In this document: positions 1-64,000 of the stretch, piece by piece
Numbering within the stretch: the first letter of the stretch is position 1
How the letters are laid out: each line of letters begins with the position of its first letter
Assembly (NCBI RefSeq): GCF_014359565.1
Contig: NZ_JACIZD010000003.1
Location: forward strand, 124,001-188,000
DNA length: 64,000 nucleotides
Direction of reading: 5' to 3'
DNA from: Immundisolibacter sp.
GTDB lineage: Bacteria; Pseudomonadota; Gammaproteobacteria; Immundisolibacterales; Immundisolibacteraceae
Made by a program: the position numbers and the translations under genes
Notes under the pieces: model-generated
What the model was told of the DNA's origin: nothing
The model's input: the letters and a program-made list of their open reading frames with translations, nothing else
Database searches by the model: none

Positions 1-654
1 GGCGCCGGCGTCGGCGTCGTACTCGCGGGTGCGCGACAGGGCCAGCTGCAGCAGCATGCCGAGCGCCGGCATCAGCAGCAGCAGTGCCACCGCATCCCAG
101 TTGACGACTGCCTGCCCCAGCAGCACCAGCGGCAGGTTCAGCAGCACCAGCAGCACGCCCACGTTCGACAGCAGCGAGGTCAGGCGGCTCATCAGGTCGG
201 CCAGGCCCATCACCAGCATGTCGTGATTGCGGATGTGGGCGATCTCGTGCGCCAGTACCGCCACCACTTCGCGCATCGGCAGGCCGCGCAGCAGCCCGGC
301 GGTGACGGCCACCGCGGCGCCCTTTGGCGTGCCGACGGTGAACGCGTTCAGCAGTGGGCTCGGCACCAGAAACAGCGCCGGCGGCTGCGGCAGACCGGCA
401 CGTGCCGCCAGCACCTGCACCGCGCGCACCAGGCCGGGGGCCTGGTCGGCATGTATCGGCTGACCGCCATACAGGCGCAGCAGCAGCGCCGGGGCAATGC
501 GCGGCGACAGCGCCAGCAGCACGCCGGCCAGCCCCAGCGCCCACACGGCGCCCACGGTGCCGCCCAGCAGGCCGCCGAGCAGGCCGAGCAGCGCCGCCAT
601 GCCGGCCAGCAGCGCCAGGGCCTGCAGCGTGTTGCGGGCGCGGTGCGACAGCAT
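1..654 (-). CDS. M48-family zinc metalloprotease, HtpX-like (partial, C-terminus cut by window edge)
   Basis: The frame is open from an ATG at 654 down to the window edge, giving the first 218 residues. Two hydrophobic segments (about residues 10-50) are followed by a soluble stretch with the zinc-protease motif HEIAH at residues 136-140. A second hydrophobic pair lies at about 155-205, and SRTREYDAD follows, whose Glu is the expected third zinc ligand. This is the membrane topology of HtpX-type proteases, which degrade misfolded inner-membrane proteins with the active site facing the cytoplasm. The enoyl-CoA hydratase gene ends 14 bases upstream on the same strand, so the two may be co-transcribed. 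Whether it is true HtpX or a general M48 paralogue cannot be told without the C-terminus. Confidence 0.85.
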   Translation of the reverse strand, partial: MLSHRARNTLQALALLAGMAALLGLLGGLLGGTVGAVWALGLAGVLLALSPRIAPALLLRLYGGQPIHADQAPGLVRAVQVLAARAGLPQPPALFLVPSPLLNAFTVGTPKGAAVAVTAGLLRGLPMREVVAVLAHEIAHIRNHDMLVMGLADLMSRLTSLLSNVGVLLVLLNLPLVLLGQAVVNWDAVALLLLMPALGMLLQLALSRTREYDADAGA

Positions 655-668
655 TCCGGCTACCGGTG

Positions 669-1445
669 TCAGCGACCCTGCCACTGCGGCGGGCGCTTCT
701 CCAGGAACGCCGCCAGGCCTTCCTTCTTGTCCGCCGTCTCGCACAGGCCGGCCTGCGCGAACTTCTCCATGGCCAGACCCGCCGCCAGGCTGCCTTCCAT
801 GCCGGCATGCACCATCGCCTTCATGTAGCGCGGCACCAGCGGCGCGAAGCCGGCCAGGTGCTCGGCCATGCGCTGCACGGTCGCCAGCAGGTCGGCGTCG
901 TCCACCAGGCGCGTGACCAGGCCGATGTGCAAGGCCCGCTCGGCGTCGATCGGCTCGCCCATCAGCAGCATGTCGAGCGCCCAGGCGCGGCCGACCAGGC
1001 GCGGCAGGCGCTGCGTGGCGCCGCCGCCGGGAATGATGCCGAGCTTGCCCTCCGGCGTGGCAAAGCGGGCACTGCGGCCGGCCACGCGCAGATCGCAGCC
1101 CAGCGCCACCTCCAGCCCGCCGCCGAAACAGATGCCGTTGATGGCCGCGATGGTCGGCTTCGGACACCGCTCCAGGCGCTCGGCCACGCCCTGCACGATC
1201 GGTTCCAGCGCCTTGTTCAGATCGCGGTGCACCACCTCGGCCAGGTCCGAGCCGGCGGCAAAGGCCTTGTCCCCGGCGCCGGTGATGGCCAGCACGCGCA
1301 CCGCCGAATCGTCCGCCGCGGCGGCGATGGCCAGGTGCAGCTCGTCCACGGTGCCCAGCGAAATCGCGTTCAGCTTGGCCGGACGGTTGATGGTGATCAG
1401 CGCCAGCGGGCCGCGCGTTTCGTACAGCAGGTTCTCGTAACTCAT
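669..1445 (-). CDS. Enoyl-CoA hydratase/isomerase (crotonase family)
   Basis: A 258-residue protein from ATG 1445, normal crotonase length. Visible family features are the oxyanion-hole segment GICFGGGLEVALGCDLRVA and the following PEGKLGIIPGGG, whose Glu matches the first catalytic glutamate of enoyl-CoA hydratases. The region of the second catalytic Glu reads ALDMLLMG, so an Asp sits where many hydratases have Glu. The enzyme may therefore be a hydratase of altered efficiency or another crotonase such as an isomerase. It would act on acyl-CoA thioesters in the cytoplasm. The upstream GFA-family gene stops 5 bases before this start, which suggests one transcript. The exact substrate cannot be read from the sequence. 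Confidence 0.88.
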   Translation of the reverse strand: MSYENLLYETRGPLALITINRPAKLNAISLGTVDELHLAIAAAADDSAVRVLAITGAGDKAFAAGSDLAEVVHRDLNKALEPIVQGVAERLERCPKPTIAAINGICFGGGLEVALGCDLRVAGRSARFATPEGKLGIIPGGGATQRLPRLVGRAWALDMLLMGEPIDAERALHIGLVTRLVDDADLLATVQRMAEHLAGFAPLVPRYMKAMVHAGMEGSLAAGLAMEKFAQAGLCETADKKEGLAAFLEKRPPQWQGR

Positions 1446-1450
1446 CGGGG

Positions 1451-1939
1451 TCAGTCGGTGATCAGGCCGTGGCGGCGGTGCCAGTCGATCAGCGCCTCGT
1501 CCGGATAGTCCGGAAAGTGCCGGTCGGCCGCGGTTTCGGTCGGCACCGGCACCCAGGCCGGCTTGCTGTCCAGCATGATGTGGCAGCGCTCCGGCGGCGC
1601 CGGCAGCGGCGTGTCGATGCAGGAGGCGAACGGGTGCAGCAGCTCCGGCCAGCGCGGATCCCACACCCACAGCGCGCTGGCGCACTCGCGGCAGAAATGC
1701 CGCTCGCCGGGGCTGCGCTCGCTGCGCACCGGGTGGTCCATGAAGGCGCGATACACGCCGACGTGCTCGCGGCCCTCCACCTTCAGGCTGTCCGCCTCGG
1801 CGTGCAGGTTGATGGCGAAACCGCCGCCGCCCTGCGTCTTGCGGCAAATGGAGCAGTAGCAGTGCATGTACGGATAGGGCGCGTGGCTTTCGACCGAAAA
1901 GCGCACCGCCCCGCAGTGGCAGGAAGCTTCGAGCAGCAT
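1451..1939 (-). CDS. GFA/CENP-V-family zinc-binding protein
   Basis: A 162-residue protein from ATG 1939. Cysteine pairs typical of the Gfa/CENP-V/Mss4 fold are visible: SCHCGAVRF near the N-terminus, CYCSICRKTQGGG about 25 residues later, and FCRECASALWVWD in the middle. These bind two zinc ions. Family members are often named glutathione-dependent formaldehyde-activating enzymes, but most have no proven activity. It is the first gene of a short leftward run with the crotonase and the HtpX-like protease. A wider frame upstream of 1939 lacks family similarity, so the ATG immediately before LLEASCHCG is preferred. Confidence 0.85.
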   Translation of the reverse strand: MLLEASCHCGAVRFSVESHAPYPYMHCYCSICRKTQGGGGFAINLHAEADSLKVEGREHVGVYRAFMDHPVRSERSPGERHFCRECASALWVWDPRWPELLHPFASCIDTPLPAPPERCHIMLDSKPAWVPVPTETAADRHFPDYPDEALIDWHRRHGLITD

Positions 1940-2237
1940 GGCAGGACTCCCGGCAGCAAGGGTGTCCGCACATGGTAACGGCCCGGTCGGAAGGTGGTGC
2001 GCAGGCGTAGCCAAAGAACGACAAGGGACGCGGCGGCGTGCCAAAAATATTTTTTTCCGGCCCCTTGCACAGTCTCAGGATTCAAGACACCGGCGGTTCA
2101 CAATCCTGGCAGGGCGCGATCTCGGCCGCTGGTCGACCCGAATTGCAGCCCTGAAATGAATGGTATTTTGGTCAATGTAATCATCACTACCCGCAAGGGT
2201 CTGCAAAAAGGACCGCGGACGTTCTATTGGATGAGTC
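1940..2237. promoter_or_regulatory. Divergent intergenic region upstream of the cas operon
   Basis: 298 bases separate the leftward GFA gene from rightward cas3. The stretch is locally AT-richer than its surroundings, with an A/T run at 2043-2057 and an AT-biased patch at 2155-2190. It must hold promoters for both directions, but no sigma-70 pair is convincing enough to fix. The cas3 start at 2238 has only a weak purine run (AAAAGGA at about 2206-2212) far upstream, so cas3 translation is probably inefficient or uses an unusual context. Confidence 0.45.
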
Positions 2238-5200
2238 ATGAACGAGCCAGCTACTCACCACGATCCGTCGGCTTATAACGCCTTCTTTGTCAAGGCGAGC
2301 GGCGATTCGGGGGCGCGCCCTTTTTTGCAGGCGCATCCTTGGCAGGGTGAGCTTGGGCAAGGCGGCGCGTGTTGCGACCGTCTTATTCGCATTCCCACGG
2401 GGTTTGGCAAAACACTGGGTGTGCTGGTCGCGTGGTTGTGGCACCGCGTGGCGCGTGGTGACGACGCCTGGCCAATGCGGCTGGTGTGGTGTTTGCCGAT
2501 GCGAGTTCTTGTCGAGCAAACCGAGGCGGAGGTTCGGGATGTTTTGCGACGTCTGGATCGGTTGTGGGACCAGCGGGGTAACCACGACAGCAAGGTCGGC
2601 GTGCATTTGCTCATGGGTGGCGCCATAGCGGGCGACTGGCATCTTTACCCGGAGCACCCGGCAGTGCTGATCGGCACCCAGGACATGTTGTTGTCGCGGG
2701 CGCTGAACCGCGGTTACGGAGTACCGCGTGCGCGCTGGCCCATGGAATTCGGTCTGCTCAATCAGGATTGCCTGTGGGTGATGGACGAGGTGCAGCTCAT
2801 GGATGTGGGCCTGGCCACGTCCGGGCAGTTGCAGGCGTTTCGGCGTGACGATGCTCAGACCGGGAAGGGCATCCGCCCGTGCCGGACCTGGTGGATGAGT
2901 GCCACCTTGCAGCCGTCCTGGTTGAAGGCCAGCCCGGAAATGACGGCGCTGGGTGCAGACCTGGAACGCGGGCAGACCCGCATTGCGCCCGCCCAGCGCG
3001 TCGGTCCGCTGTGGGACGATGTCCAGAAGCCCTGTCGGTTACTTGCGCTGCCAGATGGCGCCGTGCTGGCAAGACGCGTCGCTGCTGCGCATATCGAACA
3101 CGACTGCGGTCGTAAAGGTCCCACCGTCGTGGTGGTCAACACCGTCAAGACGGCAGTCGAGGTCCACGCCCATCTCAAGCGCGACACTGCCCTGGCGGGC
3201 ATTGAACTGAGGCTGGTGCACAGTCGCTTCCGGGGCGCCGAACGCGCGGCGTGGCGCGAGGAGTTTCTGAACCGCACAGCGTGCGCACCCGGTACGGACC
3301 GCATCATCGTCGCCACGCAGGTCATCGAGGCCGGCGTGGATATGTCTGCTGGCCTGCTGTTTACCGAACTCGCGCCTTGGGCCAGCCTCGTGCAGCGCTT
3401 CGGCCGGGCGGCTCGGTGGGGCGGAACAGCGCTAGTGGAGGTTATCGACTTCCAGCCGGTCAACGATAAGGCGGCCTTGCCTTACACGCTGGCCGAACTG
3501 GACGCCGCGCGTTCTGCGCTGTCGCGGCTCGACTCCGTCGCACCGCGCGACCTGGAGACCTTCGAGGAAACAAACCCGCAATTGCTCGAAAGCCTTTATC
3601 CATATGCCCCACGTCATCTGCTGCTGAGGCACGAGCTCGACGAGCTGTTCGACACCACACCCGACCTGAGCGGCGCGGATGTAGATATTTCGCGTTTCAT
3701 CCGGTCCGGAGAGGAGCGCGACCTTCAGGTTTTCTGGGTCGATATCGATCCGGACACCGCCCCGGATGCCATGCTGCGGCCATCACGCGACGCGCTGTGT
3801 GCTGTGCCGTTCCTGGCAGCCCGAGACTGGCTGTGCGGTAAGGAAACCAGCACCAAGAAAGCCCCGCGCCTGGCGGAGAAGAAACGTGCCTGGGTCTGGA
3901 GTTATCTGGACGGCGAGTGGCGGCGTGCGGAACGCAAGGACCTGTATCCCGGTCAGACGGTGCTGGTTGCGGCAGATACCGCCGGCTACCAGCCAGACGT
4001 CGGCTGGTCGCCCGCCAGCACTGCGCCGGTTCCTCCGGTGGCGATGGTTGCGCCCAGTCCGGAAGAACAGGCCGACTCCAGCGAAGACGATGAAGCGCTG
4101 AGCGCTGGCATTCGCTGGCAGACCATCGCCGTACATGGCGCGCAGGTCGGGAATACAGCGGCTGACGCGGCGCAGTCGCTTGGCCTGGACCTTCCCTCGC
4201 TGTTGCAGCTTGCCGGCCGCTGGCACGACGCTGGCAAGGCCCTGCCGCCATTCCAGAACTCCATGTGCAGCGCCAGCCGCCCGGCCCGCACCGATCTGGC
4301 CAAGGCGCCGAAGGATGCGTGGCTAGCCCCGCACCAGCTTTACCCGGACCCGCCCCATGCCCGCCGCCGTGGCCTGCGGCACGAACTCGCCAGCACGCTG
4401 GCCCTGTTCGCCGTGCTGATGCGCCATCAGCCAGACCACCCGGCGTTGCTCGGCCCCTGGCGTGGCCTGCTGGACGCCGCCGGGATTCAGGCGGCGCCGG
4501 TTTCAGTCGCCGCTGATTCGCCCAATTCCCTCGAGCAGGAAATACTGGACCTGAACGCCGATGACTTCGACCTGCTGGCCTATCTGGTGTGCAGCCATCA
4601 CGGCAAGGTACGCATGGCCTGGCACGCGTCCCCGGCAGACCAGCAGGCCGCTGACCGCACGCTGCGCATTTGTGGCGTGCGCGATGGCGAGGTTCTTCCC
4701 TCCCTGCCGCTGGCCACCGCCGACGGCCAGTATCTGAACCTGCCCGCCAGCGAACTGCGCCTGGATGCATCTGCCGCCGGCCTGAATCCGCGCACCGGCC
4801 GTGGCTGGACCGAACGAGTACTCAATCTGCTGAACCGCCACGGTCCCTTTGCGCTGGCGTATCTGGAGGCATTACTGCGCGCTGCCGACCAGCGCGCCTC
4901 ACGCAATCCCGTTGGCGATCCCCTGTTGGAGGCAGACAATGCAGCCCATGGACTTGGAACAAGTCATCGAGAACTGGCGCAGATTGTCGGCGGCGGAACG
5001 CCGCCTTCGGCATCTGCGCGCGATCCCGCGTCACGTGGCGAACTCCATGGCGATGGAGAACGAGCCGGTGAGCGAGCAACTCATCCGCGATCAGTTGAAG
5101 CATCGGATTCCAGCACTCGACGAATCGTCACCTCCCTCGGCGAACTGAGTTACGCCGATCTGGCGCCGCATTTGGCAGAGCGCATTGGTCTGCTGGAAGC

Positions 5201-5687
5201 CGACATTGCCGACCGCCTGTACGGTGCCCGGCCGCTAGACGAATCGCTGCTCCTCGACTTCCATCGGCGCCTGTGTGGCGATCTGGTGCCGGATATTGCT
5301 GGTCGTTGGCGCAGTACCGAGGTGCAGGTCGGCGCGCACCTGCCACCACCGGCATGGCAAGTGCCAATGCAAATGCGCGAGTTTTGCGCCGATCTGGCCG
5401 CACGCGTCGCACACGCCCCCAGCTGGAGCGCGGATGTGCTGCTGGAGCTGCTGGTGTTCGCAGAAGGCCGTCTGCTGCACATCCATCCTTTCGCCGATTT
5501 CAACGGTCGGCTTACGCGTTTGTTCCTGCTCGAATTGTTGTATCGGCTTGAACTTCCCATCGTCGACACCGCCGTTTCGAGCGAGGCGGAGCGGCAGGAG
5601 TACTTCGCCGCCTTGCGTGCTTACGATGCAGACGATCCGGCCCCACTCACCGCTGTCTGGCGCCATCGCTTTGAGCAGGAGGTTTGA
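2238..5687 (+). CDS. cas3: Type I-G Cas3 helicase-nuclease with C-terminal Fic domain in the same frame
   Basis: An uninterrupted 1149-codon frame. The N-terminal two-thirds is an SF2 helicase: PTGFGKT (residues 53-59), DEVQ (about 182), SAT (about 220), and IEAGVDMS followed by QRFGRAAR (about 386). An HD nuclease follows (WHDAGK near 661, SHHGKVR further on). The helicase-then-HD order is typical of type I-G Cas3. After LEALLRAADQRASRNP the frame passes through about 60 low-complexity residues and enters a Fic domain with HPFADFNGRLTR (about 1083-1094). This keeps the catalytic His, acidic, Asn and Arg positions of HxFx(D/E)GNGRxxR, with Phe in place of the first Gly. Cas3 unwinds and degrades targets recruited by the Csx17 complex; Fic domains transfer AMP to proteins. 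Whether cells make one fused protein is unclear, because a separate small gene overlaps the junction. csx17 follows 2 bases after the stop. Confidence 0.88.
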   Translation: MNEPATHHDPSAYNAFFVKASGDSGARPFLQAHPWQGELGQGGACCDRLIRIPTGFGKTLGVLVAWLWHRVARGDDAWPMRLVWCLPMRVLVEQTEAEVRDVLRRLDRLWDQRGNHDSKVGVHLLMGGAIAGDWHLYPEHPAVLIGTQDMLLSRALNRGYGVPRARWPMEFGLLNQDCLWVMDEVQLMDVGLATSGQLQAFRRDDAQTGKGIRPCRTWWMSATLQPSWLKASPEMTALGADLERGQTRIAPAQRVGPLWDDVQKPCRLLALPDGAVLARRVAAAHIEHDCGRKGPTVVVVNTVKTAVEVHAHLKRDTALAGIELRLVHSRFRGAERAAWREEFLNRTACAPGTDRIIVATQVIEAGVDMSAGLLFTELAPWASLVQRFGRAARWGGTALVEVIDFQPVNDKAALPYTLAELDAARSALSRLDSVAPRDLETFEETNPQLLESLYPYAPRHLLLRHELDELFDTTPDLSGADVDISRFIRSGEERDLQVFWVDIDPDTAPDAMLRPSRDALCAVPFLAARDWLCGKETSTKKAPRLAEKKRAWVWSYLDGEWRRAERKDLYPGQTVLVAADTAGYQPDVGWSPASTAPVPPVAMVAPSPEEQADSSEDDEALSAGIRWQTIAVHGAQVGNTAADAAQSLGLDLPSLLQLAGRWHDAGKALPPFQNSMCSASRPARTDLAKAPKDAWLAPHQLYPDPPHARRRGLRHELASTLALFAVLMRHQPDHPALLGPWRGLLDAAGIQAAPVSVAADSPNSLEQEILDLNADDFDLLAYLVCSHHGKVRMAWHASPADQQAADRTLRICGVRDGEVLPSLPLATADGQYLNLPASELRLDASAAGLNPRTGRGWTERVLNLLNRHGPFALAYLEALLRAADQRASRNPVGDPLLEADNAAHGLGTSHRELAQIVGGGTPPSASARDPASRGELHGDGERAGERATHPRSVEASDSSTRRIVTSLGELSYADLAPHLAERIGLLEADIADRLYGARPLDESLLLDFHRRLCGDLVPDIAGRWRSTEVQVGAHLPPPAWQVPMQMREFCADLAARVAHAPSWSADVLLELLVFAEGRLLHIHPFADFNGRLTRLFLLELLYRLELPIVDTAVSSEAERQEYFAALRAYDADDPAPLTAVWRHRFEQEV
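4939..5148 (+). CDS. Fic-antitoxin-like small protein nested out of frame in cas3
   Basis: A 69-codon gene in the +1 frame relative to cas3. It has a strong ribosome binding site GGAGG at 4928-4932, six bases before ATG 4939. The product is rich in charged helix-formers (DLEQVIENWRRLSAAERRLR) and contains SMAMEN at residues 36-41. This fits the (S/T)xxxE(G/N) inhibitory motif with which Fic antitoxins such as VbhA block ATP binding by their cognate Fic enzyme. It lies immediately upstream of the Fic domain, the usual antitoxin-then-toxin order of class I Fic modules, and its TGA at 5146-5148 overlaps a CTG in the Fic frame. Over the same bases the cas3 frame encodes a low-complexity stretch rich in Gly, Ser, Arg and Ala, which suggests selection acts on the small gene here. 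The alternative is a remnant of a class II Fic N-terminus displaced by frameshifts. Confidence 0.62.
   Translation: MQPMDLEQVIENWRRLSAAERRLRHLRAIPRHVANSMAMENEPVSEQLIRDQLKHRIPALDESSPPSAN
5145..5687 (+). other. Fic domain segment; possible independent reading from a CTG at the antitoxin stop
   Basis: This is the Fic part of the cas3 frame. It begins LSYADLAPHLAERIGLLEADIADRLYG and carries FHRRLCGDLVPDIAGRWR, then HPFADFNGRLTR. If the toxin were made separately, no ATG, GTG or TTG lies in frame between 5043 and 5171. The candidates are CTG 5145, which overlaps the nested gene's stop as CTGA, or TTG 5172. A CTG restart coupled to antitoxin termination would give about 180 residues, a normal size for a bare Fic domain. 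If neither start is used, the domain exists only as the tail of Cas3. Confidence 0.5.
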
Positions 5688-5689
5688 CC

Positions 5690-7906
5690 ATGATCCTGCA
5701 CCGACTCGACGGCTGCGCGCCCGTGCCGCTGGCGCATTACCTAAAGGCGCTGGGCATCCTGCGGCTGGTAGCCGAACAACTCGACCCCGAGGCGCGCGGC
5801 TGGTGGGAGGGTGAGCGTTTTTTTCTGGCCAGTCACAGCGACGAGGAAGAACTGCTGGCCTTCTTCCTGAACCGCTATGCACCAACGGCAATTGTGTCTC
5901 CGTGGAACAAGGGATCGGGATTTTTCTACATCAACGATCCGGGACTCGCTCCTGTAGAAGCTTCGGTTGCGCCTCGCCTGGCCCGTATCCGCGAGGGGAT
6001 CGGCGCAGCTCGAAGAATGCTCGACGCGATGAGCGCGGCTGACCAGCGCGTTCGGGCGATCAAGGAAGAAGTCAAGGACAAATCGCTCAGCAGGATCGAG
6101 CGCGAACAACTCAAAAAATCCGAGGATTACCGCAAACGCCTGGCCGATGCCGAGCGCCAAGTCAAACAGATTAAAACCAATCTGATGCCCGACTTGCGGC
6201 GGGAATGGCGCGGGTCGCACCGAGAGTGGATGGACGCCGCACTGGTGCTCGACGAGGTCGGCACAGCGCGTTTTCCAGCATTGCTGGGGACGGGCGGCAA
6301 CGATGGCCGCCTGGATTTCACCAACAACTACCTACAACGGCTTGGAGCGCTGTTTGATCTGTCGGCAGCGGGCGCGCCGGCCCGCCCCGAAGCGGTTGAA
6401 TCACTGCGCGAGGCGCTGTTCGGTGCTGTTGGGCGCAGCCGGACGTCCGGCGCCGGGGCTGGGCAGTTCGATCCCGGCGGTAATACAAACGCCTGGGATT
6501 TCATTCTCATGCTCGAAGGCGCGGTGATGTTCACAGCCGCAAGCACGCGGCGATTGAATACTCAGGGGGCCTCACGCGCCGCCGCGCCGTTCGCCATTTC
6601 GGCTCATGCGGCGGGGTACGCCAGCGCGTCTGATAGCGACGAAAGCGCCCGCGGCGAGCAATGGATGCCGCTATGGTCCCAGCCGATGACCTTTGTCGAA
6701 CTGCATCGGTTGCTGGCCGAAGGCCGGGCCCAGCTTGATGCTCAGACGGCAACCGAGCCGCTTGATCTTGCGCGGGCGGTCGCGCGTCTGGGCGTGGCGC
6801 GCGGCATTCACGCCTTCCAGCGCTATGGGTACATCGAGCGCAACGGCCAGTCCAATCTCGCCGTCCCCCTCGGCCGCTTCGTCGTGCCCGAGTATGCTGC
6901 GCCCACGCTGGCGTGCCTTGACGATCTCGATGCGTGGTTGCCGCGTTTGCGCCGCGAAGCGCGCCGTAAGGGGGTGCCGGCCCGGTTTACGCAGGCGGAG
7001 CGCCGGCTGGCCGATGTGCTGTTTGCCCTCACGCAACATCCGAACGAGCCGACGCGCTGGCAGACGGTGCTGCTTCGGCTGTCGGACATCGAGGCGCTTC
7101 AGGTGCATGGCATCGGGATCAACGCGGGGCCGATTCCGCGCTTGCGCCCCCAGTGGGCGCACGTGGCGGACGACGGTAGCCCGGAACTGCGTCTGGCGCT
7201 GGCGTTTGCCCTGCAATGTGCCGATGCGCGAGCGTCGAAGCGCGATGGCGTACGTCGGCACTGGCTTACCTTGGATAAAGGCCGTTTCCGCACCAGTGGC
7301 ACCGGCAGCGCACAGCGGTTAGCACCGGAAACCGACCGCGTCATGCAGGGCCGCAGTGGCGCCGATGACGCCCTCGCGCTGTTGTCGCGGCGAATGGTCG
7401 AGGCCGCTGCGCACGGCGAGCGCCGTTTGCCGCTGGAACCGGGTTTTGGCATCGCGGCCAGCCGCCACGACCTCGCGCGCCTGATTGCAGGCGAAGTGGA
7501 CCTAGATCGCTGCTTGAGTTTGGCGCGTGCCCTGATGGCGCTTGATGGCCGAGATTGCGCGGCACACCCGCCGCGTCTTGCAGCGCCGCCCGCCGACTGG
7601 CCAGACGATGCTTGGCTCACGATTCGCCTGGCCCTGCTGCCGTGGCCGCTGCCGGACGGCCGTCATGCTGGCGCGGACCCGGCCATCCTGCGGCGGCTGC
7701 AGGCGGGCGACGCCTCCGCGGCGGTCGGGCTGGCTATCCGTCGTCTGCGCGCGGCCGGCATTGCCAGCAACGTGCGCGCCGCCGCCACCGCGCCGGAGTT
7801 GGCGCGCCGCTATGCCGCAGCGCTGGCATTCCCGATTAGCCGCGATACAGCGGTCCGATTTGCTCACCGCCTCGCGCCTATTTTCGACCAGGAGAACGCC
7901 GCATGA
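5690..7906 (+). CDS. csx17: Csx17, large subunit (Cas8-like) of the type I-G effector
   Basis: A 738-residue protein from ATG 5690, chosen because AGGAGG at 5677-5682 lies seven bases upstream; a TTG at 5684 overlaps the cas3 stop and has poor spacing. Family hallmarks are the opening LHRLDGCAPVPLAHYLKALGILR and the block PTAIVSPWNKGSGF. The length matches other Csx17 proteins. In type I-G systems Csx17 takes the Cas8 place: it recognises the PAM and stabilises the R-loop. A charged, probably coiled region lies at about residues 105-165 (KEEVKDKSLSRIEREQLKK). Its stop overlaps the csb1 ATG by four bases, indicating translational coupling. Confidence 0.9.
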   Translation: MILHRLDGCAPVPLAHYLKALGILRLVAEQLDPEARGWWEGERFFLASHSDEEELLAFFLNRYAPTAIVSPWNKGSGFFYINDPGLAPVEASVAPRLARIREGIGAARRMLDAMSAADQRVRAIKEEVKDKSLSRIEREQLKKSEDYRKRLADAERQVKQIKTNLMPDLRREWRGSHREWMDAALVLDEVGTARFPALLGTGGNDGRLDFTNNYLQRLGALFDLSAAGAPARPEAVESLREALFGAVGRSRTSGAGAGQFDPGGNTNAWDFILMLEGAVMFTAASTRRLNTQGASRAAAPFAISAHAAGYASASDSDESARGEQWMPLWSQPMTFVELHRLLAEGRAQLDAQTATEPLDLARAVARLGVARGIHAFQRYGYIERNGQSNLAVPLGRFVVPEYAAPTLACLDDLDAWLPRLRREARRKGVPARFTQAERRLADVLFALTQHPNEPTRWQTVLLRLSDIEALQVHGIGINAGPIPRLRPQWAHVADDGSPELRLALAFALQCADARASKRDGVRRHWLTLDKGRFRTSGTGSAQRLAPETDRVMQGRSGADDALALLSRRMVEAAAHGERRLPLEPGFGIAASRHDLARLIAGEVDLDRCLSLARALMALDGRDCAAHPPRLAAPPADWPDDAWLTIRLALLPWPLPDGRHAGADPAILRRLQAGDASAAVGLAIRRLRAAGIASNVRAAATAPELARRYAAALAFPISRDTAVRFAHRLAPIFDQENAA

Positions 7907-8970
7907 ACCTCGACCTTTCCCCGCTTGCCCATACCTCACGTCTGCTGTTTGAGATTCCGCTACGGCCCTTGCAAGGCCAGCGTTTTCAGCCCACCGGATT
8001 TCCGGGACTCGGTGCCGCCACCTTTCAGACCGCCGGCGGCTTGAGCCTGCTGGTGGAAAGCGCGCAGAGCATGGCCAATCGGCTGGAGCTGACTGGCTGG
8101 GATGAAGAAAAAAGCGATCTTAAACAAGAACTGCAAGGGTTGTCGCACGTGAGCGTCGTTCGCGGCGCAGGAAGTACTTCAAGAGATCGGGAGAACTCGG
8201 CAACTAAAGAGTTCCTCACCGACAGTGTCACCGAGGCGCATCGATTAAACAGCCCGTACATCATGTTCGGAAAGGTCAATGGTCAGCTATTTTTTGACGA
8301 ACTTGGCGAGCGGCTAAATGCTTTTGAAGTCGGCCCACTTCCAAGCAGGAAGCAAATTGCTGAGCACTTGATTCATTGGGATATCGGGACGCTTTTGCAC
8401 GGCGTGTTTCTTTCTGCGAAAAAGGGTAAGGACAAAACATTGGCCGGCGGCCGTCTGCGGCTCGCTCGCGCGTTGTCCGCCTTCATCGAAGCCGACGAGG
8501 CGCGCCCCGCGGCGTCTGGCGGGGTCAAGAACGATCACGTAAATCCCAGCGGCGACACCAAGGCCGGGTTTGGCAATGTGCCATTTGCCCGGGACGAGTT
8601 CACTGCCGACCGCATCACGCTGTACGTCAACCTCGATCTGGGCCAGATCCGCGGGTACGGTCTAGGCGCGGACGTAGAGCGACTTCTGACGCTTTTGGCC
8701 CTGTACAAGCTGCGCGTGCTGGTGGACGGCTCGCTGCGCCTGCGCACCGCGTGCGACCTGGAACCGGCCACCGATCGGATCGAGGCCCGTCGCCCGGCAT
8801 CGTTTCTGTTGCCGGACGCGTCCGCTCTGGCCGAGGCCCTGCAGCCCGCCATCGCAGCCTGCCGGGCGCTGATGACCGTCACCGAAGTTCGCTTTGATGA
8901 CGATCTCAAGAAGGCCAAGGACAGCGAGAAAGCCGAAGCCGACGACGACCAGGAAACCGACGGGGAGTGA
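7903..8970 (+). CDS. csb1: Csb1, Cas7-type backbone subunit (GSU0053 family)
   Basis: A 355-residue protein whose ATG overlaps the csx17 stop as ATGA, with CAGGAG just upstream. Family signs are LLFEIPLRPLQGQRFQPTGFPGLGAA at the start (an RNA-binding loop region in Cas7 folds), ESAQSMANRLE, and the block LNSPYIMFG. Csb1 polymerises along the crRNA spacer and forms the backbone of the surveillance complex. The C-terminus is acidic and charged (DDDLKKAKDSEKAEADDDQETDGE), likely a flexible tail. csb2 begins four bases after the stop. Confidence 0.9.
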   Translation: MNLDLSPLAHTSRLLFEIPLRPLQGQRFQPTGFPGLGAATFQTAGGLSLLVESAQSMANRLELTGWDEEKSDLKQELQGLSHVSVVRGAGSTSRDRENSATKEFLTDSVTEAHRLNSPYIMFGKVNGQLFFDELGERLNAFEVGPLPSRKQIAEHLIHWDIGTLLHGVFLSAKKGKDKTLAGGRLRLARALSAFIEADEARPAASGGVKNDHVNPSGDTKAGFGNVPFARDEFTADRITLYVNLDLGQIRGYGLGADVERLLTLLALYKLRVLVDGSLRLRTACDLEPATDRIEARRPASFLLPDASALAEALQPAIAACRALMTVTEVRFDDDLKKAKDSEKAEADDDQETDGE

Positions 8971-8974
8971 TCCC

Positions 8975-10582
8975 ATGCCGACCTTGTGGATTCGTTTCCC
9001 CGGCCGGCGTTACCACGCCACGCCATGGGGCCATCATGTCAATGAAGGCTTGGTTGAATGGCCGCCTTCGCCGTGGCGCTTGCTGCGCGCCCTGATTGCC
9101 ACTGGCTACGCCAAACTGCACTGGTCCACCGACGGCCCGCCCTCGATCGCCCGCACCCTGATCGAAAAGCTTGCCAGCACGGCGCCAAGGTATCGATTGC
9201 CCCCGGCGGTCGGCGCCCATAGCCGCCACTATATGCCGCTGGCTCGCTTCAAGAACGGGCGCGAAGACACCACCCTGGTGTTCGATACCTGGGCGCAGGT
9301 GGACGACGGTGAACTTGGCGTGCAGTGGGCTGTGGCGCTGGCGAATGACGAACGGGCGTTGCTAGCCGAACTGGCGCAGGCGCTCGGCTATCTCGGGCGC
9401 TCCGAAAGCTGGGTGGAAGCCGTGCTCGCGGATACTGACAACGCCGATGGTTTTGACGTGTTTGTCGGCGAAGCCCGCGATTGTCCGGGGCCTGGCTGGG
9501 AGCAGATAGCTCTGCTCGCGCCCCAATCGGCCGAGGATTACGTGCGGTGGCGAGCGCAGGCACTGGCCGATGCCCAGGCCCGCGCGGGTATCGATCCCGG
9601 CAAAGCCCGGCAACCGGCCGCGGAAAAGAAAAAAATGGCGGCGCTAGAACAGACGCTGCCACCGGACCTCATTGCCTGCTTGCAGGTGGATACCGCCTGG
9701 CTGCACCGGCTGGGCTGGAGCCAGCCGCCCGGCAGTCGCAAGCTGTTTTACTGGCGGCGCAGCGAGAGTCTGGTGCCGGCAGCCCCGAAGCCGCGCTTCC
9801 GGACCAGTCGCAGTGCGCCCGTGTCGTGCATGCTGCTTGCCTTGAACCACGGTAGCGGCAACCACGGTGCTCTGCCGCGCTTGGAACGTGCGCTACCGCA
9901 AGGTGAGTTGCTCCACCGCAGCTTGGTGGCTCAGGCTAGCCGTCTGGCGGGGCACTCGGTGGTGCTCAGCGGCTGCGATGAGCAACGCAAACCGCTCGCT
10001 ACGCCGCACCAGCACGCCCACCTGATCCACCTGGACCTGGATGGTGACGGCCGTCTCGACCACGTGCTGATTTGGGCGCCGATGGGCCTGGATGACGCGG
10101 CACAGGCAGCGGTGCGCGCCACCCGGCGCAGCTACACCAAAGGCACGGGGGCGTTGCATCTGGCCTTGGCAGGAAGTGGGGACTGGATCGATCTTGCCAG
10201 CTTGCCGGACCCGTTTGGCCCGCGCCTGCGCGCCTTGGCAGGCAATGACACCGAAGGCGCAAACCACTGGCGCTCGCTGACACCATTCGTGCCGCCGCGC
10301 CATTTGAAGGTACGTGGCCGCAATAGCTTGGTTGGACAAATCAATGCCGAGCTCGCCAGTCGCGGCATGCCTGACGCACTTTCGGTCTGTGTTTTTGATC
10401 CCCACACTGACGACGAAGCCCGTCAGGCGCGCCATTTCAAACGCGTGCGCAGACACGGGGCGCCGCCGGCGCAGGATGTCGGCTTCGTGTTGGAGCTGGG
10501 GTTCGCTGATCCGGTTCGGGGACCCATCGTGCTGGGCTATGGCTGTCACTACGGCCTGGGCGTATTCGGCGCGGTCAAATGA
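8975..10582 (+). CDS. csb2: Csb2, Cas5-Cas6-type subunit (GSU0054 family)
   Basis: A 535-residue protein from ATG 8975. GGGGAG at 8962-8967 supplies the ribosome binding site, and a longer upstream extension of the frame runs inside csb1 and is rejected. The N-terminal domain LWIRFPGRRYHATPWGHHVNEGLVEWPPSPWRLLRALIATGY is the Csb2 signature and corresponds to a Cas5-like fold. The C-terminal half, with repeated His residues (HLIHLDLDGDGRLDHVL and SVCVFDPHTDDEARQARHFKRVRR), should be the Cas6-like part that cuts pre-crRNA at the repeat hairpin. There is no separate cas6 in the locus, which agrees with this. It is the last gene of the interference operon. Confidence 0.88.
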   Translation: MPTLWIRFPGRRYHATPWGHHVNEGLVEWPPSPWRLLRALIATGYAKLHWSTDGPPSIARTLIEKLASTAPRYRLPPAVGAHSRHYMPLARFKNGREDTTLVFDTWAQVDDGELGVQWAVALANDERALLAELAQALGYLGRSESWVEAVLADTDNADGFDVFVGEARDCPGPGWEQIALLAPQSAEDYVRWRAQALADAQARAGIDPGKARQPAAEKKKMAALEQTLPPDLIACLQVDTAWLHRLGWSQPPGSRKLFYWRRSESLVPAAPKPRFRTSRSAPVSCMLLALNHGSGNHGALPRLERALPQGELLHRSLVAQASRLAGHSVVLSGCDEQRKPLATPHQHAHLIHLDLDGDGRLDHVLIWAPMGLDDAAQAAVRATRRSYTKGTGALHLALAGSGDWIDLASLPDPFGPRLRALAGNDTEGANHWRSLTPFVPPRHLKVRGRNSLVGQINAELASRGMPDALSVCVFDPHTDDEARQARHFKRVRRHGAPPAQDVGFVLELGFADPVRGPIVLGYGCHYGLGVFGAVK

Positions 10583-10656
10583 GCGCCGTGCTCGGTGTTC
10601 GAGCCCCCAATGGTCCGGCGGTTCGGCGAGCCGAGGAATCGCCACACGGCCCAACC

Positions 10657-11025
10657 TCACACCCCATACGGCACCACCACCTCCAACCCGGCGCCGCTGC
10701 GAAAGTCGCGCGTGTTGCGCGTGACCAGCGCCAGGCCGTGGTGCATCGCCAGCGCCGCCTGGAAGGCATCGGGCAGTTTCCAGCGTTCGCTGCGGCGCAG
10801 GCGGGCGGCGAGGTCCGCAATGTCCAGCGTGATCGGCAGCGTGGGGAACAGGTCCAGCAGCTCGCGCGCCAGCGCCGTGTGCGTGTCGTCAAAGCCGGCC
10901 AGCACTTCGGCGCGGGTGATCACCGATACCGCGCAATCGGCGCCGTGTGCCGACAGGTATCGGGTCGCCGGCTCGATGCCGTTCAGGTGGTCGATGACGA
11001 TCACCGAGTCCAGCAGCCGTGTCAC
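10657..11025 (-). CDS. PIN-domain toxin, VapC-like
   Basis: A 122-residue protein from GTG 11025, whose codon overlaps the antitoxin stop as GTGA, so the two are translationally coupled. PIN features are LLDSVIVIDHLNG (first acidic residue after a beta strand), VITRAEVLAGF (conserved Glu), LRRSERWKLPDAFQAALAMHHGLALVTRNTRDF (the Asp of PDA, plus the T-R-N-x-x-D-F ending). VapC enzymes are Mg-dependent RNases that cut tRNA or rRNA and arrest growth. A longer frame upstream of 11025 only reads through the antitoxin. The pair runs against the cas genes and sits exactly between the interference and adaptation modules. Confidence 0.88.
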   Translation of the reverse strand: MTRLLDSVIVIDHLNGIEPATRYLSAHGADCAVSVITRAEVLAGFDDTHTALARELLDLFPTLPITLDIADLAARLRRSERWKLPDAFQAALAMHHGLALVTRNTRDFRSGAGLEVVVPYGV

Positions 11026-11267
11026 GCGTCGTCGTTCCACTCGCCCCGCAGGCGCTGCTGCCAGGCCAGTCCATCCCCGTGTCGCCACAGGCCCGCGGTA
11101 CGCGCCAGCACTTCCTCCAGCGCCGGTCGGGCCTGGCTTTGTTCGCGCAGGCGGTAGCTGTGCACCGCCTGGCGCACCAGTTCGGTCATCGGCAGCTTGC
11201 GCCGGCGCGCCTCCTGGTCCAGCCAGGCCTTGTCGTCGGGATCCAGATTGACCAGTGTTTTTGGCAT
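11022..11267 (-). CDS. Ribbon-helix-helix antitoxin, VapB/CopG-like
   Basis: An 81-residue protein from ATG 11267. The N-terminus KTLVNLDPDDKAWLDQEARRRKLPMTELVRQAVHSYR is a ribbon-helix-helix DNA-binding domain: a beta strand, two helices and the conserved turn before MTELVR. The C-terminal 35 residues (ALEEVLARTAGLWRHGDGLAWQQRLRGEWNDDA) would wrap the PIN toxin. The antitoxin precedes its toxin and overlaps it by four bases, the usual VapBC arrangement. It probably represses its own promoter through sites just upstream (GATATC repeats at 11276 and 11298). Confidence 0.88.
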   Translation of the reverse strand: MPKTLVNLDPDDKAWLDQEARRRKLPMTELVRQAVHSYRLREQSQARPALEEVLARTAGLWRHGDGLAWQQRLRGEWNDDA

Positions 11268-11273
11268 ATGGCG

Positions 11274-11303
11274 AAGATATCCCTAATGATCAGAAAAGAT
11301 ATC
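11274..11303 (-). promoter_or_regulatory. Candidate operator of the VapBC pair
   Basis: Two GATATC palindromes (11276-11281 and 11298-11303) flank a central TGATCA palindrome (11288-11293). All lie immediately upstream of the antitoxin ATG in an AT-rich patch. Spaced short palindromes are what a dimeric ribbon-helix-helix repressor would bind. The site also lies between the divergent antitoxin and cas4-cas1 genes, so it could influence both. Confidence 0.45.
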
Positions 11304-11406
11304 GGTTGGTCCATTGTCGGCCAGATTGAAGGGCGTTTCCAGGCGTCGACCGGGCGCCCCCACCGATAAGCCAAGCGACCAGGCAGGCTGCCAGAGGAGG
11401 ACGAGC

Positions 11407-13131
11407 TTGGACACCTACGATCCGCCCAACGACCGCCAGCCCGAGCTGCTGCTGCCATTCCCGGAGCTGTCCGGCGACCAGCCGCTGCTGCCGGCGCGCA
11501 TGGTCAACGAATACCAGTACTGCCCGCGCCTGGCGTATCTGGAATGGGTGCAGGGCGAGTGGGCCGAATCGGTGGACACGGTCGACGGCCGCTACCGGCA
11601 CCGGCGGGTGGACAAGCCTTCGGGCGATCTGCCGGACCCGGGCGATTCGCCGCCCATGGAGCCGCAGCACGCGCGCTCCATCACCCTGTCATCCAACCGC
11701 CTGGGGCTGATTGCCCGCATGGACGTGGTGGAGGCCGACGGCACCGTCGCCACACCGGTGGATTACAAGCGCGGCAAGCGCCCGCACGTGGCCCGCGGCG
11801 CGTACGACCCGGAGCGCGTGCAGCTGTGCGTGCAGGGCATGATCCTGGAAGAACACGGTTTCGAGGTGCCCGAAGGCGCGCTGTACTTTGCGCAGAGCAA
11901 GGAGCGCGTGCGCGTGGAGTTTGACGACGACCTGCGCGCGCTGACCCGCAGCGCCGTGGATGGCCTGCGCCACATCGCCGCCGGCGGGCAGATTCCGCCA
12001 CCGCTGGTGGACAGCCCCAAGTGTCCGCGCTGCTCGCTGGTCGGCATCTGCCTGCCGGACGAGGTGAACTTTCTGGCGCGCATGGCGTTGCCGCCCCGGC
12101 CACTGGCCGTGCCGCACGACGAAGCCATGCCGCTGTACGTCCAGGCGCGCGGCGCCAAGGTGACCAAGAGCGGCGAAACGCTGGAAGTGCACGTGGAAGA
12201 TCAAAAAGTCGCCACCGCGCGTCTTGGCGAGACTTCGCAGGTGGTACTGCAAGGCAGCGTCTATCTGACCACGCCGGCTCTGCACGAACTCATGGCGCGC
12301 GAAATTCCAGTCACCTGGCTGTCCTTCGGCGGCTGGTTTCTGGGCCACACCGTGGGCCTTGGCCACAAGAATGTGGAAATCCGCACCGCCCAGTACCGCG
12401 CCAGCTTCGACGATCGGCACTGCCTGCGCCTGGCGCGCGGCCTGGTGGTGGCCAAGATTCGCAACGCCCGCACGCTGCTGCGGCGCAACTGGAAGCGCGG
12501 TGAACTGCCCGAGCACCTGCTCGACGAGTTTCGGCGTGACGTCGAACAGGCCGACCGCGCCAGCAGCCTGCAAACCCTGCTTGGCATAGAAGGCAACGCC
12601 GCGGCACGTTATTTCCGCAATTTTCGGGAAATGCTGGGCGACGGGGACGGCGTCAGCGCCAGCTTCGACTTCGAAAAGCGCAATCGCAGGCCGCCGGCCG
12701 ATCCGGTCAACGCGCTGCTGTCCTACGCCTACAGCCTGCTCACGCGTGCCGTCACGGTGGCCTTGACGGCTGTGGGGTTCGATGCCTACCGCGGCTTTTA
12801 CCACCAGCCGCGCTACGGGCGGCCAGCCTTGGCGCTCGATCTCATGGAACCATTCCGGCCGTTGATTGCGGATTCCAGCGTCATCATGGCCATCAACAAC
12901 GCCGAACTGCGCCCAAGCGATTTTTTGAGCGTGGCAGGCTCGGTGTCGTTGACCAGTGATGGGCGCAAGCGCTTCATTGCCGGCTTCGAGCGCCGCCTGA
13001 TGCAGGAAGTCACGCATCCGCTGTTCGGATACCGGGTGAGCTACCGCCGGTTGCTCGAACTTCAGGCCCGCCTGCTCGCACGGCACTTGCTGGGCGAAAT
13101 ACCCGAATACCCCAACTTCATAACCCGCTGA
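11407..13131 (+). CDS. cas4-cas1: Cas4-Cas1 fusion, spacer acquisition nuclease/integrase
   Basis: A 574-residue protein. The start is TTG 11407, preceded by AGAGGAGG (11393-11400) with six bases of spacing; an in-frame extension to 11314 has no such site. The Cas4 domain (to about residue 220) shows a first cysteine in [13 protein letters not shown], catalytic acids and lysine around RMDVVEAD and VDYKRGKRP, and the closing cluster [10 protein letters not shown], as expected for an iron-sulfur RecB-like nuclease. The Cas1 domain follows with [10 protein letters not shown], the metal-binding Glu of [13 protein letters not shown], and the His and Asp of [22 protein letters not shown]. The fusion is characteristic of type I-G loci; Cas4 trims prespacers and selects those with a correct PAM. 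Its TGA overlaps the cas2 ATG. Confidence 0.93.
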
Positions 13132-13421
13132 TGGACGAACACCTTTACATCGTCACCTACGACATCGCCGACGATAAGCGTTGGCGGTCCGTGTTCAAGA
13201 TCATGAAGGGCTACGGGGAATGGCTGCAGCTTTCCGTGTTCCAGTGTCGCTTGTCGGCACGGCGCCACGCCGAGCTGATCGAGCTGCTCACCGGCGCCAT
13301 CAACAACCGGCACGATCATGTGCTATTGGTGGACATCGGCCCGGCCGAGCGGGTCACGCCGCGGGTGGTGAGCCTGGGTAAGAATTTTGAAGCGGTGGCA
13401 AAGGTGCCCGTCATCGTCTAG
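13131..13421 (+). CDS. cas2: Cas2, spacer acquisition subunit
   Basis: A 96-residue protein starting at the A of the cas4-cas1 stop (TGATG). The opening [38 protein letters not shown] is a textbook Cas2 ferredoxin-like start with the conserved Asp after the first strand. The [15 protein letters not shown] segment forms the later strands. A Cas2 dimer bridges two Cas1 dimers in the integrase complex. It is the last cas gene; the leader begins directly after it. Confidence 0.95.
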
Positions 13422-13647
13422 GAACTAGGCTGGATGGATGGAGCAAGTTGCCCCAGCCACGCGAGCGCTGCCCTGGTGCATTACGGACCGGCCAGCGCTC
13501 GCGCGGTATAGCTCTTTGAAAATTTGGAAAAAAATGGACCGACAAGGCAAAATCTCTCGGCCAGGTGGGCGTCGCAGGCACCGGCACACCAGACCGCTCG
13601 CGCGGACCTCTTGCAAACCGCAACCAGTAAGACGCTCAGAAGGGCCT
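13422..13647 (+). promoter_or_regulatory. CRISPR leader
   Basis: 226 bases between cas2 and the first repeat without a credible gene. It holds a perfect 11-base inverted repeat, CGCGAGCGCTG (13460-13470) and its complement (13493-13503), with a 22-base loop. An A/T-rich tract around 13510-13535 includes GAAAATTTGGAAAAAAATGG. This polarity (leader next to cas2, perfect repeats nearest, degenerate repeats at the far end) makes it the acquisition end and promoter of the array. No exact promoter could be fixed. Confidence 0.75.
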
Positions 13648-15995
13648 GTTTTCCGGGGCTGAATGCCCCGGCCTCATTGAAGCCAGCCGGCGTCGATGCC
13701 TTCCGGGACGTCGGGGAATAGTTTTCCGGGGCTGAATGCCCCGGCCTCATTGAAGCGCGGTCAGCAGTGCAATTACCGCCGTCAGCGGCGCGTTTTCCGG
13801 GGCTGAATGCCCCGGCCTCATTGAAGCTCCAGCGCGCCGCCGCCCTGGTTAATCAGCACCGCCAGTTTTCCGGGGCTGAATGCCCCGGCCTCATTGAAGC
13901 GGGATGATCGCCTTGCCAACCCTGCGGCTCAGTTCCGTTTTCCGGGGCTGAATGCCCCGGCCTCATTGAAGCCACCCCTTTGGCAGCGCCCACCCCGTCA
14001 CCGGCGAAGTTTTCCGGGGCTGAATGCCCCGGCCTCATTGAAGCCCATCCCTGCGGTGGTACTTGCTGTGCCTACGGGTGTTTTCCGGGGCTGAATGCCC
14101 CGGCCTCATTGAAGCGTCAACCGCGCGCGGCGCATCTTCGATGGCCAGGACAAGTTTTCCGGGGCTGAATGCCCCGGCCTCATTGAAGCCTGAACCGCTC
14201 CGGCTGGCGCAGCACGCCCGGTTGTGTTTTCCGGGGCTGAATGCCCCGGCCTCATTGAAGCGACTCCTTGCGCCTCGCGCGCGCATCCGCAGCCGCCTGT
14301 TTTCCGGGGCTGAATGCCCCGGCCTCATTGAAGCATCAAGTACGGACCCAGCCCTGGGGCGGTGTTCGTGCGTTTTCCGGGGCTGAATGCCCCGGCCTCA
14401 TTGAAGCTCGTCGCCCGTCTTGCCTTCTTCCATCGCGTCAAAGGTTTTCCGGGGCTGAATGCCCCGGCCTCATTGAAGCCGGTATCCGATGAGACTTGGC
14501 ATCAGCGCACCCCAGAGTTTTCCGGGGCTGAATGCCCCGGCCTCATTGAAGCCGGGGGCGCTCGGTGTTGGCGCGCACGCCGCGGCAGTTTTCCGGGGCT
14601 GAATGCCCCGGCCTCATTGAAGCTGGGATGCGTTTCTGAATTCGCCTTTTGCGAACGATGAGGTTTTCCGGGGCTGAATGCCCCGGCCTCATTGAAGCCC
14701 AGCGTCTGGCGGGCCTGCTGCATTGAGTAGATCGTTTTCCGGGGCTGAATGCCCCGGCCTCATTGAAGCCGCAGGCGGTTGGCGTCGGCGGCCTCGTAGT
14801 AGGCCAGGTTTTCCGGGGCTGAATGCCCCGGCCTCATTGAAGCCAGGCCGCGATGCGCCGCCCTGAGCCTCGGCGCGACGTTTTCCGGGGCTGAATGCCC
14901 CGGCCTCATTGAAGCCCACCTGCCCTGTCCGCACTGTGGCGCGCTGCAGCGGTTTGTTTTCCGGGGCTGAATGCCCCGGCCTCATTGAAGCTGCGGCCTA
15001 CTCCCTTATGGATGAAGAGGGAGTGGTGTTTTCCGGGGCTGAATGCCCCGGCCTCATTGAAGCGTGTGCGAGTACGCGCTGCGGCGGGTGGCGCACCGGC
15101 GTTTTCCGGGGCTGAATGCCCCGGCCTCATTGAAGCGGCAATCTGGACGTGCGCGAGATAAAGAACCAGGCGGTTTTCCGGGGCTGAATGCCCCGGCCTC
15201 ATTGAAGCGGCGGGCGCATGCGCCAGCGCACTTCGCCGCTGGGTTTTCCGGGGCTGAATGCCCCGGCCTCATTGAAGCGCGTCCCGCGGCGGCGTGTGGA
15301 CCACCACCGCCGCGTTTTCCGGGGCTGAATGCCCCGGCCTCATTGAAGCCCAAGGTCGATCACGGCATCCGCCATTTCCCACAAGTCGTTTTCCGGGGCT
15401 GAATGCCCCGGCCTCATTGAAGCAAGCAGCCCGGCGACGTGATCACCTGGACCAATGGCGTTTTCCGGGGCTGAATGCCCCGGCCTCATTGAAGCCCCAA
15501 ACATAGTGGACATCCGTAGCATCGTGGATAAGAGGTTTTCCGGGGCTGAATGCCCCGGCCTCATTGAAGCAACTTCTTCCCCTCGCCACCGGCCGTGGTT
15601 GCGCGGTTTTCCGGGGCTGAATGCCCCGGCCTCATTGAAGCATTGGTTCGGGTGCGCGTTATAACCGCATCGTCTGGTTTTCCGGGGCTGAATGCCCCGG
15701 CCTCATTGAAGCAACGACCTGCATCAGCTCGAATGCCGCCACGTGGTGGTTTTCTGGGGGCATTCCGCCCCGGCCTCATTGAAGCTGATATGCCTTGCCA
15801 GACCAATGTGCGGACTTCGCGGTTTTCCGTGGCATTCAGCCCCGGCCTCATTGAAGCGCCTGTCCGTACTTGCTAGACATGACGTTGCCGCTGGCGTTTT
15901 CCGGGGCATCCAGCCCCGGCCTCATTGAAGCGAGGCGTACCACGGCCTGTGCTCAACCCGCACCGGCGTTTTCCGGGGTATTCAGCCCCGGCCTC
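13648..15995 (+). CRISPR. Type I-G CRISPR array, 33 repeat units and 32 spacers
   Basis: The 36-base repeat begins GTTTTCC, carries a hairpin core CCGGGGCTGAATGCCCCGG (7-bp stem, 5-base loop) and ends CCTCATTGAAGC, the common ATTGAAG-type 3' handle. Repeats 1-29 (first at 13648-13683, 29th at 15677-15712) look identical by eye. Repeat 30 (15749-15785, 37 bases), 31 (15822-15857) and 32 (15896-15931) are diverged, and 33 (15968-15995) is truncated after GGCCTC. Spacers are 34-40 bases, mostly 35-38. Transcription is expected left to right from the leader next to cas2, with Csb2 cutting at the hairpin base. No two spacers looked alike. In the degenerate repeats the loop reads ATTCA or close to it instead of TGAAT. 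Confidence 0.98.
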
Positions 15996-15997
15996 GG

Positions 15998-16027
15998 CGT
16001 AGGGGCGATGCATGCATCGCCCCTACG
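15998..16027. repeat. Perfect 30-base palindrome after the array
   Basis: The half-site CGTAGGGGCGATGCA is followed directly by its reverse complement, starting two bases after the truncated last repeat. A second copy lies about 120 bases on. Such short palindromes behave like scattered REP or MITE-type elements; its placement suggests insertion into the old end of the array. Confidence 0.8.
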
Positions 16028-16182
16028 TTGCCAACGCTTTGGCGTTCATCCGCTGCCTCCACCTTCATCGGGAACGGTTTGGGATGGGCGGCGTAACGTC
16101 GTCAACGCTTTGGCAGTCGTGTGGCGCCTCAGGCCGCGGTGCGACTGGGGCGATGCATGCATCGCCCCTACGTCGTCAACGC
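16025..16182. repeat. Three copies of ACGTYGYCAACGC between array relics
   Basis: The 13-base unit occurs at 16025-16037, 16096-16108 and 16170-16182, about 70-75 bases apart, close to the period of the CRISPR array. The first two are followed by TTTGGC and the third directly by a relic CRISPR repeat. The first and third follow a palindrome. No gene is visible in this stretch. Confidence 0.6.
16147..16168. repeat. Second palindrome copy (22 bases)
   Basis: The inner 22 bases of the first palindrome are repeated exactly (half-site GGGGCGATGCA and its complement) and followed by TACGTCG, matching the right flank of copy one. The left flank differs (GACT instead of GTA), so this copy is slightly decayed. 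Confidence 0.75.
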
Positions 16183-16183
16183 G

Positions 16184-16211
16184 GTTTTCCGGAGGCTTCG
16201 GCCCTGGCCTC
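16184..16211 (+). repeat. Relic CRISPR repeat beyond the array
   Basis: Begins GTTTTCCGGAGG and ends GGCCCTGGCCTC, aligning over 28 bases with the truncated last repeat at 15968-15995 and ending at the same internal point. It is a diverged repeat now separated from the array by about 190 bases. The rest of the gap to the next gene (16212-16372) shows nothing recognisable. Confidence 0.6.
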
Positions 16212-16372
16212 ACCGGCGGTGACGTGATGTCATCCGCTGCCGCGTTCGGCCGCTGGCGGCGGTGGTGCGTTTGTGTGCGCCTGCGCGGTGGGGACGCGGT
16301 ATGCCGCTGGGAATTCACTGGGCTGGCCTTCTGGCGGACAATTCAGGCCTGAAAACTCAGCAGGACTTACCC

Positions 16373-17182
16373 ATGGTTTCTGGCGTTGACCTCGCTGGCC
16401 TGTTGCCGGCCGTGATCGAGATTGCCCACCGCGCTGCCGGCGCCATCCTGGAGGTCTACGACGGCGAGTTCACGGTCGAGCACAAGGACGACCGCTCGCC
16501 GCTGACGGCTGCGGACCGGGCGGCGCACGGTGTGATCGTGGCCGCGCTGGAGGCGCTCACGCCGCAGTGGCCGGTGTTGTCCGAGGAGTCGGTGGCCATT
16601 CCGTATGCGCAGCGCCGGGCCTGGCAGCGCTACTGGCTGGTCGATCCGCTGGACGGCACGCGCGAGTTCGTGAAGCGCAACGGCGAGTTCACGGTCAACA
16701 TTGCGCTCATCGACGCCGGCCGGCCGGTGCTGGGGGTGGTGCAGGTGCCGGTGCGCGGTGAGGTGTATGCGGCGGCCGAGGGGGCAGGGGCCTATCACGT
16801 GTCGGCCACCGGCGAGCGGCGTGCACTGCACGTGAGTACCTACCGCGGCGGGCCGCTGCGGGTGGTGGCCAGTCGCTCACATGCCAGCCCGGAATTGGCG
16901 CAGCTTCTCGATGCGCTGCCCGGACACCGGATCGTGTCGATCGGCAGTTCGCTCAAGATTTGCCTGGTGGCGGCCGGGGAGGCGGATTTCTATCCCCGCC
17001 ACGGGCCGACCAGCGAGTGGGACACGGCGGCGGCGCAGTGCGTGCTGGAGCAGGCCGGCGGGCAGTTGACGGATTTCGGCTTGCAGCCGCTGCGCTACAA
17101 CAAGGAATCGCTGCTGAACGTGCCGTTTCTGGCGTTTGGCGCTGGCGAGCGGCCCTGGCAGGCGGCGCTCGAGAACGGGTAA
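16373..17182 (+). CDS. cysQ: 3'(2'),5'-bisphosphate nucleotidase CysQ
   Basis: A 269-residue inositol-monophosphatase-fold protein from ATG 16373, with AGGA at 16362-16365. Metal-binding motifs are visible: DDRSPLTAADRAAH, the Glu of VLSEE, VDPLDGTREFVKRNGEFTVNIALI (the diagnostic DPLDGTREF of CysQ), and the late acidic motif SEWDTAAAQCVLEQAGG. CysQ removes 3'-phosphate from PAP or PAPS, recycling the nucleotide released in sulfate assimilation. It stands alone between the CRISPR remnants and the leftward flagellar genes. Upstream frame extension to 16262 has no family similarity. Confidence 0.93.
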   Translation: MVSGVDLAGLLPAVIEIAHRAAGAILEVYDGEFTVEHKDDRSPLTAADRAAHGVIVAALEALTPQWPVLSEESVAIPYAQRRAWQRYWLVDPLDGTREFVKRNGEFTVNIALIDAGRPVLGVVQVPVRGEVYAAAEGAGAYHVSATGERRALHVSTYRGGPLRVVASRSHASPELAQLLDALPGHRIVSIGSSLKICLVAAGEADFYPRHGPTSEWDTAAAQCVLEQAGGQLTDFGLQPLRYNKESLLNVPFLAFGAGERPWQAALENG

Positions 17183-17242
17183 ACCCGGCGCCCGGAACCG
17201 GTCGCATGGCCTGAACGCCCCGCGGGGCGTGCGGCTGCGGTC

Positions 17243-17623
17243 TCAGACGCTGGCGATGTGCCGGCCGCCCGGGGTGGCCTGGGTCTGGCCGCGGGCGCCG
17301 TATACCGTAGGGCCGGCATCGTTGCCGGACAGCACGCGCATGGCGCGCGTGAGCATGCTCTGCTGCAGGTGCAGCAGCTCGCCGTTGCGCCGGTTCAGGT
17401 CATGGCAACGCCGCGCCAGTGCGGCCGTCGGGGCCGGCAGGCTGGCGTCCCCGACGGCCGGCAGGCCAAGGCTGGCGAGGGTGCCGGTCAGAGCGCGTTT
17501 GCGTTCGGCAATGCTGACTACTGCTGCCGCGTCTGCCTGGCGCAGGGCGGCGTATTCCTGTTCCAGCAGGCCGACCAGGGTGCCCAGCAGGTCGTGGCCG
17601 GTCGGGGCCGCAGGCGTTGGCAC
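17243..17623 (-). CDS. flgN: FlgN-like flagellar export chaperone
   Basis: About 126 residues from GTG 17623, with GGA seven bases upstream; a TTG at 17635 overlapping the end of flgM is the alternative. The protein is mostly helical (LLGTLVGLLEQEYAALRQADAAAVVSIAERKRALTGTL, then a long NRRNGELLHLQQSMLTRAMRVL helix), as in FlgN, and ends with a flexible Gly/Thr-rich tail. FlgN keeps the hook-junction proteins FlgK and FlgL soluble and delivers them to the export gate. Both clients are encoded further right. It directly follows flgM. Confidence 0.82.
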   Translation of the reverse strand: MPTPAAPTGHDLLGTLVGLLEQEYAALRQADAAAVVSIAERKRALTGTLASLGLPAVGDASLPAPTAALARRCHDLNRRNGELLHLQQSMLTRAMRVLSGNDAGPTVYGARGQTQATPGGRHIASV

Positions 17624-17627
17624 GGGC

Positions 17628-17930
17628 TTATCCAAGGGCCGCGCGATCCTGCGCGAGCAGGCCATCGGCGATGGCCTGCGAGTCGACCCGGTAGCTGCCG
17701 TTGGCGATGGCGTCGCGCAGCGCCGCCACGCGCACGCTGTCAACGACCGGCGTGGCGGCGACCGCTGCCTGCAGGTCCTGCAGCTGACGGGCGCCGTCGG
17801 TCAGGTCGACGCTGTCGCCGGCGGCAGGCTGCGGCGCCGCCGACGCTTTGCCTGCGGCCAGCTGGCGGGCGGGCGCGGCGTCGGTCTTGTGAATGTCTGC
17901 GGTGGCTGAGGTGGGCCCGATTTCCATCAT
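17628..17930 (-). CDS. flgM: Anti-sigma-28 factor FlgM
   Basis: A 100-residue protein from ATG 17930 (a second Met follows). The N-terminal half is Ala/Pro-rich and likely disordered. The C-terminal half VDLTDGARQLQDLQAAVAATPVVDSVRVAALRDAIANGSYRVDSQAIADGLL matches the sigma-28-binding region, including the conserved V-x-x-L-R-x-A-I-x-x-G-x-Y. FlgM holds FliA inactive until the hook is finished, then is exported. A near-consensus sigma-28 promoter lies upstream, giving the usual feedback. Confidence 0.93.
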   Translation of the reverse strand: MMEIGPTSATADIHKTDAAPARQLAAGKASAAPQPAAGDSVDLTDGARQLQDLQAAVAATPVVDSVRVAALRDAIANGSYRVDSQAIADGLLAQDRAALG

Positions 17931-17972
17931 TTTGACTCCGGCTGAAACGCTACGGATGCGTTGGATGTCCGC

Positions 17973-17999
17973 TTATCGTCGGGGCCGTCAGGAACTTTA
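17973..17999 (-). promoter_or_regulatory. Sigma-28 promoter of flgMN
   Basis: Read leftward: TAAAGTTC, 11 bases, then GACGATAA. The FliA consensus is TAAAGTTT-N11-GCCGATAA, so 14 of 16 positions match at exact spacing. It ends about 40 bases before the flgM start. Confidence 0.85.
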
Positions 18000-18008
18000 G
18001 CAACGCCG

Positions 18009-18719
18009 TCAAAATTCCACCGTGACCCGCCCGTCGCCGGTCACGGTGCCGTGAACGACGCGTTTGGAGCTCAGGTTCTCGACGGCGATCCGCTCGCCGG
18101 CACCGCCGCTGGCCATCGCCCGGCCGTTGGCGTGGATGACGAAGCTGTCGCTTTGCAGCTGCATCAGCACCGGATCGCCCCGGCGCACCAGCACTGGCGC
18201 CTGCAGCAGCGAGGGTGCGAGTCGTTCGCCACTGGCGATGCTGCGGCGCAGGGCCTGGCCCAGCGCCGCGGACTCGTCGAGCAGGTACTGGCCGTTGAGC
18301 GCGCCCAGTTCCAGCGTCTGCCGGCGCAGGTCGCCGGCCTGCACGCGGTGGCCGCGCGGCAGCGGCCTTGCCGCCACCAGCACGTCGCCCTTGGCCTGCA
18401 CGCTGACCGGCAGGTGCACCGCCCATCCGGCCGCGCCCGGGCAGGCCACCCGCACCACGGCCCGGCCGGGCAGCCGCGTCTGGCCGGTCAGATTGGCCGC
18501 CAGAGGGGCCGGACAGTCGGCCAGGCGCAGGCGCGGGTCGGGGTTGGTGACCGTTGCCGTCGGATTATTGACGCCGGCCTCGCGGGCGGCCGCCAGTGCC
18601 GCGCCGCGTGCGGCATCCACCAGGGTGTTCGGCGCCTGCACGGCCGACGCGCTGGCGCTGCAGAGCAGCAGGACGAGCGCCAGCGGGCGCGTGGCTTTGC
18701 GGATGTCTGGGCGCTGCAT
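18009..18719 (-). CDS. flgA: FlgA, P-ring assembly chaperone
   Basis: A 236-residue protein from ATG 18719, preceded by CGGAGAT. An N-terminal signal peptide (RPLALVLLLCSASASA) targets it to the periplasm. The SAF-like C-terminal region is visible: RPLPRGHRVQAGDLRRQTLELG, then VLVRRGDPVLMQLQSDSFVIHANGRAMASGGAGERIAVENLSSKRVVHGTVTGDGRV. FlgA helps FlgI assemble the P ring. It is transcribed away from flgB, and flgMN lie downstream. A longer frame upstream to 19079 overlaps flgB on the other strand and is rejected. Confidence 0.93.
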   Translation of the reverse strand: MQRPDIRKATRPLALVLLLCSASASAVQAPNTLVDAARGAALAAAREAGVNNPTATVTNPDPRLRLADCPAPLAANLTGQTRLPGRAVVRVACPGAAGWAVHLPVSVQAKGDVLVAARPLPRGHRVQAGDLRRQTLELGALNGQYLLDESAALGQALRRSIASGERLAPSLLQAPVLVRRGDPVLMQLQSDSFVIHANGRAMASGGAGERIAVENLSSKRVVHGTVTGDGRVTVEF

Positions 18720-18803
18720 GGCGGTATCTCCGTGAGTGGCCGGCGGCTGTCGAACGCGGCCGCCGGCGTCGCGTCGAGCAAGGGCAAAGCACGCGCCATG
18801 CCA

Positions 18804-18819
18804 TGCTCCCGTCATGCCA
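18804..18819 (-). promoter_or_regulatory. Candidate sigma-54 promoter of flgA
   Basis: Read leftward: TGGCATGACGGGAGCA. The invariant GG and GC are ten bases apart, as sigma-54 requires. It lies about 85 bases before the flgA ATG. Confidence 0.45.
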
Positions 18820-18993
18820 TCGAAGCCGGCATTCACGACGCACGCCCGCGCGATAGCCGCCTGCCGCAGCCCGCTCGGCGTCGGCAATCCGTCGCCGCCG
18901 GGCCGGCAAGGCCTTGCCGAAAGGCTGTGGCGGCCGCTTCCGGGTGGGCTGTGAAGGTTCGCAAATCCTGATAACAAAAGGCTTTCGGGCACT

Positions 18994-19010
18994 CTGGCCC
19001 GATGCGTGCT
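18994..19010 (+). promoter_or_regulatory. Candidate sigma-54 promoter of the flgB operon
   Basis: CTGGCCCGATGCGTGCT, compared with YTGGCACG-N4-TTGCW. The GG (18996-18997) and GC (19008-19009) dinucleotides are separated by exactly ten bases. The implied start near 19021 leaves a leader of about 27 bases before the flgB ATG. Confidence 0.6.
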
Positions 19011-19047
19011 TTTGCCGGTCCCAGACGCAATCCGCCGGGAGTTCGGC

Positions 19048-19440
19048 ATGGCAAACCTCATCGACCAGGCATTCGGCACTCACGCCACGGCGCTGCAACT
19101 GCGCGCCGAGCGGGCGCAGCTGCTGGCGGCCAATCTGGCCAACGCCGACACGCCCGGCTTCAAGGCGCGGGACATCGATTTCAAGCAGGCGCTGGCCAGC
19201 GCGCAGGGTGGCGCCGGGCCGCTGCTGACCACGCAGGCCAATCACCTGGCCAGCCTGGACGCGGGCGCCGCGACCAAGGCGCTGTACCGCACGCCGCTGC
19301 AGCCGTCCCTGGACGGCAACACGGTGGATGTGGCGACCGAGCAGGCGGCGTTTGGCGAGAACTCGAATCGGTACCTGGCCAGCCTGACGTTCCTGAACGG
19401 CCGCATCCGCGGCCTGATGACCGCCCTGCGCGGGGAGTGA
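19048..19440 (+). CDS. flgB: Flagellar basal-body rod protein FlgB
   Basis: 130 residues from ATG 19048, with GGGAG at 19037-19041. It has the rod-protein N-terminal heptad region LRAERAQLLAANLANADTPGFKARDIDF and a C-terminal helical segment (TVDVATEQAAFGENSNRYLASLTFLNGRIRGLMTALRG). FlgB forms the proximal rod nearest the MS ring. It is the first gene of the rightward operon, and flgC starts six bases after its stop. Confidence 0.96.
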   Translation: MANLIDQAFGTHATALQLRAERAQLLAANLANADTPGFKARDIDFKQALASAQGGAGPLLTTQANHLASLDAGAATKALYRTPLQPSLDGNTVDVATEQAAFGENSNRYLASLTFLNGRIRGLMTALRGE

Positions 19441-19446
19441 TGAGCC

Positions 19447-19866
19447 ATGAGTGACTTTCGGATGTTCGGCACGCTGGGCTCGGCGCTGGCCGCCCAGACC
19501 GTGCGCCTGAACACGGTGGCGAGCAATCTGGCCAATGCCGATCAGGCCGCCGGCAGCGCGGATGCGGCGTACCGGGCGCGCGTGCCGGTGTTCGCCGCGG
19601 TGCTGGACCAGGCGCAGCGCGATGGCTCGACCGTCGGCGTGCAGGTCCAGGACGTCGCCGTCAGCGACGAGCCGCCGCGCGCCGAGTACCAGCCCGGTCA
19701 CCCGCTGGCCGACGCGCAGGGCTACGTCTACTACAGCAACGTGCGGCCGGTGGAGCAGATGGCGGACATGATCTCCGCCTCGCGCTCCTACGAAGGCGCG
19801 GCGCAGGCGCTCGGCACGGTGCAGGAACTGATTCAACGCACGCTGCGTCTGGGAGACGGCGCATGA
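19447..19866 (+). CDS. flgC: Flagellar basal-body rod protein FlgC
   Basis: 139 residues. N-terminal LGSALAAQTVRLNTVASNLANADQAAGSADAAYRARVPVF and the C-terminal YYSNVRPVEQMADMISASRSYEGAAQALGTVQELIQRTLRLG are diagnostic of FlgC. It builds the proximal rod with FlgB and FlgF. The stop overlaps the flgD start as ATGA. Confidence 0.96.
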   Translation: MSDFRMFGTLGSALAAQTVRLNTVASNLANADQAAGSADAAYRARVPVFAAVLDQAQRDGSTVGVQVQDVAVSDEPPRAEYQPGHPLADAQGYVYYSNVRPVEQMADMISASRSYEGAAQALGTVQELIQRTLRLGDGA

Positions 19867-20528
19867 ACGCCGCCGACTCGCTGGCCGCAGCCGGTGTTCG
19901 CAGCAGCGACACGCTGGCCCCGACCAAAGAACGGCGCACGGTGCTCAACCAGGATGACTTCATGACGCTGCTGTCCACGCAGCTGAAATTCCAGGACCCG
20001 AGCAAGCCGATGGAGGCCAACGAAATGGTCGCCCAGATGGCGCAGCTGAGCATGACGACCGGCATCAGCGACCTGAAGGACCAGCTGGCCAGCCTGTCGC
20101 AAAGCATGAATTCCAGCCGCGCCTCGCAGGCCGCCCAGCTGGTCGGCCGCGAAGTGCTGCTGGATGGCGAATCGATGCAGCTGCCGCTGGGCGGTCCGCT
20201 GACCGGCGCGGTCAACCTGCCGGCCGACGCCGCCGACCTGAAGCTGAGCATCTACGACACCGCCGGGCACCTGGTGCGCCAGGTTGCGCTCGGGCAGCAG
20301 CCGGCCGGCATCGTGCGCTTTGCCTGGGACGGCAGCCTGCCGGACGGCACCAATGCCGCGCCGGGGCAGTACCGCGTGTTTGCCGATCCGGGCACCGGCG
20401 AGTCGGTGCCCACGCTGGCCGCCGGGCGCGTCGACAGCGTGCTGCTGGGCAGCGACGGACAGGGCGTGCAACTGGTCGTCGACGGCTACGGCCTGACCGA
20501 CCTTGGCGCCGTCAAGCAGGTGATGTAA
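19863..20528 (+). CDS. flgD: Hook-capping protein FlgD
   Basis: 221 residues. The N-terminal segment LNQDDFMTLLSTQLKFQDPSKPMEANEMVAQMAQLSMTTGI is the FlgD signature. A Tudor/Ig-like middle follows, with FAWDGSLPDGTNAAPGQYRV typical of the FlgD C-terminal fold. It caps the growing hook so that FlgE can polymerise and is absent from the finished structure. Confidence 0.95.
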   Translation: MNAADSLAAAGVRSSDTLAPTKERRTVLNQDDFMTLLSTQLKFQDPSKPMEANEMVAQMAQLSMTTGISDLKDQLASLSQSMNSSRASQAAQLVGREVLLDGESMQLPLGGPLTGAVNLPADAADLKLSIYDTAGHLVRQVALGQQPAGIVRFAWDGSLPDGTNAAPGQYRVFADPGTGESVPTLAAGRVDSVLLGSDGQGVQLVVDGYGLTDLGAVKQVM

Positions 20529-20561
20529 GCGGCCAGCGGGCCATTCATTCAGGAGACAGTC

Positions 20562-21782
20562 ATGGCTTTCGAAACGGCAATCAGCGGCCTGAACGCCGCC
20601 ACCACGCAGCTGGACATCGCCAGCAACAACATCGCGAACGTGAACACCAACGGCTTCAAGCAGTCGCGGGCGGAGTTCTCGGACATCTTCACCGGATCGA
20701 ACCTGGGCGTGTCCTCGCTGGCGGTCAGTCGCGGCGTGCGCACGGCGGCCATCAACCAGCAGTTCGACCAGGGCAACATCAAGTCGACCAACAACAATTT
20801 CGACCTGGCCATCTCCGGCGGCGGCTTTTTCATGCTGGACGACGACGGCGGACGCGTTTACTCGCGCGCCGGCGCCTTCGGGGTGGACCGTTCGGGTTTC
20901 GTTACCAACAGCGCCGGGCAGAAGCTGATGGCGTTTTCGGTCGACGCCGCCGGTCAGGCCGCCGGCACGCCAACGCCGCTGCAGATCGACACCTCCGACG
21001 TGGCGCCGCAGGCCAGCAGCCGGGTAGATGTAGGCGTCAACCTGCGCGCCACGGCGCCGATCATCACGCTGCCTTTCGATCCGACCGTGGCCGGCAGCTA
21101 CACCAACTCCAGTTCGATCACCTTCTACGACTCGCTGGGTAAAAGCCACGACGGGGTGCTGTATTTCGTCAAGACCGCTGCCAATGTCTATGAAACCCAC
21201 CTGCTGATGGATGGTGCCGAGCTGATGCCCTCGGCCGGCGCCACCATCACCTTCGGCACCGATGGCAAGATCGCCACGCCTGCCACTGGACAGGTTGCCT
21301 ACGACGCGGCACCGGTGCCGGGCGCCACCGACATGTCCCTGACGCTCAACTACTCAGGCGGCACGCCGACCACCCAGTACGGCGACACCTACAGCGTGAA
21401 CGCGCTCGACCAGGACGGCTACACCACCGGGCGCCTGGCCAGCATCAACATCGACGACACCGGCCGCGTGTTCGCCCGCTACACCAACGGCCAGTCGCGC
21501 CTGCAGGGCCAGCTGGCGCTGGTCAATTTCTCCAACGTGCAGGGCCTGCGCCAGGCCGGCAACAACGGCTGGATCGAAACCTTTTCGTCGGGCATCCCGC
21601 TGGTCGGCGTTGGCGGTTCGGCGCGCCTGGGCACCGTGCAGGCCGGCGCGCTGGAGGACTCCAACGTCAACCTGACCGAGGAACTGGTCAAGCTGATCAT
21701 GGCGCAGCGTAATTTCCAGGCCAACGCGCAGGTCATCCAGACCGAAGACCGCGTGACCCAGACCCTGATGAACATGCGCTGA
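20562..21782 (+). CDS. flgE: Flagellar hook protein FlgE
   Basis: 406 residues from ATG 20562, with AGGAGA upstream. The N-terminal MAFETAISGLNAATTQLDIASNNIANVNTNGFKQSRAEF and the C-terminal LVKLIMAQRNFQANAQVIQTEDRVTQTLMNMR are the conserved helical ends that form the inner hook tube. The variable middle is the exposed domain. The length is typical for a gammaproteobacterial FlgE. Confidence 0.96.
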   Translation: MAFETAISGLNAATTQLDIASNNIANVNTNGFKQSRAEFSDIFTGSNLGVSSLAVSRGVRTAAINQQFDQGNIKSTNNNFDLAISGGGFFMLDDDGGRVYSRAGAFGVDRSGFVTNSAGQKLMAFSVDAAGQAAGTPTPLQIDTSDVAPQASSRVDVGVNLRATAPIITLPFDPTVAGSYTNSSSITFYDSLGKSHDGVLYFVKTAANVYETHLLMDGAELMPSAGATITFGTDGKIATPATGQVAYDAAPVPGATDMSLTLNYSGGTPTTQYGDTYSVNALDQDGYTTGRLASINIDDTGRVFARYTNGQSRLQGQLALVNFSNVQGLRQAGNNGWIETFSSGIPLVGVGGSARLGTVQAGALEDSNVNLTEELVKLIMAQRNFQANAQVIQTEDRVTQTLMNMR

Positions 21783-21788
21783 TAGGCC

Positions 21789-22532
21789 ATGGACCGCCTC
21801 GTCTACATCGCGTCGGCCAGCGCCGCGCGGCTTGAAACCGCGCAGGCCGTAGCCGCCAACAACCTGGCCAACGCCAGCACGACCGGCTTCAAGGCCGACC
21901 TGCTGGCCAGCCGGGCGGCCCTGCTGCAGGGCGACGGCTGGGACAGCCGCGTCTACGCGCCGGTCACCGGCGCGGGCATGGATGCCAGTGCCGGGGCAGT
22001 GAACCCGACCGGCCGGGATCTTGACCTGGCCATCGACGGTGCCGGCGCCATCGCGGTACAGGCCGCCGACGGCAGCGAGGCCTACACCCGCGCCGGCAAC
22101 CTGCGGGTCAGTGCCGGCGGCCTGCTCGAAACGGCCAATGGCCTGCCGGTGCTGGGCGACGGCGGGCCGCTGCTGATCCCGCCCTACCAGAGCATCAGCA
22201 TCGGCCGCGACGGCACGGTGTCGGTGGTGCCGGACGGGCAGGGGCCCGAGGCGCAGGCGGTGGTCGGGCGCATCAAGCTGGTGAATCCGCCGCCAAACAG
22301 CCTGCAAAAGGGCGGCGACGGCATCTTGCGGCCGGCCGGCGGCGGCACGCTGCCGGCCGATGCGGCGGTCAGGCTCACGCCCGGTGCGCTCGAAGGCAGC
22401 AACGTCAGCGCGGTCGGCGCGATGGTCCAGATGATCGAAACCAGCCGCCAGTACGAGCTGCAGGTGCGCCTGATGCAGGCCGCCGAGAAGGCCGACCAGG
22501 CCAGCAGCCGTCTGCTGTCACTCAACGGTTAA
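21789..22532 (+). CDS. flgF: Flagellar basal-body rod protein FlgF
   Basis: 247 residues. It opens [38 protein letters not shown] and contains the FlgF/FlgG core [39 protein letters not shown]. The C-terminal helix ends [35 protein letters not shown]. It is the last proximal rod component, encoded between flgE and flgG as in the standard operon. Confidence 0.95.
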
Positions 22533-22552
22533 CGGAAAAAAGGAACCCCGCC

Positions 22553-23338
22553 ATGAACCAGGCCCTGTGGATCGCCAAGACCGGCCTCGATGCGCAGCAG
22601 ACGCGCATGGAGGTGGTGTCCAACAACATCGCCAACGTGAGCACAACCGGCTTCAAGCGCGAGCGGGCGGTGTTCGAGGACCTGCTGTACCAGAACATCA
22701 GCCAGGTCGGCGCCAGCTCCACGCAGGACACGCAACTGCCGAGCGGCTTCTCGATCGGCACCGGCGTGCGCGTAGTGGCGACCGAAAAGCTGCACAGCCA
22801 GGGCAACCTGACCAACACCGGCAACCCGCTGGACTTGGCCGTGCAGGGCAAGGGCTTCTTTCAGATTCTGATGCCCGACGGCAGCCTGGCCTATACGCGC
22901 GACGGCAGCTTTCAGGTCAACCAGGACGGCCAGCTGGTCACCTCCAGCGGCTACCAGGTGCAGCCGGCCATTACCGTGCCGGAGGGCGCGCAGAGCATCA
23001 CCATCGGCTCCGACGGCACGGTGTCGGCGCTGCTGCCCGGTTCGACCACCGCGACGCAGGTCGGCAGCCTGCAGCTGACCAATTTCATCAATCCGGCCGG
23101 CCTGCAGGCCATCGGCCAGAACCTGCTGCTCGAATCCGGCGCCAGCGGCGCACCGCAGACCGGCACGCCGGGCCTGAACGGACTGGGCACGCTGATGCAG
23201 GGCTCGGTGGAGAGCTCCAACGTCAACATCGCCGAGGAGCTGGTCAACATGATCGAGACGCAGCGCGCCTACGAGATGAACTCGAAGGCCATCCAGAGCG
23301 CCGATCAGATGCTGCAGTTCGTCACCAACAACCTGTAG
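22553..23338 (+). CDS. flgG: Distal rod protein FlgG
   Basis: 261 residues, the canonical FlgG length. The start is [43 protein letters not shown] and the end is [31 protein letters not shown]. The rod runs from here through the P and L rings encoded next. An AAAGGAAC site precedes the ATG. Confidence 0.97.
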
Positions 23339-23351
23339 CGGCCTGACGACC

Positions 23352-24068
23352 ATGACCCGCATCGCGCTTGTCCTGATGGCGACGGCACTGCTGGCCGGCT
23401 GCGCCGGCTTCGAGCACAAGCCCGACCCGCACTACGCCGCCAGCTACCCGGAGCCAGGCCCGGTCGTTCCGGCCGTGCCCAGCGGCTCCATCTACCAGGC
23501 CGCCTACCAGCCCGGCGCGACGCTGTACCTGTTCGAGGACGTCAAGCCGCGCCGCGTGGGCGACGTGCTGACCGTGGTGCTGGAGGAAGAAACCAGCGCC
23601 AGCAAGGCGGCCAAGACCGGCACCGACAAGAAAAACAGCACCGACATCAGCAACCCGACCCTGCTCGGCTCGCCGGTCGAGTTCAACACGCCCGGCTTCC
23701 TGCCGCTGGCCAGTCACAGCGGCAATGGTCTGGGCACCTCGCTGGAGGCCGAGCGCTCGTTCTCCGGCAGCGGCAACGCCAGCCAGAGCAACCGCCTGTC
23801 CGGCAGCGTCACCGTCACGGTGGCGCAGGTGCTGGCCAACGGCAACCTGGTGATCCGCGGCGAGAAGTGGCTCAAGCTGAACCAGGGCGAGGAGTACGTG
23901 CAGATTTCCGGCATCGTGCGCCCGGCCGACATCCGTCCGAACAACACCGTGCTGTCCACGCAGGTGGCCGACGCCCGCATCGCCTACACCGGCAAGGGCG
24001 CCATCAACGACGCCAACGTCATGGGCTGGCTGGCGCGCTTCTTCTCCAGCGCCCTGTTCCCGTTCTGA
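23352..24068 (+). CDS. flgH: L-ring lipoprotein FlgH
   Basis: 238 residues with a lipoprotein signal peptide: a hydrophobic run, then LLAGC with the lipidated Cys at residue 17. Core blocks [32 protein letters not shown] and the end [25 protein letters not shown] are characteristic. FlgH forms the outer-membrane bushing around the rod. Confidence 0.96.
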
Positions 24069-24079
24069 GGATGACCGCC

Positions 24080-25177
24080 ATGCACCGTCTGATCGCCGCT
24101 GTCCTGCTGTTCGCCCTGGCCCTGCCGGCCGGCGCCGAGCGCATCAAGGACCTGGCCGGCATTGCCGGCGTGCGCAGCAACCAGCTGATCGGCTACGGCC
24201 TGGTGGTGGGCCTGGACGGCACCGGCGACCAGACCAGCCAGACGCCGTTCACCATCCAGAGCATCCGCAACATGCTGGCGCAGTTCGGCGTGGTGGTGCC
24301 GCCCAACGTCAACCCGCAGCTTAAAAACGTCGCCGCGGTGGTGGTGCACGCCAGCCTGCCGGCCTTCGCGCGCACCGGCCAGACCATCGACATTACCGTC
24401 TCGTCGCTGGGCAATGCCAAGAGCCTGCGCGGCGGCAGCCTGTTGCTGACGCCGCTGAAGGGCGCCGACGGGCAGGTCTACGCGATGGCGCAGGGCAGCG
24501 TGGCGGTGGGCGGCCTGGGCGTGTCGGGCGCCGATGGTTCCAAGATCAGCGTCAACGTGCCCAGCGCCGGCCTGATCCCGGGCGGCGCCACCGTCGAGCG
24601 CGAGGTGGTCAGTCCGTTTGCCGCCGGCGGGCCGCTGACGCTGCAACTGAACCGCGCCGATTTCACTACCGCGACGCGCGTGGCGGCGGCCATCAATCGC
24701 ACTCTGGGGGCCGGCACCGCGGTCAGCCGCGATGCTGCCGCCATCGAAGTGCAGGCGCCGCAGGATCCGCAGCAGCGGGTGGCTTTCGTGTCGATCATCG
24801 AGAACCTGAGCGTCGATCCGGCCGCCGCCCCGGCGCGGGTGGTCATCAATACCCGCACCGGCACGGTGGTGATGGGCGGCGACGTGCGCGTCTCACCGGC
24901 CGCGGTGTCCCACGGCAGCCTGACCGTCACCATCGCCGAGCGCGCCGATGTCAGCCAGCCGGCGCCGTTCTCGAATGGCGAGACGGTGGTTACCCCGCGC
25001 AGCGAAATCGAGGTCACAGAAGAAAAGAAGCCGATGTTCCTGTTCGGTCCCGCGGTCACGCTGGCGCAGGTGGTCGAGGCGGTCAACCGCGTCGGCGCCG
25101 GGCCGTCGGACCTGGTGGCGATCCTGGAGGCGCTGCGCGAGGCCGGCGCCCTGCGCGCCGAGCTGGTGGTGATCTGA
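24080..25177 (+). CDS. flgI: P-ring protein FlgI
   Basis: 365 residues from ATG 24080, preferred because GAGG (24067-24070) is nine bases upstream; ATG 24071 would abut it. A signal peptide ([16 protein letters not shown]) is followed by [32 protein letters not shown], the family signature. FlgI polymerises into the periplasmic P ring with help from FlgA. The flgH stop overlaps the ribosome binding site. Confidence 0.96.
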
Positions 25178-25180
25178 GCC

Positions 25181-26074
25181 ATGCTGCCCGGTGCCGTCTA
25201 CACCGATCCGAACGCGCTGGCGGGCCTGAAGGCCGCCGCCCGCGCCGACGCCGGCAACGCCGCGCCGGAGGTGGCGCGCCAGGCCGAGGCGCTGTTCCTG
25301 GGCGAGCTGCTCAAGACCCTGCGCAGCAGCGGCTTCGGGCCGGGTCTGCTGGACGGCCCGCAGGCCGAGATGTATCGCGACCTGCTGCACCGCCAGCTGG
25401 CGATGGACCTGAGCGCGCACGGCGGACTGGGCTTTGCCGACGCCATTGCCGGCGTCGTCGGCGGCAAGCCGGGCGCCGCGGCCATGCCCGCGGCCAGCCT
25501 GGGCGGCTTGCCGCGCGGCCTGACCGGCTTGCCGCCGCTGAGCCGGTCGCCGACGTCGGCCACCGGCGCCGACACCAGCGACTTCGACTCGCAAAGCGCC
25601 TTCGTGACCGAGCTGTGGCCGCACGCGCAGCGGGTCGGGCAGGCGCTGGGCATCGACGGGCGGGTGATCCTGGCGCAGGCGGCGCTCGAGACCGGCTGGG
25701 GCGAGCGCCTGCCGCGCGGCGCCGACGGCCAGCCCAGCCACAATCTGTTCGGCATCAAGGCCCACGGCTGGGGCGGACCGGTGGCGCGGGTGCCGACGCT
25801 GGAATTTCGCGACGGCGCGCTGCGGCGCGAGACGGCCGATTTTCGCGCCTACGGTTCCTACGCCGAGGCCTTCGACGACTACGCGCGCTTTCTGACCGAA
25901 AACCCGCGTTACCGGCAGGCGCTGTCCGCCGGCGATGCGGCCGGCTTTGCACGCGGCCTGCAGGACGCAGGCTATGCGACCGACCCGGCCTACGCCCGCA
26001 AGATCCTGGGCGTGCTGGGCAGCCCACTGCTGGCCGATCTGGATCGGCCAGCCGACACCGGAGGCCTGGCATGA
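25181..26074 (+). CDS. flgJ: FlgJ, rod-capping protein with peptidoglycan hydrolase domain
   Basis: 297 residues. The N-terminal rod-binding half shows VARQAEALFLGELLKTLRSSGFGPGLLDGPQAEMYRDLLHRQLA. After a Pro/Ser/Gly linker (about 105-125) comes the glucosaminidase half: ILAQAALETGWGERLPRGADGQPSHNLFGIKAHGWGG with the catalytic Glu of ALETGWG, and YASYAEAFDDYA-like GSYAEAFDDYARFL. It digests the wall to let the rod through. Its stop overlaps flgK as ATGA. Confidence 0.95.
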   Translation: MLPGAVYTDPNALAGLKAAARADAGNAAPEVARQAEALFLGELLKTLRSSGFGPGLLDGPQAEMYRDLLHRQLAMDLSAHGGLGFADAIAGVVGGKPGAAAMPAASLGGLPRGLTGLPPLSRSPTSATGADTSDFDSQSAFVTELWPHAQRVGQALGIDGRVILAQAALETGWGERLPRGADGQPSHNLFGIKAHGWGGPVARVPTLEFRDGALRRETADFRAYGSYAEAFDDYARFLTENPRYRQALSAGDAAGFARGLQDAGYATDPAYARKILGVLGSPLLADLDRPADTGGLA

Positions 26075-27981
26075 GCGCCATCAACATCGGCGTATCCGGG
26101 CTGCTGGCCTTCCAGCGCTCGCTGGACGTCACTGCCCACAACATCAGCAACGTCGCCACCGACGGCTACAGCCGCCAGCGAGCCGAGATAACGCCGGCCA
26201 CGGCGCAGTTCCTGTCCGACAGTTACTACGGCAACGGCGTGCAGGTGGCCACGGTACGGCGTTCCTACGACCGTTTCGTCACCGCCGAGATGTGGGGGCA
26301 GACCTCGGCGCAGCGGTCCCTGCAGACCTATGCCGACATGACGCAGCGCGTCGGTGCGCCGCTGGCGGATGCCTCGTCCAGCCTGCAGGGGGCGCTGTCG
26401 GATTACTACGCGGCGCTGCGGGCAGTGGCGGCCACGCCGCAGGATGCTTCGGCCCGCCAGGTGGCGCTGTCGAGCATGCAGACGCTCAGCACCCGCGTGC
26501 ACACGCTGGACAGCTCGCTGGCCGCCCTGGATCAGGAGGTCAGCGGGCGAATTGCCGCCACGGTCAGTCAGATCAGCGCGTTGGCGACGCAGATTGCGGA
26601 TATCAACCGACGCATCGCAGGGGCCGGTACGGCGCCGCCCAATGACCTGCTGGACAGTCGCGACCGCATGGTCGGCGAGCTGGCCACCAAGATCGCCGTG
26701 CAGGTGGTGCCGCAGGCGGACGGCACGGTCAACGTGCTGATCGGCACCGGCCAATCGGTCGTCACCGGCACGCAGGCCTTCACGCTGACCACCGGCGGCG
26801 ACCCGTACGACGCCAGCCGGCCGGAGGTCTACCACACCGGCAGCAGCGGCACCGGCGCCATCAGCGAGCAGCTGACCGGCGGTGAACTGGGTGGCCTGCT
26901 CGATTTTCGCCGCCAGGTGCTGGACCCGGCGCGCGCCTCCATCGGGCGCGTCGTGAGTGGTGTGGCAATCGCCGGCAACGCCCAGCACCGGCTCGGTCTG
27001 GACGCCTACGGCGAGCTGGGCGGCGACCTGTGGGCGGACCTGTCGGGCGCAGCCCAGGTTTTGGGCAGCGGCGCCAACACCGGCGACGGCGTGGTCGATG
27101 CCACCATCAGCGACCTGGCCGGGCTGACCGACAGCCGCTACCGGCTGGCGCGCGATGCGGGTGGCTACACCCTGACCCGGCTGAACGACGGCACGGTGTT
27201 CAATCTGACCAGTTTCCCCGGCGCGCCGGCAAGCGTGGACGGCTTCACGCTGAGCCTGACCGCCGGGACAATGGCGGTCGGCGACAGTTTCCAGATCAAC
27301 CCCACCGGTAGTGCCGCCAACCAGTTTCGTCTGGCCATCACCGACCCGGCGCGCCTGGCCCTGGCCGGGCCGGTGCGCAGCGCGGCAGGCAACGGCAACA
27401 CCGGCACCGGCCTGATCGGCGCGCCGGTGGCGCTGGCCCTGCCGACGCCGCCGGGCGACCTGCTCGGCCCGGTGACCATCACCTTCACATCGCCGACCAC
27501 CTTCGACGTGGCCGGTGTCGGCGCGGGTCTGCCGGCGGCGGGCGTGGTCTACGACCCGGCTGCCGGTGCCACGATCGCCTTCAACGGCTGGAGCGTGCGC
27601 CTGGACGGCAAGCCGGCGGCCGGCGACGTGTTCACCGTCCAGGCCAATGCCGGCGGCAGCGGCGATGGTCGCAACGCCGAGGCCCTGGCCGGCCAGGAAT
27701 CGAAACAGATCCTGGAAGGCGGCCGCGCCAGTGCCCTGAACAGCTACGCCGGCCTGCTGGCGCGGGTCGGCAGCGCCGGCCAGCAGGCGCGCATCGGCGC
27801 CGACGCGCGCCAGGCGCTGGTCGATCAGGCCTCGAGCGCCCGCGAGGCGGTGTCCGGCGTCAATCTCGACGAGGAAGCCGCCAACCTGGTGCAGCTGCAG
27901 CAGGCCTACCAGGCGGCGGCGCAGATCATCGCCATCAGCGACAGCCTGTTCGCTTCCCTGCTCAACGCGGTAGCCAACTGA
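26071..27981 (+). CDS. flgK: Hook-filament junction protein FlgK
   Basis: 636 residues from ATG 26071, in the ATGA overlap with flgJ. The N-terminus INIGVSGLLAFQRSLDVTAHNISNVATDGYSRQRAEITPA and the C-terminus GVNLDEEAANLVQLQQAYQAAAQIIAISDSLFASLLNAVAN are the conserved helical ends. The long middle is variable. It joins hook and filament and is a FlgN client. flgL begins two bases after the stop. Confidence 0.96.
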   Translation: MSAINIGVSGLLAFQRSLDVTAHNISNVATDGYSRQRAEITPATAQFLSDSYYGNGVQVATVRRSYDRFVTAEMWGQTSAQRSLQTYADMTQRVGAPLADASSSLQGALSDYYAALRAVAATPQDASARQVALSSMQTLSTRVHTLDSSLAALDQEVSGRIAATVSQISALATQIADINRRIAGAGTAPPNDLLDSRDRMVGELATKIAVQVVPQADGTVNVLIGTGQSVVTGTQAFTLTTGGDPYDASRPEVYHTGSSGTGAISEQLTGGELGGLLDFRRQVLDPARASIGRVVSGVAIAGNAQHRLGLDAYGELGGDLWADLSGAAQVLGSGANTGDGVVDATISDLAGLTDSRYRLARDAGGYTLTRLNDGTVFNLTSFPGAPASVDGFTLSLTAGTMAVGDSFQINPTGSAANQFRLAITDPARLALAGPVRSAAGNGNTGTGLIGAPVALALPTPPGDLLGPVTITFTSPTTFDVAGVGAGLPAAGVVYDPAAGATIAFNGWSVRLDGKPAAGDVFTVQANAGGSGDGRNAEALAGQESKQILEGGRASALNSYAGLLARVGSAGQQARIGADARQALVDQASSAREAVSGVNLDEEAANLVQLQQAYQAAAQIIAISDSLFASLLNAVAN

Positions 27982-27983
27982 CC

Positions 27984-29186
27984 ATGCGCGTATCGACAGC
28001 CGATTTTTACGCCCGCAGCCTGATCGGGATGCGCGATCGCCAGTCGGCCCTGGCGGAAGTCCAGCGCCAGCTGGGCAATGGCCTGCGGCTGGAGAATCCG
28101 GTTGACGATCCGGCCGGTGCGGCCAGTGTCAGCCGTCTCGACGGCGCACTGGCGGCGACAGATTCCTACAGTGCGATGGTGAATCGCGCCAGTGCGGCCA
28201 TGGCGGCGGAGGAAGGTGCGCTCACCAGCGTCAACGACGTCCTGAACCGGGTTCGCGAGCTGACCTTGCAGGCCCAGTCGGCTGCCCAGTCACAGGAGTC
28301 GCGCCGTGCCATCGCCACCGAGGTCCAGGCCCTGCGTGCGCAGCTGCTGTCGCTGGCCAACAGCCGCGGGGCGGATGGGGAATACCTGTTTGCCGGCTAC
28401 AGCGTCAACGTGCCGCCGTTCCAGGAGACGGCCGGGGTGGTCAGCTATGTTGGCGACGCCGGTCAACGCACGCTGGAACTGAGTCCGGGCAACAACATCG
28501 CGGTTGCCGATCCGGGCAGTTCGGTATTTGCCGGCGCCCGCGCCGGCAACGGCGCGTTTGTCAGTGCCGCGGCGGCGACCAACAGCGGCACGCTGATGAT
28601 CGGCGGCACGGCCGTGGTCGGCAGCTTCGTGCCTGACGACTACACGGTCAGCTTCGCGGTCGCCGCCGACGGAGTGGTCAGCTACACAGTCACCGGCGTG
28701 CTGTCCGGGCCGGTGGCCAGCGGCGTTTACGCCAACGGCGACACGCTCGATTTCAATGGCGTCACCCTGAACCTGTCCGGCACCCCGGCCGACGGCGACA
28801 GCCTGAGCGTGACGCCGGCCAGTCGACAGGACGTGTTCTCCGCGCTGTCCGAACTGACCGACGCGCTGTATCTGCCGGACGCCACGCCGGCCCAGCGGGC
28901 GGCGCAGGCGAACCGCCTCAGCCGGAGCCTGGAAACGCTCGACCAGCAGCTGACGCATCTGTCGTCGGTGCGTGCCAACCTCGGTTCGCGCCTGAAGGCC
29001 GCGGAGGTGGTCGCCGATGCCCACGCCGGATCGGCGCTGCAGATCCAGCAGGCACTGTCGGGCGTGCGCGATCTGGACTACGCCGAGGCCGCCACGCGCC
29101 TGGCGCAGAACATGACCGGCCTGCAGGCGGCGCAGGAGGCCTTCAGCCGCCTGGCCAATCTGTCGCTGTTCAACTATTTGCGCTGA
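27984..29186 (+). CDS. flgL: Hook-filament junction protein FlgL
   Basis: 400 residues. It opens MRVSTADFYARSLIGMRDRQSALAEVQRQLGNGLRLENPVDDPAGAASVSRLDGALA, typical of FlgL/flagellin D0-D1 regions, and ends with a flagellin-like helix (YAEAATRLAQNMTGLQAAQEAFSRLANLSLFNYLR). It is the last gene of the operon in this window; no filament genes follow. No T-rich hairpin terminator is visible in the 60 bases after it. Confidence 0.95.
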   Translation: MRVSTADFYARSLIGMRDRQSALAEVQRQLGNGLRLENPVDDPAGAASVSRLDGALAATDSYSAMVNRASAAMAAEEGALTSVNDVLNRVRELTLQAQSAAQSQESRRAIATEVQALRAQLLSLANSRGADGEYLFAGYSVNVPPFQETAGVVSYVGDAGQRTLELSPGNNIAVADPGSSVFAGARAGNGAFVSAAAATNSGTLMIGGTAVVGSFVPDDYTVSFAVAADGVVSYTVTGVLSGPVASGVYANGDTLDFNGVTLNLSGTPADGDSLSVTPASRQDVFSALSELTDALYLPDATPAQRAAQANRLSRSLETLDQQLTHLSSVRANLGSRLKAAEVVADAHAGSALQIQQALSGVRDLDYAEAATRLAQNMTGLQAAQEAFSRLANLSLFNYLR

Positions 29187-29247
29187 GCGGGCTCGCCGCG
29201 CGCGTCACTTGCCTTGGGCCTTGCCGGGCGCATGGCAGACTAACGCG

Positions 29248-29943
29248 ATGCTGTGGGCACATCCGCTTCGCGATCTGCATTGGTCGGCACGCATCAGCGC
29301 CGCCGGTCGACAGGTCCTGACACTGCTGCCGGCGCTGGCGATCGGCCTGCTGGTGGCGCAAGCACGCCCGGCCGACGCCGCCGAGACGCCGTGGCTGGCT
29401 GCCTGGGTGGTTTACTGCACGCTCGACCTGTCCCTGCTGTGGTTTCTTGCGTTGCGCCTGGATGCACAGGCCACCCGTCGCCGCGCGCAGTGGAACGACC
29501 CTGGCGCCGCCATGCTGTTCACGCTGGTCACTACTGCGGCGTGCGCCAGCCTGGTGGCGGTGGTATTGGCGGTGCAGACCGGCCAACATCTGCACGGCCT
29601 GGCCCGGTGGGCTCATCTCGCGCTGGCCATGGTGTCCCTCGCGGGCGCCTGGCTGCTGATCCAAGCCAACTTCGCGCTGCACTACGCGCGTGCCTACTAT
29701 CGCCCGCCGGCCGGTTCGCAGGAGTCGGCCCGCGGCCTGGAATTTCCCGGCCGCAAGGCGCCCGACTGCCTTGATTTCCTCTATTACTCGGCGGTGATTG
29801 GCATGACTTCGCAGGTGTCCGACGTGGTCGTGCATGGGCGCCACATGCGCCGCATGACGCTCATGCACAGTCTGTTGTCGTTTGCCTTCAACCTGGTGGT
29901 GCTGGCGGTGGCGGTCAACGTGTTCGCGTCCAATCTGGTCTGA
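29248..29943 (+). CDS. DUF1345 family integral membrane protein
   Basis: 231 residues from ATG 29248. About five hydrophobic segments are visible. The C-terminal block FALHYARAYYRPP...GLEFPGRKAPDCLDFLYYSAVIGMTSQVSDVVVHGRHMRRMTLMHSLLSFAFNLVVLAVAVN is the DUF1345 signature (dots mark omitted residues). The function is unknown across the family. It follows the flagellar operon without overlap; an EamA-like gene starts 12 bases on. Confidence 0.85.
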   Translation: MLWAHPLRDLHWSARISAAGRQVLTLLPALAIGLLVAQARPADAAETPWLAAWVVYCTLDLSLLWFLALRLDAQATRRRAQWNDPGAAMLFTLVTTAACASLVAVVLAVQTGQHLHGLARWAHLALAMVSLAGAWLLIQANFALHYARAYYRPPAGSQESARGLEFPGRKAPDCLDFLYYSAVIGMTSQVSDVVVHGRHMRRMTLMHSLLSFAFNLVVLAVAVNVFASNLV

Positions 29944-29955
29944 CGGGAGGTGCGC

Positions 29956-30393
29956 GTGGCGCTTGCAGCAGGTTCCGGCTGGTTTGCGTGGGCGCTGGCC
30001 TCGGCGGTATTTGCCGCCCTGACGGCAATCTTCGCCAAGGTCGGGCTGCAAGGCGTGGACCCGGACCTGGCCACGTTGATCCGCACCGTCATCATCCTGG
30101 GTGTGCTCGCGGTATTCGTGCTGGCGACCGGCAAATGGGTCAACCCGCTCGGGCTGGCCGGCCGGACGTGGCTGTTTCTGACCCTGTCCGCAGTGGCGAC
30201 CGGTGCTTCGTGGGTGTGTTACTTCCGTGCCTTGCAGATGGGCGATGCGTCCAAGGTGGCCCCGGTCGACAAGTTCAGCCTGGTGCTGGTGGCGGTGTTC
30301 GCCTTCGCCTTCCTTGGCGAGCGCCCGTCGTTGCGGGAATGGGCCGGCATCGTCATGGTCGCCGCCGGCGTGCTGACGCTGGCGATCCGCTGA
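29956..30393 (+). CDS. Half-size EamA/DMT transporter
   Basis: 145 residues from GTG 29956, with GGGAGG at 29945-29950; GTG 29950 lies inside that site. Four or five transmembrane segments make a single EamA domain (WALASAVFAALTAIFAKVGLQGVDPDLATLIRTVIIL, then SWVCYFRALQMGDASKVAPVDKFSLVLVAVFAFAFLGERPSLREWAGIVMVAAGVLTLAI). One-domain DMT proteins usually dimerise; substrates are unknown. The stop codon falls inside the terminal repeat of the insertion-element remnant that follows. Confidence 0.87.
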   Translation: MALAAGSGWFAWALASAVFAALTAIFAKVGLQGVDPDLATLIRTVIILGVLAVFVLATGKWVNPLGLAGRTWLFLTLSAVATGASWVCYFRALQMGDASKVAPVDKFSLVLVAVFAFAFLGERPSLREWAGIVMVAAGVLTLAIR

Positions 30394-30793
30394 GAGTCGT
30401 AGAGTTTTTCTCAGCTCCCCCGCTTGGATCGGAACTGGCGTGCCCTGTGGCCATGACGATGCCCAGCGAACGCGATGGTCGGCTTGCCGAGGCGAGCCTG
30501 TTCGAGGAATTACCCTTGCCCAGCTCGGAGCAGATACGGCGGGCACAGGCCAAGGCGGTGGCCCGGCGCAGCCACAGCATGCCGCGGCTGCGCGAGCCCA
30601 ACCGCCTGCAGATCGAGATGCGCGCCGCGGACCTGGAATCGCTGCTGGCCGCCGATCACCGCGCCCGGCTGGTCTGGGGCTATGTCGTGCGGCAGATCTG
30701 ACAAACCGCGCGCGCCGCCCACCGATGAAGTCGCAGCCGTTGTCGGCAGGCGAGTTGCCAGGGTCGAAATCCGAAAAACTCTCAGTCTCTGAG
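30390..30793 (+). mobile_element. Decayed insertion element with imperfect 21-base terminal inverted repeats
   Basis: The left end CTGAGAGTCGTAGAGTTTTTC (21 bases, 30390-30410) matches the reverse complement of 30773-30793 at 17 of 21 positions. The 404-base interior holds the start of a transposase gene and nothing else. The left end is repeated directly near 31466. The size and internal deletion make it a non-autonomous remnant. The right end merges with the ribosome binding site of the next gene. Confidence 0.72.
30453..30701 (+). pseudogene. Transposase N-terminal fragment (IS1182-like)
   Basis: 82 residues from ATG 30453. The end LREPNRLQIEMRAADLESLLAADHRARLVWGYV resembles the opening of IS1182/DDE-type transposases, which begin with an N-R-x-Q-I segment and then D-H-x-A-R-x-V-W. 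The catalytic domain is missing: a stop follows seven residues after this motif and the right terminal repeat comes 72 bases later. It is therefore a truncated remnant, not an active gene. Confidence 0.65.
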
Positions 30794-30803
30794 GAGACCG
30801 GCG

Positions 30804-31469
30804 ATGGGTAAACAGGTGCTGCTGATCGGAGCCACCGGCCTGGTTGGGCAAGGCGTGCTGAACCTGTTCCTGCAGGCGCCGGACATCGTAGGCGTGACCG
30901 CACTGGTGCGGCGACCGTTCGATGCCCGGCACCAGAAATTGCGGGTGCTGCAGGTGCCGGCGTTCACATCCGAGGCACTGGTCGCCCTGGACCTGCGTGG
31001 GCATGACGCCTGTCTGTACTGCGCCGGGCCATTGCCGGTAGGCATGACCGAAGCGGCGTACCGCGAGGCCACGGTGGCCACGCTGGCGCGCGTCGTCGAG
31101 GCTTACGCTGCCGCGAATCCCGGCGGCTTCGTTGCCTATGTATCCGGCATGGGCGCCGATGCCGGCAGCCGCGTGATGCCGATGCGCGTGAAGGGTGAAG
31201 CCGAATCCGTGCTTGTACGTTCGGGCCTGTCCCACACCAGCCTGCGGCCGGGGGTGGTGCGGCCGGTGCTCGGCGAGTCCTCGCCGCATCGGCTGCGGCG
31301 CTGGCTGTATGCGTTGGGCGACCCCGCGCTGGCGGCGGCGGCTCGTCTGCTGCCGGGCGTATTCACCACCACGCGCGCCATCGGCGGCTGCATGTTGCGC
31401 TTGGTGCGCATGGACGGCGCGCGGCCGGCCATCATCGACAACGCCGCCATCGCGCGGAACTGCGACTGA
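30804..31469 (+). CDS. NAD(P)-binding epimerase-like protein
   Basis: 221 residues from ATG 30804. The ribosome binding site GAGGAG (30791-30796) is partly inside the insertion element's right repeat. The Rossmann motif is GATGLVGQGVLNLFL at the N-terminus. A short-chain-like active region YVSGMGADAGSRVMPMRVKGEAESVLVRSGLSHTSLRPGVVRPV follows, with Lys and a serine before it, as in NmrA/HTATIP2-like atypical SDR proteins. The substrate is unknown. Its stop lies in a second copy of the element's left end, so the gene is bracketed by element sequences. Confidence 0.85.
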   Translation: MGKQVLLIGATGLVGQGVLNLFLQAPDIVGVTALVRRPFDARHQKLRVLQVPAFTSEALVALDLRGHDACLYCAGPLPVGMTEAAYREATVATLARVVEAYAAANPGGFVAYVSGMGADAGSRVMPMRVKGEAESVLVRSGLSHTSLRPGVVRPVLGESSPHRLRRWLYALGDPALAAAARLLPGVFTTTRAIGGCMLRLVRMDGARPAIIDNAAIARNCD

Positions 31470-31524
31470 GAGTCCGAGACTTTTTTCTCAGATCCCCGTT
31501 TGGCGCGGAACTGGCATGCCCTGA
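31466..31524 (+). repeat. Solo copy of the insertion element's left end
   Basis: About 59 bases match 30390-30448 in direct orientation: CTGAGAGTC at the start, then A/T-rich TTTTTTCTCAG, then CGGAACTGGC and TGCCCTG. No inner transposase part or right end follows. Together with the first copy it forms a direct repeat around the epimerase-like gene. Confidence 0.7.
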
Positions 31525-31536
31525 GCGGCCGGCGGC

Positions 31537-32823
31537 TCAGGGCGGCGCGGCCGGCGCCTCGAGCTCGGCCCGCTCGGCTTCGCTGATCAGGCCCAGGCGC
31601 GCCGCCTCGGCGGCCGGCAGCAGGCCCCAGGCGGCGGCCCGGCGCAGGCGGCTTCGCACATGCCGGTCGCTGGCGCGGTCGGCCATGTAGGCCTGCATGC
31701 CTTCGCCGACGATGGTGGCGCCGCTGCCGGCCATCACCGCGCGCTGGTAGGCCTCGACCTCGGCCAGATCCTGGGCCAGCCGCGCCGCCGGCAGGGCTTC
31801 CCGATACGCGGCCAGCACCAGCCAGGCCTGCAGCGGGTGGCCGACCCACTTGCCGCTCATGCCCAGTTCCATGCCGTGGCGGGCATCGGCGTAGACCTGC
31901 GCCAGCGCCGCCAGCACCTTGGCGCGGTTCTGCTCGCGCTGGTTTGCGCTCAGCGTCTCGCCGCGGTGCAGCGGCGTCGGGTAGTTCAGCGTCATGCTGT
32001 CGATGGCCGGCACGCCGCAGGCCCCGGCGGCGTTGATCAGCGCGCAGCGCGCCCAGTCGCAGACCGGATGGTCGTTGCGGATTTCCGGCAGGCCGACGTC
32101 GGCGCTGTAGTCGGCAATGCCCCAGATGATGCCGGTCAGGCGCGTCCCGGCGGCATCGGTCAGCTCCGTCAGGCGCTCCACGGCGCGCGCCGACTCGACC
32201 AGGAACTGCACCCGGATGTGGCCGTCCGGCAGGCCGATGTGGCGCTCGAGCACGCCCAGCACCTCGCACAGCCAGGCGATCTCCTGGCCGCTTTCGGCCT
32301 TCGGCCACACCACGGCCTCGATCGGATAATCGTCCGGCGCGGCCTGGCCGGCGACCGCGGTCAGGACCTCGACCAGATCGTCGACGCAGCCGTCGAGGCC
32401 GATTCCGGCCGGGCGAAACAGGCGCAGCGTGCGGCCGAAATCGGCCTTCCGGAAGCACTCGATGGCGCCGGCGCGCGCCTGCCGGGCCGCTTCGGCGGTG
32501 GCGGCAACGGCGTCTTCCGCATCCAGCAGTAGCGCCGGTACGCTCCCGTCGCTGGCCAGCACGGCGTGCAGCGGCGCCGGATCGACCCCCAGGTGCGCCG
32601 CGACCGCATCGACCGTAAGCTCGAAGCGCGCCAGCAGGCGCGGCACGCTGGCCAGGGCCGACAGGGCTTTTTCCGGCCGGCCGCTGGCCGGCGTGGTGAA
32701 GTGGACCTGCTGGCGCCAGAAGCGCAGCGGCAGCTCGAACTGGCGGGCGCGGTAGGTGGCGAGCAGGGCGCCGCGGGAGGCCCGTGCGACGGTGGCAATA
32801 AGGTCGGTTTTTGGCTGCTGCAC
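31537..32823 (-). CDS. HpcH/HpaI aldolase-citrate lyase family protein (CitE-like)
   Basis: 428 residues from ATG 32823. Family clues are LLLDAEDAVAATAEAARQARAGAIECFR (acidic metal-binding and a substrate-binding region), VWPKAESGQEIAWLCEVLGVLE, HIRVQFLVESARAVERLTEL (the conserved Glu in a VESA context), and GIADYSADVGLP. These resemble citryl-, malyl- or methylmalyl-CoA lyases, which cleave or form C-C bonds next to a CoA thioester. It is longer than the 270-300 residues of simple CitE, with extra helices at the C-terminus. It stands alone between the solo repeat and an SDR gene on the other strand. The substrate is not readable. Confidence 0.78.
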   Translation of the reverse strand: MQQPKTDLIATVARASRGALLATYRARQFELPLRFWRQQVHFTTPASGRPEKALSALASVPRLLARFELTVDAVAAHLGVDPAPLHAVLASDGSVPALLLDAEDAVAATAEAARQARAGAIECFRKADFGRTLRLFRPAGIGLDGCVDDLVEVLTAVAGQAAPDDYPIEAVVWPKAESGQEIAWLCEVLGVLERHIGLPDGHIRVQFLVESARAVERLTELTDAAGTRLTGIIWGIADYSADVGLPEIRNDHPVCDWARCALINAAGACGVPAIDSMTLNYPTPLHRGETLSANQREQNRAKVLAALAQVYADARHGMELGMSGKWVGHPLQAWLVLAAYREALPAARLAQDLAEVEAYQRAVMAGSGATIVGEGMQAYMADRASDRHVRSRLRRAAAWGLLPAAEAARLGLISEAERAELEAPAAPP

Positions 32824-33012
32824 GGCGTACTTCCGGGATCAGTGGCGGCATGGGGAGATGCGAAAGTATTCCGCGTTTCCCGCAGCGCGGGGATGCGCTG
32901 CCAAAATCGGCGGCTGTGGAGCCCGGCGGCGCCGGGCGATCAGCTCTGTAATGTTTCCGTGGCAAGTTGCACAGCGCGGCGTTTCTGACGCCCCTTATCG
33001 AGGAGGTGTGGA

Positions 33013-33807
33013 GTGGATTTGGGACTGAACGACCGCGTGGCGGTGGTGTGCGGCGCCAGTCAGGGCATGGGCCGGGCGATTGCGGCCGGGCTGGCCGCGG
33101 AGGGTGCGCGGGTGTTGCTGGTGGCGCGCAATGCCGATCGGCTGGCCGAAGCCGAGCGGGCGATCGCCGCGCAGGTGCCCGGCGCCAGCCTGGCGACGGT
33201 GGCACTGGATCTGACCGTTGCGGGCAGCGCAGCGGCGGCGGTCGAAGCCGCGCAGCAGCGCTGGGACCGCCTGGACGTGTTGGTCACCAACACCGGCGGC
33301 CCGCCGCCGGGTCAGCCGCTGGACCTGGACGACGACAAATTCCTGCTGGCCTACGAACAGAATTTCATGAACGTGGTGCGCCTGTGCCGGCACGCGGTGC
33401 CGGCCATGCGCGCGCACGGCTACGGGCGGGTCATCAACGTGCTGGCGCTGTCGGTGCGCCAGATCGAGGACAACCTGGTGCTGTCGTCCACCTCGCGCCT
33501 GGGCGTGGTGGCCTACGCGCGCTATCTGGCCGAGCAGGTGGCCGCCGACGGCATTACCGTGAACAACGTGTTGCCGGGGTCGATTCATACCGAGCGCCTG
33601 GGGCAGGTGTCGCAGATGCAGGCCAGGCATTTCGGGCGCGATCCGGCCGGCGAAATCGCACTGCGCGCCCAGCGGGTGCCGATGAAGCGCCTCGGCCTGC
33701 CGCAGGAAATGGCCGACGTGGTGGCGTTTCTGGCTTCCGAGCGGGCGGCCTTCCTGACCGGGCTGAGCATTCCGGTCGACGGCGGCCAGTTGCGGTCGGT
33801 GCTGTGA
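33013..33807 (+). CDS. Short-chain dehydrogenase/reductase
   Basis: 264 residues from GTG 33013, with AGGAGG at 33001-33006. The N-terminal nucleotide motif is VCGASQGMGRAIAAGLA; NTGG replaces the usual NNAG. The catalytic Tyr-Lys pair is not in standard form: VALRYLAEQ-like VAYARYLAEQVAADGITVNNVLPG has Tyr but Arg where YxxxK would put Lys. It resembles 3-oxoacyl-ACP reductase paralogues (FabG-like). The adjacent hydratase gene starts nine bases later, so the pair may act in one aromatic or keto-acid pathway. Confidence 0.85.
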   Translation: MDLGLNDRVAVVCGASQGMGRAIAAGLAAEGARVLLVARNADRLAEAERAIAAQVPGASLATVALDLTVAGSAAAAVEAAQQRWDRLDVLVTNTGGPPPGQPLDLDDDKFLLAYEQNFMNVVRLCRHAVPAMRAHGYGRVINVLALSVRQIEDNLVLSSTSRLGVVAYARYLAEQVAADGITVNNVLPGSIHTERLGQVSQMQARHFGRDPAGEIALRAQRVPMKRLGLPQEMADVVAFLASERAAFLTGLSIPVDGGQLRSVL

Positions 33808-33816
33808 GGTAAGTCG

Positions 33817-34581
33817 ATGGACATTCAAGAGATCGTCGAGGATTTCTGGGTCTGCCGGCAGCGCGGCGTGTACTACCCGCCGCAGTGGTTCGACAGGCTC
33901 ACGCTGGATCAGGCCTGCCGCGTGCAGCTGGGCCTGCTGGACAAGGCCGTCGCCGCCGGCGCGCGGCACGTGGGCTGGAAGGTGGGCCTCACGGCCGCTG
34001 CCATCCGCGAGCAGTTTCGCGTGCACGAGCCGGTGTTCGGCTATCTGCTGGAGGAAGGCCGTCTCGACAGCGGCGTGGTATTGGACCTGTCGGATTGGCT
34101 GGGCGCCGGCTTCGAGAACGAGCTGTGTCTGCGCCTGGGCCGGCCGCTCGGCGGGCCGGGCGTGGACGTGGCCGCTGCGCGGGCGGCGGTGCGGGGCTGT
34201 CATCCGGCCATGGAGCTGGTGGAGAACCGCGGCGATTTTTCCGCCCAGCTGGCGGTGGCGGTGGCCGACAACGTGCAGCAGCGTGCCTTCGTGATCGGCC
34301 CCGAGGTGCCGCTGGATGCCGGCACCAACCTGGCCGCCGTGCGCTGCGAGGTGGACATCAACGGCAAGCAGGTGGCGCAGGCCAGCGGCGATGCGGTGAT
34401 GGGCGATCCCTACGCCTCGCTGGCCTGGCTGGCCAACAAGCTGGCCGAGTACGGGCGCGCTCTGGAGCCCGGTCAGTACGTGATGAGCGGCTCGTTCACG
34501 CGCCAGTTCCCGCTCCAGCCCGGCGACCAGGCGCAGACGCGCTTTCGCGGCATCGGCGCGGTGGCGGTGAGCGCCCGCTGA
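33817..34581 (+). CDS. 2-keto-4-pentenoate hydratase-like protein (FAH superfamily)
   Basis: 254 residues from ATG 33817, with GAGGT upstream. Hallmarks are ARHVGWKVGLTAAAIREQF near residue 50, EPVFGYLLEEG, ENELCLRLGRPL with the metal-binding Glu pair, HPAMELVENRGDF, and DNVQQRAFVIGP. MhpD-type enzymes hydrate 2-hydroxypenta-2,4-dienoate in meta-cleavage pathways. No ring-cleavage genes are nearby, so it may serve another keto-acid. It is probably co-transcribed with the SDR. Confidence 0.85.
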   Translation: MDIQEIVEDFWVCRQRGVYYPPQWFDRLTLDQACRVQLGLLDKAVAAGARHVGWKVGLTAAAIREQFRVHEPVFGYLLEEGRLDSGVVLDLSDWLGAGFENELCLRLGRPLGGPGVDVAAARAAVRGCHPAMELVENRGDFSAQLAVAVADNVQQRAFVIGPEVPLDAGTNLAAVRCEVDINGKQVAQASGDAVMGDPYASLAWLANKLAEYGRALEPGQYVMSGSFTRQFPLQPGDQAQTRFRGIGAVAVSAR

Positions 34582-34982
34582 GGTCCGCTGGCCAGCAGGC
34601 GCGGGGCGCGTCCGTCGCAGCGCCCGGCAGTCGACGGGTCCGTACCGCCTTTGCGGCAACCGCCTGCGGCGGTGAGCGGTAGGGCTCAAACTGGCGTGGC
34701 TGGCGGGTTTTCTGTACACGCCGGCCGGTCGAGTGCTGCCGGGCGCTGTGCCGCTGCCCGGCCGGTTGTGACCGGGCTTGTTACCCTTGGCGCCTGACCG
34801 GTTGCTGGCGCAGCACTTCGCAAGGCGCTGGCACGGACACTGCTATCGAGTATTTGGTATCGAGTGCTGGCGGGGCCCGACCGGGCCAGCCGTGAACCGG
34901 CGTTCTGCTGCCCGGGGCGCCGCCCCGGTCGGCGGCCTGCCAGCTTGAATCCATCCCGCTTTATCAAGAGGACAGTCGGCGC
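34582..34982. other. 401-base gap without a gene before glgP
   Basis: No supported coding frame. It contains a repeated TATCGAGT (about 34853 and 34869) in an AT-richer patch, and a GC-rich inverted repeat CCGGGGCGCCGCCCCGG near 34912-34928. The glgP promoter is probably in the AT-richer part, but no sigma-factor match is convincing. Confidence 0.5.
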
Positions 34983-37544
34983 GTGACTGAAACCACCTTT
35001 ACTGTTGAGGTCCAACCACGCCTTCCGGCCCGCTTGCGGCGCCTGGAGGAACTCGCCAACGATCTGGTGTACAGCTGGGACCGCCGGGTGCGGGCGCTGT
35101 ACGCGCGCCTGGACGCCGAGTTGTGGCGCGAGGTTGGTCACAACCCCAAGGTGTTCCTGCGCCGGGTGTCGCAGCAGGCGCTGGACGAAGCGGCCCAGGA
35201 TCGCGGCTATCTGGAGGAATACAGCCGCGCGCTGTCGGGTTACGACAGCTACACGCAGGCCCATGCGCGCGCCGAGGTCGCGGCATACTTCGATCCCCAG
35301 GACGATCTGGTGGCCTATTTCTGCGCCGAGTACGGCCTGCACGAGAGCCTGCCGATCTACTCCGGCGGTCTTGGCATCTTGGCCGGCGATCACTGCAAGG
35401 CGGCCAGCGACCTGGGCCTGCCATTCGTGGCGGTGGGGCTGCTGTACCGGCAGGGCTACTTCACGCAGCTGATCGACGGACGGGGTCAGCAGCTGGCGCA
35501 GTACCGCCCGCACCAGATCGACGATCTGCCGGTCACGCTGGCGCTGGATGCCGACGAGGTACCGATCCGGGTGGCGCTGGAGCTGCCGGGACGCACCGTC
35601 GGCCTGCATGTGTGGCGCGCCAAGGTGGGGCATATCGATCTGTACCTGCTCGATTCCGACCTGCCGGAGAACGCCGAGGCCGATCGGGCGCTGACCTACC
35701 AGCTGTACGGCGGCGACCGCGAGTGGCGGCTGCAGCAGGAAATGGTGCTGGGCATCGGCGGCATGCGCGCGCTGCGTGCGCTCGGCCTGCGTCCGACGGT
35801 CTGGCACATCAACGAGGGCCACGCGGCCTTTCAGGTCCTGGAGCGCTGCCGCGAGTGGGTCGCCCGGGGCGACAAATTTCAGACAGCGCTGGAGCGGGTG
35901 GCGGCCAACACGGTATTCACCACCCACACTCCGGTGGCCGCCGGGCACGACATTTTCGAGGCGGCGCTGTTCGATCGCTATTTCACGGCCTTTGCCGCTC
36001 AGCTGGGCATCAGCATCGAGGAACTGCGCGCCTACGGTCACTCGCCCCAGAACGATGGCAGCTTCAACATGACCTCGATGGCGCTGCGCGGCACGCGCTT
36101 CCACAACGGAGTCAGCAAGATCCACGGCGAGGTCGCCTCGGGCATGGAGCGCTACATCTGGCCCGACATCCCGCCGGCCGAGAACCCGATCACGCACGTC
36201 ACCAACGGCGTGCACGCCAGTACCTTTCTGGCGCAGGAGTGGTCGAACCTGCTCGACGTGCGCTTCGCCGACTGGCGCAGTTCCCTGACCGACATCCAGT
36301 ACTGGGAATGCCTGAAGGACGTGCCGGACCACCGCTTCTGGAGTCTGCGCCAGGAACTCAAGACCCTGTTGCTGCAGGTGGTGCGCCGCCGCGTGGTCGT
36401 CCAGCATCGGCGGGCCGGGGTGGCGGACGCGCAGCTGCGGCGCATCACGCGCTACCTGGTCGACGACAACGGCGATGTGCTGGTGCTCGGTTTCGGCCGG
36501 CGTTTCGCCACCTACAAGCGCGCCACGCTGCTGTTCCAGGACCCGGACCGCCTGGCGCGGCTGCTGGGCGATCCGAACCGGCCGGTGCTGATCATGTTCG
36601 CCGGCAAGGCGCACCCCAGCGACAAACCCGGCCAGGAGCTGATCCGGCAGATTCACGAATTCTCGATGCGCCCGGAGTTCATCGGCCGCATCCTGCTGCT
36701 GGAGAACTACGACCTGAACCTGGCGCGCCGGCTGGTGTCCGGCGTCGACGTGTGGCTGAACAATCCGGTCTATCCGCTGGAGGCCAGCGGTACCTCGGGC
36801 ATGAAGGCGGCCATGAACGGGGTGCTCAACCTGAGCGTGCTCGACGGCTGGTGGGCCGAAGGTTACGACGGCAGCAACGGATGGGGCATCGTGCCGCACG
36901 GCTCCGATTTCGACCCCGCCTTCCGCGACCACGAGGAAGCCAGCGACCTGTACGACCTGCTGGAGCGGCAGGTGATCCCGCTGTACTTCGAGCGCGGCGG
37001 CCACAGCTATTCGCCCGACTGGGTGGCGATGGCAAAGGCCTCGATGACCACCATCCTGCCGCGCTTCAATGCCGAGCGGCAGGTGCTCGACTACGTCGAG
37101 AAACTATACCGGCCGGCGCGCGATCAGCGCCGCCGGATGGAGGCTGTCGCCGATGGCGTGGCCGGCCTCGCGGCCTGGAAACAGCGCGTGCGCGAGTGCT
37201 GGGCGGGGGTGGCCTTCGAGCCGCTGACGGGCGAGTCCGACACGACGCGCGTGCTGCACTTCGGCGATGCGTTGAATCTGCAGGTATCGCTGCGCCTGAA
37301 CGGTCTGCAGGCCCAGGACGTGGTGGTCGAATGCCTGCTGGGCGAGGATCAGGAAGACGGCGGCTTTGTCGTGCGCGAGCGCCTGGAACTGACCCCGAGC
37401 ACCAGCCAGCCCGGCACGGCGGTCGGTTACGGACTTGCCCTGCGCCCGACCCGTACCGGTCTGCAGCGCTACCGCATACGCGCCTATCCTTATCACACGC
37501 TGCTGGCGCACCGTTTCGAGCTGGGGTGCATGAAGTGGTTGTGA
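34983..37544 (+). CDS. glgP: Alpha-glucan (glycogen) phosphorylase, short-type
   Basis: 853 residues from GTG 34983, with AGAGGA ten bases upstream. N-terminal landmarks are FCAEYGLHESLPIYSGGLGILAGDHCKAASDLGLP. The histidine block HINEGHAAFQVLERCRE and TTHTPVAAGHDIFE follow. The PLP lysine lies in EASGTSGMKAAMNGVLNLS at about residue 608, preceded by YKRATLLFQDPDRL. It phosphorolyses glycogen or maltodextrin to glucose-1-phosphate. It belongs to the group lacking the long allosteric N-terminus of animal and E. coli enzymes. There are no other glycogen genes in the window. Confidence 0.94.
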   Translation: MTETTFTVEVQPRLPARLRRLEELANDLVYSWDRRVRALYARLDAELWREVGHNPKVFLRRVSQQALDEAAQDRGYLEEYSRALSGYDSYTQAHARAEVAAYFDPQDDLVAYFCAEYGLHESLPIYSGGLGILAGDHCKAASDLGLPFVAVGLLYRQGYFTQLIDGRGQQLAQYRPHQIDDLPVTLALDADEVPIRVALELPGRTVGLHVWRAKVGHIDLYLLDSDLPENAEADRALTYQLYGGDREWRLQQEMVLGIGGMRALRALGLRPTVWHINEGHAAFQVLERCREWVARGDKFQTALERVAANTVFTTHTPVAAGHDIFEAALFDRYFTAFAAQLGISIEELRAYGHSPQNDGSFNMTSMALRGTRFHNGVSKIHGEVASGMERYIWPDIPPAENPITHVTNGVHASTFLAQEWSNLLDVRFADWRSSLTDIQYWECLKDVPDHRFWSLRQELKTLLLQVVRRRVVVQHRRAGVADAQLRRITRYLVDDNGDVLVLGFGRRFATYKRATLLFQDPDRLARLLGDPNRPVLIMFAGKAHPSDKPGQELIRQIHEFSMRPEFIGRILLLENYDLNLARRLVSGVDVWLNNPVYPLEASGTSGMKAAMNGVLNLSVLDGWWAEGYDGSNGWGIVPHGSDFDPAFRDHEEASDLYDLLERQVIPLYFERGGHSYSPDWVAMAKASMTTILPRFNAERQVLDYVEKLYRPARDQRRRMEAVADGVAGLAAWKQRVRECWAGVAFEPLTGESDTTRVLHFGDALNLQVSLRLNGLQAQDVVVECLLGEDQEDGGFVVRERLELTPSTSQPGTAVGYGLALRPTRTGLQRYRIRAYPYHTLLAHRFELGCMKWL

Positions 37545-37561
37545 GCGTGCGCAGCGCACGC
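37545..37561. other. Hairpin between convergent glgP and V-ATPase operon
   Basis: GCGTGCGCAGCGCACGC, an 8-bp stem around one base, directly after the glgP stop. No T-run follows on either strand, so a role as a terminator is uncertain. Confidence 0.3.
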
Positions 37562-37601
37562 CGCGGGCCTTGGCGCGAGGGTCTGGCCGTTGCCAGCGGC
37601 G

Positions 37602-39458
37602 TTAGCCGGTCGCTCCGGACAGGGCTGCCGTGGCCTTGTCTGCGTTCGCCGCCGCGTTCCGGGCACTTGTTGGCGCAAGCGTCGCACCGGCGGCAAATGC
37701 CCGGATTTCGGTAAGCAACTGGTCGAAGCCGGGGTCAGTCAGGGCGGTGTAGTTCAGATTGCGTAACCGGCCAGCCAGGTGGGTGAAGAACGTCTGCGCT
37801 GCGTCGCGGTCTTCGAAGGCGTAGTCGAGGCTCAACAGTTCGCCGTGCAGCTTCAGCAGCAGGCGCTGGCGGGTCAGCGGCGAGGCCGCGTCGACGGCAT
37901 CGAAGGCATCCTGTTGCAGGTAGCACTGGTCCACCAGGCGCGCTGCTTGCCAACGCACGAAGTCGGCGAGGGCAATACCTTCCTCGCCGACCACCTGCAC
38001 CATCTGTGCGATCGCCTCGCCGGCCTTGAGTGAGCTGGCCAGTTGCTCGACGCCATTGCGCCAGTCCGGCCCGAGCTGTTGGCCGTACCAGTCGGCAAGT
38101 TGCCCGTGGTAGCGGGACCACGACAGCAGCGGATCGATGGCCGGATAGGCGCGCTGATATGCGCGCGCGGCGGACAGTCCGAGAAAACATTTGACCACGC
38201 CCAGCGTGGCCTGGGTCACCGGCTCGTCGAGGTTACCGCCGGCCGGTGATACGGTGCCGATCAGGGTCAGGCTGCCGACGCGCTGGTCATGGCGGGTCAG
38301 GCCGGCGCGGGCGTACGCGGCGCGGATGGTGGATTCGAGATAGGCTGGATAGGCCTCGTCACCGGGAATCTCCTCCATCCGCCCGGACACTTCGCGCAGT
38401 GCCTGAGCCCAGCGCGAAGTGGAGTCGGCCAGCATCAGCACGCGGTAGCCGAGGTGGCGGTAGTACTCGCCGATGGTGAGGCCCAGATACAGCGACGATT
38501 CACGCGCTGCCACCGGCATGGCCGAGGTGTTGCAGACCACCACCGTGCGTGCCATCAGCGACCCGCCGGTGCGGGGATCCTCGAGCTCGGCCAGGGTGGA
38601 CAGGGTTTCCACCACTTCCCCGGCGCGCTCACCGCAAGCGACCAGGACCACTACGTCCACCGCGGCGTGGCGGGCGATCAGGTTCTGCAGCACGGTTTTG
38701 CCGGCGCCAAACGGTCCGGGAATGCAGGCACTGCCGCCCAGCGCGATGGGAAACAGGGTGTCGATGCAGCGGATGCCAGTGATCAGCGGTTCGGTCGGCA
38801 GCAGCCGCTCGATGCGCCCTGCCGCCAGCAGCCGCTGCGCCAGGGGTTCGCGTACCGGCCAAGTCTGCTGCAGGGTCACGGCACATTCTCGGCCGCGCGC
38901 ATCGGTCAGCCGGGCGACCGGCGTCGTGACGCTGGCCTCGCAGTCCCCAATCGCGGTCACGGTGAACCGGCCGCGCCAGTCGAGCGGCACGACGATGTGA
39001 TGGACGAGGAGACCCTCCTGTACTTGCCCCACCGACTGGCCAGGCTCGACCGTCTGTCCCGGCTGGGCGTGCGCAATGAACCGCCATTGTCGGGCCGGGT
39101 CGAGCGGCCACCGGTAGTCGCCGCCAGTCAGGAACGGGCCATCCAGTGCCAGTGCCGGCAAGGGGTTTTGCAGGCCGTCATACACCTGCCCGAGCAGCCC
39201 CGGCCCCAGGGTGGCCGACAGCGGTCGGCCGGTCAGTTCTACTGCACAGCCGGCCGTCATGCCGCGGATGTCTTCGTACACCTGCAGGTCTGCGCCGCGG
39301 CCGTGCACGCGCAGCACCTCGGCCATGAGGCGGCGACCGCCGCAGTGTACGAACGCAATCTCGTTCTTGATCAGCGCAGTGTCGCTTTCGATGCTGAGCA
39401 GGTTTTCCCGCACCGCCACCACCTGACCGTGCCGGGGTGCGAGGTCAGGGCCCGACAT
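37602..39458 (-). CDS. atpA: V-type ATPase catalytic subunit A
   Basis: 618 residues from ATG 39458, inside the end of the preceding gene (14-base overlap). The Walker A motif is GPFGAGKT at 248-255. VVVLVACGERAGEVVETL and RVLMLADSTSRWAQALREVSGRMEEIPGDEAYPAYL are A-subunit blocks, and the long N-terminal extension separates it from F-type beta. It hydrolyses ATP in the catalytic head to drive ion pumping, or makes ATP if the ion flow reverses. The extreme C-terminus is Ala-rich. It is the last gene of the cluster. A longer frame up to 39749 runs through the neighbour and is rejected. Confidence 0.94.
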   Translation of the reverse strand: MSGPDLAPRHGQVVAVRENLLSIESDTALIKNEIAFVHCGGRRLMAEVLRVHGRGADLQVYEDIRGMTAGCAVELTGRPLSATLGPGLLGQVYDGLQNPLPALALDGPFLTGGDYRWPLDPARQWRFIAHAQPGQTVEPGQSVGQVQEGLLVHHIVVPLDWRGRFTVTAIGDCEASVTTPVARLTDARGRECAVTLQQTWPVREPLAQRLLAAGRIERLLPTEPLITGIRCIDTLFPIALGGSACIPGPFGAGKTVLQNLIARHAAVDVVVLVACGERAGEVVETLSTLAELEDPRTGGSLMARTVVVCNTSAMPVAARESSLYLGLTIGEYYRHLGYRVLMLADSTSRWAQALREVSGRMEEIPGDEAYPAYLESTIRAAYARAGLTRHDQRVGSLTLIGTVSPAGGNLDEPVTQATLGVVKCFLGLSAARAYQRAYPAIDPLLSWSRYHGQLADWYGQQLGPDWRNGVEQLASSLKAGEAIAQMVQVVGEEGIALADFVRWQAARLVDQCYLQQDAFDAVDAASPLTRQRLLLKLHGELLSLDYAFEDRDAAQTFFTHLAGRLRNLNYTALTDPGFDQLLTEIRAFAAGATLAPTSARNAAANADKATAALSGATG

Positions 39459-40104
39459 ATTCCCATGCCCCCTGGTCGAGCCAGGCGCCGACACGCCCGC
39501 CGTCCGGTTCCGGCCGCGGCCAGGCGGTGAGCAGTTCCCAGCGCAGGCGATAGGCGGCGACGGCGCGAAAGCCAGACCCTGGTGGCTGGTCGAGGTGCTC
39601 CAGGGCACGCCAGGCGCGCTCGATGAGGAGCTGTTCAAGGCGTATGCCGTCACCCCGCGCGAGCAGGTGTTCGGCAAGCACGAGCCAGGGATGGCGATGC
39701 TGCAGACCGAACTGCGGTGCCTGGCCGTGATGACGCAGCTGCTGCGCATAGGGCAGTTCCGTGGCCGCGTCGATGGCGAGTGGGAGCCCTGAGCGACGGC
39801 GGCGCAGGGCGGCGATCAGTAACCGCCATTCCAGATGAAAGTGGCCGACGGCGCGCAAGGCCGGATCGGGCTCCTGGCGCAGGGCATCCTGCCAAGCGTC
39901 CAGCCACGCGTCATCCGGCCAGCGGGCCGGTGGCAGCGTCCAGGCCAAAGCCGCGACGAGGCGGGCGAGCCGCGCTGCGTCCGCCGGTGACAGCCATGCA
40001 AGACGTTCCCGCAGCCGCGCCGGGCCGATGGGCAGGCCCGGCGCCCGCAGCGGATGCGGCAGATGCGGCAAGCTGGCAATCAGGGCGTGGTAGTGCTGCG
40101 CCAT
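39445..40104 (-). CDS. Small V-ATPase-cluster protein, DUF2764-like (possible C-type subunit)
   Basis: 219 residues from ATG 40104, overlapping both neighbours. It opens HYHALIASLPHLP, resembling the YYxLIASLP start of DUF2764 proteins found between E and A genes of bacterial V-type ATPases. It is helical and rich in Leu, Ala and Arg, with no transmembrane segment. The cluster has no recognisable NtpC or NtpF gene, so this protein may provide the central-stalk connector to the membrane rotor. That role is inference from position; the family is formally uncharacterised. Confidence 0.65.
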   Translation of the reverse strand: MAQHYHALIASLPHLPHPLRAPGLPIGPARLRERLAWLSPADAARLARLVAALAWTLPPARWPDDAWLDAWQDALRQEPDPALRAVGHFHLEWRLLIAALRRRRSGLPLAIDAATELPYAQQLRHHGQAPQFGLQHRHPWLVLAEHLLARGDGIRLEQLLIERAWRALEHLDQPPGSGFRAVAAYRLRWELLTAWPRPEPDGGRVGAWLDQGAWEYVGP

Positions 40105-40757
40105 GGCGCGTTGCCATCGAGCAGGGTCCGAAAGCGCGGCAGCAGATGGCGCCGCAGCAACGGGTCCAGACTATCCACGGTGCAGTCGACTTCGAGCCGT
40201 CCGCCATCCAGGCGCAGGCGCACGCCCGGTTCGAGCCCCTCTTGCAGCGTCAGGGTGACGCCACAGGCCAGGCAGCGGGCGGTCAGCGCCTGCACCAGCG
40301 TTTCGAGCTCGCTGTCCAACGTGATGGATAACGTGACGGCGGTCGAAGCGCCCGCATCCGCGCCGGCCTGGATCAGCAACGGTTCGAGCACATGTAGCAG
40401 GCTCGCGGTGGTGGTGGTCTCGCTCAGCCCGCCGAGCAGCGTTTCGCGCAAGGTGTCGGCAAAGGCACCTTCGAGCCATTCCTTGAGCGCCAGCACGGCA
40501 TCGCGGTAGGCCATGGTGACGGCCGCCTGGCCGGCCACTTGGTCGGCCAGTGCGTTGCCGCTGGCGGTCTCCAGCAGGGATTTGGCCTCCTGCCGGGCAG
40601 TCTCGAGCAGCTGCGCTGCCTCCCGCCGGGCCGCTTCCAGCAGCGCCTGAGCTTCGCCCCGGCCCGCTTCGATTCCCTCCTGACGCAGGCGCTCGATGAG
40701 CGCCTGCACGCCGGCGGTCTGCGCGGCGGCGTCGGCAGCGAGTTTTTGCGTTGTCAC
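40080..40757 (-). CDS. atpE: V-type ATPase subunit E (peripheral stalk)
   Basis: 225 residues from GTG 40757, which overlaps the subunit K stop as GTGA. A long N-terminal coiled helix is evident (VQALIERLRQEGIEAGRGEAQALLEAARREAAQLLETARQEAKSLLE), followed by a C-terminal mixed domain ending LLPRFRTLLDGNAPW. This is the E-subunit plan: a stator stalk with a head-binding globular domain. No separate G/H partner gene is visible. Confidence 0.88.
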   Translation of the reverse strand: MTTQKLAADAAAQTAGVQALIERLRQEGIEAGRGEAQALLEAARREAAQLLETARQEAKSLLETASGNALADQVAGQAAVTMAYRDAVLALKEWLEGAFADTLRETLLGGLSETTTTASLLHVLEPLLIQAGADAGASTAVTLSITLDSELETLVQALTARCLACGVTLTLQEGLEPGVRLRLDGGRLEVDCTVDSLDPLLRRHLLPRFRTLLDGNAPWRSTTTP

Positions 40758-41212
40758 CGCGTCGCCCCGGGGATGGCGGCGCTCAGCAGGAACGCAAACG
40801 CGAAGGCGAATACCGCGAAGCCTTCGACGATGGCGGCCGGCGCGATGGCGATGCCGAAAATATCGGGCTTGTGCTTGGCGGCATTGATGGCGGCAGCACA
40901 GCAGCTGCCCTGATAGATGGCGCTGATCATCTGCGCGATGCCGGCCAGCAGACCGACCGCGAACAGCCCCGGTGCGTTGTCAACCGTCACCGGCCGATTG
41001 AGCGCCATCATCACTACCAAGCCGTAGACGGTCTGCGACGATGGCATGGCGGCGATGCCGATCAGGCGGCCGTGGCCACCGTCGGTGTCGAGCAAGGCGC
41101 CGATCGCCGCCTGCCCGGCCCAGCTCACGCCGACCATGCTGCCGATGGCGGCGAACGCCATCGGCGCGTACACCCCCAGCCAGCCACAGGTGAGGATCAG
41201 GAAGTCTTCCAT
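40754..41212 (-). CDS. atpK: V-type ATPase rotor subunit K (sodium-type ligands)
   Basis: 152 residues with four transmembrane helices, a duplicated hairpin as in NtpK. Ion-binding candidates are S59 and Q60 in MPSSQTVYG, Q101 in YQGS and E130 in PAAIVEGF. Compared with Enterococcus hirae NtpK these correspond to T64, Q65, Q110 and E139; the Q-to-E spacing of 29 is the same. This pattern suggests Na+ rather than H+ coupling. ATG 41212 lies in a 16-base overlap with the end of subunit I. Confidence 0.88.
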   Translation of the reverse strand: MEDFLILTCGWLGVYAPMAFAAIGSMVGVSWAGQAAIGALLDTDGGHGRLIGIAAMPSSQTVYGLVVMMALNRPVTVDNAPGLFAVGLLAGIAQMISAIYQGSCCAAAINAAKHKPDIFGIAIAPAAIVEGFAVFAFAFAFLLSAAIPGATR

Positions 41213-42963
41213 TGTCGACTGCTTGCACAGAGGGGTTGAAACGGTCGGCCTTCACCCTGCAGGGCCCAGCGGAAAAACTCGATGAAGTTCAGGCGCAGGC
41301 CATGCACGACGCCGCCGGCGACGCCAAGCACGAGGTTGATGCCGTGGCCGGCCAGCAGGATCAGCGGCCCGAGCAGCGCTCCTGGACCTTGCGATTGCCC
41401 CAGACTGCCCTGGGCGAGCTCGTTTACCGCCGTGGCCAGCGCCGTGCCGGCGTAGGCCAGCGCGAATAGCCGCAGATAGCTGAGCACGTCGCCGAGCGCC
41501 GTTACCGTCAAGGTGAGCGGCAACAGGCCGGCCGCCACGCGCCGCAGCGGGCCGCCCGGGGCAATGGCGCCCGCGGTGAACACGACAGCGGCGACGCCGG
41601 CCGCGGCACCGGGCAGGGCGAATGACCATGGCAGTGCGCCGAAGGCAGCCAGGCTCACGGTGCCGATGGCGACCGCCCAGCCGAGGCTCGCGAAGGCCGC
41701 CGGCTGCGGCCAGTGGCGGCCGGCCGCACCCAGGTTGGCCGCCACCAGGTGTCCCGCTCCAACCATGAGCGACAGCCGCATCATGGCCGACGGATCGCCG
41801 TTCGCCAACCGCGCCAGGCGCGACAGCAGGCTGTCGCCGGCCGGAATCTGGCCGAAGTAACAGCCAACCAATACGCCCCAGACCAGCGCAGCGGCACTGA
41901 GTGTGGCCAGCATGCCGCGCAGGCGCCGCGCTGTCGGCGAGCGAAAGCGCCGCCAACCGAGCAGCACGGCAAGCCCCAGCAGTGCGGCGTAGCCGGCATC
42001 GCCGAGCGCCATCGCAAAGAACAGCGCGAATCCCATCAGTACCGCCACCGACACGTCCCAGTCGCGGTAGCCGGGCAGGGCATAGAAGCGCACCAGATCG
42101 CGTCCCAGGGTGGCCATGCCGCTGGCGCGCAGCAGCACTGGCGGTTCATCGTTCGCCGCCGGGGGCGTAAAGTGCGCGGCGATCCCGCGCCGGGCGGCCA
42201 GGTCGGTCAGGTCTGCCACGGCTGTCTGCGGCGCCCAGCCGCACAGCTCCACGAAGCCTCCATGGTCGCGCATGGTGCCGTCTGCCGCTTTGCGGGTGGC
42301 AGCGTCCTCCAGCCGGCAGGCATGTTCGGCAATCACCGGCGCGACGGCGGTCAGTTCGATGCGTCGCTGCACGGCGGCATCGACGGCCAGCGCGAGCTCC
42401 CGCTGACGCTGGCGCAGGCTGGCCATACCGCCGGTCGGCAGAGGAAGCGGTGCCGGCAGTTCAGCCGGCGGCTCGCTGGCCAACACGACCACATGCCGCA
42501 TGCCGCCGCCGCCACCAAGATCGAGCCACACCGCATCACTGGCCGCGAGCGGCGCGAGTTGAGCCGGCGCCAGGCGATAGAACCACAGGCGCAGGCCGGC
42601 ATCCGCGAGCGCGCCGGCTGCCGCGGGGTCCCATTCACCCCAGGCGGCGGTGTCGCGGACGGCGCGCGCCAGCGCCGCCCGCGCCTCTTCGAGTTCGCGC
42701 GTGCGTTCGCGCAGCGCGCGCACCTCGGCGAGCGCCGCCTGTGCATCTTCCGTCATGGCCGAGGCCTGGCGCTGGTAAGGTGCCCTGGCGAGAAAGCGCA
42801 GCGCCTCTTGGGTATCTGCAGCGTTTGCCGCCGGCGCCTGCCAGGGGTGGCCGTCACCGTGGATGGGTTCGAAACAACCCAGTCGTTGCAATTCCTCGAG
42901 CAACGCCGACCGGTCGGAGGCGGGCGCAAGGAAACTGACTTTGACCAGTCGGGCGATAGCCAT
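41197..42963 (-). CDS. atpI: V-type ATPase membrane stator subunit I
   Basis: 588 residues from ATG 42963. The N-terminal half is cytosolic and partly coiled (ALAEVRALRERTRELEEARAALARAVRDTAAW). The C-terminal half has about seven hydrophobic helices (AVLMGFALFFAMALGDAGYAALLGLAVLLG, then others). It ends LSYLRLFALAYAGTALATAVNELAQGSLGQ...NLVLGVAGGVVHGLRLNFIEFFRWALQGEGRPFQPL, where the LRL and R-L-N-F-I-E-F segments are family hallmarks. The subunit forms the ion half-channels against the K ring. Confidence 0.92.
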   Translation of the reverse strand: MAIARLVKVSFLAPASDRSALLEELQRLGCFEPIHGDGHPWQAPAANAADTQEALRFLARAPYQRQASAMTEDAQAALAEVRALRERTRELEEARAALARAVRDTAAWGEWDPAAAGALADAGLRLWFYRLAPAQLAPLAASDAVWLDLGGGGGMRHVVVLASEPPAELPAPLPLPTGGMASLRQRQRELALAVDAAVQRRIELTAVAPVIAEHACRLEDAATRKAADGTMRDHGGFVELCGWAPQTAVADLTDLAARRGIAAHFTPPAANDEPPVLLRASGMATLGRDLVRFYALPGYRDWDVSVAVLMGFALFFAMALGDAGYAALLGLAVLLGWRRFRSPTARRLRGMLATLSAAALVWGVLVGCYFGQIPAGDSLLSRLARLANGDPSAMMRLSLMVGAGHLVAANLGAAGRHWPQPAAFASLGWAVAIGTVSLAAFGALPWSFALPGAAAGVAAVVFTAGAIAPGGPLRRVAAGLLPLTLTVTALGDVLSYLRLFALAYAGTALATAVNELAQGSLGQSQGPGALLGPLILLAGHGINLVLGVAGGVVHGLRLNFIEFFRWALQGEGRPFQPLCASSRQWKTS

Positions 42964-42966
42964 GGC

Positions 42967-43566
42967 TTATGCCGTTGCACCCTGCGCGCCGCGCCGCGCC
43001 TTGATGAGCTTGGCGCGCACCACGGCCGCCCGCTCGGTATCGACCATCGCCACGTGCAGGCGGCGCACCTCTTGGCGTGCGCGTGGAATGAGCTGCTGCT
43101 CGAACAGGTTGACGCGCTGCACGGTGGTTCGATGGGCGCGTTCCAGACGCGCGCGGCGTGCTTCGGCCAGCGTCGCCTCGACCCGGCACTGCAGGGCCCG
43201 CGCCAGATGGTCCTGCACCAGTTCGAGCCACGGCGGGGCGCCGAGTTGACCTGCTGGCAGGCGGCCGAGGTGGACCGCGTCGAGTCGAGGCAGCTCGCTG
43301 CCGAACACGTTCTCGCGGCCGATGTCGACCCCCTCCACCCACGCCGGCGGTGGCAGATCAACGTCCTGCCAAGTTGCGGGCAGCGCCTGCATGGCGGCAT
43401 CGGCGGCAGCCGCGGCGGCGGTATTCGCCTGGTCGCGGCTGCGCTGTTCCTGCCGCTGCAGGGCGGCAAGCTGCTGGCGCTTCAGGTCCAGCGACGGCAG
43501 CGCATGCTCGAACAGGTGCAGCCGTGCCTCGGCTGCTCGCAGTGCTGTCTTGCCGCCGCTGTTCAT
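42967..43566 (-). CDS. atpD: V-type ATPase subunit D (central shaft)
   Basis: 199 residues from ATG 43566 in an ATGA overlap with subunit B. A helical coiled-coil protein with KTALRAAEARLHLFEHALPSLDLKRQQL at the start and a long C-terminal helix (RVNLFEQQLIPRARQEVRRLHVAMVDTERAAVVRAKLIKARR). This matches the shaft subunit that rotates inside the A/B head. The C-terminal RAKLIKxR is typical. Confidence 0.9.
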   Translation of the reverse strand: MNSGGKTALRAAEARLHLFEHALPSLDLKRQQLAALQRQEQRSRDQANTAAAAAADAAMQALPATWQDVDLPPPAWVEGVDIGRENVFGSELPRLDAVHLGRLPAGQLGAPPWLELVQDHLARALQCRVEATLAEARRARLERAHRTTVQRVNLFEQQLIPRARQEVRRLHVAMVDTERAAVVRAKLIKARRGAQGATA

Positions 43567-44900
43567 GCGCTGACGCGCGCGTCGGCGGGGAAATAGCGTG
43601 CAATCAGATCCTTGCGCAACGGCAGTTCGGTCGCTGCGAACAGTTCCGCCATGGTGCTCCAGGCAAGATCGAGGGCTGCCGTCAGCGGCAGGGTGACATT
43701 CATATCCATGAATCGCGTCCGAAAGCGCTCGCCAAAGCTGAGCAGCCGCCGGTCGAAGGCCGACAGGTCGAAGCCCATGGATTGTTTGCGACGGGCCTCC
43801 TCGGCCCCGGCGTACAGCTGGACCATGGCGTTCATCACCTGCCCGTGGTCATCCCGGGTAGCCTTGCCGATGACATGCTGTTTGAGGCGCGACAGGGAAC
43901 CGAAGGGGTCGATCACGCCGTCGTGCAGATAAATCTGACCTTCGGTGATGTAGCCGGTGTTGTCCGGCACCGGGTGGGTGATGTCGTTGCCGGGCAGGGT
44001 CGTGACGGTCAGCAGCGTCAACGAGCCGCTGCCGATGAGCTGGCAGGCTTTCTCGTAGCGTTGGGCGAGCTGGGTGTAAAGATCGCCCAGGTGGCCGCGG
44101 GTGGCCGGCACCCGTTCGAGCGAGATGCCGATCTCCTTGTGCGCGTCGGCGTAGGCAGTCATGTCGGTGAGCAACACCAGTACGCGCCGGTCGTGCTGTA
44201 CGGCATATTGCTCCGCCACCGCGAGCGCAAGATCGGGCAGCAGCAGCCGCTCCACCACCGGGTCACCGGCCAGGTTGATGAACATCACCGTGCGATGGGC
44301 CACACCATGCTGCTCGAAACTGTGGCGAAAGAAGTGATAGTCGTCGAACATCAGGCCCAGGCCGCCGAACACCACCACGTCGGCATCGGCCTGGAATCCG
44401 ACGCGGGCGAGCAGCGCGTTGTAGGGCTCGCCGGGGATCGAGAAGATCGGCAGCTTCTGGCTTTCGACCAGCGTGTTGAACAGGTCGATCATCGGGATTC
44501 CGGTGTGGATCATGCGCTGCGGCAGGCGGCGCGCCAGCGGGTTCAGCGGCGGGCCGGCGATGTCAACCCGCGGCTCGGCGTGCAGGCCGGGGCCTCCGTC
44601 GATGGCGTCGCCGGCACCGGAAAACACCCGTCCCAGGATGTTGTCCGAGCAGGCGACACGCAGCGGCTCGCCGAGCAGGCGCACCCCGGCGCCAGAGGAC
44701 AGGCCACGCGTGCCATGGAACACCTGCAGGGTGACGAGGTCGCGTTGCAATTCGATGACCCGCGCCAAGCCGCGGGTGCCGTCCGGGTTCTCGACCAGCG
44801 CAAGATCGCCAAACGCGGCGCCGGGCGCACGCACGCGCAGCACATCGCCGCGTATGTCGCGAATGTCCCTGTAAACGGCAAGTGTGGGGTGTGGTCGCAC
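43563..44900 (-). CDS. atpB: V-type ATPase regulatory subunit B
   Basis: 445 residues from GTG 44900, four bases after the TonB-like gene's stop. The Walker A lysine is absent (PIFSIPGEPYNALLARVGFQADADVVVFGGLGL), as expected for the non-catalytic B subunit. RVLVLLTDMTAYADAHKEIGISLERVPATRGHLGDLYTQLAQRYEKA and LPGNDITHPVPDNTGYITEGQIYL are near-invariant B blocks. A slightly longer frame from 44927 starts in the previous gene and has no better ribosome site. Confidence 0.93.
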   Translation of the reverse strand: MRPHPTLAVYRDIRDIRGDVLRVRAPGAAFGDLALVENPDGTRGLARVIELQRDLVTLQVFHGTRGLSSGAGVRLLGEPLRVACSDNILGRVFSGAGDAIDGGPGLHAEPRVDIAGPPLNPLARRLPQRMIHTGIPMIDLFNTLVESQKLPIFSIPGEPYNALLARVGFQADADVVVFGGLGLMFDDYHFFRHSFEQHGVAHRTVMFINLAGDPVVERLLLPDLALAVAEQYAVQHDRRVLVLLTDMTAYADAHKEIGISLERVPATRGHLGDLYTQLAQRYEKACQLIGSGSLTLLTVTTLPGNDITHPVPDNTGYITEGQIYLHDGVIDPFGSLSRLKQHVIGKATRDDHGQVMNAMVQLYAGAEEARRKQSMGFDLSAFDRRLLSFGERFRTRFMDMNVTLPLTAALDLAWSTMAELFAATELPLRKDLIARYFPADARVSA

Positions 44901-44904
44901 GGCT

Positions 44905-45573
44905 TCAACTCTCGCGCACCCGCACACGCAGGCGCACCACCAGCGGCACGCCAGGGGGGGGTGGCGGCAGGCTGCGGGCGGTAGCCAGCGTCGCTAGCAA
45001 CCGTTCGTCGGTACGCCGGTTGCCACTGCCGTCATTGATCTTGAAACGCAGGATGCTGCCGTCCGATTGCAGCCACAGGGTCACGGTGGCGGAGAACGCC
45101 TGCCGGCGCAATTCGGCGTCCTGATCGAACAATTGCCGCAAGTGTTGCTCGATCAACCGCCCGTAGGTGGCGCGGGGGTTGGCCTCGCCTGCGTTGCCCT
45201 GCGCTGCCGCATGCCAGTCCTGCCCGCCACGTTTGGCCGCGAGCCCGAACGAATCGCTGCCCGCGCCAGCCGTTTCGTCGAGTCCCAGGCGGTCGTCGCC
45301 GGCCGTTTCCGGCAACGGCTCGGAGGTAACCATCTCCGGCACAGGCATGTCCGGCAGCGTTTCAACCGGGGGTTCGGGTGGCGGCGGCTTGGGTGACTGC
45401 GGCGGTGGGGGGCTGATCAGCGTGATGCGCTGAGGTCGTTCATGGGGGTCCTGGACCAGGAATATCTGCTGGCGAATGAACCAGCCTACCAACAACGCCA
45501 GCGCGAGCAGCACGCCGCGCCCCAGCCACAGCCAGGGCGGCGCCTGCTCGTGTTCTTCTGCCAGACCGGCCAC
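44905..45573 (-). CDS. TonB-like energy transducer
   Basis: 222 residues from GTG 45573. One transmembrane segment near the N-terminus (WLWLGRGVLLALALLVGWFI) is followed by a proline-rich periplasmic spacer (SPPPPQSPKPPPPEPPVETLP), then a C-terminal domain FSATVTLWLQSDGSILRFKINDGSGNRRTDERLLATLATARSLPPPPPG resembling TonB/TolA C-termini. TonB transmits ExbBD motor force to outer-membrane receptors. No TonB-dependent receptor is in the window. It is followed four bases later by V-ATPase subunit B, an unusual neighbour. Confidence 0.78.
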   Translation of the reverse strand: MAGLAEEHEQAPPWLWLGRGVLLALALLVGWFIRQQIFLVQDPHERPQRITLISPPPPQSPKPPPPEPPVETLPDMPVPEMVTSEPLPETAGDDRLGLDETAGAGSDSFGLAAKRGGQDWHAAAQGNAGEANPRATYGRLIEQHLRQLFDQDAELRRQAFSATVTLWLQSDGSILRFKINDGSGNRRTDERLLATLATARSLPPPPPGVPLVVRLRVRVRES

Positions 45574-45574
45574 G

Positions 45575-45979
45575 CTAACGAACCAGGCGCTGCGTGACCA
45601 GGCCAAGGTTGGTGATCTGGGCACGTTTGGTCACGTCCAAGACCTCGATGATGCGCTGGTACTGAATCTGGCTGTCGCCCTTTACCACGACCGGCAGCTC
45701 GGGGTCGGCGGCCCGATAGTCGCGCAGCCGCTGCTCCAGTTCCGGTAGCGTGACCTCTTGCGTGTCGAGGTAGATACGGCCTTCGGCGGTGACGGTGATG
45801 GCCTTCGTGCGTGGCTTGGCCAGACTCGGTGCCTGGCTGGCCTTGGGCAGGTCGACGCTGATGCCCTGCACGGTGGCGGTGGCCATGATGATGAAAACAA
45901 CAAGCAGATTCCACGCCAGGTCCATCAGTGGGGTGACATTCAGGTCGTCATAAATGCGATGTTCACGCCGCCGCCGCAT
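45575..45979 (-). CDS. ExbD/TolR-like motor subunit (V-ATPase-linked copy)
   Basis: 134 residues from ATG 45979, which overlaps the end of the ExbB-fusion gene, with AGGGGGG upstream. It opens MRRRREHRIYDDLNVTPLMDLAWNLLVVFIIM: a short cytoplasmic start, then the membrane helix with the ion-carrying Asp of PLMDLAW. A periplasmic domain follows (VTLPELEQRLRDYRAADPELPVVVKGDSQIQYQRIIEVLDV). It partners the ExbB-like domain encoded immediately before. Confidence 0.88.
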   Translation of the reverse strand: MRRRREHRIYDDLNVTPLMDLAWNLLVVFIIMATATVQGISVDLPKASQAPSLAKPRTKAITVTAEGRIYLDTQEVTLPELEQRLRDYRAADPELPVVVKGDSQIQYQRIIEVLDVTKRAQITNLGLVTQRLVR

Positions 45980-47747
45980 CTGTGCCCCCCTGCTTGCCAT
46001 AGGCATGGACAAACCTGCCGAGCAGTTCGTTGGCGAACAGGTCCATGGCGTCTGTCAGGCGCCTGACCTGGGAGGCGAGCCCGTTGTAGGCAAACAAGCA
46101 CGGGATAGCGACCACCAGCCCGGCCACAGTGGTGCTCATGGCCGACGCCACGCCAGGGGCGATGGTGTTGACGTCCACGTCGCCCTCGGCCGCCACCGAG
46201 GCGAAGGTGATCATCACCCCGAACACCGTACCGAGCAGGCCGAGGAAGGGTGCAGCGCTTACCGCCATGGTGATCAGCACCAGCCCCCGATCGAGGCGGC
46301 TGGCTTCCTCGACGATGGCGGAGTCGATGGCGCTGCGCAGCACTTCAAGACTCTCCGCAGTCAGGCGGCCGAAGCCCGTCTGGCCTGGTGTGCGCAGCAG
46401 CCGAACCAGTTCGGTGATCGCCCGCTGCTGCAGGCGTTGCAGCGGGCTGGTTGCAGCGCGTAGTGGTGTCGCCGGGTCAGTATCGGCCGCTGGAAGTTGC
46501 AGCCAGTCATCGGGGTTGGCGGCATAAAGTTTGAGAAAGTGCCGATTGGCGCGGCTCACCCGACCCAGGGTCAGCGTCTTGTCGACTATGACCTCGATGC
46601 TCATGACCCCGATCACGGCGATGATGCCGATTATGATCCAGCCGTCCACGCTGACCAGACCGGTCAGGGTGCGCAGCAACTCGCCGTAAGCGCTGACGCC
46701 GGAACGGCTCGCCTCGACTTCGCCGAACAGCAGTCGTGGCGTGTCCGGCTGCTGCAGGGCGACCGCCGCGGCGAGCCACTCGGGTCGGCGCGCGACGTGG
46801 CTCACGCGCAGCTCGTCGAGGTCGCCGACGAAGCCAGGTCCCCCGGCAGCAGCACCGACCACCAGCTCACCCTGGAGCAGCGCAGGGGGCACCTCGCTGC
46901 TGGCAACCACCGCGCCGTCGAGCAGTAGCGCCGCACCGCGGCCGAGCGTGAGCGCGAGGTGATACCAGCGATCCGCCTGTAGCGGTGTAGTGGCACTGAG
47001 CAGGATTTCACCCGCGGTGCCGCTCAGACGGGCGGTGAGGCGGCCATCGTCGATGCGCAGCAGCAGGCCCGAACCGCCGGCAGGATCGCCGACACTCAGC
47101 AGCCGCGCCGCGCCGGTGACCGCAGTGGGGCGGATCCAGGCCGATACGGTGAGCTCCCGGGCATCGTTCAGCACGCTCGCCGGCACGCTCAGCCCCTGGC
47201 TGCCGTCGAGATGGATGCCGCGGCCGATGAAGCCCATCTGACCCTGGGCGGCGGTGGATGTGGTCAGGTGGTTGGCAAACGCGCTGGCGTCCCGAGGCGG
47301 GCCGTCGGTCTCGCCAAAATGCAGAACCAGCCGCTCGGCGCCATCGTACGCGGCGCCCGACCGGCCCGGCGGCGCCTCGGGATTGCCAAAATACAGATTT
47401 ATGGAACTGGCGCGGCCGGGCTCCAGGGCCGGCAAGCGCACCCATAGCAGTCCGATGCCGGTCGTCGGATCGTAGGTATCAATGTCGTAGGCAAGCTCGC
47501 TCCGGTCGTCGCCGGCAATCAGGCGCAGGTCGGCGCCATCACGCGCAGTGTCGAAGAAATAGCCGAAATTGGCGAACTGCAGGCGTACCAGCACCGGCAC
47601 GTCGGGCACCGGCTGGGCGAGGTCCTCGGGGGCTGTGACTGCCAATGGCAGCCGGTACTCCCAGTCGCCGTTCCACCAAGCCAGCGTTGGGCCCGGCAAC
47701 CACATCGACAATGTGCCGATCACAAATACCATCCGCCGCCATGTCAT
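45963..47747 (-). CDS. DUF2341-LamG-ExbB/MotA fusion protein
   Basis: 594 residues from ATG 47747, with GGAGG seven bases upstream. A signal peptide (RRMVFVIGTLSMWLPGPTLA) is followed by WWNGDWEYRLPLAV, the start typical of DUF2341, to about residue 150. A concanavalin/LamG-like domain comes next (LVLHFGETDG, ELTVSAWIRP, DRWYHLALTLGRGAALLLDG, VGDLDELRVSH) to about 330. The C-terminal 240 residues are ExbB/TolQ-like: VDGWIIIGIIAVIGVMSIEVIVDK, then VSAAPFLGLLGTVFGVMITF and MSTTVAGLVVAIPCLFAYNGL. The architecture puts a carbohydrate-binding-like domain in the periplasm on a motor subunit. It begins the cluster running into the V-ATPase. Confidence 0.82.
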   Translation of the reverse strand: MTWRRMVFVIGTLSMWLPGPTLAWWNGDWEYRLPLAVTAPEDLAQPVPDVPVLVRLQFANFGYFFDTARDGADLRLIAGDDRSELAYDIDTYDPTTGIGLLWVRLPALEPGRASSINLYFGNPEAPPGRSGAAYDGAERLVLHFGETDGPPRDASAFANHLTTSTAAQGQMGFIGRGIHLDGSQGLSVPASVLNDARELTVSAWIRPTAVTGAARLLSVGDPAGGSGLLLRIDDGRLTARLSGTAGEILLSATTPLQADRWYHLALTLGRGAALLLDGAVVASSEVPPALLQGELVVGAAAGGPGFVGDLDELRVSHVARRPEWLAAAVALQQPDTPRLLFGEVEASRSGVSAYGELLRTLTGLVSVDGWIIIGIIAVIGVMSIEVIVDKTLTLGRVSRANRHFLKLYAANPDDWLQLPAADTDPATPLRAATSPLQRLQQRAITELVRLLRTPGQTGFGRLTAESLEVLRSAIDSAIVEEASRLDRGLVLITMAVSAAPFLGLLGTVFGVMITFASVAAEGDVDVNTIAPGVASAMSTTVAGLVVAIPCLFAYNGLASQVRRLTDAMDLFANELLGRFVHAYGKQGGTDAAAA

Positions 47748-48085
47748 CGAACAGCCTCCAGAGCATGAAGGCCTCGGGCCTCCGGCGAGCAGCATTGAAA
47801 GCATTTTGGATTTTCAGCCGGGGACATCTGCGGCACCTTGGAGTCATTTAAAATAGTTTTTATTATCAAATAGTTGATTACAGAATACCGATACATCTCC
47901 CGTCGGCCAGAAGGCTTTGCTCGCTGTATCCGGCTGTATATGGCTTGATATGGGCTTCACTACGGTTCCCGTGTGTGAACCTCGCGAGGCTGACCCATCG
48001 TCACCCTTGTTTGTTTCTTTCCGTTGACATCCTGTGCCGAGGAGCCTTCTGTCTGTGGGCCGTCGGGTCGGGGGAGGCGTGGATA
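47748..48085. promoter_or_regulatory. AT-rich divergent promoter region
   Basis: 338 bases between the leftward motor/V-ATPase cluster and rightward comEC. The centre (about 47845-47890) is the most AT-rich stretch of this region, with TTTAAAATAG and TTTTTATTATCAAATAG, and probably holds the cluster promoter. No single -35/-10 pair could be fixed with confidence. No small gene is supported here. Confidence 0.5.
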
Positions 48086-50473
48086 TTGCCCAGTATGGCT
48101 ACCGTTGCAGTGGCGTTCGCCGCCGGCCTGGGCGTGGCGCTGTGGCTGCCTGCCGTAGCTCCCTGCGTGCTGGTTCCGGCCACGGCGGGTGCCGGGCTTG
48201 CATGCGTCGTGCTGGGTCGACGACGGCGTGTGCTGCTCCTGCTGGCGGTGTGCCTAGCAAGTGGTGCCTTTGGTTTGCATGTGGCACAGCGGACGCTTGC
48301 CAGTCGCCTGCCGGTGGTGTTCGAGGGCCGTGATGCGCTGCTGCTTGGGGTCGTCAGCGACCTGCCACAGGGCGATGCGCTGCGGACTCGATTGCGCGTC
48401 GATGTCGAGCGACTCATCGTGGCCGGCGAGCCCGTGCGTGGGCCGCGCCGGGTGTTGTTGTCCTGGTATGGCGAGCGTCCGGCGCTGCGCGCCGGCGAGC
48501 GCTGGCAGTTGCCGGTGCGCCTGAAGGCGCCGCGCGGTTTCAGCAATCCGTCCGGATTCGACTACGAGCGCTGGCTAGTCGGCGAGGGCATCGACGCCAC
48601 CGGCTATGTGCGCCCCGGCGCGGCGCGGCTGCCGGCATCGACCTTGGCGGCGCCGGTGCAGCGCCTGCGCCAGGCCATCGCCGAGCGGCTCGACCGATAC
48701 CTTGGGCAGGACGATGCGGCGCGCATGGTGCGCGGTCTCGCCATCGGCGTCACCGGCGCGGTGAGCCCGGCGACCTGGCGCACGCTGCGCGAAACCGGCA
48801 CGGCGCATCTGCTGGCGATTTCCGGCCTGCATGTGGCCCTGAGCGGACTGCTGGTGTACGCGCTGGTCGGCTGGCTATGGCGGCATCTGCCCGGTCTGGC
48901 GCGACGGCTGCCGGCGCCCCGCGCTGCGGCAGTGGCGGCGGCGCTGGGCGTATTCGGCTACGCGGCGCTGGCCGGGTTTGCGGTGCCGGCGCGGCGCACG
49001 GCGCTGATGTTCAGCGTGGCCGCGCTGGGCGCCGCGAGCGGACGTGAGACTTCGCCGGCGCGCCTGCTGGCGCTGGCCGGACTGGTGGTGTTGCTGTTCG
49101 ATCCGCTGGCCTTGCTGGCGAGCGGATTCTGGCTGTCGTTCGGCGCGGTCGGCATCCTGCTGTGGCTGGCGCTGGGCCGTCTGCACGGGCGCGCTGACGA
49201 CGAACCGGCGTCCGGCGCTCGGCAGCCGGATCGTGTGCGCGGGGTGTGGCGGCGGGCGCGCGAGGGAACGCTCGGCGCCGTGCGCCTGCAGCTGGCGGTG
49301 GCCTTGGCGCTGACGCCGTTGACGCTCGGCTTCTTCGGTTTGCTGTCGCCCACCTCGGTGCCGGCCAATCTGCTCGCCGTGCCGCTGCTCGGTCTGGTGG
49401 CAGTGCCGCTGACGCTGCTGGGCGTTCTCACCCTGCCCGTGCCGGCGCTGGCCGGGCCGCTGCTGCTCGGCGCGCAGGGCGTATGCGCCGGCACCCTGGC
49501 GGTGCTGGAGGCGCTGCGCGGGCTGGCGCCCGGGCTGTTGTGGCCGCCGGTGCCGTGGCCGCTGCTTGCCGCCTGCCTGCTTGGCGTGCTGATCTTGCTG
49601 TTGCCGCGCGGGTTTCCGGGCCGCTGGCTGGGTGTGCTGTGGTGCCTGCCGGCAGTGCTTTACCGACCGTCGTTGCCGCCCGCAGGGGCGTTCAGTGCCA
49701 CCGTGCTCGACGTCGGTCAGGGTCTGGCGGTGGTGGTGCGCACCCGCAATCATGCGCTGGTCTATGACAGCGGGCCGCGCTTTTCGGAGCGTTTCAGTGC
49801 CGGCGAGGCCATCGTGCTGCCCGAGCTGGCGCGCCTGGGCGTGCGGCACCTGGACCTGCTGATGCTGTCGCACGCCGATACCGATCATGCCGGCGCCGCG
49901 GCCGACATCGCAGATGGCATCCGCACCGGCGGCATCGTCAGCGGCACGCCCAGGCAGATCAGGGGTGTGAGCGGCGTCGAGCCCTGCCGTGACGGGTACG
50001 GCTGGACCTGGGATGGCGTGCAATTCCGGCAGTTTCACCCGGGCGACCACCTGGCCACGGCTGGGGACAATGACCAGTCGTGCGTGCTGCTGGTCCGCGC
50101 TGCCGGCGGCGCCTCCATGCTGCTGACCGGGGACGTGGAACCGCCTGCGCAGCGCTGCCTTTTGGATGCCAATGTGCTGGACCCGGTCGATGTGGTCGTG
50201 GCGCCGCATCACGGCAGCCGGGGCGCGCTGTATCCGCCGTTGATTGCCCGCCTGGCGCCGCGGGAGGTGATTTTCTCCGCCGCTTACCGCAGTCGCTTTG
50301 GTCATCCGCATCCGCTCGTCACCGCGGCCTACGCGGCGGCTGGTGCGCGGTTGTGGAACACGGCGGACGCCGGTGCGCTGCTCATCGCAGCCGGCCCGCA
50401 GGGCCTCGAAGTGACGGCGCAGCGTGCCCGTCGGGGCCGCTGGTGGCGGGCCGGGGCGCCGCAGGCACCGTGA
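48086..50473 (+). CDS. comEC: ComEC/Rec2 competence DNA channel
   Basis: About 795 residues. TTG 48086 has GGGGAGG eight bases upstream; the following ATG 48095 is the alternative. An N-terminal hydrophobic pair is followed by a small soluble domain, then a competence domain of many helices (RMVRGLAIGVTGAVSPATWRTLRETGTAHLLAISGLHVALSGLLVYALVG). The C-terminal metallo-beta-lactamase part includes ATVLDVGQGLAVVVRTRNHALVYDSG and LMLSHADTDHAGAA. It imports single-stranded DNA across the inner membrane in transformable bacteria. It starts the block that continues with exbB, exbD and msbA, a common gammaproteobacterial neighbourhood. Confidence 0.92.
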   Translation: MPSMATVAVAFAAGLGVALWLPAVAPCVLVPATAGAGLACVVLGRRRRVLLLLAVCLASGAFGLHVAQRTLASRLPVVFEGRDALLLGVVSDLPQGDALRTRLRVDVERLIVAGEPVRGPRRVLLSWYGERPALRAGERWQLPVRLKAPRGFSNPSGFDYERWLVGEGIDATGYVRPGAARLPASTLAAPVQRLRQAIAERLDRYLGQDDAARMVRGLAIGVTGAVSPATWRTLRETGTAHLLAISGLHVALSGLLVYALVGWLWRHLPGLARRLPAPRAAAVAAALGVFGYAALAGFAVPARRTALMFSVAALGAASGRETSPARLLALAGLVVLLFDPLALLASGFWLSFGAVGILLWLALGRLHGRADDEPASGARQPDRVRGVWRRAREGTLGAVRLQLAVALALTPLTLGFFGLLSPTSVPANLLAVPLLGLVAVPLTLLGVLTLPVPALAGPLLLGAQGVCAGTLAVLEALRGLAPGLLWPPVPWPLLAACLLGVLILLLPRGFPGRWLGVLWCLPAVLYRPSLPPAGAFSATVLDVGQGLAVVVRTRNHALVYDSGPRFSERFSAGEAIVLPELARLGVRHLDLLMLSHADTDHAGAAADIADGIRTGGIVSGTPRQIRGVSGVEPCRDGYGWTWDGVQFRQFHPGDHLATAGDNDQSCVLLVRAAGGASMLLTGDVEPPAQRCLLDANVLDPVDVVVAPHHGSRGALYPPLIARLAPREVIFSAAYRSRFGHPHPLVTAAYAAAGARLWNTADAGALLIAAGPQGLEVTAQRARRGRWWRAGAPQAP

Positions 50474-50546
50474 TAGACTGCCAGCCCGCCGCCGCGGCGG
50501 GGTCTGTCTGTCCATCCCCATCCTTCAACATCGGGTCTCGGCCGCC

Positions 50547-51188
50547 GTGTGGGAATTGCTCAAGGCCGGTGACTGGCCGGTCATTCCGCTGGTCCTGTGC
50601 TCCGTCCTGGCGCTCGGCATCGTGCTGGAGCGGGCCTGGTCGCTGCAGCGCAGGCGGGTGCTGCCGCCCGGTTTGCTGCAGGAAGTGCAGAACTGGTGCA
50701 TCGCCGGGCAGGTGGATGCGGCCCGTATCAACAACCTGCGCCAGCACTCGCCGCTGGGCCGAATCCTGGCGGCGGTGTTGATGCACGGCGGCGAGGACCG
50801 CCAGCGCCAGCGCGAGAACGTGGAGGACACCGGCCGTCACCTGGCGCTGGAGCTCGAGCGCTACCTGAACATGCTGGGCACGCTGGCCACCGTCTCGCCG
50901 CTGATCGGCCTGTTCGGCACCGTGATCGGCATGATCGAGACCTTCCACGCCATCGGCATGACCGGCCTGGGCGCGCCCGAGAAGCTGGCCAGCGGCATTT
51001 CGGTCGCGCTGGTGAACACGGCCTTCGGCCTGTTCGTGGCCATCCCAAGCTACATCTTTCACCGCTATTACCGCGGCCGGGTCGACGAGCTGGTGGCCGA
51101 TCTGGAGCGTCAGGCGGCGGAGCTGGCCGAATCCCTGGCGCAGCTGGCCGCCCGTCTGCACCGCGACCGGGCGGCCTTGCGCGCATGA
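50547..51188 (+). CDS. exbB: ExbB/TolQ motor subunit
   Basis: 213 residues from GTG 50547; frames upstream lack the family start. It opens VWELLKAGDWPVIPLVLCSVLALGIVLERAWSL with a first membrane helix. The second and third helices lie in NMLGTLATVSPLIGLFGTVIGMIETF and ASGISVALVNTAFGLFVAIPSYIF, the TolQ/ExbB signature blocks. It forms the pentameric proton channel with ExbD. Its stop overlaps exbD as ATGA. Confidence 0.92.
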   Translation: MWELLKAGDWPVIPLVLCSVLALGIVLERAWSLQRRRVLPPGLLQEVQNWCIAGQVDAARINNLRQHSPLGRILAAVLMHGGEDRQRQRENVEDTGRHLALELERYLNMLGTLATVSPLIGLFGTVIGMIETFHAIGMTGLGAPEKLASGISVALVNTAFGLFVAIPSYIFHRYYRGRVDELVADLERQAAELAESLAQLAARLHRDRAALRA

Positions 51189-51610
51189 ACTTTCGCACCC
51201 GGCGCAGGCCGGACGATGTGGAATTGAACTTCGTGCCGCTGATCGACGTGCTGGTGGTGCTGCTGATCTTTCTGATGGTCACCACCAGCTTCAGTCGCCT
51301 GGGGCAGCTGAAGGTGGAGCTGCCGCAGGCGGCCAGTGACGCCACCGCGCCCACCGACAACACGATCGAGCTGGCCATCAGCGCCGCGGGGGAATATGCG
51401 GTCGGTCAGGAAACCCTGGCCGCCGACAACGTGGTCGGTCTGACGGCGGCGCTGCGCCGCGCAGCCAGCGGGCGCAAGGAGCCGGTGCTGGTGCTGTCGG
51501 TCGACCGCAACACGCCCCACGAGCGGGTCATCGCCGCCATGACCGCGGCGCGCGAGGCAGGGCTGGAGCACCTCACCTTCGCCGTGGAGACGGCGGGCAA
51601 GACGCCATGA
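51185..51610 (+). CDS. exbD: ExbD/TolR motor subunit
   Basis: 141 residues. It opens MNFRTRRRPDDVELNFVPLIDVLVVLLIFLMVTTSF, with the membrane helix carrying the ion-binding Asp in PLIDV. The periplasmic domain ends NTPHERVIAAMTAAREAGLEHLTFAVE. It overlaps msbA by four bases, so exbB, exbD and msbA are coupled. Confidence 0.93.
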   Translation: MNFRTRRRPDDVELNFVPLIDVLVVLLIFLMVTTSFSRLGQLKVELPQAASDATAPTDNTIELAISAAGEYAVGQETLAADNVVGLTAALRRAASGRKEPVLVLSVDRNTPHERVIAAMTAAREAGLEHLTFAVETAGKTP

Positions 51611-53373
51611 CCGACGCGGTCGACAGCGCCGCCCGCTGGCAGATCTACGCCCGCCTGCTTGGCTACGCGCGACCGCACTGGCGGGTGTTCGCGCTGGCAC
51701 TGATCGGCATGATCGGCGGCGCCGCCACGGATCCGGCTTTCGCCGCCCTGATGAAGCCGATGCTCGACGGCAGCTTCGTCGAGCGCGACCCGCAGACCAT
51801 CCGCTGGTTGCCGGTGGTGATGGTCGGCCTGTTCGTGGTGCGCCTGGTGTGCAGCTTCATCGCCGACTTCGGCATGAACTGGGTGGCGCGGCGGGTCATC
51901 AAGGACCTGCGCACGGCCATGTTCGACCACCTGCTGCGCCTGCCGGCGAGTTTTTACGACCGCCAGGCCTCCGGCGCGCTGATTTCCAAGGTCACCTATG
52001 ACGTCGAGATGGTGGCCGGCGCCACCAGCGACGCCCTGACCACGCTGCTCAAGGACAGCGTGGCGGTGCTGGGGCTGCTGGGCTGGATGTTCTACCTGAA
52101 CTGGAAACTGGCGCTGATCTTCCTGGTGGTCGGGCCGGGCATGGCGGCCAGCATCAGCGCGGTGTCGAAGCGCTTTCGGCGCCTGAGCACGCACATTCAG
52201 TCCTCCATGGGCAGCATCACCGCCGCCGCCGGCGAGGTGGTGGAAGGCCACCTGGTGACCAAGCTGTTCAACGGCCAGGACCGCGAATCGGCAAGCTTCG
52301 ATCGGCTGTCGGAGCGCAACCGCCACCTGCACATGAAATGGGTGTCCGTGGACGCGCTGGGCAACGGCGTGGTGCAGTTGCTGATCGCGCTGACCATGGC
52401 CGGCATCCTGTACGCCGCCACCACCTTTGCCAGCACCGAGCGCACCACGGTCGGCGGGTTCACGTCCTTCATCGTGGCGGTGACCATGCTGCAGGCGCCG
52501 GTCAAGCGCCTGACCAAGGTCAACGGCGTGCTGCAGAAGGGCATCACCGCCGCGCGCAGCGTGTTCGGGCTGATCGACGAGCTGGCCGAGCCGGACACCG
52601 GCCGGCGCGAGCTGGTCCGTGCGCGGGGCGAGGTCGAGTATCAGGACGTGGTGTTTTCCTACGCGACCAGCCCGGCGCCGGTGCTGCGCGGCGTGTCGCT
52701 GCACGCCAAGCCCGGCCAGCGGGTGGCGCTGGTCGGGCGCTCCGGCTCGGGCAAGACCAGCCTGGTCGGTCTGCTGCCGCGCTTCTACGAGCCGCAGGCC
52801 GGGCGCATCCTGATCGATGGCATCGACATCCGCGAGCTGACGCTGGCCTCGCTGCGGGCGCAGATCTCGCTGGTCAGCCAGCACGTGGTGCTGTTCAACG
52901 ACACGGTGGGCAGCAACATCGCCTACGGTCGCCGCGGCGAGGTGAGCGAGGCCGACATCGTGCGCGCCGCCGAGCAGGCGCATGCCATGGAATTCATCCG
53001 CCAGTTGCCGCAGGGTCTGGACAGCCTGGTCGGCGACAACGGCGTGCTGCTGTCCGGCGGCCAGCGCCAGCGCATCGCCATTGCCCGGGCGCTGCTCAAG
53101 GACGCGCCGATTTTGATCCTGGACGAGGCCACCTCGGCCCTGGACAGCGAATCGGAGCGGCACATCAAGGCGGCGCTCGACGCACTGATGAGCCACCGCA
53201 CCACGCTGGTTATCGCGCACCGCCTGTCGACCATCGAGAACGCCGACCTGATCCTGGTGATGCAGGACGGGCGCATCGTCGAGCGCGGTGATCATGCGTC
53301 CCTGCTGCGCCAGGGCGGTGCCTATGCCAGGCTGCACCGGATGCAGTTCGCCGACGTGCCGGTCGCGGTCTAG
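51607..53373 (+). CDS. msbA: Lipid A exporter MsbA (ABC transporter/permease)
   Basis: 588 residues. Six transmembrane helices occupy about residues 15-330, followed by an ABC domain: GRSGSGKTSL (Walker A, about 378), LLSGGQRQRIAIARALL (signature, about 482), ILILDEATSALD (Walker B, about 505) and a switch His in VIAHRLSTIE. A DRQASGALISKVTYDVE coupling segment is typical of MsbA. It flips core-lipid A across the inner membrane. In many relatives lpxK follows; here the next gene is an oppositely oriented OYE homologue. Confidence 0.94.
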   Translation: MTDAVDSAARWQIYARLLGYARPHWRVFALALIGMIGGAATDPAFAALMKPMLDGSFVERDPQTIRWLPVVMVGLFVVRLVCSFIADFGMNWVARRVIKDLRTAMFDHLLRLPASFYDRQASGALISKVTYDVEMVAGATSDALTTLLKDSVAVLGLLGWMFYLNWKLALIFLVVGPGMAASISAVSKRFRRLSTHIQSSMGSITAAAGEVVEGHLVTKLFNGQDRESASFDRLSERNRHLHMKWVSVDALGNGVVQLLIALTMAGILYAATTFASTERTTVGGFTSFIVAVTMLQAPVKRLTKVNGVLQKGITAARSVFGLIDELAEPDTGRRELVRARGEVEYQDVVFSYATSPAPVLRGVSLHAKPGQRVALVGRSGSGKTSLVGLLPRFYEPQAGRILIDGIDIRELTLASLRAQISLVSQHVVLFNDTVGSNIAYGRRGEVSEADIVRAAEQAHAMEFIRQLPQGLDSLVGDNGVLLSGGQRQRIAIARALLKDAPILILDEATSALDSESERHIKAALDALMSHRTTLVIAHRLSTIENADLILVMQDGRIVERGDHASLLRQGGAYARLHRMQFADVPVAV

Positions 53374-53385
53374 AACGCCCTGCGG

Positions 53386-54456
53386 TCAGCCGGGCCGGGC
53401 GCGCTGGTACGGCGCCGGCCAGTCGTCCACTGCGCCGCGCAAGGCCGTCGCGGCATGCAGCGGCCAGTACGGATCGCGCAGCAGAGCGCGGCCCAGGAAC
53501 ACCGCATCGGCCTGGCCAGTACGCAGGATATGTTCGGCCTGTTCGGGGCTGGTGATCAGGCCGACCGCGCCGCTGGCCAACCCCGTCTGTTCGCGCACCG
53601 CCGCCGCAAACCGGGTCTGGTAACCCGGACCCACGGGCGGTTTTGCATCCGGCACCGTGCCGCCGCTTGAGCAGTCCAGCAGATCGACACCCAGTGCCTT
53701 GAGCCGGCGGGCGAATTCGAGCGTGGACGGCAGATCCCAGCCACCCTCCGTCCAGTCGGTGCAGGACACGCGCACCAGCAGCGGCAGCTCGGCCGGCCAG
53801 GCGGCGCGCACTGCCTGAGCCACCCGCAGCGGAAAACGCAGCCGGTTGTCGAGGCTGCCGCCGTATTCGTCCGTGCGCCGGTTCGACAGCGGCGACAGAA
53901 AGGAATGCAGCAGATAGCCGTGTGCCATGTGCAGTTCCAGCACCTCGAAGCCGGCCTGCAAGGCCAGTTTGGTGGAGTGCACGAACTGGTCCAGCAGCAC
54001 GTCCAGATGTACCGGTTCGAGTGCTGTGGGCACGGCGTGATCCGGCGCGAACGGCAGCGCGCTGGGCGCAACGGCACGCCAGCCGCCATCGGCGAGGGCG
54101 AGCGGCGTGCCACCTTCCCAGGGCACGCGCATCGACGCCTTGCGCCCGGCGTGGGCGAGCTGGATGCCGGCCACGGCGCCGTGGTGCCGGATGCCGGAGG
54201 CGATTTGGCGCAGTGGGGCCAGCTGGTCGGCATTCCACAGGCCAAGATCGCCAGGGCTGATGCGGCCCTCGGCGGTCACGGCGGTGGCTTCCACCATCAC
54301 CATGCCGGCGCCGCCGACGGCGCGGCTGATGTAATGCACGCTGTGCCAGTCCTGCACCACGCCGCCGACGGCGCTGTACTGGCACATGGGCGACATCCAG
54401 GCGCGATTGCGAAAACGTACCGAGCGCAGGCCAAGAGGCTCGAACAGCAGGCTCAT
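53386..54456 (-). CDS. NADH:flavin oxidoreductase, Old Yellow Enzyme family (YqjM-like)
   Basis: 356 residues from ATG 54456. It begins [29 protein letters not shown], the YqjM-type opening with Met-Cys in the flavin site. [29 protein letters not shown] and [37 protein letters not shown] (substrate His, FMN loop) follow. The end contains [35 protein letters not shown]. It binds FMN and reduces activated alkenes with NAD(P)H in the cytoplasm; the physiological substrate is unknown. Confidence 0.92.
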
Positions 54457-54501
54457 CGTTGCGGGACCATGAGATGGGGTGAAGCCGACGTCCTGGCGGG
54501 C

Positions 54502-54921
54502 TCAGTGCAGGACGGTGTCTTCGTCGATGGTGACGGTCGGCGTCGGCGAGGCGTGGTGCAGGATCATCCGCCAGCCAGCCGCCGTGTGCCGATAGACATT
54601 GGTCGCCACGACCGGTGGCTGCTGGGTCTCCTCGCCGCGCAGGCCAAGCTGCTCGTGGACCACGTGCGTGGCCAGATCGCCATCGCGGCGCTGCAGCACC
54701 GGCACGGTGCTGACCGTCAGGTGCGGGCCGGCCGCGAACATGCGCCGCCAGGCGGCGAAGATGGCGCGGTGACCGTGCAGTTCCGGCCACATTGGGTGCA
54801 CGCACACCAAGTCAGGCCCTTCGTCCCATACCGCCTGCATGAGCGCGGTGTCGGCGGCTTCCAGGGCCTTGTAGAACGCAGCCTCGGCGGCGGCGGGGGT
54901 CTCGAATTCGTTGTTAGTCAT
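54502..54921 (-). CDS. SnoaL-like/NTF2-fold protein (DUF4440-like)
   Basis: 139 residues from ATG 54921. Recognisable parts are TPAAAEAAFYKALEAADTALMQAVW, DLVCVHPMWPELHGHRAIFAAWRRMFA and VVATNVYRHTAAGWRMILHHASPTP, the ordinary plan of small NTF2-fold proteins with a W-R-M-I-L-H-H end. Such proteins may bind or isomerise small ligands. It is next to and in the same direction as the OYE gene, and divergent from the desulfinase-like gene. Confidence 0.8.
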   Translation of the reverse strand: MTNNEFETPAAAEAAFYKALEAADTALMQAVWDEGPDLVCVHPMWPELHGHRAIFAAWRRMFAAGPHLTVSTVPVLQRRDGDLATHVVHEQLGLRGEETQQPPVVATNVYRHTAAGWRMILHHASPTPTVTIDEDTVLH

Positions 54922-55034
54922 CGCATCTGGCACGAGAGAGCCTGTTGGCGGTTGTCGATGCTGGCAGCTGGGGGCTAAAGTGCCCGCATTCAAGCATCCG
55001 GGGGCTTCCTCAGGTGCGGCGAGGAGGAATGAAC

Positions 55035-56069
55035 ATGCCCCGAACCCTATGGTATACGCGCTGTCCGGTGGCCACGGCTTCCGGTATCGCCTTTCAGCGC
55101 AAGTCCTTCGACGAGGAGTTTGCCGGTTCCGCGTTCGAGGTTCGCAACATCAAGGAACTGGGCCCGTCGCAGGCGGACACGCATTTCGATCACCGCTTGG
55201 CCGACTCGTTCCGCGAGGGCGGCGCCATCCCGCCGCTGTGGGCGCGCACGCGCGGCGCCGACACGCTGGCGGTGGGCCTGACCTTCGTCGCCGACTCGCT
55301 GGCCGTGTTCGTGCGTGCCGACGACAAGGCGCAGCGCGTGCAGGATCTGGCTGGCCGCCGCTGCGGGCTGCCGGTGCGTCCGTACATCCTGATCGATTTC
55401 ATGAAGGTCAACGCCCACAAGGGCTTTTACTCGACCCTCGCCGCCAACGGCATGGCCGAGTCGGACGTCAGGTTCGTCGAGATGACCGTCAACGACGACA
55501 TGCACGGCAGCATCAACGCGGACCTGCAGCAGGGTGACCGGCCGAGCCTGTACGACCCCGACGTCGCTTATTTGCTGCGCGGCGAGGTGGACGCCATCTT
55601 CTGCAAGAACGCCGAGGTCGGCCTGATCGAGCGCCGCTATGCCGGGCGCATCCGCAAGCTGTACGACCTGATGACCGACCAGACCGATCGCGCACACATG
55701 GTCAACGCCAACCCGCGCATCATCACCGTCAGCGCCGGCCTGGCCAGGGAGGCGCCCGAGGCCGTGGAACGCTACCTGCAGGTGCTGGTGCGCACCGCCA
55801 ACTGGGCGGTCACGCACCCGGCCGAGGCGGCCGAAACCATGGCCCGTGAGCTGGGTGTGTCGGCGGACGACATCCGCAACACCTACGAGCCGGACTTCCA
55901 CAAGAAACTGTGGCCATCGTTCGGACCGGAACTGCGCCGCCTGCTGCAGGTGCAGATCGATTTCATGCAAAGCCACGGCTATCTGGGGCCGGTCGACCTG
56001 GAAAGCTGGATGCAGCGGCGGTTTCTTGAACAGGCGTACCGGCGGGAAGGGCTGCCGGCGGTGGCCTGA
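55035..56069 (+). CDS. DszB-like sulfinate desulfinase candidate (periplasmic-binding fold)
   Basis: 344 residues from ATG 55035, chosen because GAGGAGG (55021-55027) is seven bases upstream; ATG 55029 abuts it. The fold is that of nitrate/sulfonate substrate-binding proteins, but there is no signal peptide, so it is cytoplasmic. TLWYTRCPVATASGIA (Cys10), DTHFDHRL (His50) and FREGGAIPPLW (Arg60, Gly63) line up with Cys27, His60, Arg70 and Gly73 of DszB, the 2'-hydroxybiphenyl-2-sulfinate desulfinase. The His-to-Arg spacing is the same (10). The other dsz genes (dszA, dszC) are absent, so the substrate may be another sulfinate. A binding-protein-like role without ABC partners is the alternative. 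Confidence 0.72.
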   Translation: MPRTLWYTRCPVATASGIAFQRKSFDEEFAGSAFEVRNIKELGPSQADTHFDHRLADSFREGGAIPPLWARTRGADTLAVGLTFVADSLAVFVRADDKAQRVQDLAGRRCGLPVRPYILIDFMKVNAHKGFYSTLAANGMAESDVRFVEMTVNDDMHGSINADLQQGDRPSLYDPDVAYLLRGEVDAIFCKNAEVGLIERRYAGRIRKLYDLMTDQTDRAHMVNANPRIITVSAGLAREAPEAVERYLQVLVRTANWAVTHPAEAAETMARELGVSADDIRNTYEPDFHKKLWPSFGPELRRLLQVQIDFMQSHGYLGPVDLESWMQRRFLEQAYRREGLPAVA

Positions 56070-56110
56070 TTGCAGAAGTTCAGCCCTTAACAACGTGATC
56101 GGAGGGGAGC

Positions 56111-56479
56111 ATGACGATAGCCTATTGGTGTGTGCTGGCACTGGTGTTCTTTCCGCCGGTGCTGGGCGCCTTGGCCAAGAGCGGCGGCTTTGACAACAGC
56201 CGGCCGCGCGAGAGCCTGGCCGCGGCAACCGGCTGGCGCAAGCGCGCCGACTGGGCGCAGCAGAATGCGCTGGAGAACTTCGCGCCGTTCGCGGCGGCCG
56301 TGATCATCGGCCACCTGACCGGCCTGGCGCAGGGCACGCTGGATCAGCTGGCGCTGGCCTTCGTGGCGCTGCGCGTGCTGCATGCGGTGTTCTACATCGC
56401 CGATCAGGCGACGCTGCGCTCGTTGTCCTACGTGGGCGGCCTGGCCTGCATCATTGCCATCTTCGTGATGGCGGCCTGA
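56111..56479 (+). CDS. MAPEG family membrane protein
   Basis: 122 residues from ATG 56111, with GGAGGGG upstream. Four hydrophobic segments and the family centre ENFAPFAAAVIIGHLTG followed by RVLHAVFYIADQATLRSLSYVGGLACIIAIFVMA. The conserved E-N-F/L and R-V-x-H match MAPEG (glutathione-transferase or isomerase-like) membrane proteins. The function of bacterial members is mostly unknown. A strong terminator follows. Confidence 0.88.
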   Translation: MTIAYWCVLALVFFPPVLGALAKSGGFDNSRPRESLAAATGWRKRADWAQQNALENFAPFAAAVIIGHLTGLAQGTLDQLALAFVALRVLHAVFYIADQATLRSLSYVGGLACIIAIFVMAA

Positions 56480-56496
56480 TCGGTCCTGGCTGACAA

Positions 56497-56536
56497 ACGC
56501 CGGCTGGGGACTGCACGCCCCAGCCGGCGTTTTTTT
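56497..56536 (+). terminator. Rho-independent terminator after the MAPEG gene
   Basis: A 13-bp perfect stem ACGCCGGCTGGGG (56497-56509) with its complement (56518-56530), an 8-base loop and seven T (56530-56536). It is the clearest terminator in the window. Confidence 0.92.
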
Positions 56537-56624
56537 GCCCATCGGTCGCCTCGGGCGCTGAAAGATCCAGGATGGATTTATTCAGCGCTTCCATAGGGGG
56601 CTTTTCTCAGCCGAAGGGAACCCG

Positions 56625-56973
56625 ATGCCGGCGACTATCGGGTGCTCCGACGGAACGCCGGTGTCTGCGACGTGGTCATTGAATTGCCCCTCCACGCCGC
56701 CGAGAGCCTGTCGCTGCGCATCAAAATAGAGATGCACGCCAGAACCTGCAGCCGATATTTTCGCTCAAGCTGCGCAGTGCCTACAATTGACAAGGCCGCG
56801 CCTGTTGCGGCAGGTGGTGTCGCACCGTGTCGGACAGAACCATGCGCAGGCCGAGGCGCTGCCCGCGCGTCGTCCGGGCAGACACACTGACCGTGACGCC
56901 GATCACCGAGCCGAAGATCAAGACCGAGGCCGTCCGGTGCCCGGGCGGTGACGCACTACGGCACGGCCAGGAC
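56625..56973 (+). pseudogene. Decayed partial duplicate of ilvA
   Basis: The stretch aligns with the first 370 bases or so of the intact ilvA at 57945. GACGTGGTCATTGA matches GACGTGGCCATCGA, AGCCTGTCGCTGCGC matches exactly except the last base, and AAGCTGCGC is shared. Further on AACCATGCGCAGG matches AACCACGCGCAGG, and GTGACGCCGATCACC with AAGATCAAGACCGAGGCCGTC matches the intact gene. Small deletions and stops break the frame, and the copy stops near GCACGGCCAGGAC. It lies after a terminator and is surely non-functional. Confidence 0.82.
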
Positions 56974-57295
56974 CCGCTGCCCCGATCTGAGGTCATCGGG
57001 CCTGAGTAGTGGCATGGCCACCAGCATGCTGTGCCTACATGGATAACCTTTTGCTACGACCTTACTGCCTTGCTGACCACCATCACCGGCCCGCGATCAG
57101 GTGCAAGACTGCTGGTGGCGAGTCTGGATTCGGTGTTGCGGGCCGCAGTCCCGCTGCAGGATGGTGCAGTCCGGGTGCCGGTGTCGGGTTGCCGGGGATC
57201 GCTGTGGGCGGCCGGCCCAGCCTCCTCACCGCCTTGTGCCGGGCTGTCGAGCAAAAGGTCGAGACGGCCTGCGTGCCGAGGTTGGCTGGCCTGCC
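56974..57295. other. 322-base gap without a gene
   Basis: Open frames here have no recognisable family content. The bases after the ilvA relic do not align obviously with the rest of ilvA. It may contain the promoter of the DUF2062 gene; nothing else is visible. Confidence 0.45.
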
Positions 57296-57889
57296 ATGAG
57301 CAGATGTCAAGGCAAGCCCGGCGCGGCGATGAATCGCTGGCGCCGCCTGTTGCACGACGCCGCGCAGCTGCGTCACCGGCGCTGGCTGCGCTGGATGGGT
57401 CCGGCCCTGCACCACCCGCGGCTGTGGCACATGAGCCGCCGCGGCGTGTCTCTGGGTGTGGGCATCGGTGTGTTTTTCGGCCTCATGCTGCCGCTGGCGC
57501 AAATGCCAGCCGCCGCCGTGGTGGCTGTCGTCATGCGTGCCAACGTGCCGGTGGCGGCGGTCAGCACGCTGGTGACCAACCCGGTCACTTTCCCGGTTAT
57601 CTACTATGGCGCCTACCGCATCGGCTCGCGTCTGATCGGCCAGGACCCACAGCGCCGCGACGCGTTCGACCATCCGCCGGAGCAGCTGCAGGAAGCAGTC
57701 GAGTATCCGCCACCGCGCACCTGGTGGCGCCGGGTCGGCATTCCCACCGTGCTCGGTTTGGCCGTGATGGCCACCACCTGCGGGCTGCTGACCTACCTGT
57801 TGGCCGGCTGGCTGCTGCGCCTGCGCACGCGGCGCATCTGGGAAAGGCGCGTGCGGCGGCGCCAGCGGCGCAACCGCAGCCAGCACTGA
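57296..57889 (+). CDS. DUF2062 membrane protein
   Basis: 197 residues from ATG 57296; ATG 57329 is an alternative and neither has a strong ribosome site. Hallmarks of DUF2062 are ALHHPRLWHMSRRGVSLGVGIGVFFGLMLPLAQMPAAAVVAVVMRANVPVAAVSTLVTNPVTFPVIYYGAYRIGSRLIG. About four membrane segments are present, with a very basic C-terminus (RRIWERRVRRRQRRNRSQH). The function is unknown. It sits between the ilvA relic and the intact ilvA. Confidence 0.87.
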   Translation: MSRCQGKPGAAMNRWRRLLHDAAQLRHRRWLRWMGPALHHPRLWHMSRRGVSLGVGIGVFFGLMLPLAQMPAAAVVAVVMRANVPVAAVSTLVTNPVTFPVIYYGAYRIGSRLIGQDPQRRDAFDHPPEQLQEAVEYPPPRTWWRRVGIPTVLGLAVMATTCGLLTYLLAGWLLRLRTRRIWERRVRRRQRRNRSQH

Positions 57890-57944
57890 GACGATGTCGG
57901 TCGCCCCGATGCGTGTTGGGCGCGCTACCCGACAAGGAGCCAAC

Positions 57945-59447
57945 GTGCGCGACTACCTGGTATTGACACTCAATGCCCGCGTCTACGACGTGGCCATCGA
58001 GTCGCCGCTGGATGTGGCCGATAGCCTGTCGCTGCGTCTGAACAACCGCGTGCTGCTCAAGCGCGAGGACATGCAGCCGGTTTTTTCCTTCAAGCTGCGC
58101 GGCGCCTACAACAAGATGGCGCATCTGACGCGGCGGGCCCTGAAGGCCGGCGTGATCACGGCGTCCGCCGGCAACCACGCGCAGGGCGTGGCGCTGGCGG
58201 CGCAGCGCCTCGGCAGCCATGCACTGATCGTGATGCCGGTCACCACGCCGCAGATCAAGATCGATGCCGTCGAGCGTCTGGGCGGCGAGGCGCTGTTGCA
58301 TGGCGAGGATTACGCCGCCGCCGCCCGGCACGCACTGGTTCTCGCCGCCGAGCGGGGCCTGAGCTTCATCCATCCCTACGACGATCCGCTGGTGATTGCC
58401 GGGCAGGGCACCATCGGCGCCGAGCTGCTGCGCCAGCTTCAGGGGCCCTGCGACGCCATCTTCGTGCCGGTCGGCGGTGGCGGGCTGATCGGCGGCATCG
58501 CCGCCTACGTCAAGCGCCTGCGCCCGGAAATTCGCATCATCGGCGTGGAAGCCGACGACGCCGACGCCATGGAACGCTCCCTGCGTACCGGCCGACGGGT
58601 CAGCCTGCGCAGCGTCGGGCTGTTTGCCGACGGCACCGCGGTGCGTCAGGTCGGCCGCGAGCCGTTTCGCCTGGCGCGCCAGTACGTGGACGAGATGCTG
58701 CTGGTGAACCCGGACGAGATCTGCGCCGCCATCAAGGACACCTTCGAGGACACGCGCGCCATCGTGGAACCTGCCGGCGCGCTGGCGCTGGCGGGTCTGA
58801 AGCGCTATGTGGCCCGCGAACGCTGCCATGGCCGCACGCTGGTGGCCGTGTGCTCCGGCGCCAACATGAACTTCGACCGTCTGCGCTACGTGGCCGAGCG
58901 GGCCGAGATCGGCGAGCGACGCGAGGCGATCTTCGCCGCCACCATTCCCGAGCGGCCGGGCAGCTTTCTGCATTTTTGCGAAGCCATCGGCGCGCGCCAG
59001 ATCACCGAGTTCAACTACCGCTACGCCAGTGCCGAGGAGGCGCACGTGTACGTGGGCGTGCAGACCGCCGGCAACCAGCGCCAGGCCTTGTATGAACAGC
59101 TGCGAAAGCACGGCTATGCGGTGGTCGACCTGACCGAGGATGAGACCGCCAAGCTGCACCTGCGGCACATGGTCGGTGGCCACGGCCAGCTGCCGGACGA
59201 GTTGCTGTACCGGTTCACCTTCGACGAACGGCCGGGCGCGCTGGCCCATTTCCTGGCCCGCCTGGGCGCGCACTGGAACATCAGCCTGTTCCATTACCGC
59301 AACCACGGTGCCGCCGACGGGCGGGCGCTGGTCGGGCTGCAGGTGCCGCCGGCCGAGCGGGCGCGTTTTCGGGCTCACCTCGCCCAGGGCGGTTTCGAGT
59401 ACGTGGACGAGACTGCAAGCGCGGCCTACCGGCTGTTTCTTCGGTAG
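57945..59447 (+). CDS. ilvA: Threonine ammonia-lyase, biosynthetic (IlvA)
   Basis: 500 residues from GTG 57945, with AAGGAG (57934-57939) five bases upstream. The PLP lysine lies in PVFSFKLRGAYNKMA. SAGNHAQGVALAAQRLG and the phosphate-binding VPVGGGGLIGGIAAYVK follow. Two ACT-like regulatory repeats make the C-terminal 180 residues (EIGERREAIFAATIPERPGSFLHFCEAIG and DELLYRFTFDERPGALAHFLARLGAHWNISLFHYRNHG). It makes 2-oxobutanoate for isoleucine and should be feedback-inhibited by isoleucine through the ACT repeats. The length is standard for the two-repeat form. Confidence 0.95.
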   Translation: MRDYLVLTLNARVYDVAIESPLDVADSLSLRLNNRVLLKREDMQPVFSFKLRGAYNKMAHLTRRALKAGVITASAGNHAQGVALAAQRLGSHALIVMPVTTPQIKIDAVERLGGEALLHGEDYAAAARHALVLAAERGLSFIHPYDDPLVIAGQGTIGAELLRQLQGPCDAIFVPVGGGGLIGGIAAYVKRLRPEIRIIGVEADDADAMERSLRTGRRVSLRSVGLFADGTAVRQVGREPFRLARQYVDEMLLVNPDEICAAIKDTFEDTRAIVEPAGALALAGLKRYVARERCHGRTLVAVCSGANMNFDRLRYVAERAEIGERREAIFAATIPERPGSFLHFCEAIGARQITEFNYRYASAEEAHVYVGVQTAGNQRQALYEQLRKHGYAVVDLTEDETAKLHLRHMVGGHGQLPDELLYRFTFDERPGALAHFLARLGAHWNISLFHYRNHGAADGRALVGLQVPPAERARFRAHLAQGGFEYVDETASAAYRLFLR

Positions 59448-59550
59448 GCCATCGCAGGCGTGGCCGGCCTTGGCGCCCGCCGCCGCCGCCCGATCCGCCT
59501 CGCGCACCGATTGCCCGCGGGTCTGGCCCGAGTCTTGCGTTGAGCTGCCC

Positions 59551-60012
59551 ATGATTCGTTTCGACCGCTTCGCATCCACCGGCATGCACCGCGCCGGGTC
59601 CGTCACGCTGCCGTTCGAGCGCCGGGTGCGGTCGCGTCAGCGCGTGCTGCTGGACGATGGCCGCGAGGCGCTGATCGACCTGCCGCGCGGCACGGTGCTG
59701 CGTGACGGCAGCCTGCTGGCCGATGCCCAGGGGCAGGTGCTTGCCGTGTGCGCGGCCCGGGAGGATGTATCCATCGCGTGTGCTGGGGATCCTCTCGTCC
59801 TGCTGCGCGGTGCCTATCACTTGGGCAATCGGCACGTTGCGGTGCAGCTGGGTCCCGGCTGGCTGCGCTACCTGCACGATCACGTGCTCGACGACATGCT
59901 GCGCGGGCTGGGCCTGCAGGTGGAACTCGCGCAGCTGCCCTTCGAGCCGGAAGCCGGTGCCTACGGGCCGGGCGCCGTATCCGGCCACGCACATGCGCAC
60001 GATCATGACTGA
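59551..60012 (+). CDS. ureE: Urease accessory protein UreE (nickel chaperone)
   Basis: 153 residues from ATG 59551. Core: FERRVRSRQRVLLDDGREALIDLPRGTVLRDGSLL, then LRGAYHLGNRHVAVQLGPGWLRYLHDHVLDDMLRGLGL with the metal-binding His of LGNRH. The end GHAHAHDHD is a His-rich nickel-binding tail. It delivers Ni to the UreG-F-D complex. ureF overlaps its end by eight bases. The structural genes ureABC are not in the window. Confidence 0.95.
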   Translation: MIRFDRFASTGMHRAGSVTLPFERRVRSRQRVLLDDGREALIDLPRGTVLRDGSLLADAQGQVLAVCAAREDVSIACAGDPLVLLRGAYHLGNRHVAVQLGPGWLRYLHDHVLDDMLRGLGLQVELAQLPFEPEAGAYGPGAVSGHAHAHDHD

Positions 60013-60679
60013 CCCGGTCGCCGATCTGCGCCTGCGCCAGCTGACCAGCGCCGCGCTGCCGGTGGGCGCCTTCGCGTATTCGCAGGGCCTGGAAAGCGCG
60101 GTCGAGCTGGGCTGGATTCGCGACCCGCTGCAGGCGCAGCAATGGATCGGCGGCCTGCTGGAGCACACACTGTCCGGGCTGGAGGTGCCGCTGCTGGCGC
60201 GCCTGATGGCGGCCTTTGCCAGTGCCGACGAGGCGGCCGCCGAGCGCTGGTCAGGACTGCTGCTGGCCATGCGCGACAGCGCCGAGCTGCGCGCACAGGA
60301 ACGGGCACTGGGCACGGCCTGGGCGGCGCTGCTGGTCGATCTTGGCGTGCCGGGTGCGGCCTCCTGGGCCGAGCGGCCACAGCGCACGGCGCTGGCGCTG
60401 TATGCATTGGCGATGGTGCATTACGGCATTGCGGTGCAGGACGCCGCGCAGGCCTTGCTGTGGGCATGGCTGGAGGCGCAGGCGAGCGCGGCCCTGCGCG
60501 CGGTGCCGCTTGGCCACGCGGCGGCGCAGCAAGTGATCCACACGGTCGCCGCTGCCATTCCGGCCGCCGTCAGGCGCGGCCTGGCGCTGGCGGACGAGGA
60601 CATCGGCGCCGGTGCCCCGGCGCTGGCCATCGCCAGCTGCCGGCACGAGACGCAGTACAGCCGGCTGTTTCGGTCCTGA
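60005..60679 (+). CDS. ureF: Urease accessory protein UreF
   Basis: 224 residues from ATG 60005 in the overlap with ureE. It opens LRLRQLTSAALPVGAFAYSQGLESAVELGWI, the UreF signature. An all-helical body follows, ending ADEDIGAGAPALAIASCRHETQYSRLFRS with the conserved C-terminal R-H-E-x-Q-Y-S-R-L-F-R-S. UreF acts as a gate for UreG during urease activation. Confidence 0.95.
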   Translation: MTDPVADLRLRQLTSAALPVGAFAYSQGLESAVELGWIRDPLQAQQWIGGLLEHTLSGLEVPLLARLMAAFASADEAAAERWSGLLLAMRDSAELRAQERALGTAWAALLVDLGVPGAASWAERPQRTALALYALAMVHYGIAVQDAAQALLWAWLEAQASAALRAVPLGHAAAQQVIHTVAAAIPAAVRRGLALADEDIGAGAPALAIASCRHETQYSRLFRS

Positions 60680-60697
60680 TACACGACGGGAGTGACG

Positions 60698-61321
<624 letters not shown>

Positions 61322-61518
61322 TACCGGCCGCCTGGTGCCCCAAGTTCGTGCCCGATGCTGAATGAATGCACCACGCCGAAGCCAGGATGCGTCTGCCGGG
61401 GCGGCGTCGATGCAGGTCGATCGACTTGAATACAAGGCGGTGCAGCAGGTGGCACAGCAGTTGCTGAAGCTACCGCGCCATCGGGGAGGAGGCATGACCT
61501 AACCCAGGGAGTACGGGC

Positions 61519-62640
61519 ATGTCCTCAATAAGGTTTGCAAGACGCACCTTGCTGGCAGCCACGGCTGGTGCCAGCCTGTTTGCCGCTGACGCCGCCAGCG
61601 CCGGTGCCAAGTTCAGCATCGACGATACGCACTGGGTCTCCGTGGGTGCCGGCCTGCGTACCAGCTTCAGTTCCGTGGAGGACGCGGCGCCCGACGATGG
61701 GCGTTCCAACGACTTCACGGTCGACAGCATCCGGCTGTACCTGAACGCCCAGATCCACCAATACATCCTGCTGGAGTTCAACACCGAGCGCTACGACACC
61801 GGTGACGACGACGAAATCCGCGTGCTGGATGCGATCGCCAAGTTCACCATCGCGCCGGAGTTCAACATCTGGGCCGGCCGTCATCTGCCGCCCTCGGACC
61901 GTGCCAACCTGGACGGCCCGTACTACCTGAACGCGTGGACCTTCCCGATCGCGCAGGCCTATCCAGCCATCTTCGCCGGCCGCGACGAAGGGGTGTCGGT
62001 GAACGGCTCGATCGACGGCGGCGTGTTCGGCTACGCCCTGGGCGTCTACGACGGCATGGACACGTCGTACTCCGGCATCACCGACCTGAACAACCCCAAC
62101 CAGGACGACAACCTGCTGTTTGCCGGTCGCCTGCAGTGGGCGCTGTGGGATCCGGAGCCGGGCTTCTACACCACCAGCTCCTACTTCGGCGAGAAGAACA
62201 TCCTGACTTTCGGCGCCGCCGCGCAGTACCAGTCGGACGGCACCGGCACCCGGGCCTCTCCGGGCGATTTCTTCGGCTGGAACGTGGACGCGCTGCTGGA
62301 ACACAAGGTCGGCGACGGCGGGGCGGTGAGCCTGGAAGGGGCCTATTACGACTATGACCACGACGACGAGATGCCGGCCTTCGGCTACCAGGGTGACGGC
62401 TACTACGTGCTGGCGAGCTTCCTGACGCCGCAGAAATTCGGCATCGGCAAGCTGCAGCCGCACGTGCGCTACCAGGCCGTGGATGACGACAACGCGCCCG
62501 ACCACGACCGCTGGGAGCTGGGTCTGGGCTACATCATCGATGGCCAGAAAGCCAAGGTCATCGCCACCTACGGCGCCGACGATTTCGACGGTGGCGAGAC
62601 CACCGATTTCTTCATCCTGGGCGTGCAGCTGCAGATCTAG
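61519..62640 (+). CDS. Outer-membrane porin, possibly urea/short-amide porin
   Basis: 373 residues from ATG 61519, with AGGGAG (61506-61511). A signal peptide (RFARRTLLAATAGASLFAADAASA) is followed by alternating amphipathic strands and an acidic surface (DDDEIRVLDA, DYDHDDEMP, VDDDNAPDHD). It ends in a strand with C-terminal aromatics nearby (TTDFFILGVQLQI). The position between ureG and the urea-binding protein suggests a channel for urea or short amides, similar in idea to FmdC-type porins, but the family could also be a phosphate-selective porin type. Function is inference from context. Confidence 0.75.
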   Translation: MSSIRFARRTLLAATAGASLFAADAASAGAKFSIDDTHWVSVGAGLRTSFSSVEDAAPDDGRSNDFTVDSIRLYLNAQIHQYILLEFNTERYDTGDDDEIRVLDAIAKFTIAPEFNIWAGRHLPPSDRANLDGPYYLNAWTFPIAQAYPAIFAGRDEGVSVNGSIDGGVFGYALGVYDGMDTSYSGITDLNNPNQDDNLLFAGRLQWALWDPEPGFYTTSSYFGEKNILTFGAAAQYQSDGTGTRASPGDFFGWNVDALLEHKVGDGGAVSLEGAYYDYDHDDEMPAFGYQGDGYYVLASFLTPQKFGIGKLQPHVRYQAVDDDNAPDHDRWELGLGYIIDGQKAKVIATYGADDFDGGETTDFFILGVQLQI

Positions 62641-62684
62641 CCCGCATCCCCCGCATCCGAACAACCCGCAAAGGAGAACCTCAC

Positions 62685-63977
62685 ATGACTGATCGCAAGA
62701 ACCGATTTGCCGGACGCCTGGCGCTGGCCGCCGCCGGCGCGCTGCTCAGCGGCCTGGCGCACGCCGCCGACACCATCAAGGTCGGCGTGCTGCATTCCCT
62801 GTCCGGCACCATGGCCATTTCCGAAACCACGCTCAAGGACACCGTGCTGATGCTGGTGGACGAGCAGAACAAGAAGGGCGGCCTGCTGGGCAAGAAGCTG
62901 GAAGCCGTGGTGGTGGACCCGGCCTCGAACTGGCCGCTGTTCGCCGAGAAGGCGCGCGAGCTGCTGGCCAAGGACAAGGTGGACGTGGTGTTCGGTTGCT
63001 GGACCTCGGTGTCGCGCAAATCGGTACTGCCGGTGTTCGAGGAACTCAACGGCCTGCTGTTCTACCCGGTGCAGTACGAGGGCGAGGAATCGTCCAAGAA
63101 CGTGTTCTACACCGGCGCCGCGCCCAACCAGCAGGCGATTCCGGCGGTCGATTACTTCATGAACGAGATGGGCGTGAAGCGCTGGGTGCTGGCCGGCACC
63201 GACTACGTGTACCCGCGCACCACCAACAAGATCCTGGAGGCTTACCTCAAATCCAAGGGCGTGAAGGACGAGGACATCCTGATCAACTACACGCCGTTCG
63301 GGCATTCGGACTGGCAGTCCATCGTCGCGGACATCAAGAAGTTCGGCGCGGCCGGCAAGAAGACCGGCGTGGTGTCCACCATCAACGGCGACGCCAATGT
63401 GCCGTTCTACAAGGAGCTGGCCGCCCAGGGCATCAAGGCCGAGGACATCCCGGTGGTGGCCTTCTCGGTCGGCGAGGAAGAGCTGTCGGGCCTGGACACC
63501 GGCCCGCTGGTCGGTCACCTGGCGGCCTGGAACTACTTCATGAGTGTGGACACGCCCGAGAACGCCGCCTTCATCAAGGAATGGCACGCCTTCATCAAGA
63601 ATCCGAAGCGCGTGACCAATGATCCGATGGAAGCGCACGTGATCGGTTTCCACATGTGGGCCAAGGCGGTCGAGAAGGCCGGCACCACCGATGTCGCCAA
63701 GGTCAGCGACGCCATCATCGGCATCGAGGTGCCCAACATGACCGGTGGCACGGCCAAGATGCTGCCCAACCACCACATCACCAAGCCGGTGCTGATCGGC
63801 GAGATCCAGGCCGACGGCCAGTTCGAGACCGTGTGGCAGACCGACGGTCTGGTGCCGGGCGATGCCTGGTCGGATTTCCTGCCAGGCTCCAAGGACATCG
63901 AGGCCGACTGGGTCACCCTGAAGTGCGGTAACTACAACACCGTCACCAAGAAGTGCTCCGGACAGAACTACGAGTGA
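62685..63977 (+). CDS. urtA: Urea ABC transporter substrate-binding protein UrtA
   Basis: 430 residues from ATG 62685, with AAGGAGAACC upstream. A signal peptide (RLALAAAGALLSGLAHA) precedes DTIKVGVLHSLSGTMAISETTLKDTVLMLVDEQNKKGGLLGKKLEAVVVDPASNWPLFAEKARELL, the UrtA opening. Other blocks are VFGCWTSVSRKSVLPVFEELNGLLFYPVQYEGEESSKNVFYTGAAPNQQAIPAVDYF and the C-terminal GNYNTVTKKCSGQNYE. It captures urea in the periplasm for the UrtBCDE importer, whose genes should follow beyond the window. Confidence 0.95.
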   Translation: MTDRKNRFAGRLALAAAGALLSGLAHAADTIKVGVLHSLSGTMAISETTLKDTVLMLVDEQNKKGGLLGKKLEAVVVDPASNWPLFAEKARELLAKDKVDVVFGCWTSVSRKSVLPVFEELNGLLFYPVQYEGEESSKNVFYTGAAPNQQAIPAVDYFMNEMGVKRWVLAGTDYVYPRTTNKILEAYLKSKGVKDEDILINYTPFGHSDWQSIVADIKKFGAAGKKTGVVSTINGDANVPFYKELAAQGIKAEDIPVVAFSVGEEELSGLDTGPLVGHLAAWNYFMSVDTPENAAFIKEWHAFIKNPKRVTNDPMEAHVIGFHMWAKAVEKAGTTDVAKVSDAIIGIEVPNMTGGTAKMLPNHHITKPVLIGEIQADGQFETVWQTDGLVPGDAWSDFLPGSKDIEADWVTLKCGNYNTVTKKCSGQNYE

Positions 63978-64000
63978 TGTGACCGGCCTCGGGCGGGCAG

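What the first reader, a model, noticed from the sequence alone, without database searches (positions are those of the whole stretch)
4928..5687. Cas3-Fic fusion frame with a nested out-of-frame Fic antitoxin gene
Seen: one frame joins Cas3 helicase-HD to a Fic domain with HPFADFNGRLTR, and a 69-codon gene with GGAGG six bases before its ATG lies over the junction in another frame. Its product contains SMAMEN, matching the Fic-inhibitory (S/T)xxxE(G/N) motif. Known: class I Fic toxins are held off by a small antitoxin encoded just upstream. Inference: interference and a protein-AMPylating toxin are genetically locked together, so losing or degrading the antitoxin during phage attack could release Fic activity as a back-up suicide or dormancy response. 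I do not know of a described example of this nested arrangement, but could not search the literature.
Basis: partly seen in the sequence, partly recalled or inferred. Interest (0 to 1): 0.92.

Follow-up and report, generated by a model that had tools for sequence, protein, structure and literature searches.

The report
Antitoxin gene hidden inside Cas3-toxin fusion
In some type I-G CRISPR systems the DNA-shredding enzyme Cas3 is fused to a toxin-like Fic domain, and the gene for the toxin's predicted inhibitor is written in a second reading frame inside the DNA that joins the two; the same trick recurs in an unrelated restriction enzyme, so bacteria seem to weld a restrained toxin onto defence enzymes.

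Summary
Window 2238-5687 is one frame: type I-G Cas3 (residues 13-889), a linker predicted to be disordered (about 900-961), then a Fic domain. A 69-codon frame (4939-5148, +1 frame, GGAGG six bases upstream) spans the linker and encodes a protein with the Fic-inhibitory motif (SMAMEN). It is not chance. 28 further I-G loci from several phyla have the same Cas3-Fic frame, and all 29 carry the nested gene (27/29 with strict (S/T)xxxE(G/N)). Across the overlap, substitutions follow the antitoxin's codons, yet the Cas3-Fic frame has no stop in any locus. The start codon of related stand-alone fic genes is mostly gone, so Fic is probably made only as a fusion. The layout recurs in type IIG restriction-methylase-Fic fusions (15 loci, mainly Nitrospirota), where chance openness is far less likely. 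Two relatives have the antitoxin fused in cis to Fic; a confident model of one matches human FICD over its whole length. Best reading: a latent Fic toxin carried on a defence enzyme, restrained by an entangled antitoxin. Trigger, target and chemistry (motif HPFxDFNGR, not GNGR) are untested. I found no prior description in the open papers searched.

The parts
2238..5687 (+). cas3g-fic fusion gene (1149 aa): type I-G Cas3 helicase-HD nuclease, linker, C-terminal Fic domain
   Evidence: catalytic K58, D183-E184 and H663-D664 invariant in 22 fusion proteins; AlphaFold2 model with two folded parts
4928..4932 (+). GGAGG, Shine-Dalgarno-like, six bases before the nested ATG, lying in the last Cas3 codons
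   Evidence: anti-SD pairing energy -9.3, median of the fused loci -5.8 against background mean -2.4
4939..5148 (+). nested antitoxin gene, +1 frame, 69 aa
   Evidence: conserved in every I-G Cas3-Fic locus found; invariant W13, S36, M37, E40, E42, V44 in 45 sequences
5044..5061 (+). SMAMEN, the (S/T)xxxE(G/N) Fic-inhibitory motif, in the antitoxin frame
   Evidence: strict motif in 27 of 29 I-G loci
4935..5123 (+). Cas3-Fic linker, read from the same DNA as the antitoxin; predicted disordered (residues 900-961, block-mean pLDDT 24-34 over 901-960)
5145..5684 (+). Fic domain part; CTG at 5145 overlaps the antitoxin TGA; no in-frame ATG/GTG/TTG from -90 to +24 of this point (the first is TTG 5172, at +27)
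5484..5519 (+). Fic motif HPFADFNGRLTR
5684..7906 (+). csx17/cas8g (more likely start ATG 5690), overlapping or abutting the fusion's stop
   Evidence: TIGR04113, 532 bits; start position read
7903..8970 (+). csb1/cas7g
   Evidence: TIGR02570
8894..10582 (+). csb2 (cas5-cas6); true start probably some 80 bases downstream
   Evidence: TIGR02165
11314..13131 (+). cas4-cas1 fusion
   Evidence: NF049935, 827 bits
13131..13421 (+). cas2
   Evidence: TIGR01573
13645..16000 (+). CRISPR array, about 33 copies of GTTTTCCGGGGCTGAATGCCCCGGCCTCATTGAAGC (limits approximate)

Best explanation
Cas3 and a Fic toxin domain are translated as one chain joined by a disordered linker. The linker's DNA is at the same time, one base out of frame, the gene of the Fic antitoxin, which is translated from its own ribosome site on the same mRNA (gene shown by conservation; expression inferred). 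The antitoxin binds the tethered Fic domain in trans and places its S-x-x-x-E-(G/N) helix over the nucleotide site, as VbhA does to VbhT or the inhibitory helix does in FICD (inferred from motif, cis-fused relatives and model). Cas3 interference runs with Fic silent. If synthesis stops or the locus is lost, for example by phage shut-off of the host, the small antitoxin would decay first and the stable Cas3-Fic would become an active Fic transferase that arrests growth: a back-up behind interference (inferred; target unknown). The entangled layout makes it fail-safe: Fic is not encoded apart from Cas3, and an indel that breaks the antitoxin also breaks Fic.
For: 29 I-G loci with Cas3 and Fic in one frame, all with the antitoxin in +1. 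Codon-position test. Fic frame open over the antitoxin in 29/29 (mean chance 0.15 under synonymous recoding) and in 15/15 type IIG-Fic loci (mean chance 0.03, third frame 3-10 stops each). ATG at -75 to -51 (the start of stand-alone fic) in 15/24 loci classed as not fused behind a defence gene against 1/29 fused; no canonical start from -90 to +12 in 22/29 I-G and 15/15 IIG loci. SD in front of the nested ATG. Cis fusions L066 and L090; AlphaFold2 of L066 pLDDT 95.9, pTM 0.93; Z 24 to FICD over the whole length, Z 17 to VbhT for the Fic part. Cas3-Fic model: linker disordered where the antitoxin lies.
Against: No expression, binding or toxicity data. The antitoxin profile does not find VbhA by sequence. 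The catalytic motif has Phe for the first Gly of GNG in 79 of 82 members, so AMPylation is not assured. The release step is drawn from general toxin-antitoxin logic only. In high-GC loci each single open frame has a fair chance probability, and the loci are not independent.
Confidence: 0.65

Rival explanations
1. The Fic domain works at the CRISPR target instead of as a suicide back-up: when Cas3 is loaded on invader DNA the antitoxin is displaced and Fic modifies nearby proteins (phage or host replication proteins, or Cas proteins themselves, tuning Cas3).
For: Covalent attachment to Cas3 in every I-G locus found and to type IIG restriction enzymes suggests delivery to DNA matters; Cas3 and Fic are both kept intact.
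Against: No evidence for displacement by DNA; a tethered toxin also fits simple stoichiometric coupling.
Confidence: 0.25
2. Fic is really made separately (non-standard CTG 5145 or TTG 5172, or re-initiation after the antitoxin stop); the long frame is a by-product of GC-rich overlapping genes.
For: CTG overlaps the antitoxin TGA; single GC-rich loci have a chance of 0.02-0.54 of being open; a few relatives keep ATG/GTG/TTG at -66.
Against: 44 of 44 open, including 37-41% GC loci with chance of about 0.003 or less; the old start is lost in most fused loci; most stand-alone relatives carry stops there; Cas3 has no stop of its own in any of them.
Confidence: 0.08
3. The Fic fold is no longer an AMP transferase: the Phe replacing Gly in HPFxDFNGR makes it another transferase or a regulated binding module, and the nested protein is its partner rather than an antitoxin.
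For: Phe at that position in 79 of 82 members; the canonical motif is HxFx(D/E)GNGRxxR (PMC3667792).
Against: His, Asp, Asn, second Gly and both Arg kept; the inhibitory Glu is invariant in the antitoxin family, which makes most sense if there is an activity to inhibit.
Confidence: 0.2
4. The nested frame is an unused open frame of a conserved linker.
For: None beyond the lack of expression data.
Against: Conservation is in the antitoxin frame (58.6% against 38.4% mean identity) and codon positions follow it; stand-alone and cis-fused versions exist.
Confidence: 0.02

Closest known systems
Class I Fic toxin-antitoxin pairs (VbhT-VbhA, EcFicT-EcFicA, Fic-1-AntF)
   Same: small helical antitoxin with (S/T)xxxE(G/N) encoded at the 5' side of a Fic domain; Fic fold match (Z 15-17 to these toxins)
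   Different: antitoxin lies out of frame inside the toxin's own reading frame; Fic is the tail of a defence enzyme; motif HPFxDFNGR; no sequence match to VbhA
Class II Fic proteins (FICD, SoFic)
   Same: the cis-fused relative L066 matches FICD 196-429 over its whole length (Z 24, 2.7 A)
   Different: in the window the inhibitory part is a separate nested product, not part of the chain
Type I-G CRISPR-Cas (Thioalkalivibrio sulfidiphilus, Geobacter sulfurreducens)
   Same: cas3g, csx17, csb1, csb2, cas4-1, cas2, array
   Different: Cas3 carries Fic; in Geobacter a Fic gene with a TIGR02612-type antitoxin was reported beside the cas genes as an ordinary pair (PMC3936711)
CreTA, CRISPR-regulated toxin-antitoxin RNAs
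   Same: couples a toxin to a type I CRISPR locus (PMC10097628, PMC9458426)
   Different: RNA toxin repressed by Cascade; here a protein toxin fused to Cas3 with a protein antitoxin
Synthetic entangled genes (relE inside ilvA)
   Same: one gene wholly inside another in a different frame, to stabilise a costly function (PMC10359631)
   Different: engineered; here natural, and it is the antitoxin that is entangled

Membership tests
Type I-G CRISPR-Cas | Cas3g helicase-nuclease | tested here: met
   TIGR02621 731 bits, cut-off 400
Type I-G CRISPR-Cas | Csx17 (Cas8g), Csb1 (Cas7g) and Csb2 (Cas5-Cas6) in one operon | tested here: met
   TIGR04113, TIGR02570 and TIGR02165 over cut-off
Type I-G CRISPR-Cas | adaptation genes and array | tested here: met
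   Cas4g/Cas1g and Cas2; about 33 repeats
Fic fold | PF02661 match and Fic structure | tested here: met
AMPylation-competent Fic | HxFx(D/E)GNGRxxR motif | tested here: not met
   HPFADFNGRLTR: Phe for the first Gly, in 79 of 82 members; so AMPylation is not claimed as membership
Class I Fic antitoxin (VbhA type) | (S/T)xxxE(G/N) inhibitory motif | tested here: met
   SMAMEN in the window; 27 of 29 I-G loci
Class I Fic antitoxin (VbhA type) | sequence homology to VbhA | tested here: inconclusive
   profile A2 finds no antitoxin chain in PDB at E up to 10
Class I Fic antitoxin (VbhA type) | inhibitory helix at the same place on Fic | tested here: inconclusive
   the cis-fused L066 model superposes on FICD from residue 1; it is a relative, and active-site distances were not measured
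Class I Fic antitoxin (VbhA type) | binds and inhibits its Fic | not testable with these tools
   needs biochemistry
CreTA | toxin RNA and crRNA-like antitoxin repressed by Cascade | not tested
   the parts found are proteins; no search for CreT/CreA RNA was made

The most novel reading that the evidence does not exclude
A general defence design, not tied to CRISPR: a Fic toxin domain welded to unrelated DNA-targeting immune enzymes (Cas3g, type IIG restriction-methylases) through a linker whose DNA also encodes the antitoxin in another frame. One mRNA then yields immune enzyme, latent toxin and inhibitor, the toxin cannot be expressed without the enzyme, and frame mutations cannot free it.
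Probability: 0.6. Interest if true: 0.92.

Novelty: categorically new. Interest (0 to 1): 0.86.

Why it matters
It makes the old proposal that adaptive immunity is coupled to programmed dormancy directly testable in one gene: the antitoxin start codon can be removed without changing Cas3-Fic. It would be a natural case of an antitoxin overprinted inside its own toxin's gene, conserved across phyla, and a natural counterpart of engineered gene entanglement. It also warns annotators: the antitoxin matches none of the family libraries searched here, overlaps a larger gene and so is easily missed, and Cas3g-Fic expressed without it could be toxic.

Tried and rejected
Plasmid search with the Fic domain found only distant stand-alone Fic genes, mostly Rhodococcus (37% identity), the best looking degraded. 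Viral contigs gave one weak relative. A phylum-wide sample of 398 genomes gave only the window's own genome at E 1e-25. The antitoxin profile against PDB gave chance hits only. Alignments mixing antitoxin rows with Fic rows were misaligned and not used (A3, A5). Rejected: assembly or frameshift artefact, because 28 other loci share the frame; 'unused ORF', by codon positions. Literature searches for Cas3-Fic, Fic in type I-G, antitoxins nested in toxins and Fic-type IIG fusions found none; closest are PMC3936711 and PMC3506569. Most subscription papers and bioRxiv are not covered. The structure tool takes single chains only, so the trans complex was not modelled. VIA-align lists no VbhA chain for the model, which is no evidence against it.
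Full report
OBSERVATION. One open frame, 2238-5687, encodes Cas3 of type I-G (TIGR02621 over residues 13-889) and, after a linker, a Fic domain (PF02661 at residues 999-1101). Window 4939-5148 holds a 69-codon frame shifted by +1, with GGAGG six bases upstream, and its product has SMAMEN. The neighbours are csx17, csb1, csb2, cas4-cas1, cas2 and an array of about 33 repeats, so the locus is an apparently complete type I-G system. Cas3's Walker lysine, DE pair and HD pair are invariant among 22 fusion proteins.

RELATIVES. A scan of one genome per species (84,980) with a Fic alignment gave 62 loci. I tested them for I-G cas genes and for the antitoxin in every frame. Twenty-nine loci, the window included, have Cas3 and Fic in one frame; all have the antitoxin in the +1 frame of the linker. 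They include Thiocapsa roseopersicina DSM 217 and T. marina 5811 (isolates), Lysobacteraceae, Rubrivivax, Acidobacteriota and Verrucomicrobiota (several host names are those of metagenome bins and may be wrong). I found no I-G locus with antitoxin and fic as separate genes downstream of cas3; one (L089) has a frame break before Fic. In a class-wide sample 19 of 369 genomes have Cas3g over the cut-off and six of them carry this Fic; examples of unfused Cas3g proteins end at about the point where the antitoxin begins.

BOTH FRAMES ARE USED. Over the overlap the variability by codon position follows the antitoxin frame (0.32, 0.30, 0.48), whereas in the flanking Cas3 and Fic parts it follows the long frame (0.28, 0.17, 0.55 and 0.28, 0.17, 0.53). 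Mean amino-acid identity is 58.6% in the antitoxin frame and 38.4% in the long frame, yet the long frame has no stop in 26 of 26 loci while the third frame has stops in 13. Recoding each antitoxin synonymously with local codon usage leaves the long frame open with mean probability 0.15; observed 29 of 29. These loci are not independent (tree; its starred branches force at least four changes between fused and other), so I do not quote a product as a p-value.

START OF FIC. In 15 of the 24 loci I classed as not fused behind a defence gene (mainly Verrucomicrobiota), fic has an ATG inside or just after the antitoxin's 3' end (-63 in 13, -51 in two Corynebacterium), usually with stops upstream in its frame. 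In I-G fusions an ATG in that stretch survives in 1 of 29, and 22 of 29 have no ATG, GTG or TTG from -90 to +12. So the old start was probably lost once Fic came to be read from Cas3. In the window the first in-frame standard start is TTG 5172, inside the Fic fold. Translation from CTG 5145 is not excluded.

THE ANTITOXIN. Its family has invariant W13, S36, M37, E40, E42 and V44 (45 sequences). Most nested starts have a good Shine-Dalgarno site, which lies in the last Cas3 codons (median -5.8 against -2.4 background; the observed value is the best of the candidate starts, which favours it somewhat). In L066 and L090 the antitoxin is fused in frame to Fic. AlphaFold2 predicts L066 with pLDDT 95.9 and pTM 0.93; it superposes on human FICD residues 196-429 from its first residue (Z 24, 2.7 A over 227 residues), that is, including FICD's inhibitory-helix region, and on VbhT over the Fic part only (Z 17), as expected because VbhA is another chain there. 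This supports an inhibitory role, since the inhibitory glutamate blocks competent ATP binding in all three Fic classes (PMC3667792). I did not measure active-site distances.

THE LINKER. AlphaFold2 of the whole fusion (22 sequences, pTM 0.72) gives folded Cas3, residues 900-961 disordered, then folded Fic. The disordered stretch is the part read from antitoxin DNA: the overprinted frame asks little of its second product.

A SECOND SYSTEM. In Nitrospirota (24 of 246 genomes with a match), and once in a bin labelled Deltaproteobacteria, the same Fic subfamily is fused in frame to a large restriction-modification protein: Pfam Eco57I, TaqI_C and HSDR_N; PADLOC type IIG, 719 bits for L132. All 15 loci examined have the antitoxin in +1, no stop in the long frame, 3-10 stops in the third frame, and no standard fic start from -90 to +12; chance openness is 0.00-0.09 each, 0.002 or less in the four AT-rich ones. 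Codon positions again follow the antitoxin (0.13, 0.12, 0.31). The layout is therefore a recurring one joined to two unrelated defence enzymes, and openness in AT-rich DNA answers the objection that GC-rich DNA is open by chance. Some stand-alone members (L054, L064, L083, L092) start fic upstream of the antitoxin, so the antitoxin is wholly nested in the toxin gene even without a partner.

MECHANISM. Shown by sequence: fusion, nested conserved gene, dual-frame constraint, loss of the fic start. Inferred: the nested protein is made and inhibits Fic; Fic stays silent while it is present; loss of antitoxin supply frees a toxin carried on a stable enzyme. The logic differs from a plain addiction module: Cas3 nonsense mutations upstream would remove Fic and leave the antitoxin, and indels in the overlap would break both. 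It would thus protect the cell from accidental release and keep toxin level tied to Cas3 level. Whether the trigger is phage shut-off, loss of the locus or Cas3 loading on DNA is open. The chemistry is open too: the subfamily motif is HPFxDFNGRxxR (Phe in 79 of 82) where AMPylating Fic proteins have GNGR.

KNOWN OR NEW. Fic genes, one with an antitoxin, were noted beside cas genes in 2013 (PMC3936711), and coupling of immunity with dormancy was proposed in 2012 (PMC3506569; no Fic-Cas3 fusion mentioned). The main text of the 2025 CRISPR classification does not mention Fic. I found no report of a Cas3-Fic fusion, of a type IIG-Fic fusion, or of an antitoxin nested out of frame in its toxin's gene, within an open-access library only. 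At the protein level it works like a class I Fic pair; the genetic design is, as far as I could find, without precedent, hence 'categorically new' for the arrangement, not for the protein families.

Noticed in passing
window 10657-11267 (-): A VapBC-like pair (PIN toxin 10657-11088, ribbon-helix-helix antitoxin 11022-11267) sits between csb2 and cas4-cas1 on the opposite strand: a second toxin-antitoxin pair in the same cas locus. Thioalkalivibrio I-G also has two pairs at this place (PMC9638904).
   Followed up: partly
L124-L134, L138, L086, L088, L093: Type IIG restriction-methylase fused in frame to the same Fic subfamily with the antitoxin nested in +1, in Nitrospirota and one bin labelled Deltaproteobacteria.
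   Followed up: yes
L044 3292-8808, L057 (G180 frame of 1885 aa): The Fic stop is also lost, giving a single Cas3-Fic-Csx17 frame of more than 1800 codons.
   Followed up: partly
L098 5746-9372: The reverse order: antitoxin-overlapped Fic at the N-terminus of another Cas3-like helicase, in one frame.
   Followed up: partly
L066 5785-6522, L090 5782-6513: Antitoxin fused in cis to the N-terminus of Fic (class II-like arrangement).
   Followed up: yes
L054, L064, L083, L092: Stand-alone Fic genes whose frame encloses the whole antitoxin frame; L054 lies directly upstream of a type I HsdM gene.
   Followed up: partly
L034 and L010 (same contig, 4.7 kb apart): Two antitoxin-Fic copies close together in one genome, one fused to Cas3 and one not.
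   Followed up: no
window 5145-5684: The Fic domain matches PADLOC's phage-defence candidate PDC-S04 (62 bits).
   Followed up: no
L145, L146: I-G loci with a second, longer Cas3-like protein (1136 and 1033 codons) beside the first.
   Followed up: no

Follow-up and report, generated by a model that had tools for sequence, protein, structure and literature searches.

The window, that is, the whole stretch of 64,000 nucleotides analysed from an Immundisolibacter sp. genome, harbours, on its plus strand, a type I-G CRISPR locus that is complete and in which every named cas gene scored above the curated cut-offs. The genes and the leader are as follows.

2238..5687, plus strand: cas3g, helicase-nuclease carrying a Fic domain at its C-terminus (NCBIfam TIGR02621, 731 bits; Pfam PF02661)
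5684..7906, plus strand: cas8g1/csx17 (TIGR04113, 532 bits)
7903..8970, plus strand: cas7g/csb1 (TIGR02570, above cut-off)
8894..10582, plus strand: csb2, Cas5-Cas6 fusion for pre-crRNA processing, probably starting further inside the ORF (TIGR02165, 152 bits)
11314..13131, plus strand: cas4g-cas1g fusion, probably starting further inside the ORF (NF049935, 827 bits)
13131..13421, plus strand: cas2 (TIGR01573)
13422..13647, plus strand: leader, between cas2 and repeat 1, with conserved blocks also present in the same-genus locus L026

The assignment to type I-G is based on the presence of Cas8g/Csx17, Csb1/Cas7g, Csb2, Cas3g and Cas4g-Cas1g in one locus, all above the NCBIfam cut-offs, and on a 36-nt repeat with a 7-bp hairpin and a 3' handle of the ATTGAAGC type. 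A 192-aa ORF located between csb2 and cas4g-cas1g (10579-11157) gave no NCBIfam or Pfam match. The Fic domain (PF02661) occupies residues 999-1101 of the Cas3g product; a C-terminus of this kind, with 46-47% identity, was seen in the I-G loci L095 (Thermomonas) and L028/L062, and was not found in the other I-G loci surveyed.

Downstream of the leader lies an array of 33 repeats on the plus strand (R1 to R33, the last being the final repeat), and beyond it a remnant of an older repeat that the first-pass annotation had overlooked. The repeats were read directly from the sequence.

13648..15712, plus strand: R1-R29, young loop TGAAT, all identical
15749..15785, plus strand: R30, loop ATTCC, stem C>T and one inserted G
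15822..15857, plus strand: R31, loop ATTCA, stem G>T
15896..15931, plus strand: R32, loop ATCCA, intact stem
15968..15995, plus strand: R33, loop ATTCA, stem C>T, without the 3' handle
16184..16211, plus strand: degenerate older repeat remnant, loop CTTCG (23 of 28 positions agree with the old core, against 19 at best in 2000 shuffles)

No differences were observed among the 29 young repeats, each of which reads GTTTTCCGGGGC-TGAAT-GCCCCGGCCTCATTGAAGC. The old repeats comprise R30, 37 nt in length (GTTTTCTGGGGGC-ATTCC-GCCCCGG...), R31 (GTTTTCCGTGGC-ATTCA-...), R32 (GTTTTCCGGGGC-ATCCA-...) and R33 (GTTTTCCGGGGT-ATTCA-GCCCCGGCCTC), which ends after CCTC. The remnant starts exactly 3 x 72 = 216 bases, or three repeat units, past R33, and its loop is two steps from ATTCA and five from TGAAT, the old polarity. 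The spacers are all distinct from one another, so the block structure of the array is not explained by internal duplication, and the 3.09-Mb assembly contains only this one array with this repeat. Two further candidates for degenerate repeats, at 16032 and 16103, matched at 16 and 12 of 28 positions, respectively, no better than shuffles, and were rejected. The degraded tail of the array also contains the perfect palindrome GGGGCGATGCATGCATCGCCCC twice, at 16002-16023, directly after the truncated R33, and at 16147-16168, 145 bases away. With three sites in the genome, the third of them imperfect, it was rejected as a genome-wide repeat family.

Direct reading confirmed that the loop switch between the old and the young ends of the array is real, with TGAAT in R1-R29 and ATTCC, ATTCA, ATCCA and ATTCA in R30 to R33, exactly as the first-pass annotation had listed them. 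The loops of R30-R33 lie zero or one step from ATTCA and five of five steps from TGAAT. Their consensus, ATTCA, is the exact reverse complement of TGAAT, and stem and flanks are the same in both forms. Compared column by column, R30-R33 give the consensus old hairpin CCGGGGC-ATTCA-GCCCCGG, which when reverse-complemented yields exactly the young one; the inversion is visible in the loop only, because the stem arms are each other's reverse complements. The first-pass annotation had described a 19-base hairpin inverted as a whole between unchanged flanks. This is exact for the consensus of R30-R33 but for no single old repeat: R30, R31 and R33 each carry a stem mutation, and R32 carries a loop mutation. 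Private mutations were found in all four old repeats and in none of the 29 young ones, which indicates that time or deleted repeats separate R29 from R30. The switch is abrupt, as had been noted, with no intermediate loop found between R29 and R30, though this age gap falls at the same place and intermediates could have existed there.

Since the leader adjoins R1, R30-R33 are the oldest repeats. Of the genomes in the collections, that of Immundisolibacter sp. STE_186 (G001, loci L026 and L032), placed in the same genus, is the nearest relative; its L026 locus shares 88% identity with the window locus in Cas4g-Cas1g and 70% in Csb2, and its array has leader blocks in common with that of the window. 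The repeats of L026, at least 20 in number, read ATTTCCGGGGC-ATTCAA-GCCCCGGCCTCATTGAAGC throughout, and those on a second contig do likewise. The ancestral loop is thus fixed independently by the ATTCAA of this outgroup, by the leader-distal position of the ATTCA repeats and by the CTTCG of the remnant: judged from these sequences, ATTCA is the ancestral loop and TGAAT the derived one, in agreement with the first-pass annotation. For the reverse direction, with TGAAT as the original loop and a flip of the leader-distal repeats, only the symmetry of an inversion speaks; it would require the flip in four separate repeats and in the remnant, the outgroup carries ATTCAA, and the acquisition rule makes the leader-distal repeats the oldest, so we regard it as hardly credible.

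To place the switch among related arrays, 80 of the roughly 314 I-G loci in the genome collection were surveyed, which yielded 75 arrays with about 2,200 repeats. The arrays follow a common plan of 4-6 nt, a 7-bp stem arm, a 5-6-nt loop, the other stem arm, and CCTCATTGAAGC or a near variant. Across the 75 arrays the stems vary with perfect compensation (CCGCGGC, CCGCAGC, CCACGGC, CCGGGGC, CCCCGGC and others), and the loop is the part of the repeat that varies most between species: loops differ at 0-2 positions where Cas4g-Cas1g is at least 94% identical, and often at three to five of five positions at 85-90% identity. Complete replacement of a loop is therefore not rare in itself, which counts against an inversion here. 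Within the 75 arrays, departures from an array's own loop amounted to one change in 13 repeats and two changes in 2. Another 32 repeats with three changes were an artefact of locus L070: a single scan there took in two separate I-G arrays whose repeats differ, CCGCAGC-AGAAC and CCGCGGC-GAAAT (4820-6320, 10314-12686). Apart from the window array, internal loop changes are confined to at most two bases in every array, and the five-base switch is unique in the set. The loop switches common to several repeats are single steps: in L159 (genome G253) the oldest repeats carry TTTCA and all younger ones ATTCA, and in L045 one base of the loop changes along the array. L088 also changes stepwise. The comparison with related arrays that the first-pass annotation had suggested therefore gave a divided answer, for the two forms are not intermixed and none of the I-G arrays with stepwise loop changes (G253, L045, L088) links ATTCA to TGAAT, but stepwise changes, mostly of a single base, do occur elsewhere, and turnover of loops by point mutation is real in the family. 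A scan of the phylum added few arrays, and searches at family and order level, started from G362, G253, G162 and G092 (2-5 genomes each), gave no close pairs.

The point-mutation paths, also raised in the first-pass annotation, were modelled under HKY with the loop composition of the I-G family and any branch length. The probability that ATTCA becomes exactly TGAAT by point substitution was at most 1.8e-3 at all branch lengths, and a loop drawn independently matched the reverse complement of another with a mean probability of 0.006. All five changes are transversions, whereas transitions account for 37 of the 62 substitutions inside related arrays, and none of the other 31 repeat positions changed across the R29/R30 interval. 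Allowing for a few other relations that might have seemed striking, the probability that the relation arose by chance remains a few percent at most. These results bear on the possibility that the leader-proximal repeat mutated point by point, that the intermediates were later deleted, and that the exact reverse complement is a coincidence. Loops do turn over fast between species, loop changes inside other arrays are mostly of one base, and the private mutations in all old repeats attest to a time gap; such a path would nevertheless have to reach exactly TGAAT by five transversions and no transition, with the rest of the repeat unchanged and no intermediate seen, and we consider it unlikely, though still to be reckoned with.

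The abruptness of the switch would also be expected if the array were a chimera, its leader, cas genes and TGAAT repeats having come from another lineage and been joined to a resident ATTCA array. The same-genus L026 array agrees with this to the extent that its trailer is non-homologous, no spacers or trailer common to it and the window array having been found. However, a donor with CCGGGGC-TGAAT-GCCCCGG and the same flanks was not found in 185 relatives, in 369 class and 397 phylum genomes (about 950 in all), in the 80 loci listed or in viral contigs. In addition, the Cas4g-Cas1g of the window is closest to that of the same-genus locus with ATTCAA, and any donor repeat would still have to be the exact loop inversion of the resident one. 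Such a junction is, in our opinion, distinctly unlikely.

The best explanation, and in our judgement probably the correct one, is a single inversion of the hairpin loop by template switching in the leader-proximal repeat, followed by spread of the flipped form through acquisition. The ancestral hairpin would have been CCGGGGC-ATTCA-GCCCCGG, and the perfect 7-bp inverted repeat around its loop (CCGGGGC/GCCCCGG) is able to serve as a switch point. In the leader-proximal repeat, the nascent strand would copy one stem arm, switch to the complementary template via this inverted repeat, copy the loop backwards and return, which would turn ATTCA into TGAAT and leave stem and flanks intact. As Cas1-Cas2 copies the leader-proximal repeat at each acquisition, R1-R29 would then carry the flipped loop, and R30-R33 and the remnant the original. 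During Cas1-Cas2 integration the first repeat is duplicated via single-stranded gaps, which are then refilled, and the fill-in of the gapped repeat would be a plausible moment for the switch. The interpretation in the first-pass annotation is thus borne out in part: the ancestral loop, the restriction of the change to the loop and the exact reverse complement hold, while one single inversion is probable and its timing, on single-stranded DNA as repeats are duplicated, is plausible.

Both loop forms are predicted to fold with the same 7-bp stem, at -15.9 and -15.3 kcal/mol. The flip was probably neutral and without functional effect, because the two forms fold alike, loops are free to vary across the family and the Csb2 characterised so far recognises a 7-bp hairpin. 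In the type I-G system of Thioalkalivibrio sulfidiphilus, a 36-nt repeat with a 7-bp stem hairpin is processed by Csb2, which recognises the hairpin and cleaves 4 nt past the stem base, leaving an 8-nt handle (PMC9638904). The window array has the same repeat length and stem length, and the repeat of strain ALJ17 (L048) even has the loop ATTCA; unlike the window array, L048 has the stem CCGCGGC and one loop in all of its 59 repeats found.

Pairs of reverse-complement loops also exist elsewhere in the family. The 44 distinct five-base loops include 8 reverse-complement pairs, against 4.2-5.3 expected in four shuffles (P 0.001-0.02; with the window left out, P 0.007-0.06, the strictest shuffles giving 0.06), and none of them are paired by reversal alone or by complementation alone. 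Chance matches are made more frequent by the loop composition, which is itself much the same after reverse complementation. ATTAC and GTAAT both occur on the stem CCGCAGC (L063 and L066, Cas4g-Cas1g 84% identical), and GTTAT and ATAAC are reverse-complement loops on the stem CCCCGGC. GATTC and GAATC, found on two stems, are one base apart and hence uninformative. Of the 12 close same-stem pairs with at least three loop differences, 3 are at most one step away from being reverse complements; for distant pairs the figure is 28 of 807 (Fisher P 0.009, the pairs being non-independent). This family-wide excess, whose statistics are modest and partly non-independent, hints that loop inversion may recur. 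Palindromic CRISPR repeats might even mutate regularly by template switching in their hairpins, a process that would change and repair both stem arms jointly, flip loops and be favoured by acquisition, when the first repeat is single-stranded on both strands and is then refilled. We put this forward tentatively and as rather less probable than not; if true, it would explain why stems compensate perfectly, why loops change fast and why reverse-complement loop pairs are in excess across type I-G.

Loop inversion by template switching during replication through hairpins has been described in RNA genes, with 69 loop-inversion-only events and an enrichment over simulation in rRNA hairpins (Monttinen and Loytynoja 2022, PMC8794818). 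As in the window array, the loop was exchanged for its reverse complement while both perfect stem arms stayed the same, bacterial rRNA included. Those cases differ in that they were traced on phylogenies of rRNA and microRNA loci, in a paper that leaves CRISPR unmentioned, whereas the array here holds both states ordered by age. Palindrome-associated minute inversions in plastid DNA, for example in trnH-psbA and even within species, are likewise small loop inversions between short inverted repeats, but they lie in non-coding DNA and come without an ordered record or Cas processing of the hairpin (PMC2903610). Ordinary variants of CRISPR repeats share with the window the passing of a leader-proximal change to all later repeats; the internal loop switches of the I-G family, however, alter at most two bases, not five as a reverse complement. 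In a limited search of the open-access literature no report of loop inversion in a CRISPR repeat was found, and the switch is best explained as a mutation type known from rRNA and plastid hairpins in a setting for which no earlier description was found. Because a CRISPR array preserves the order in which its repeats were added, mutations in these repeats can be dated from the array itself. Loop inversions caught in this way, if that is what they are, would reveal how palindromic repeats keep perfect stems while their sequence changes, and would indicate whether spacer acquisition mutates the repeat.

Repeat length in the surveyed arrays is mostly 36 nt: six-base loops usually go with a four-base 5' flank (e.g. 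L032, L037 and L072) and five-base loops with a five-base 5' flank, as though a fixed ruler set the repeat ends.
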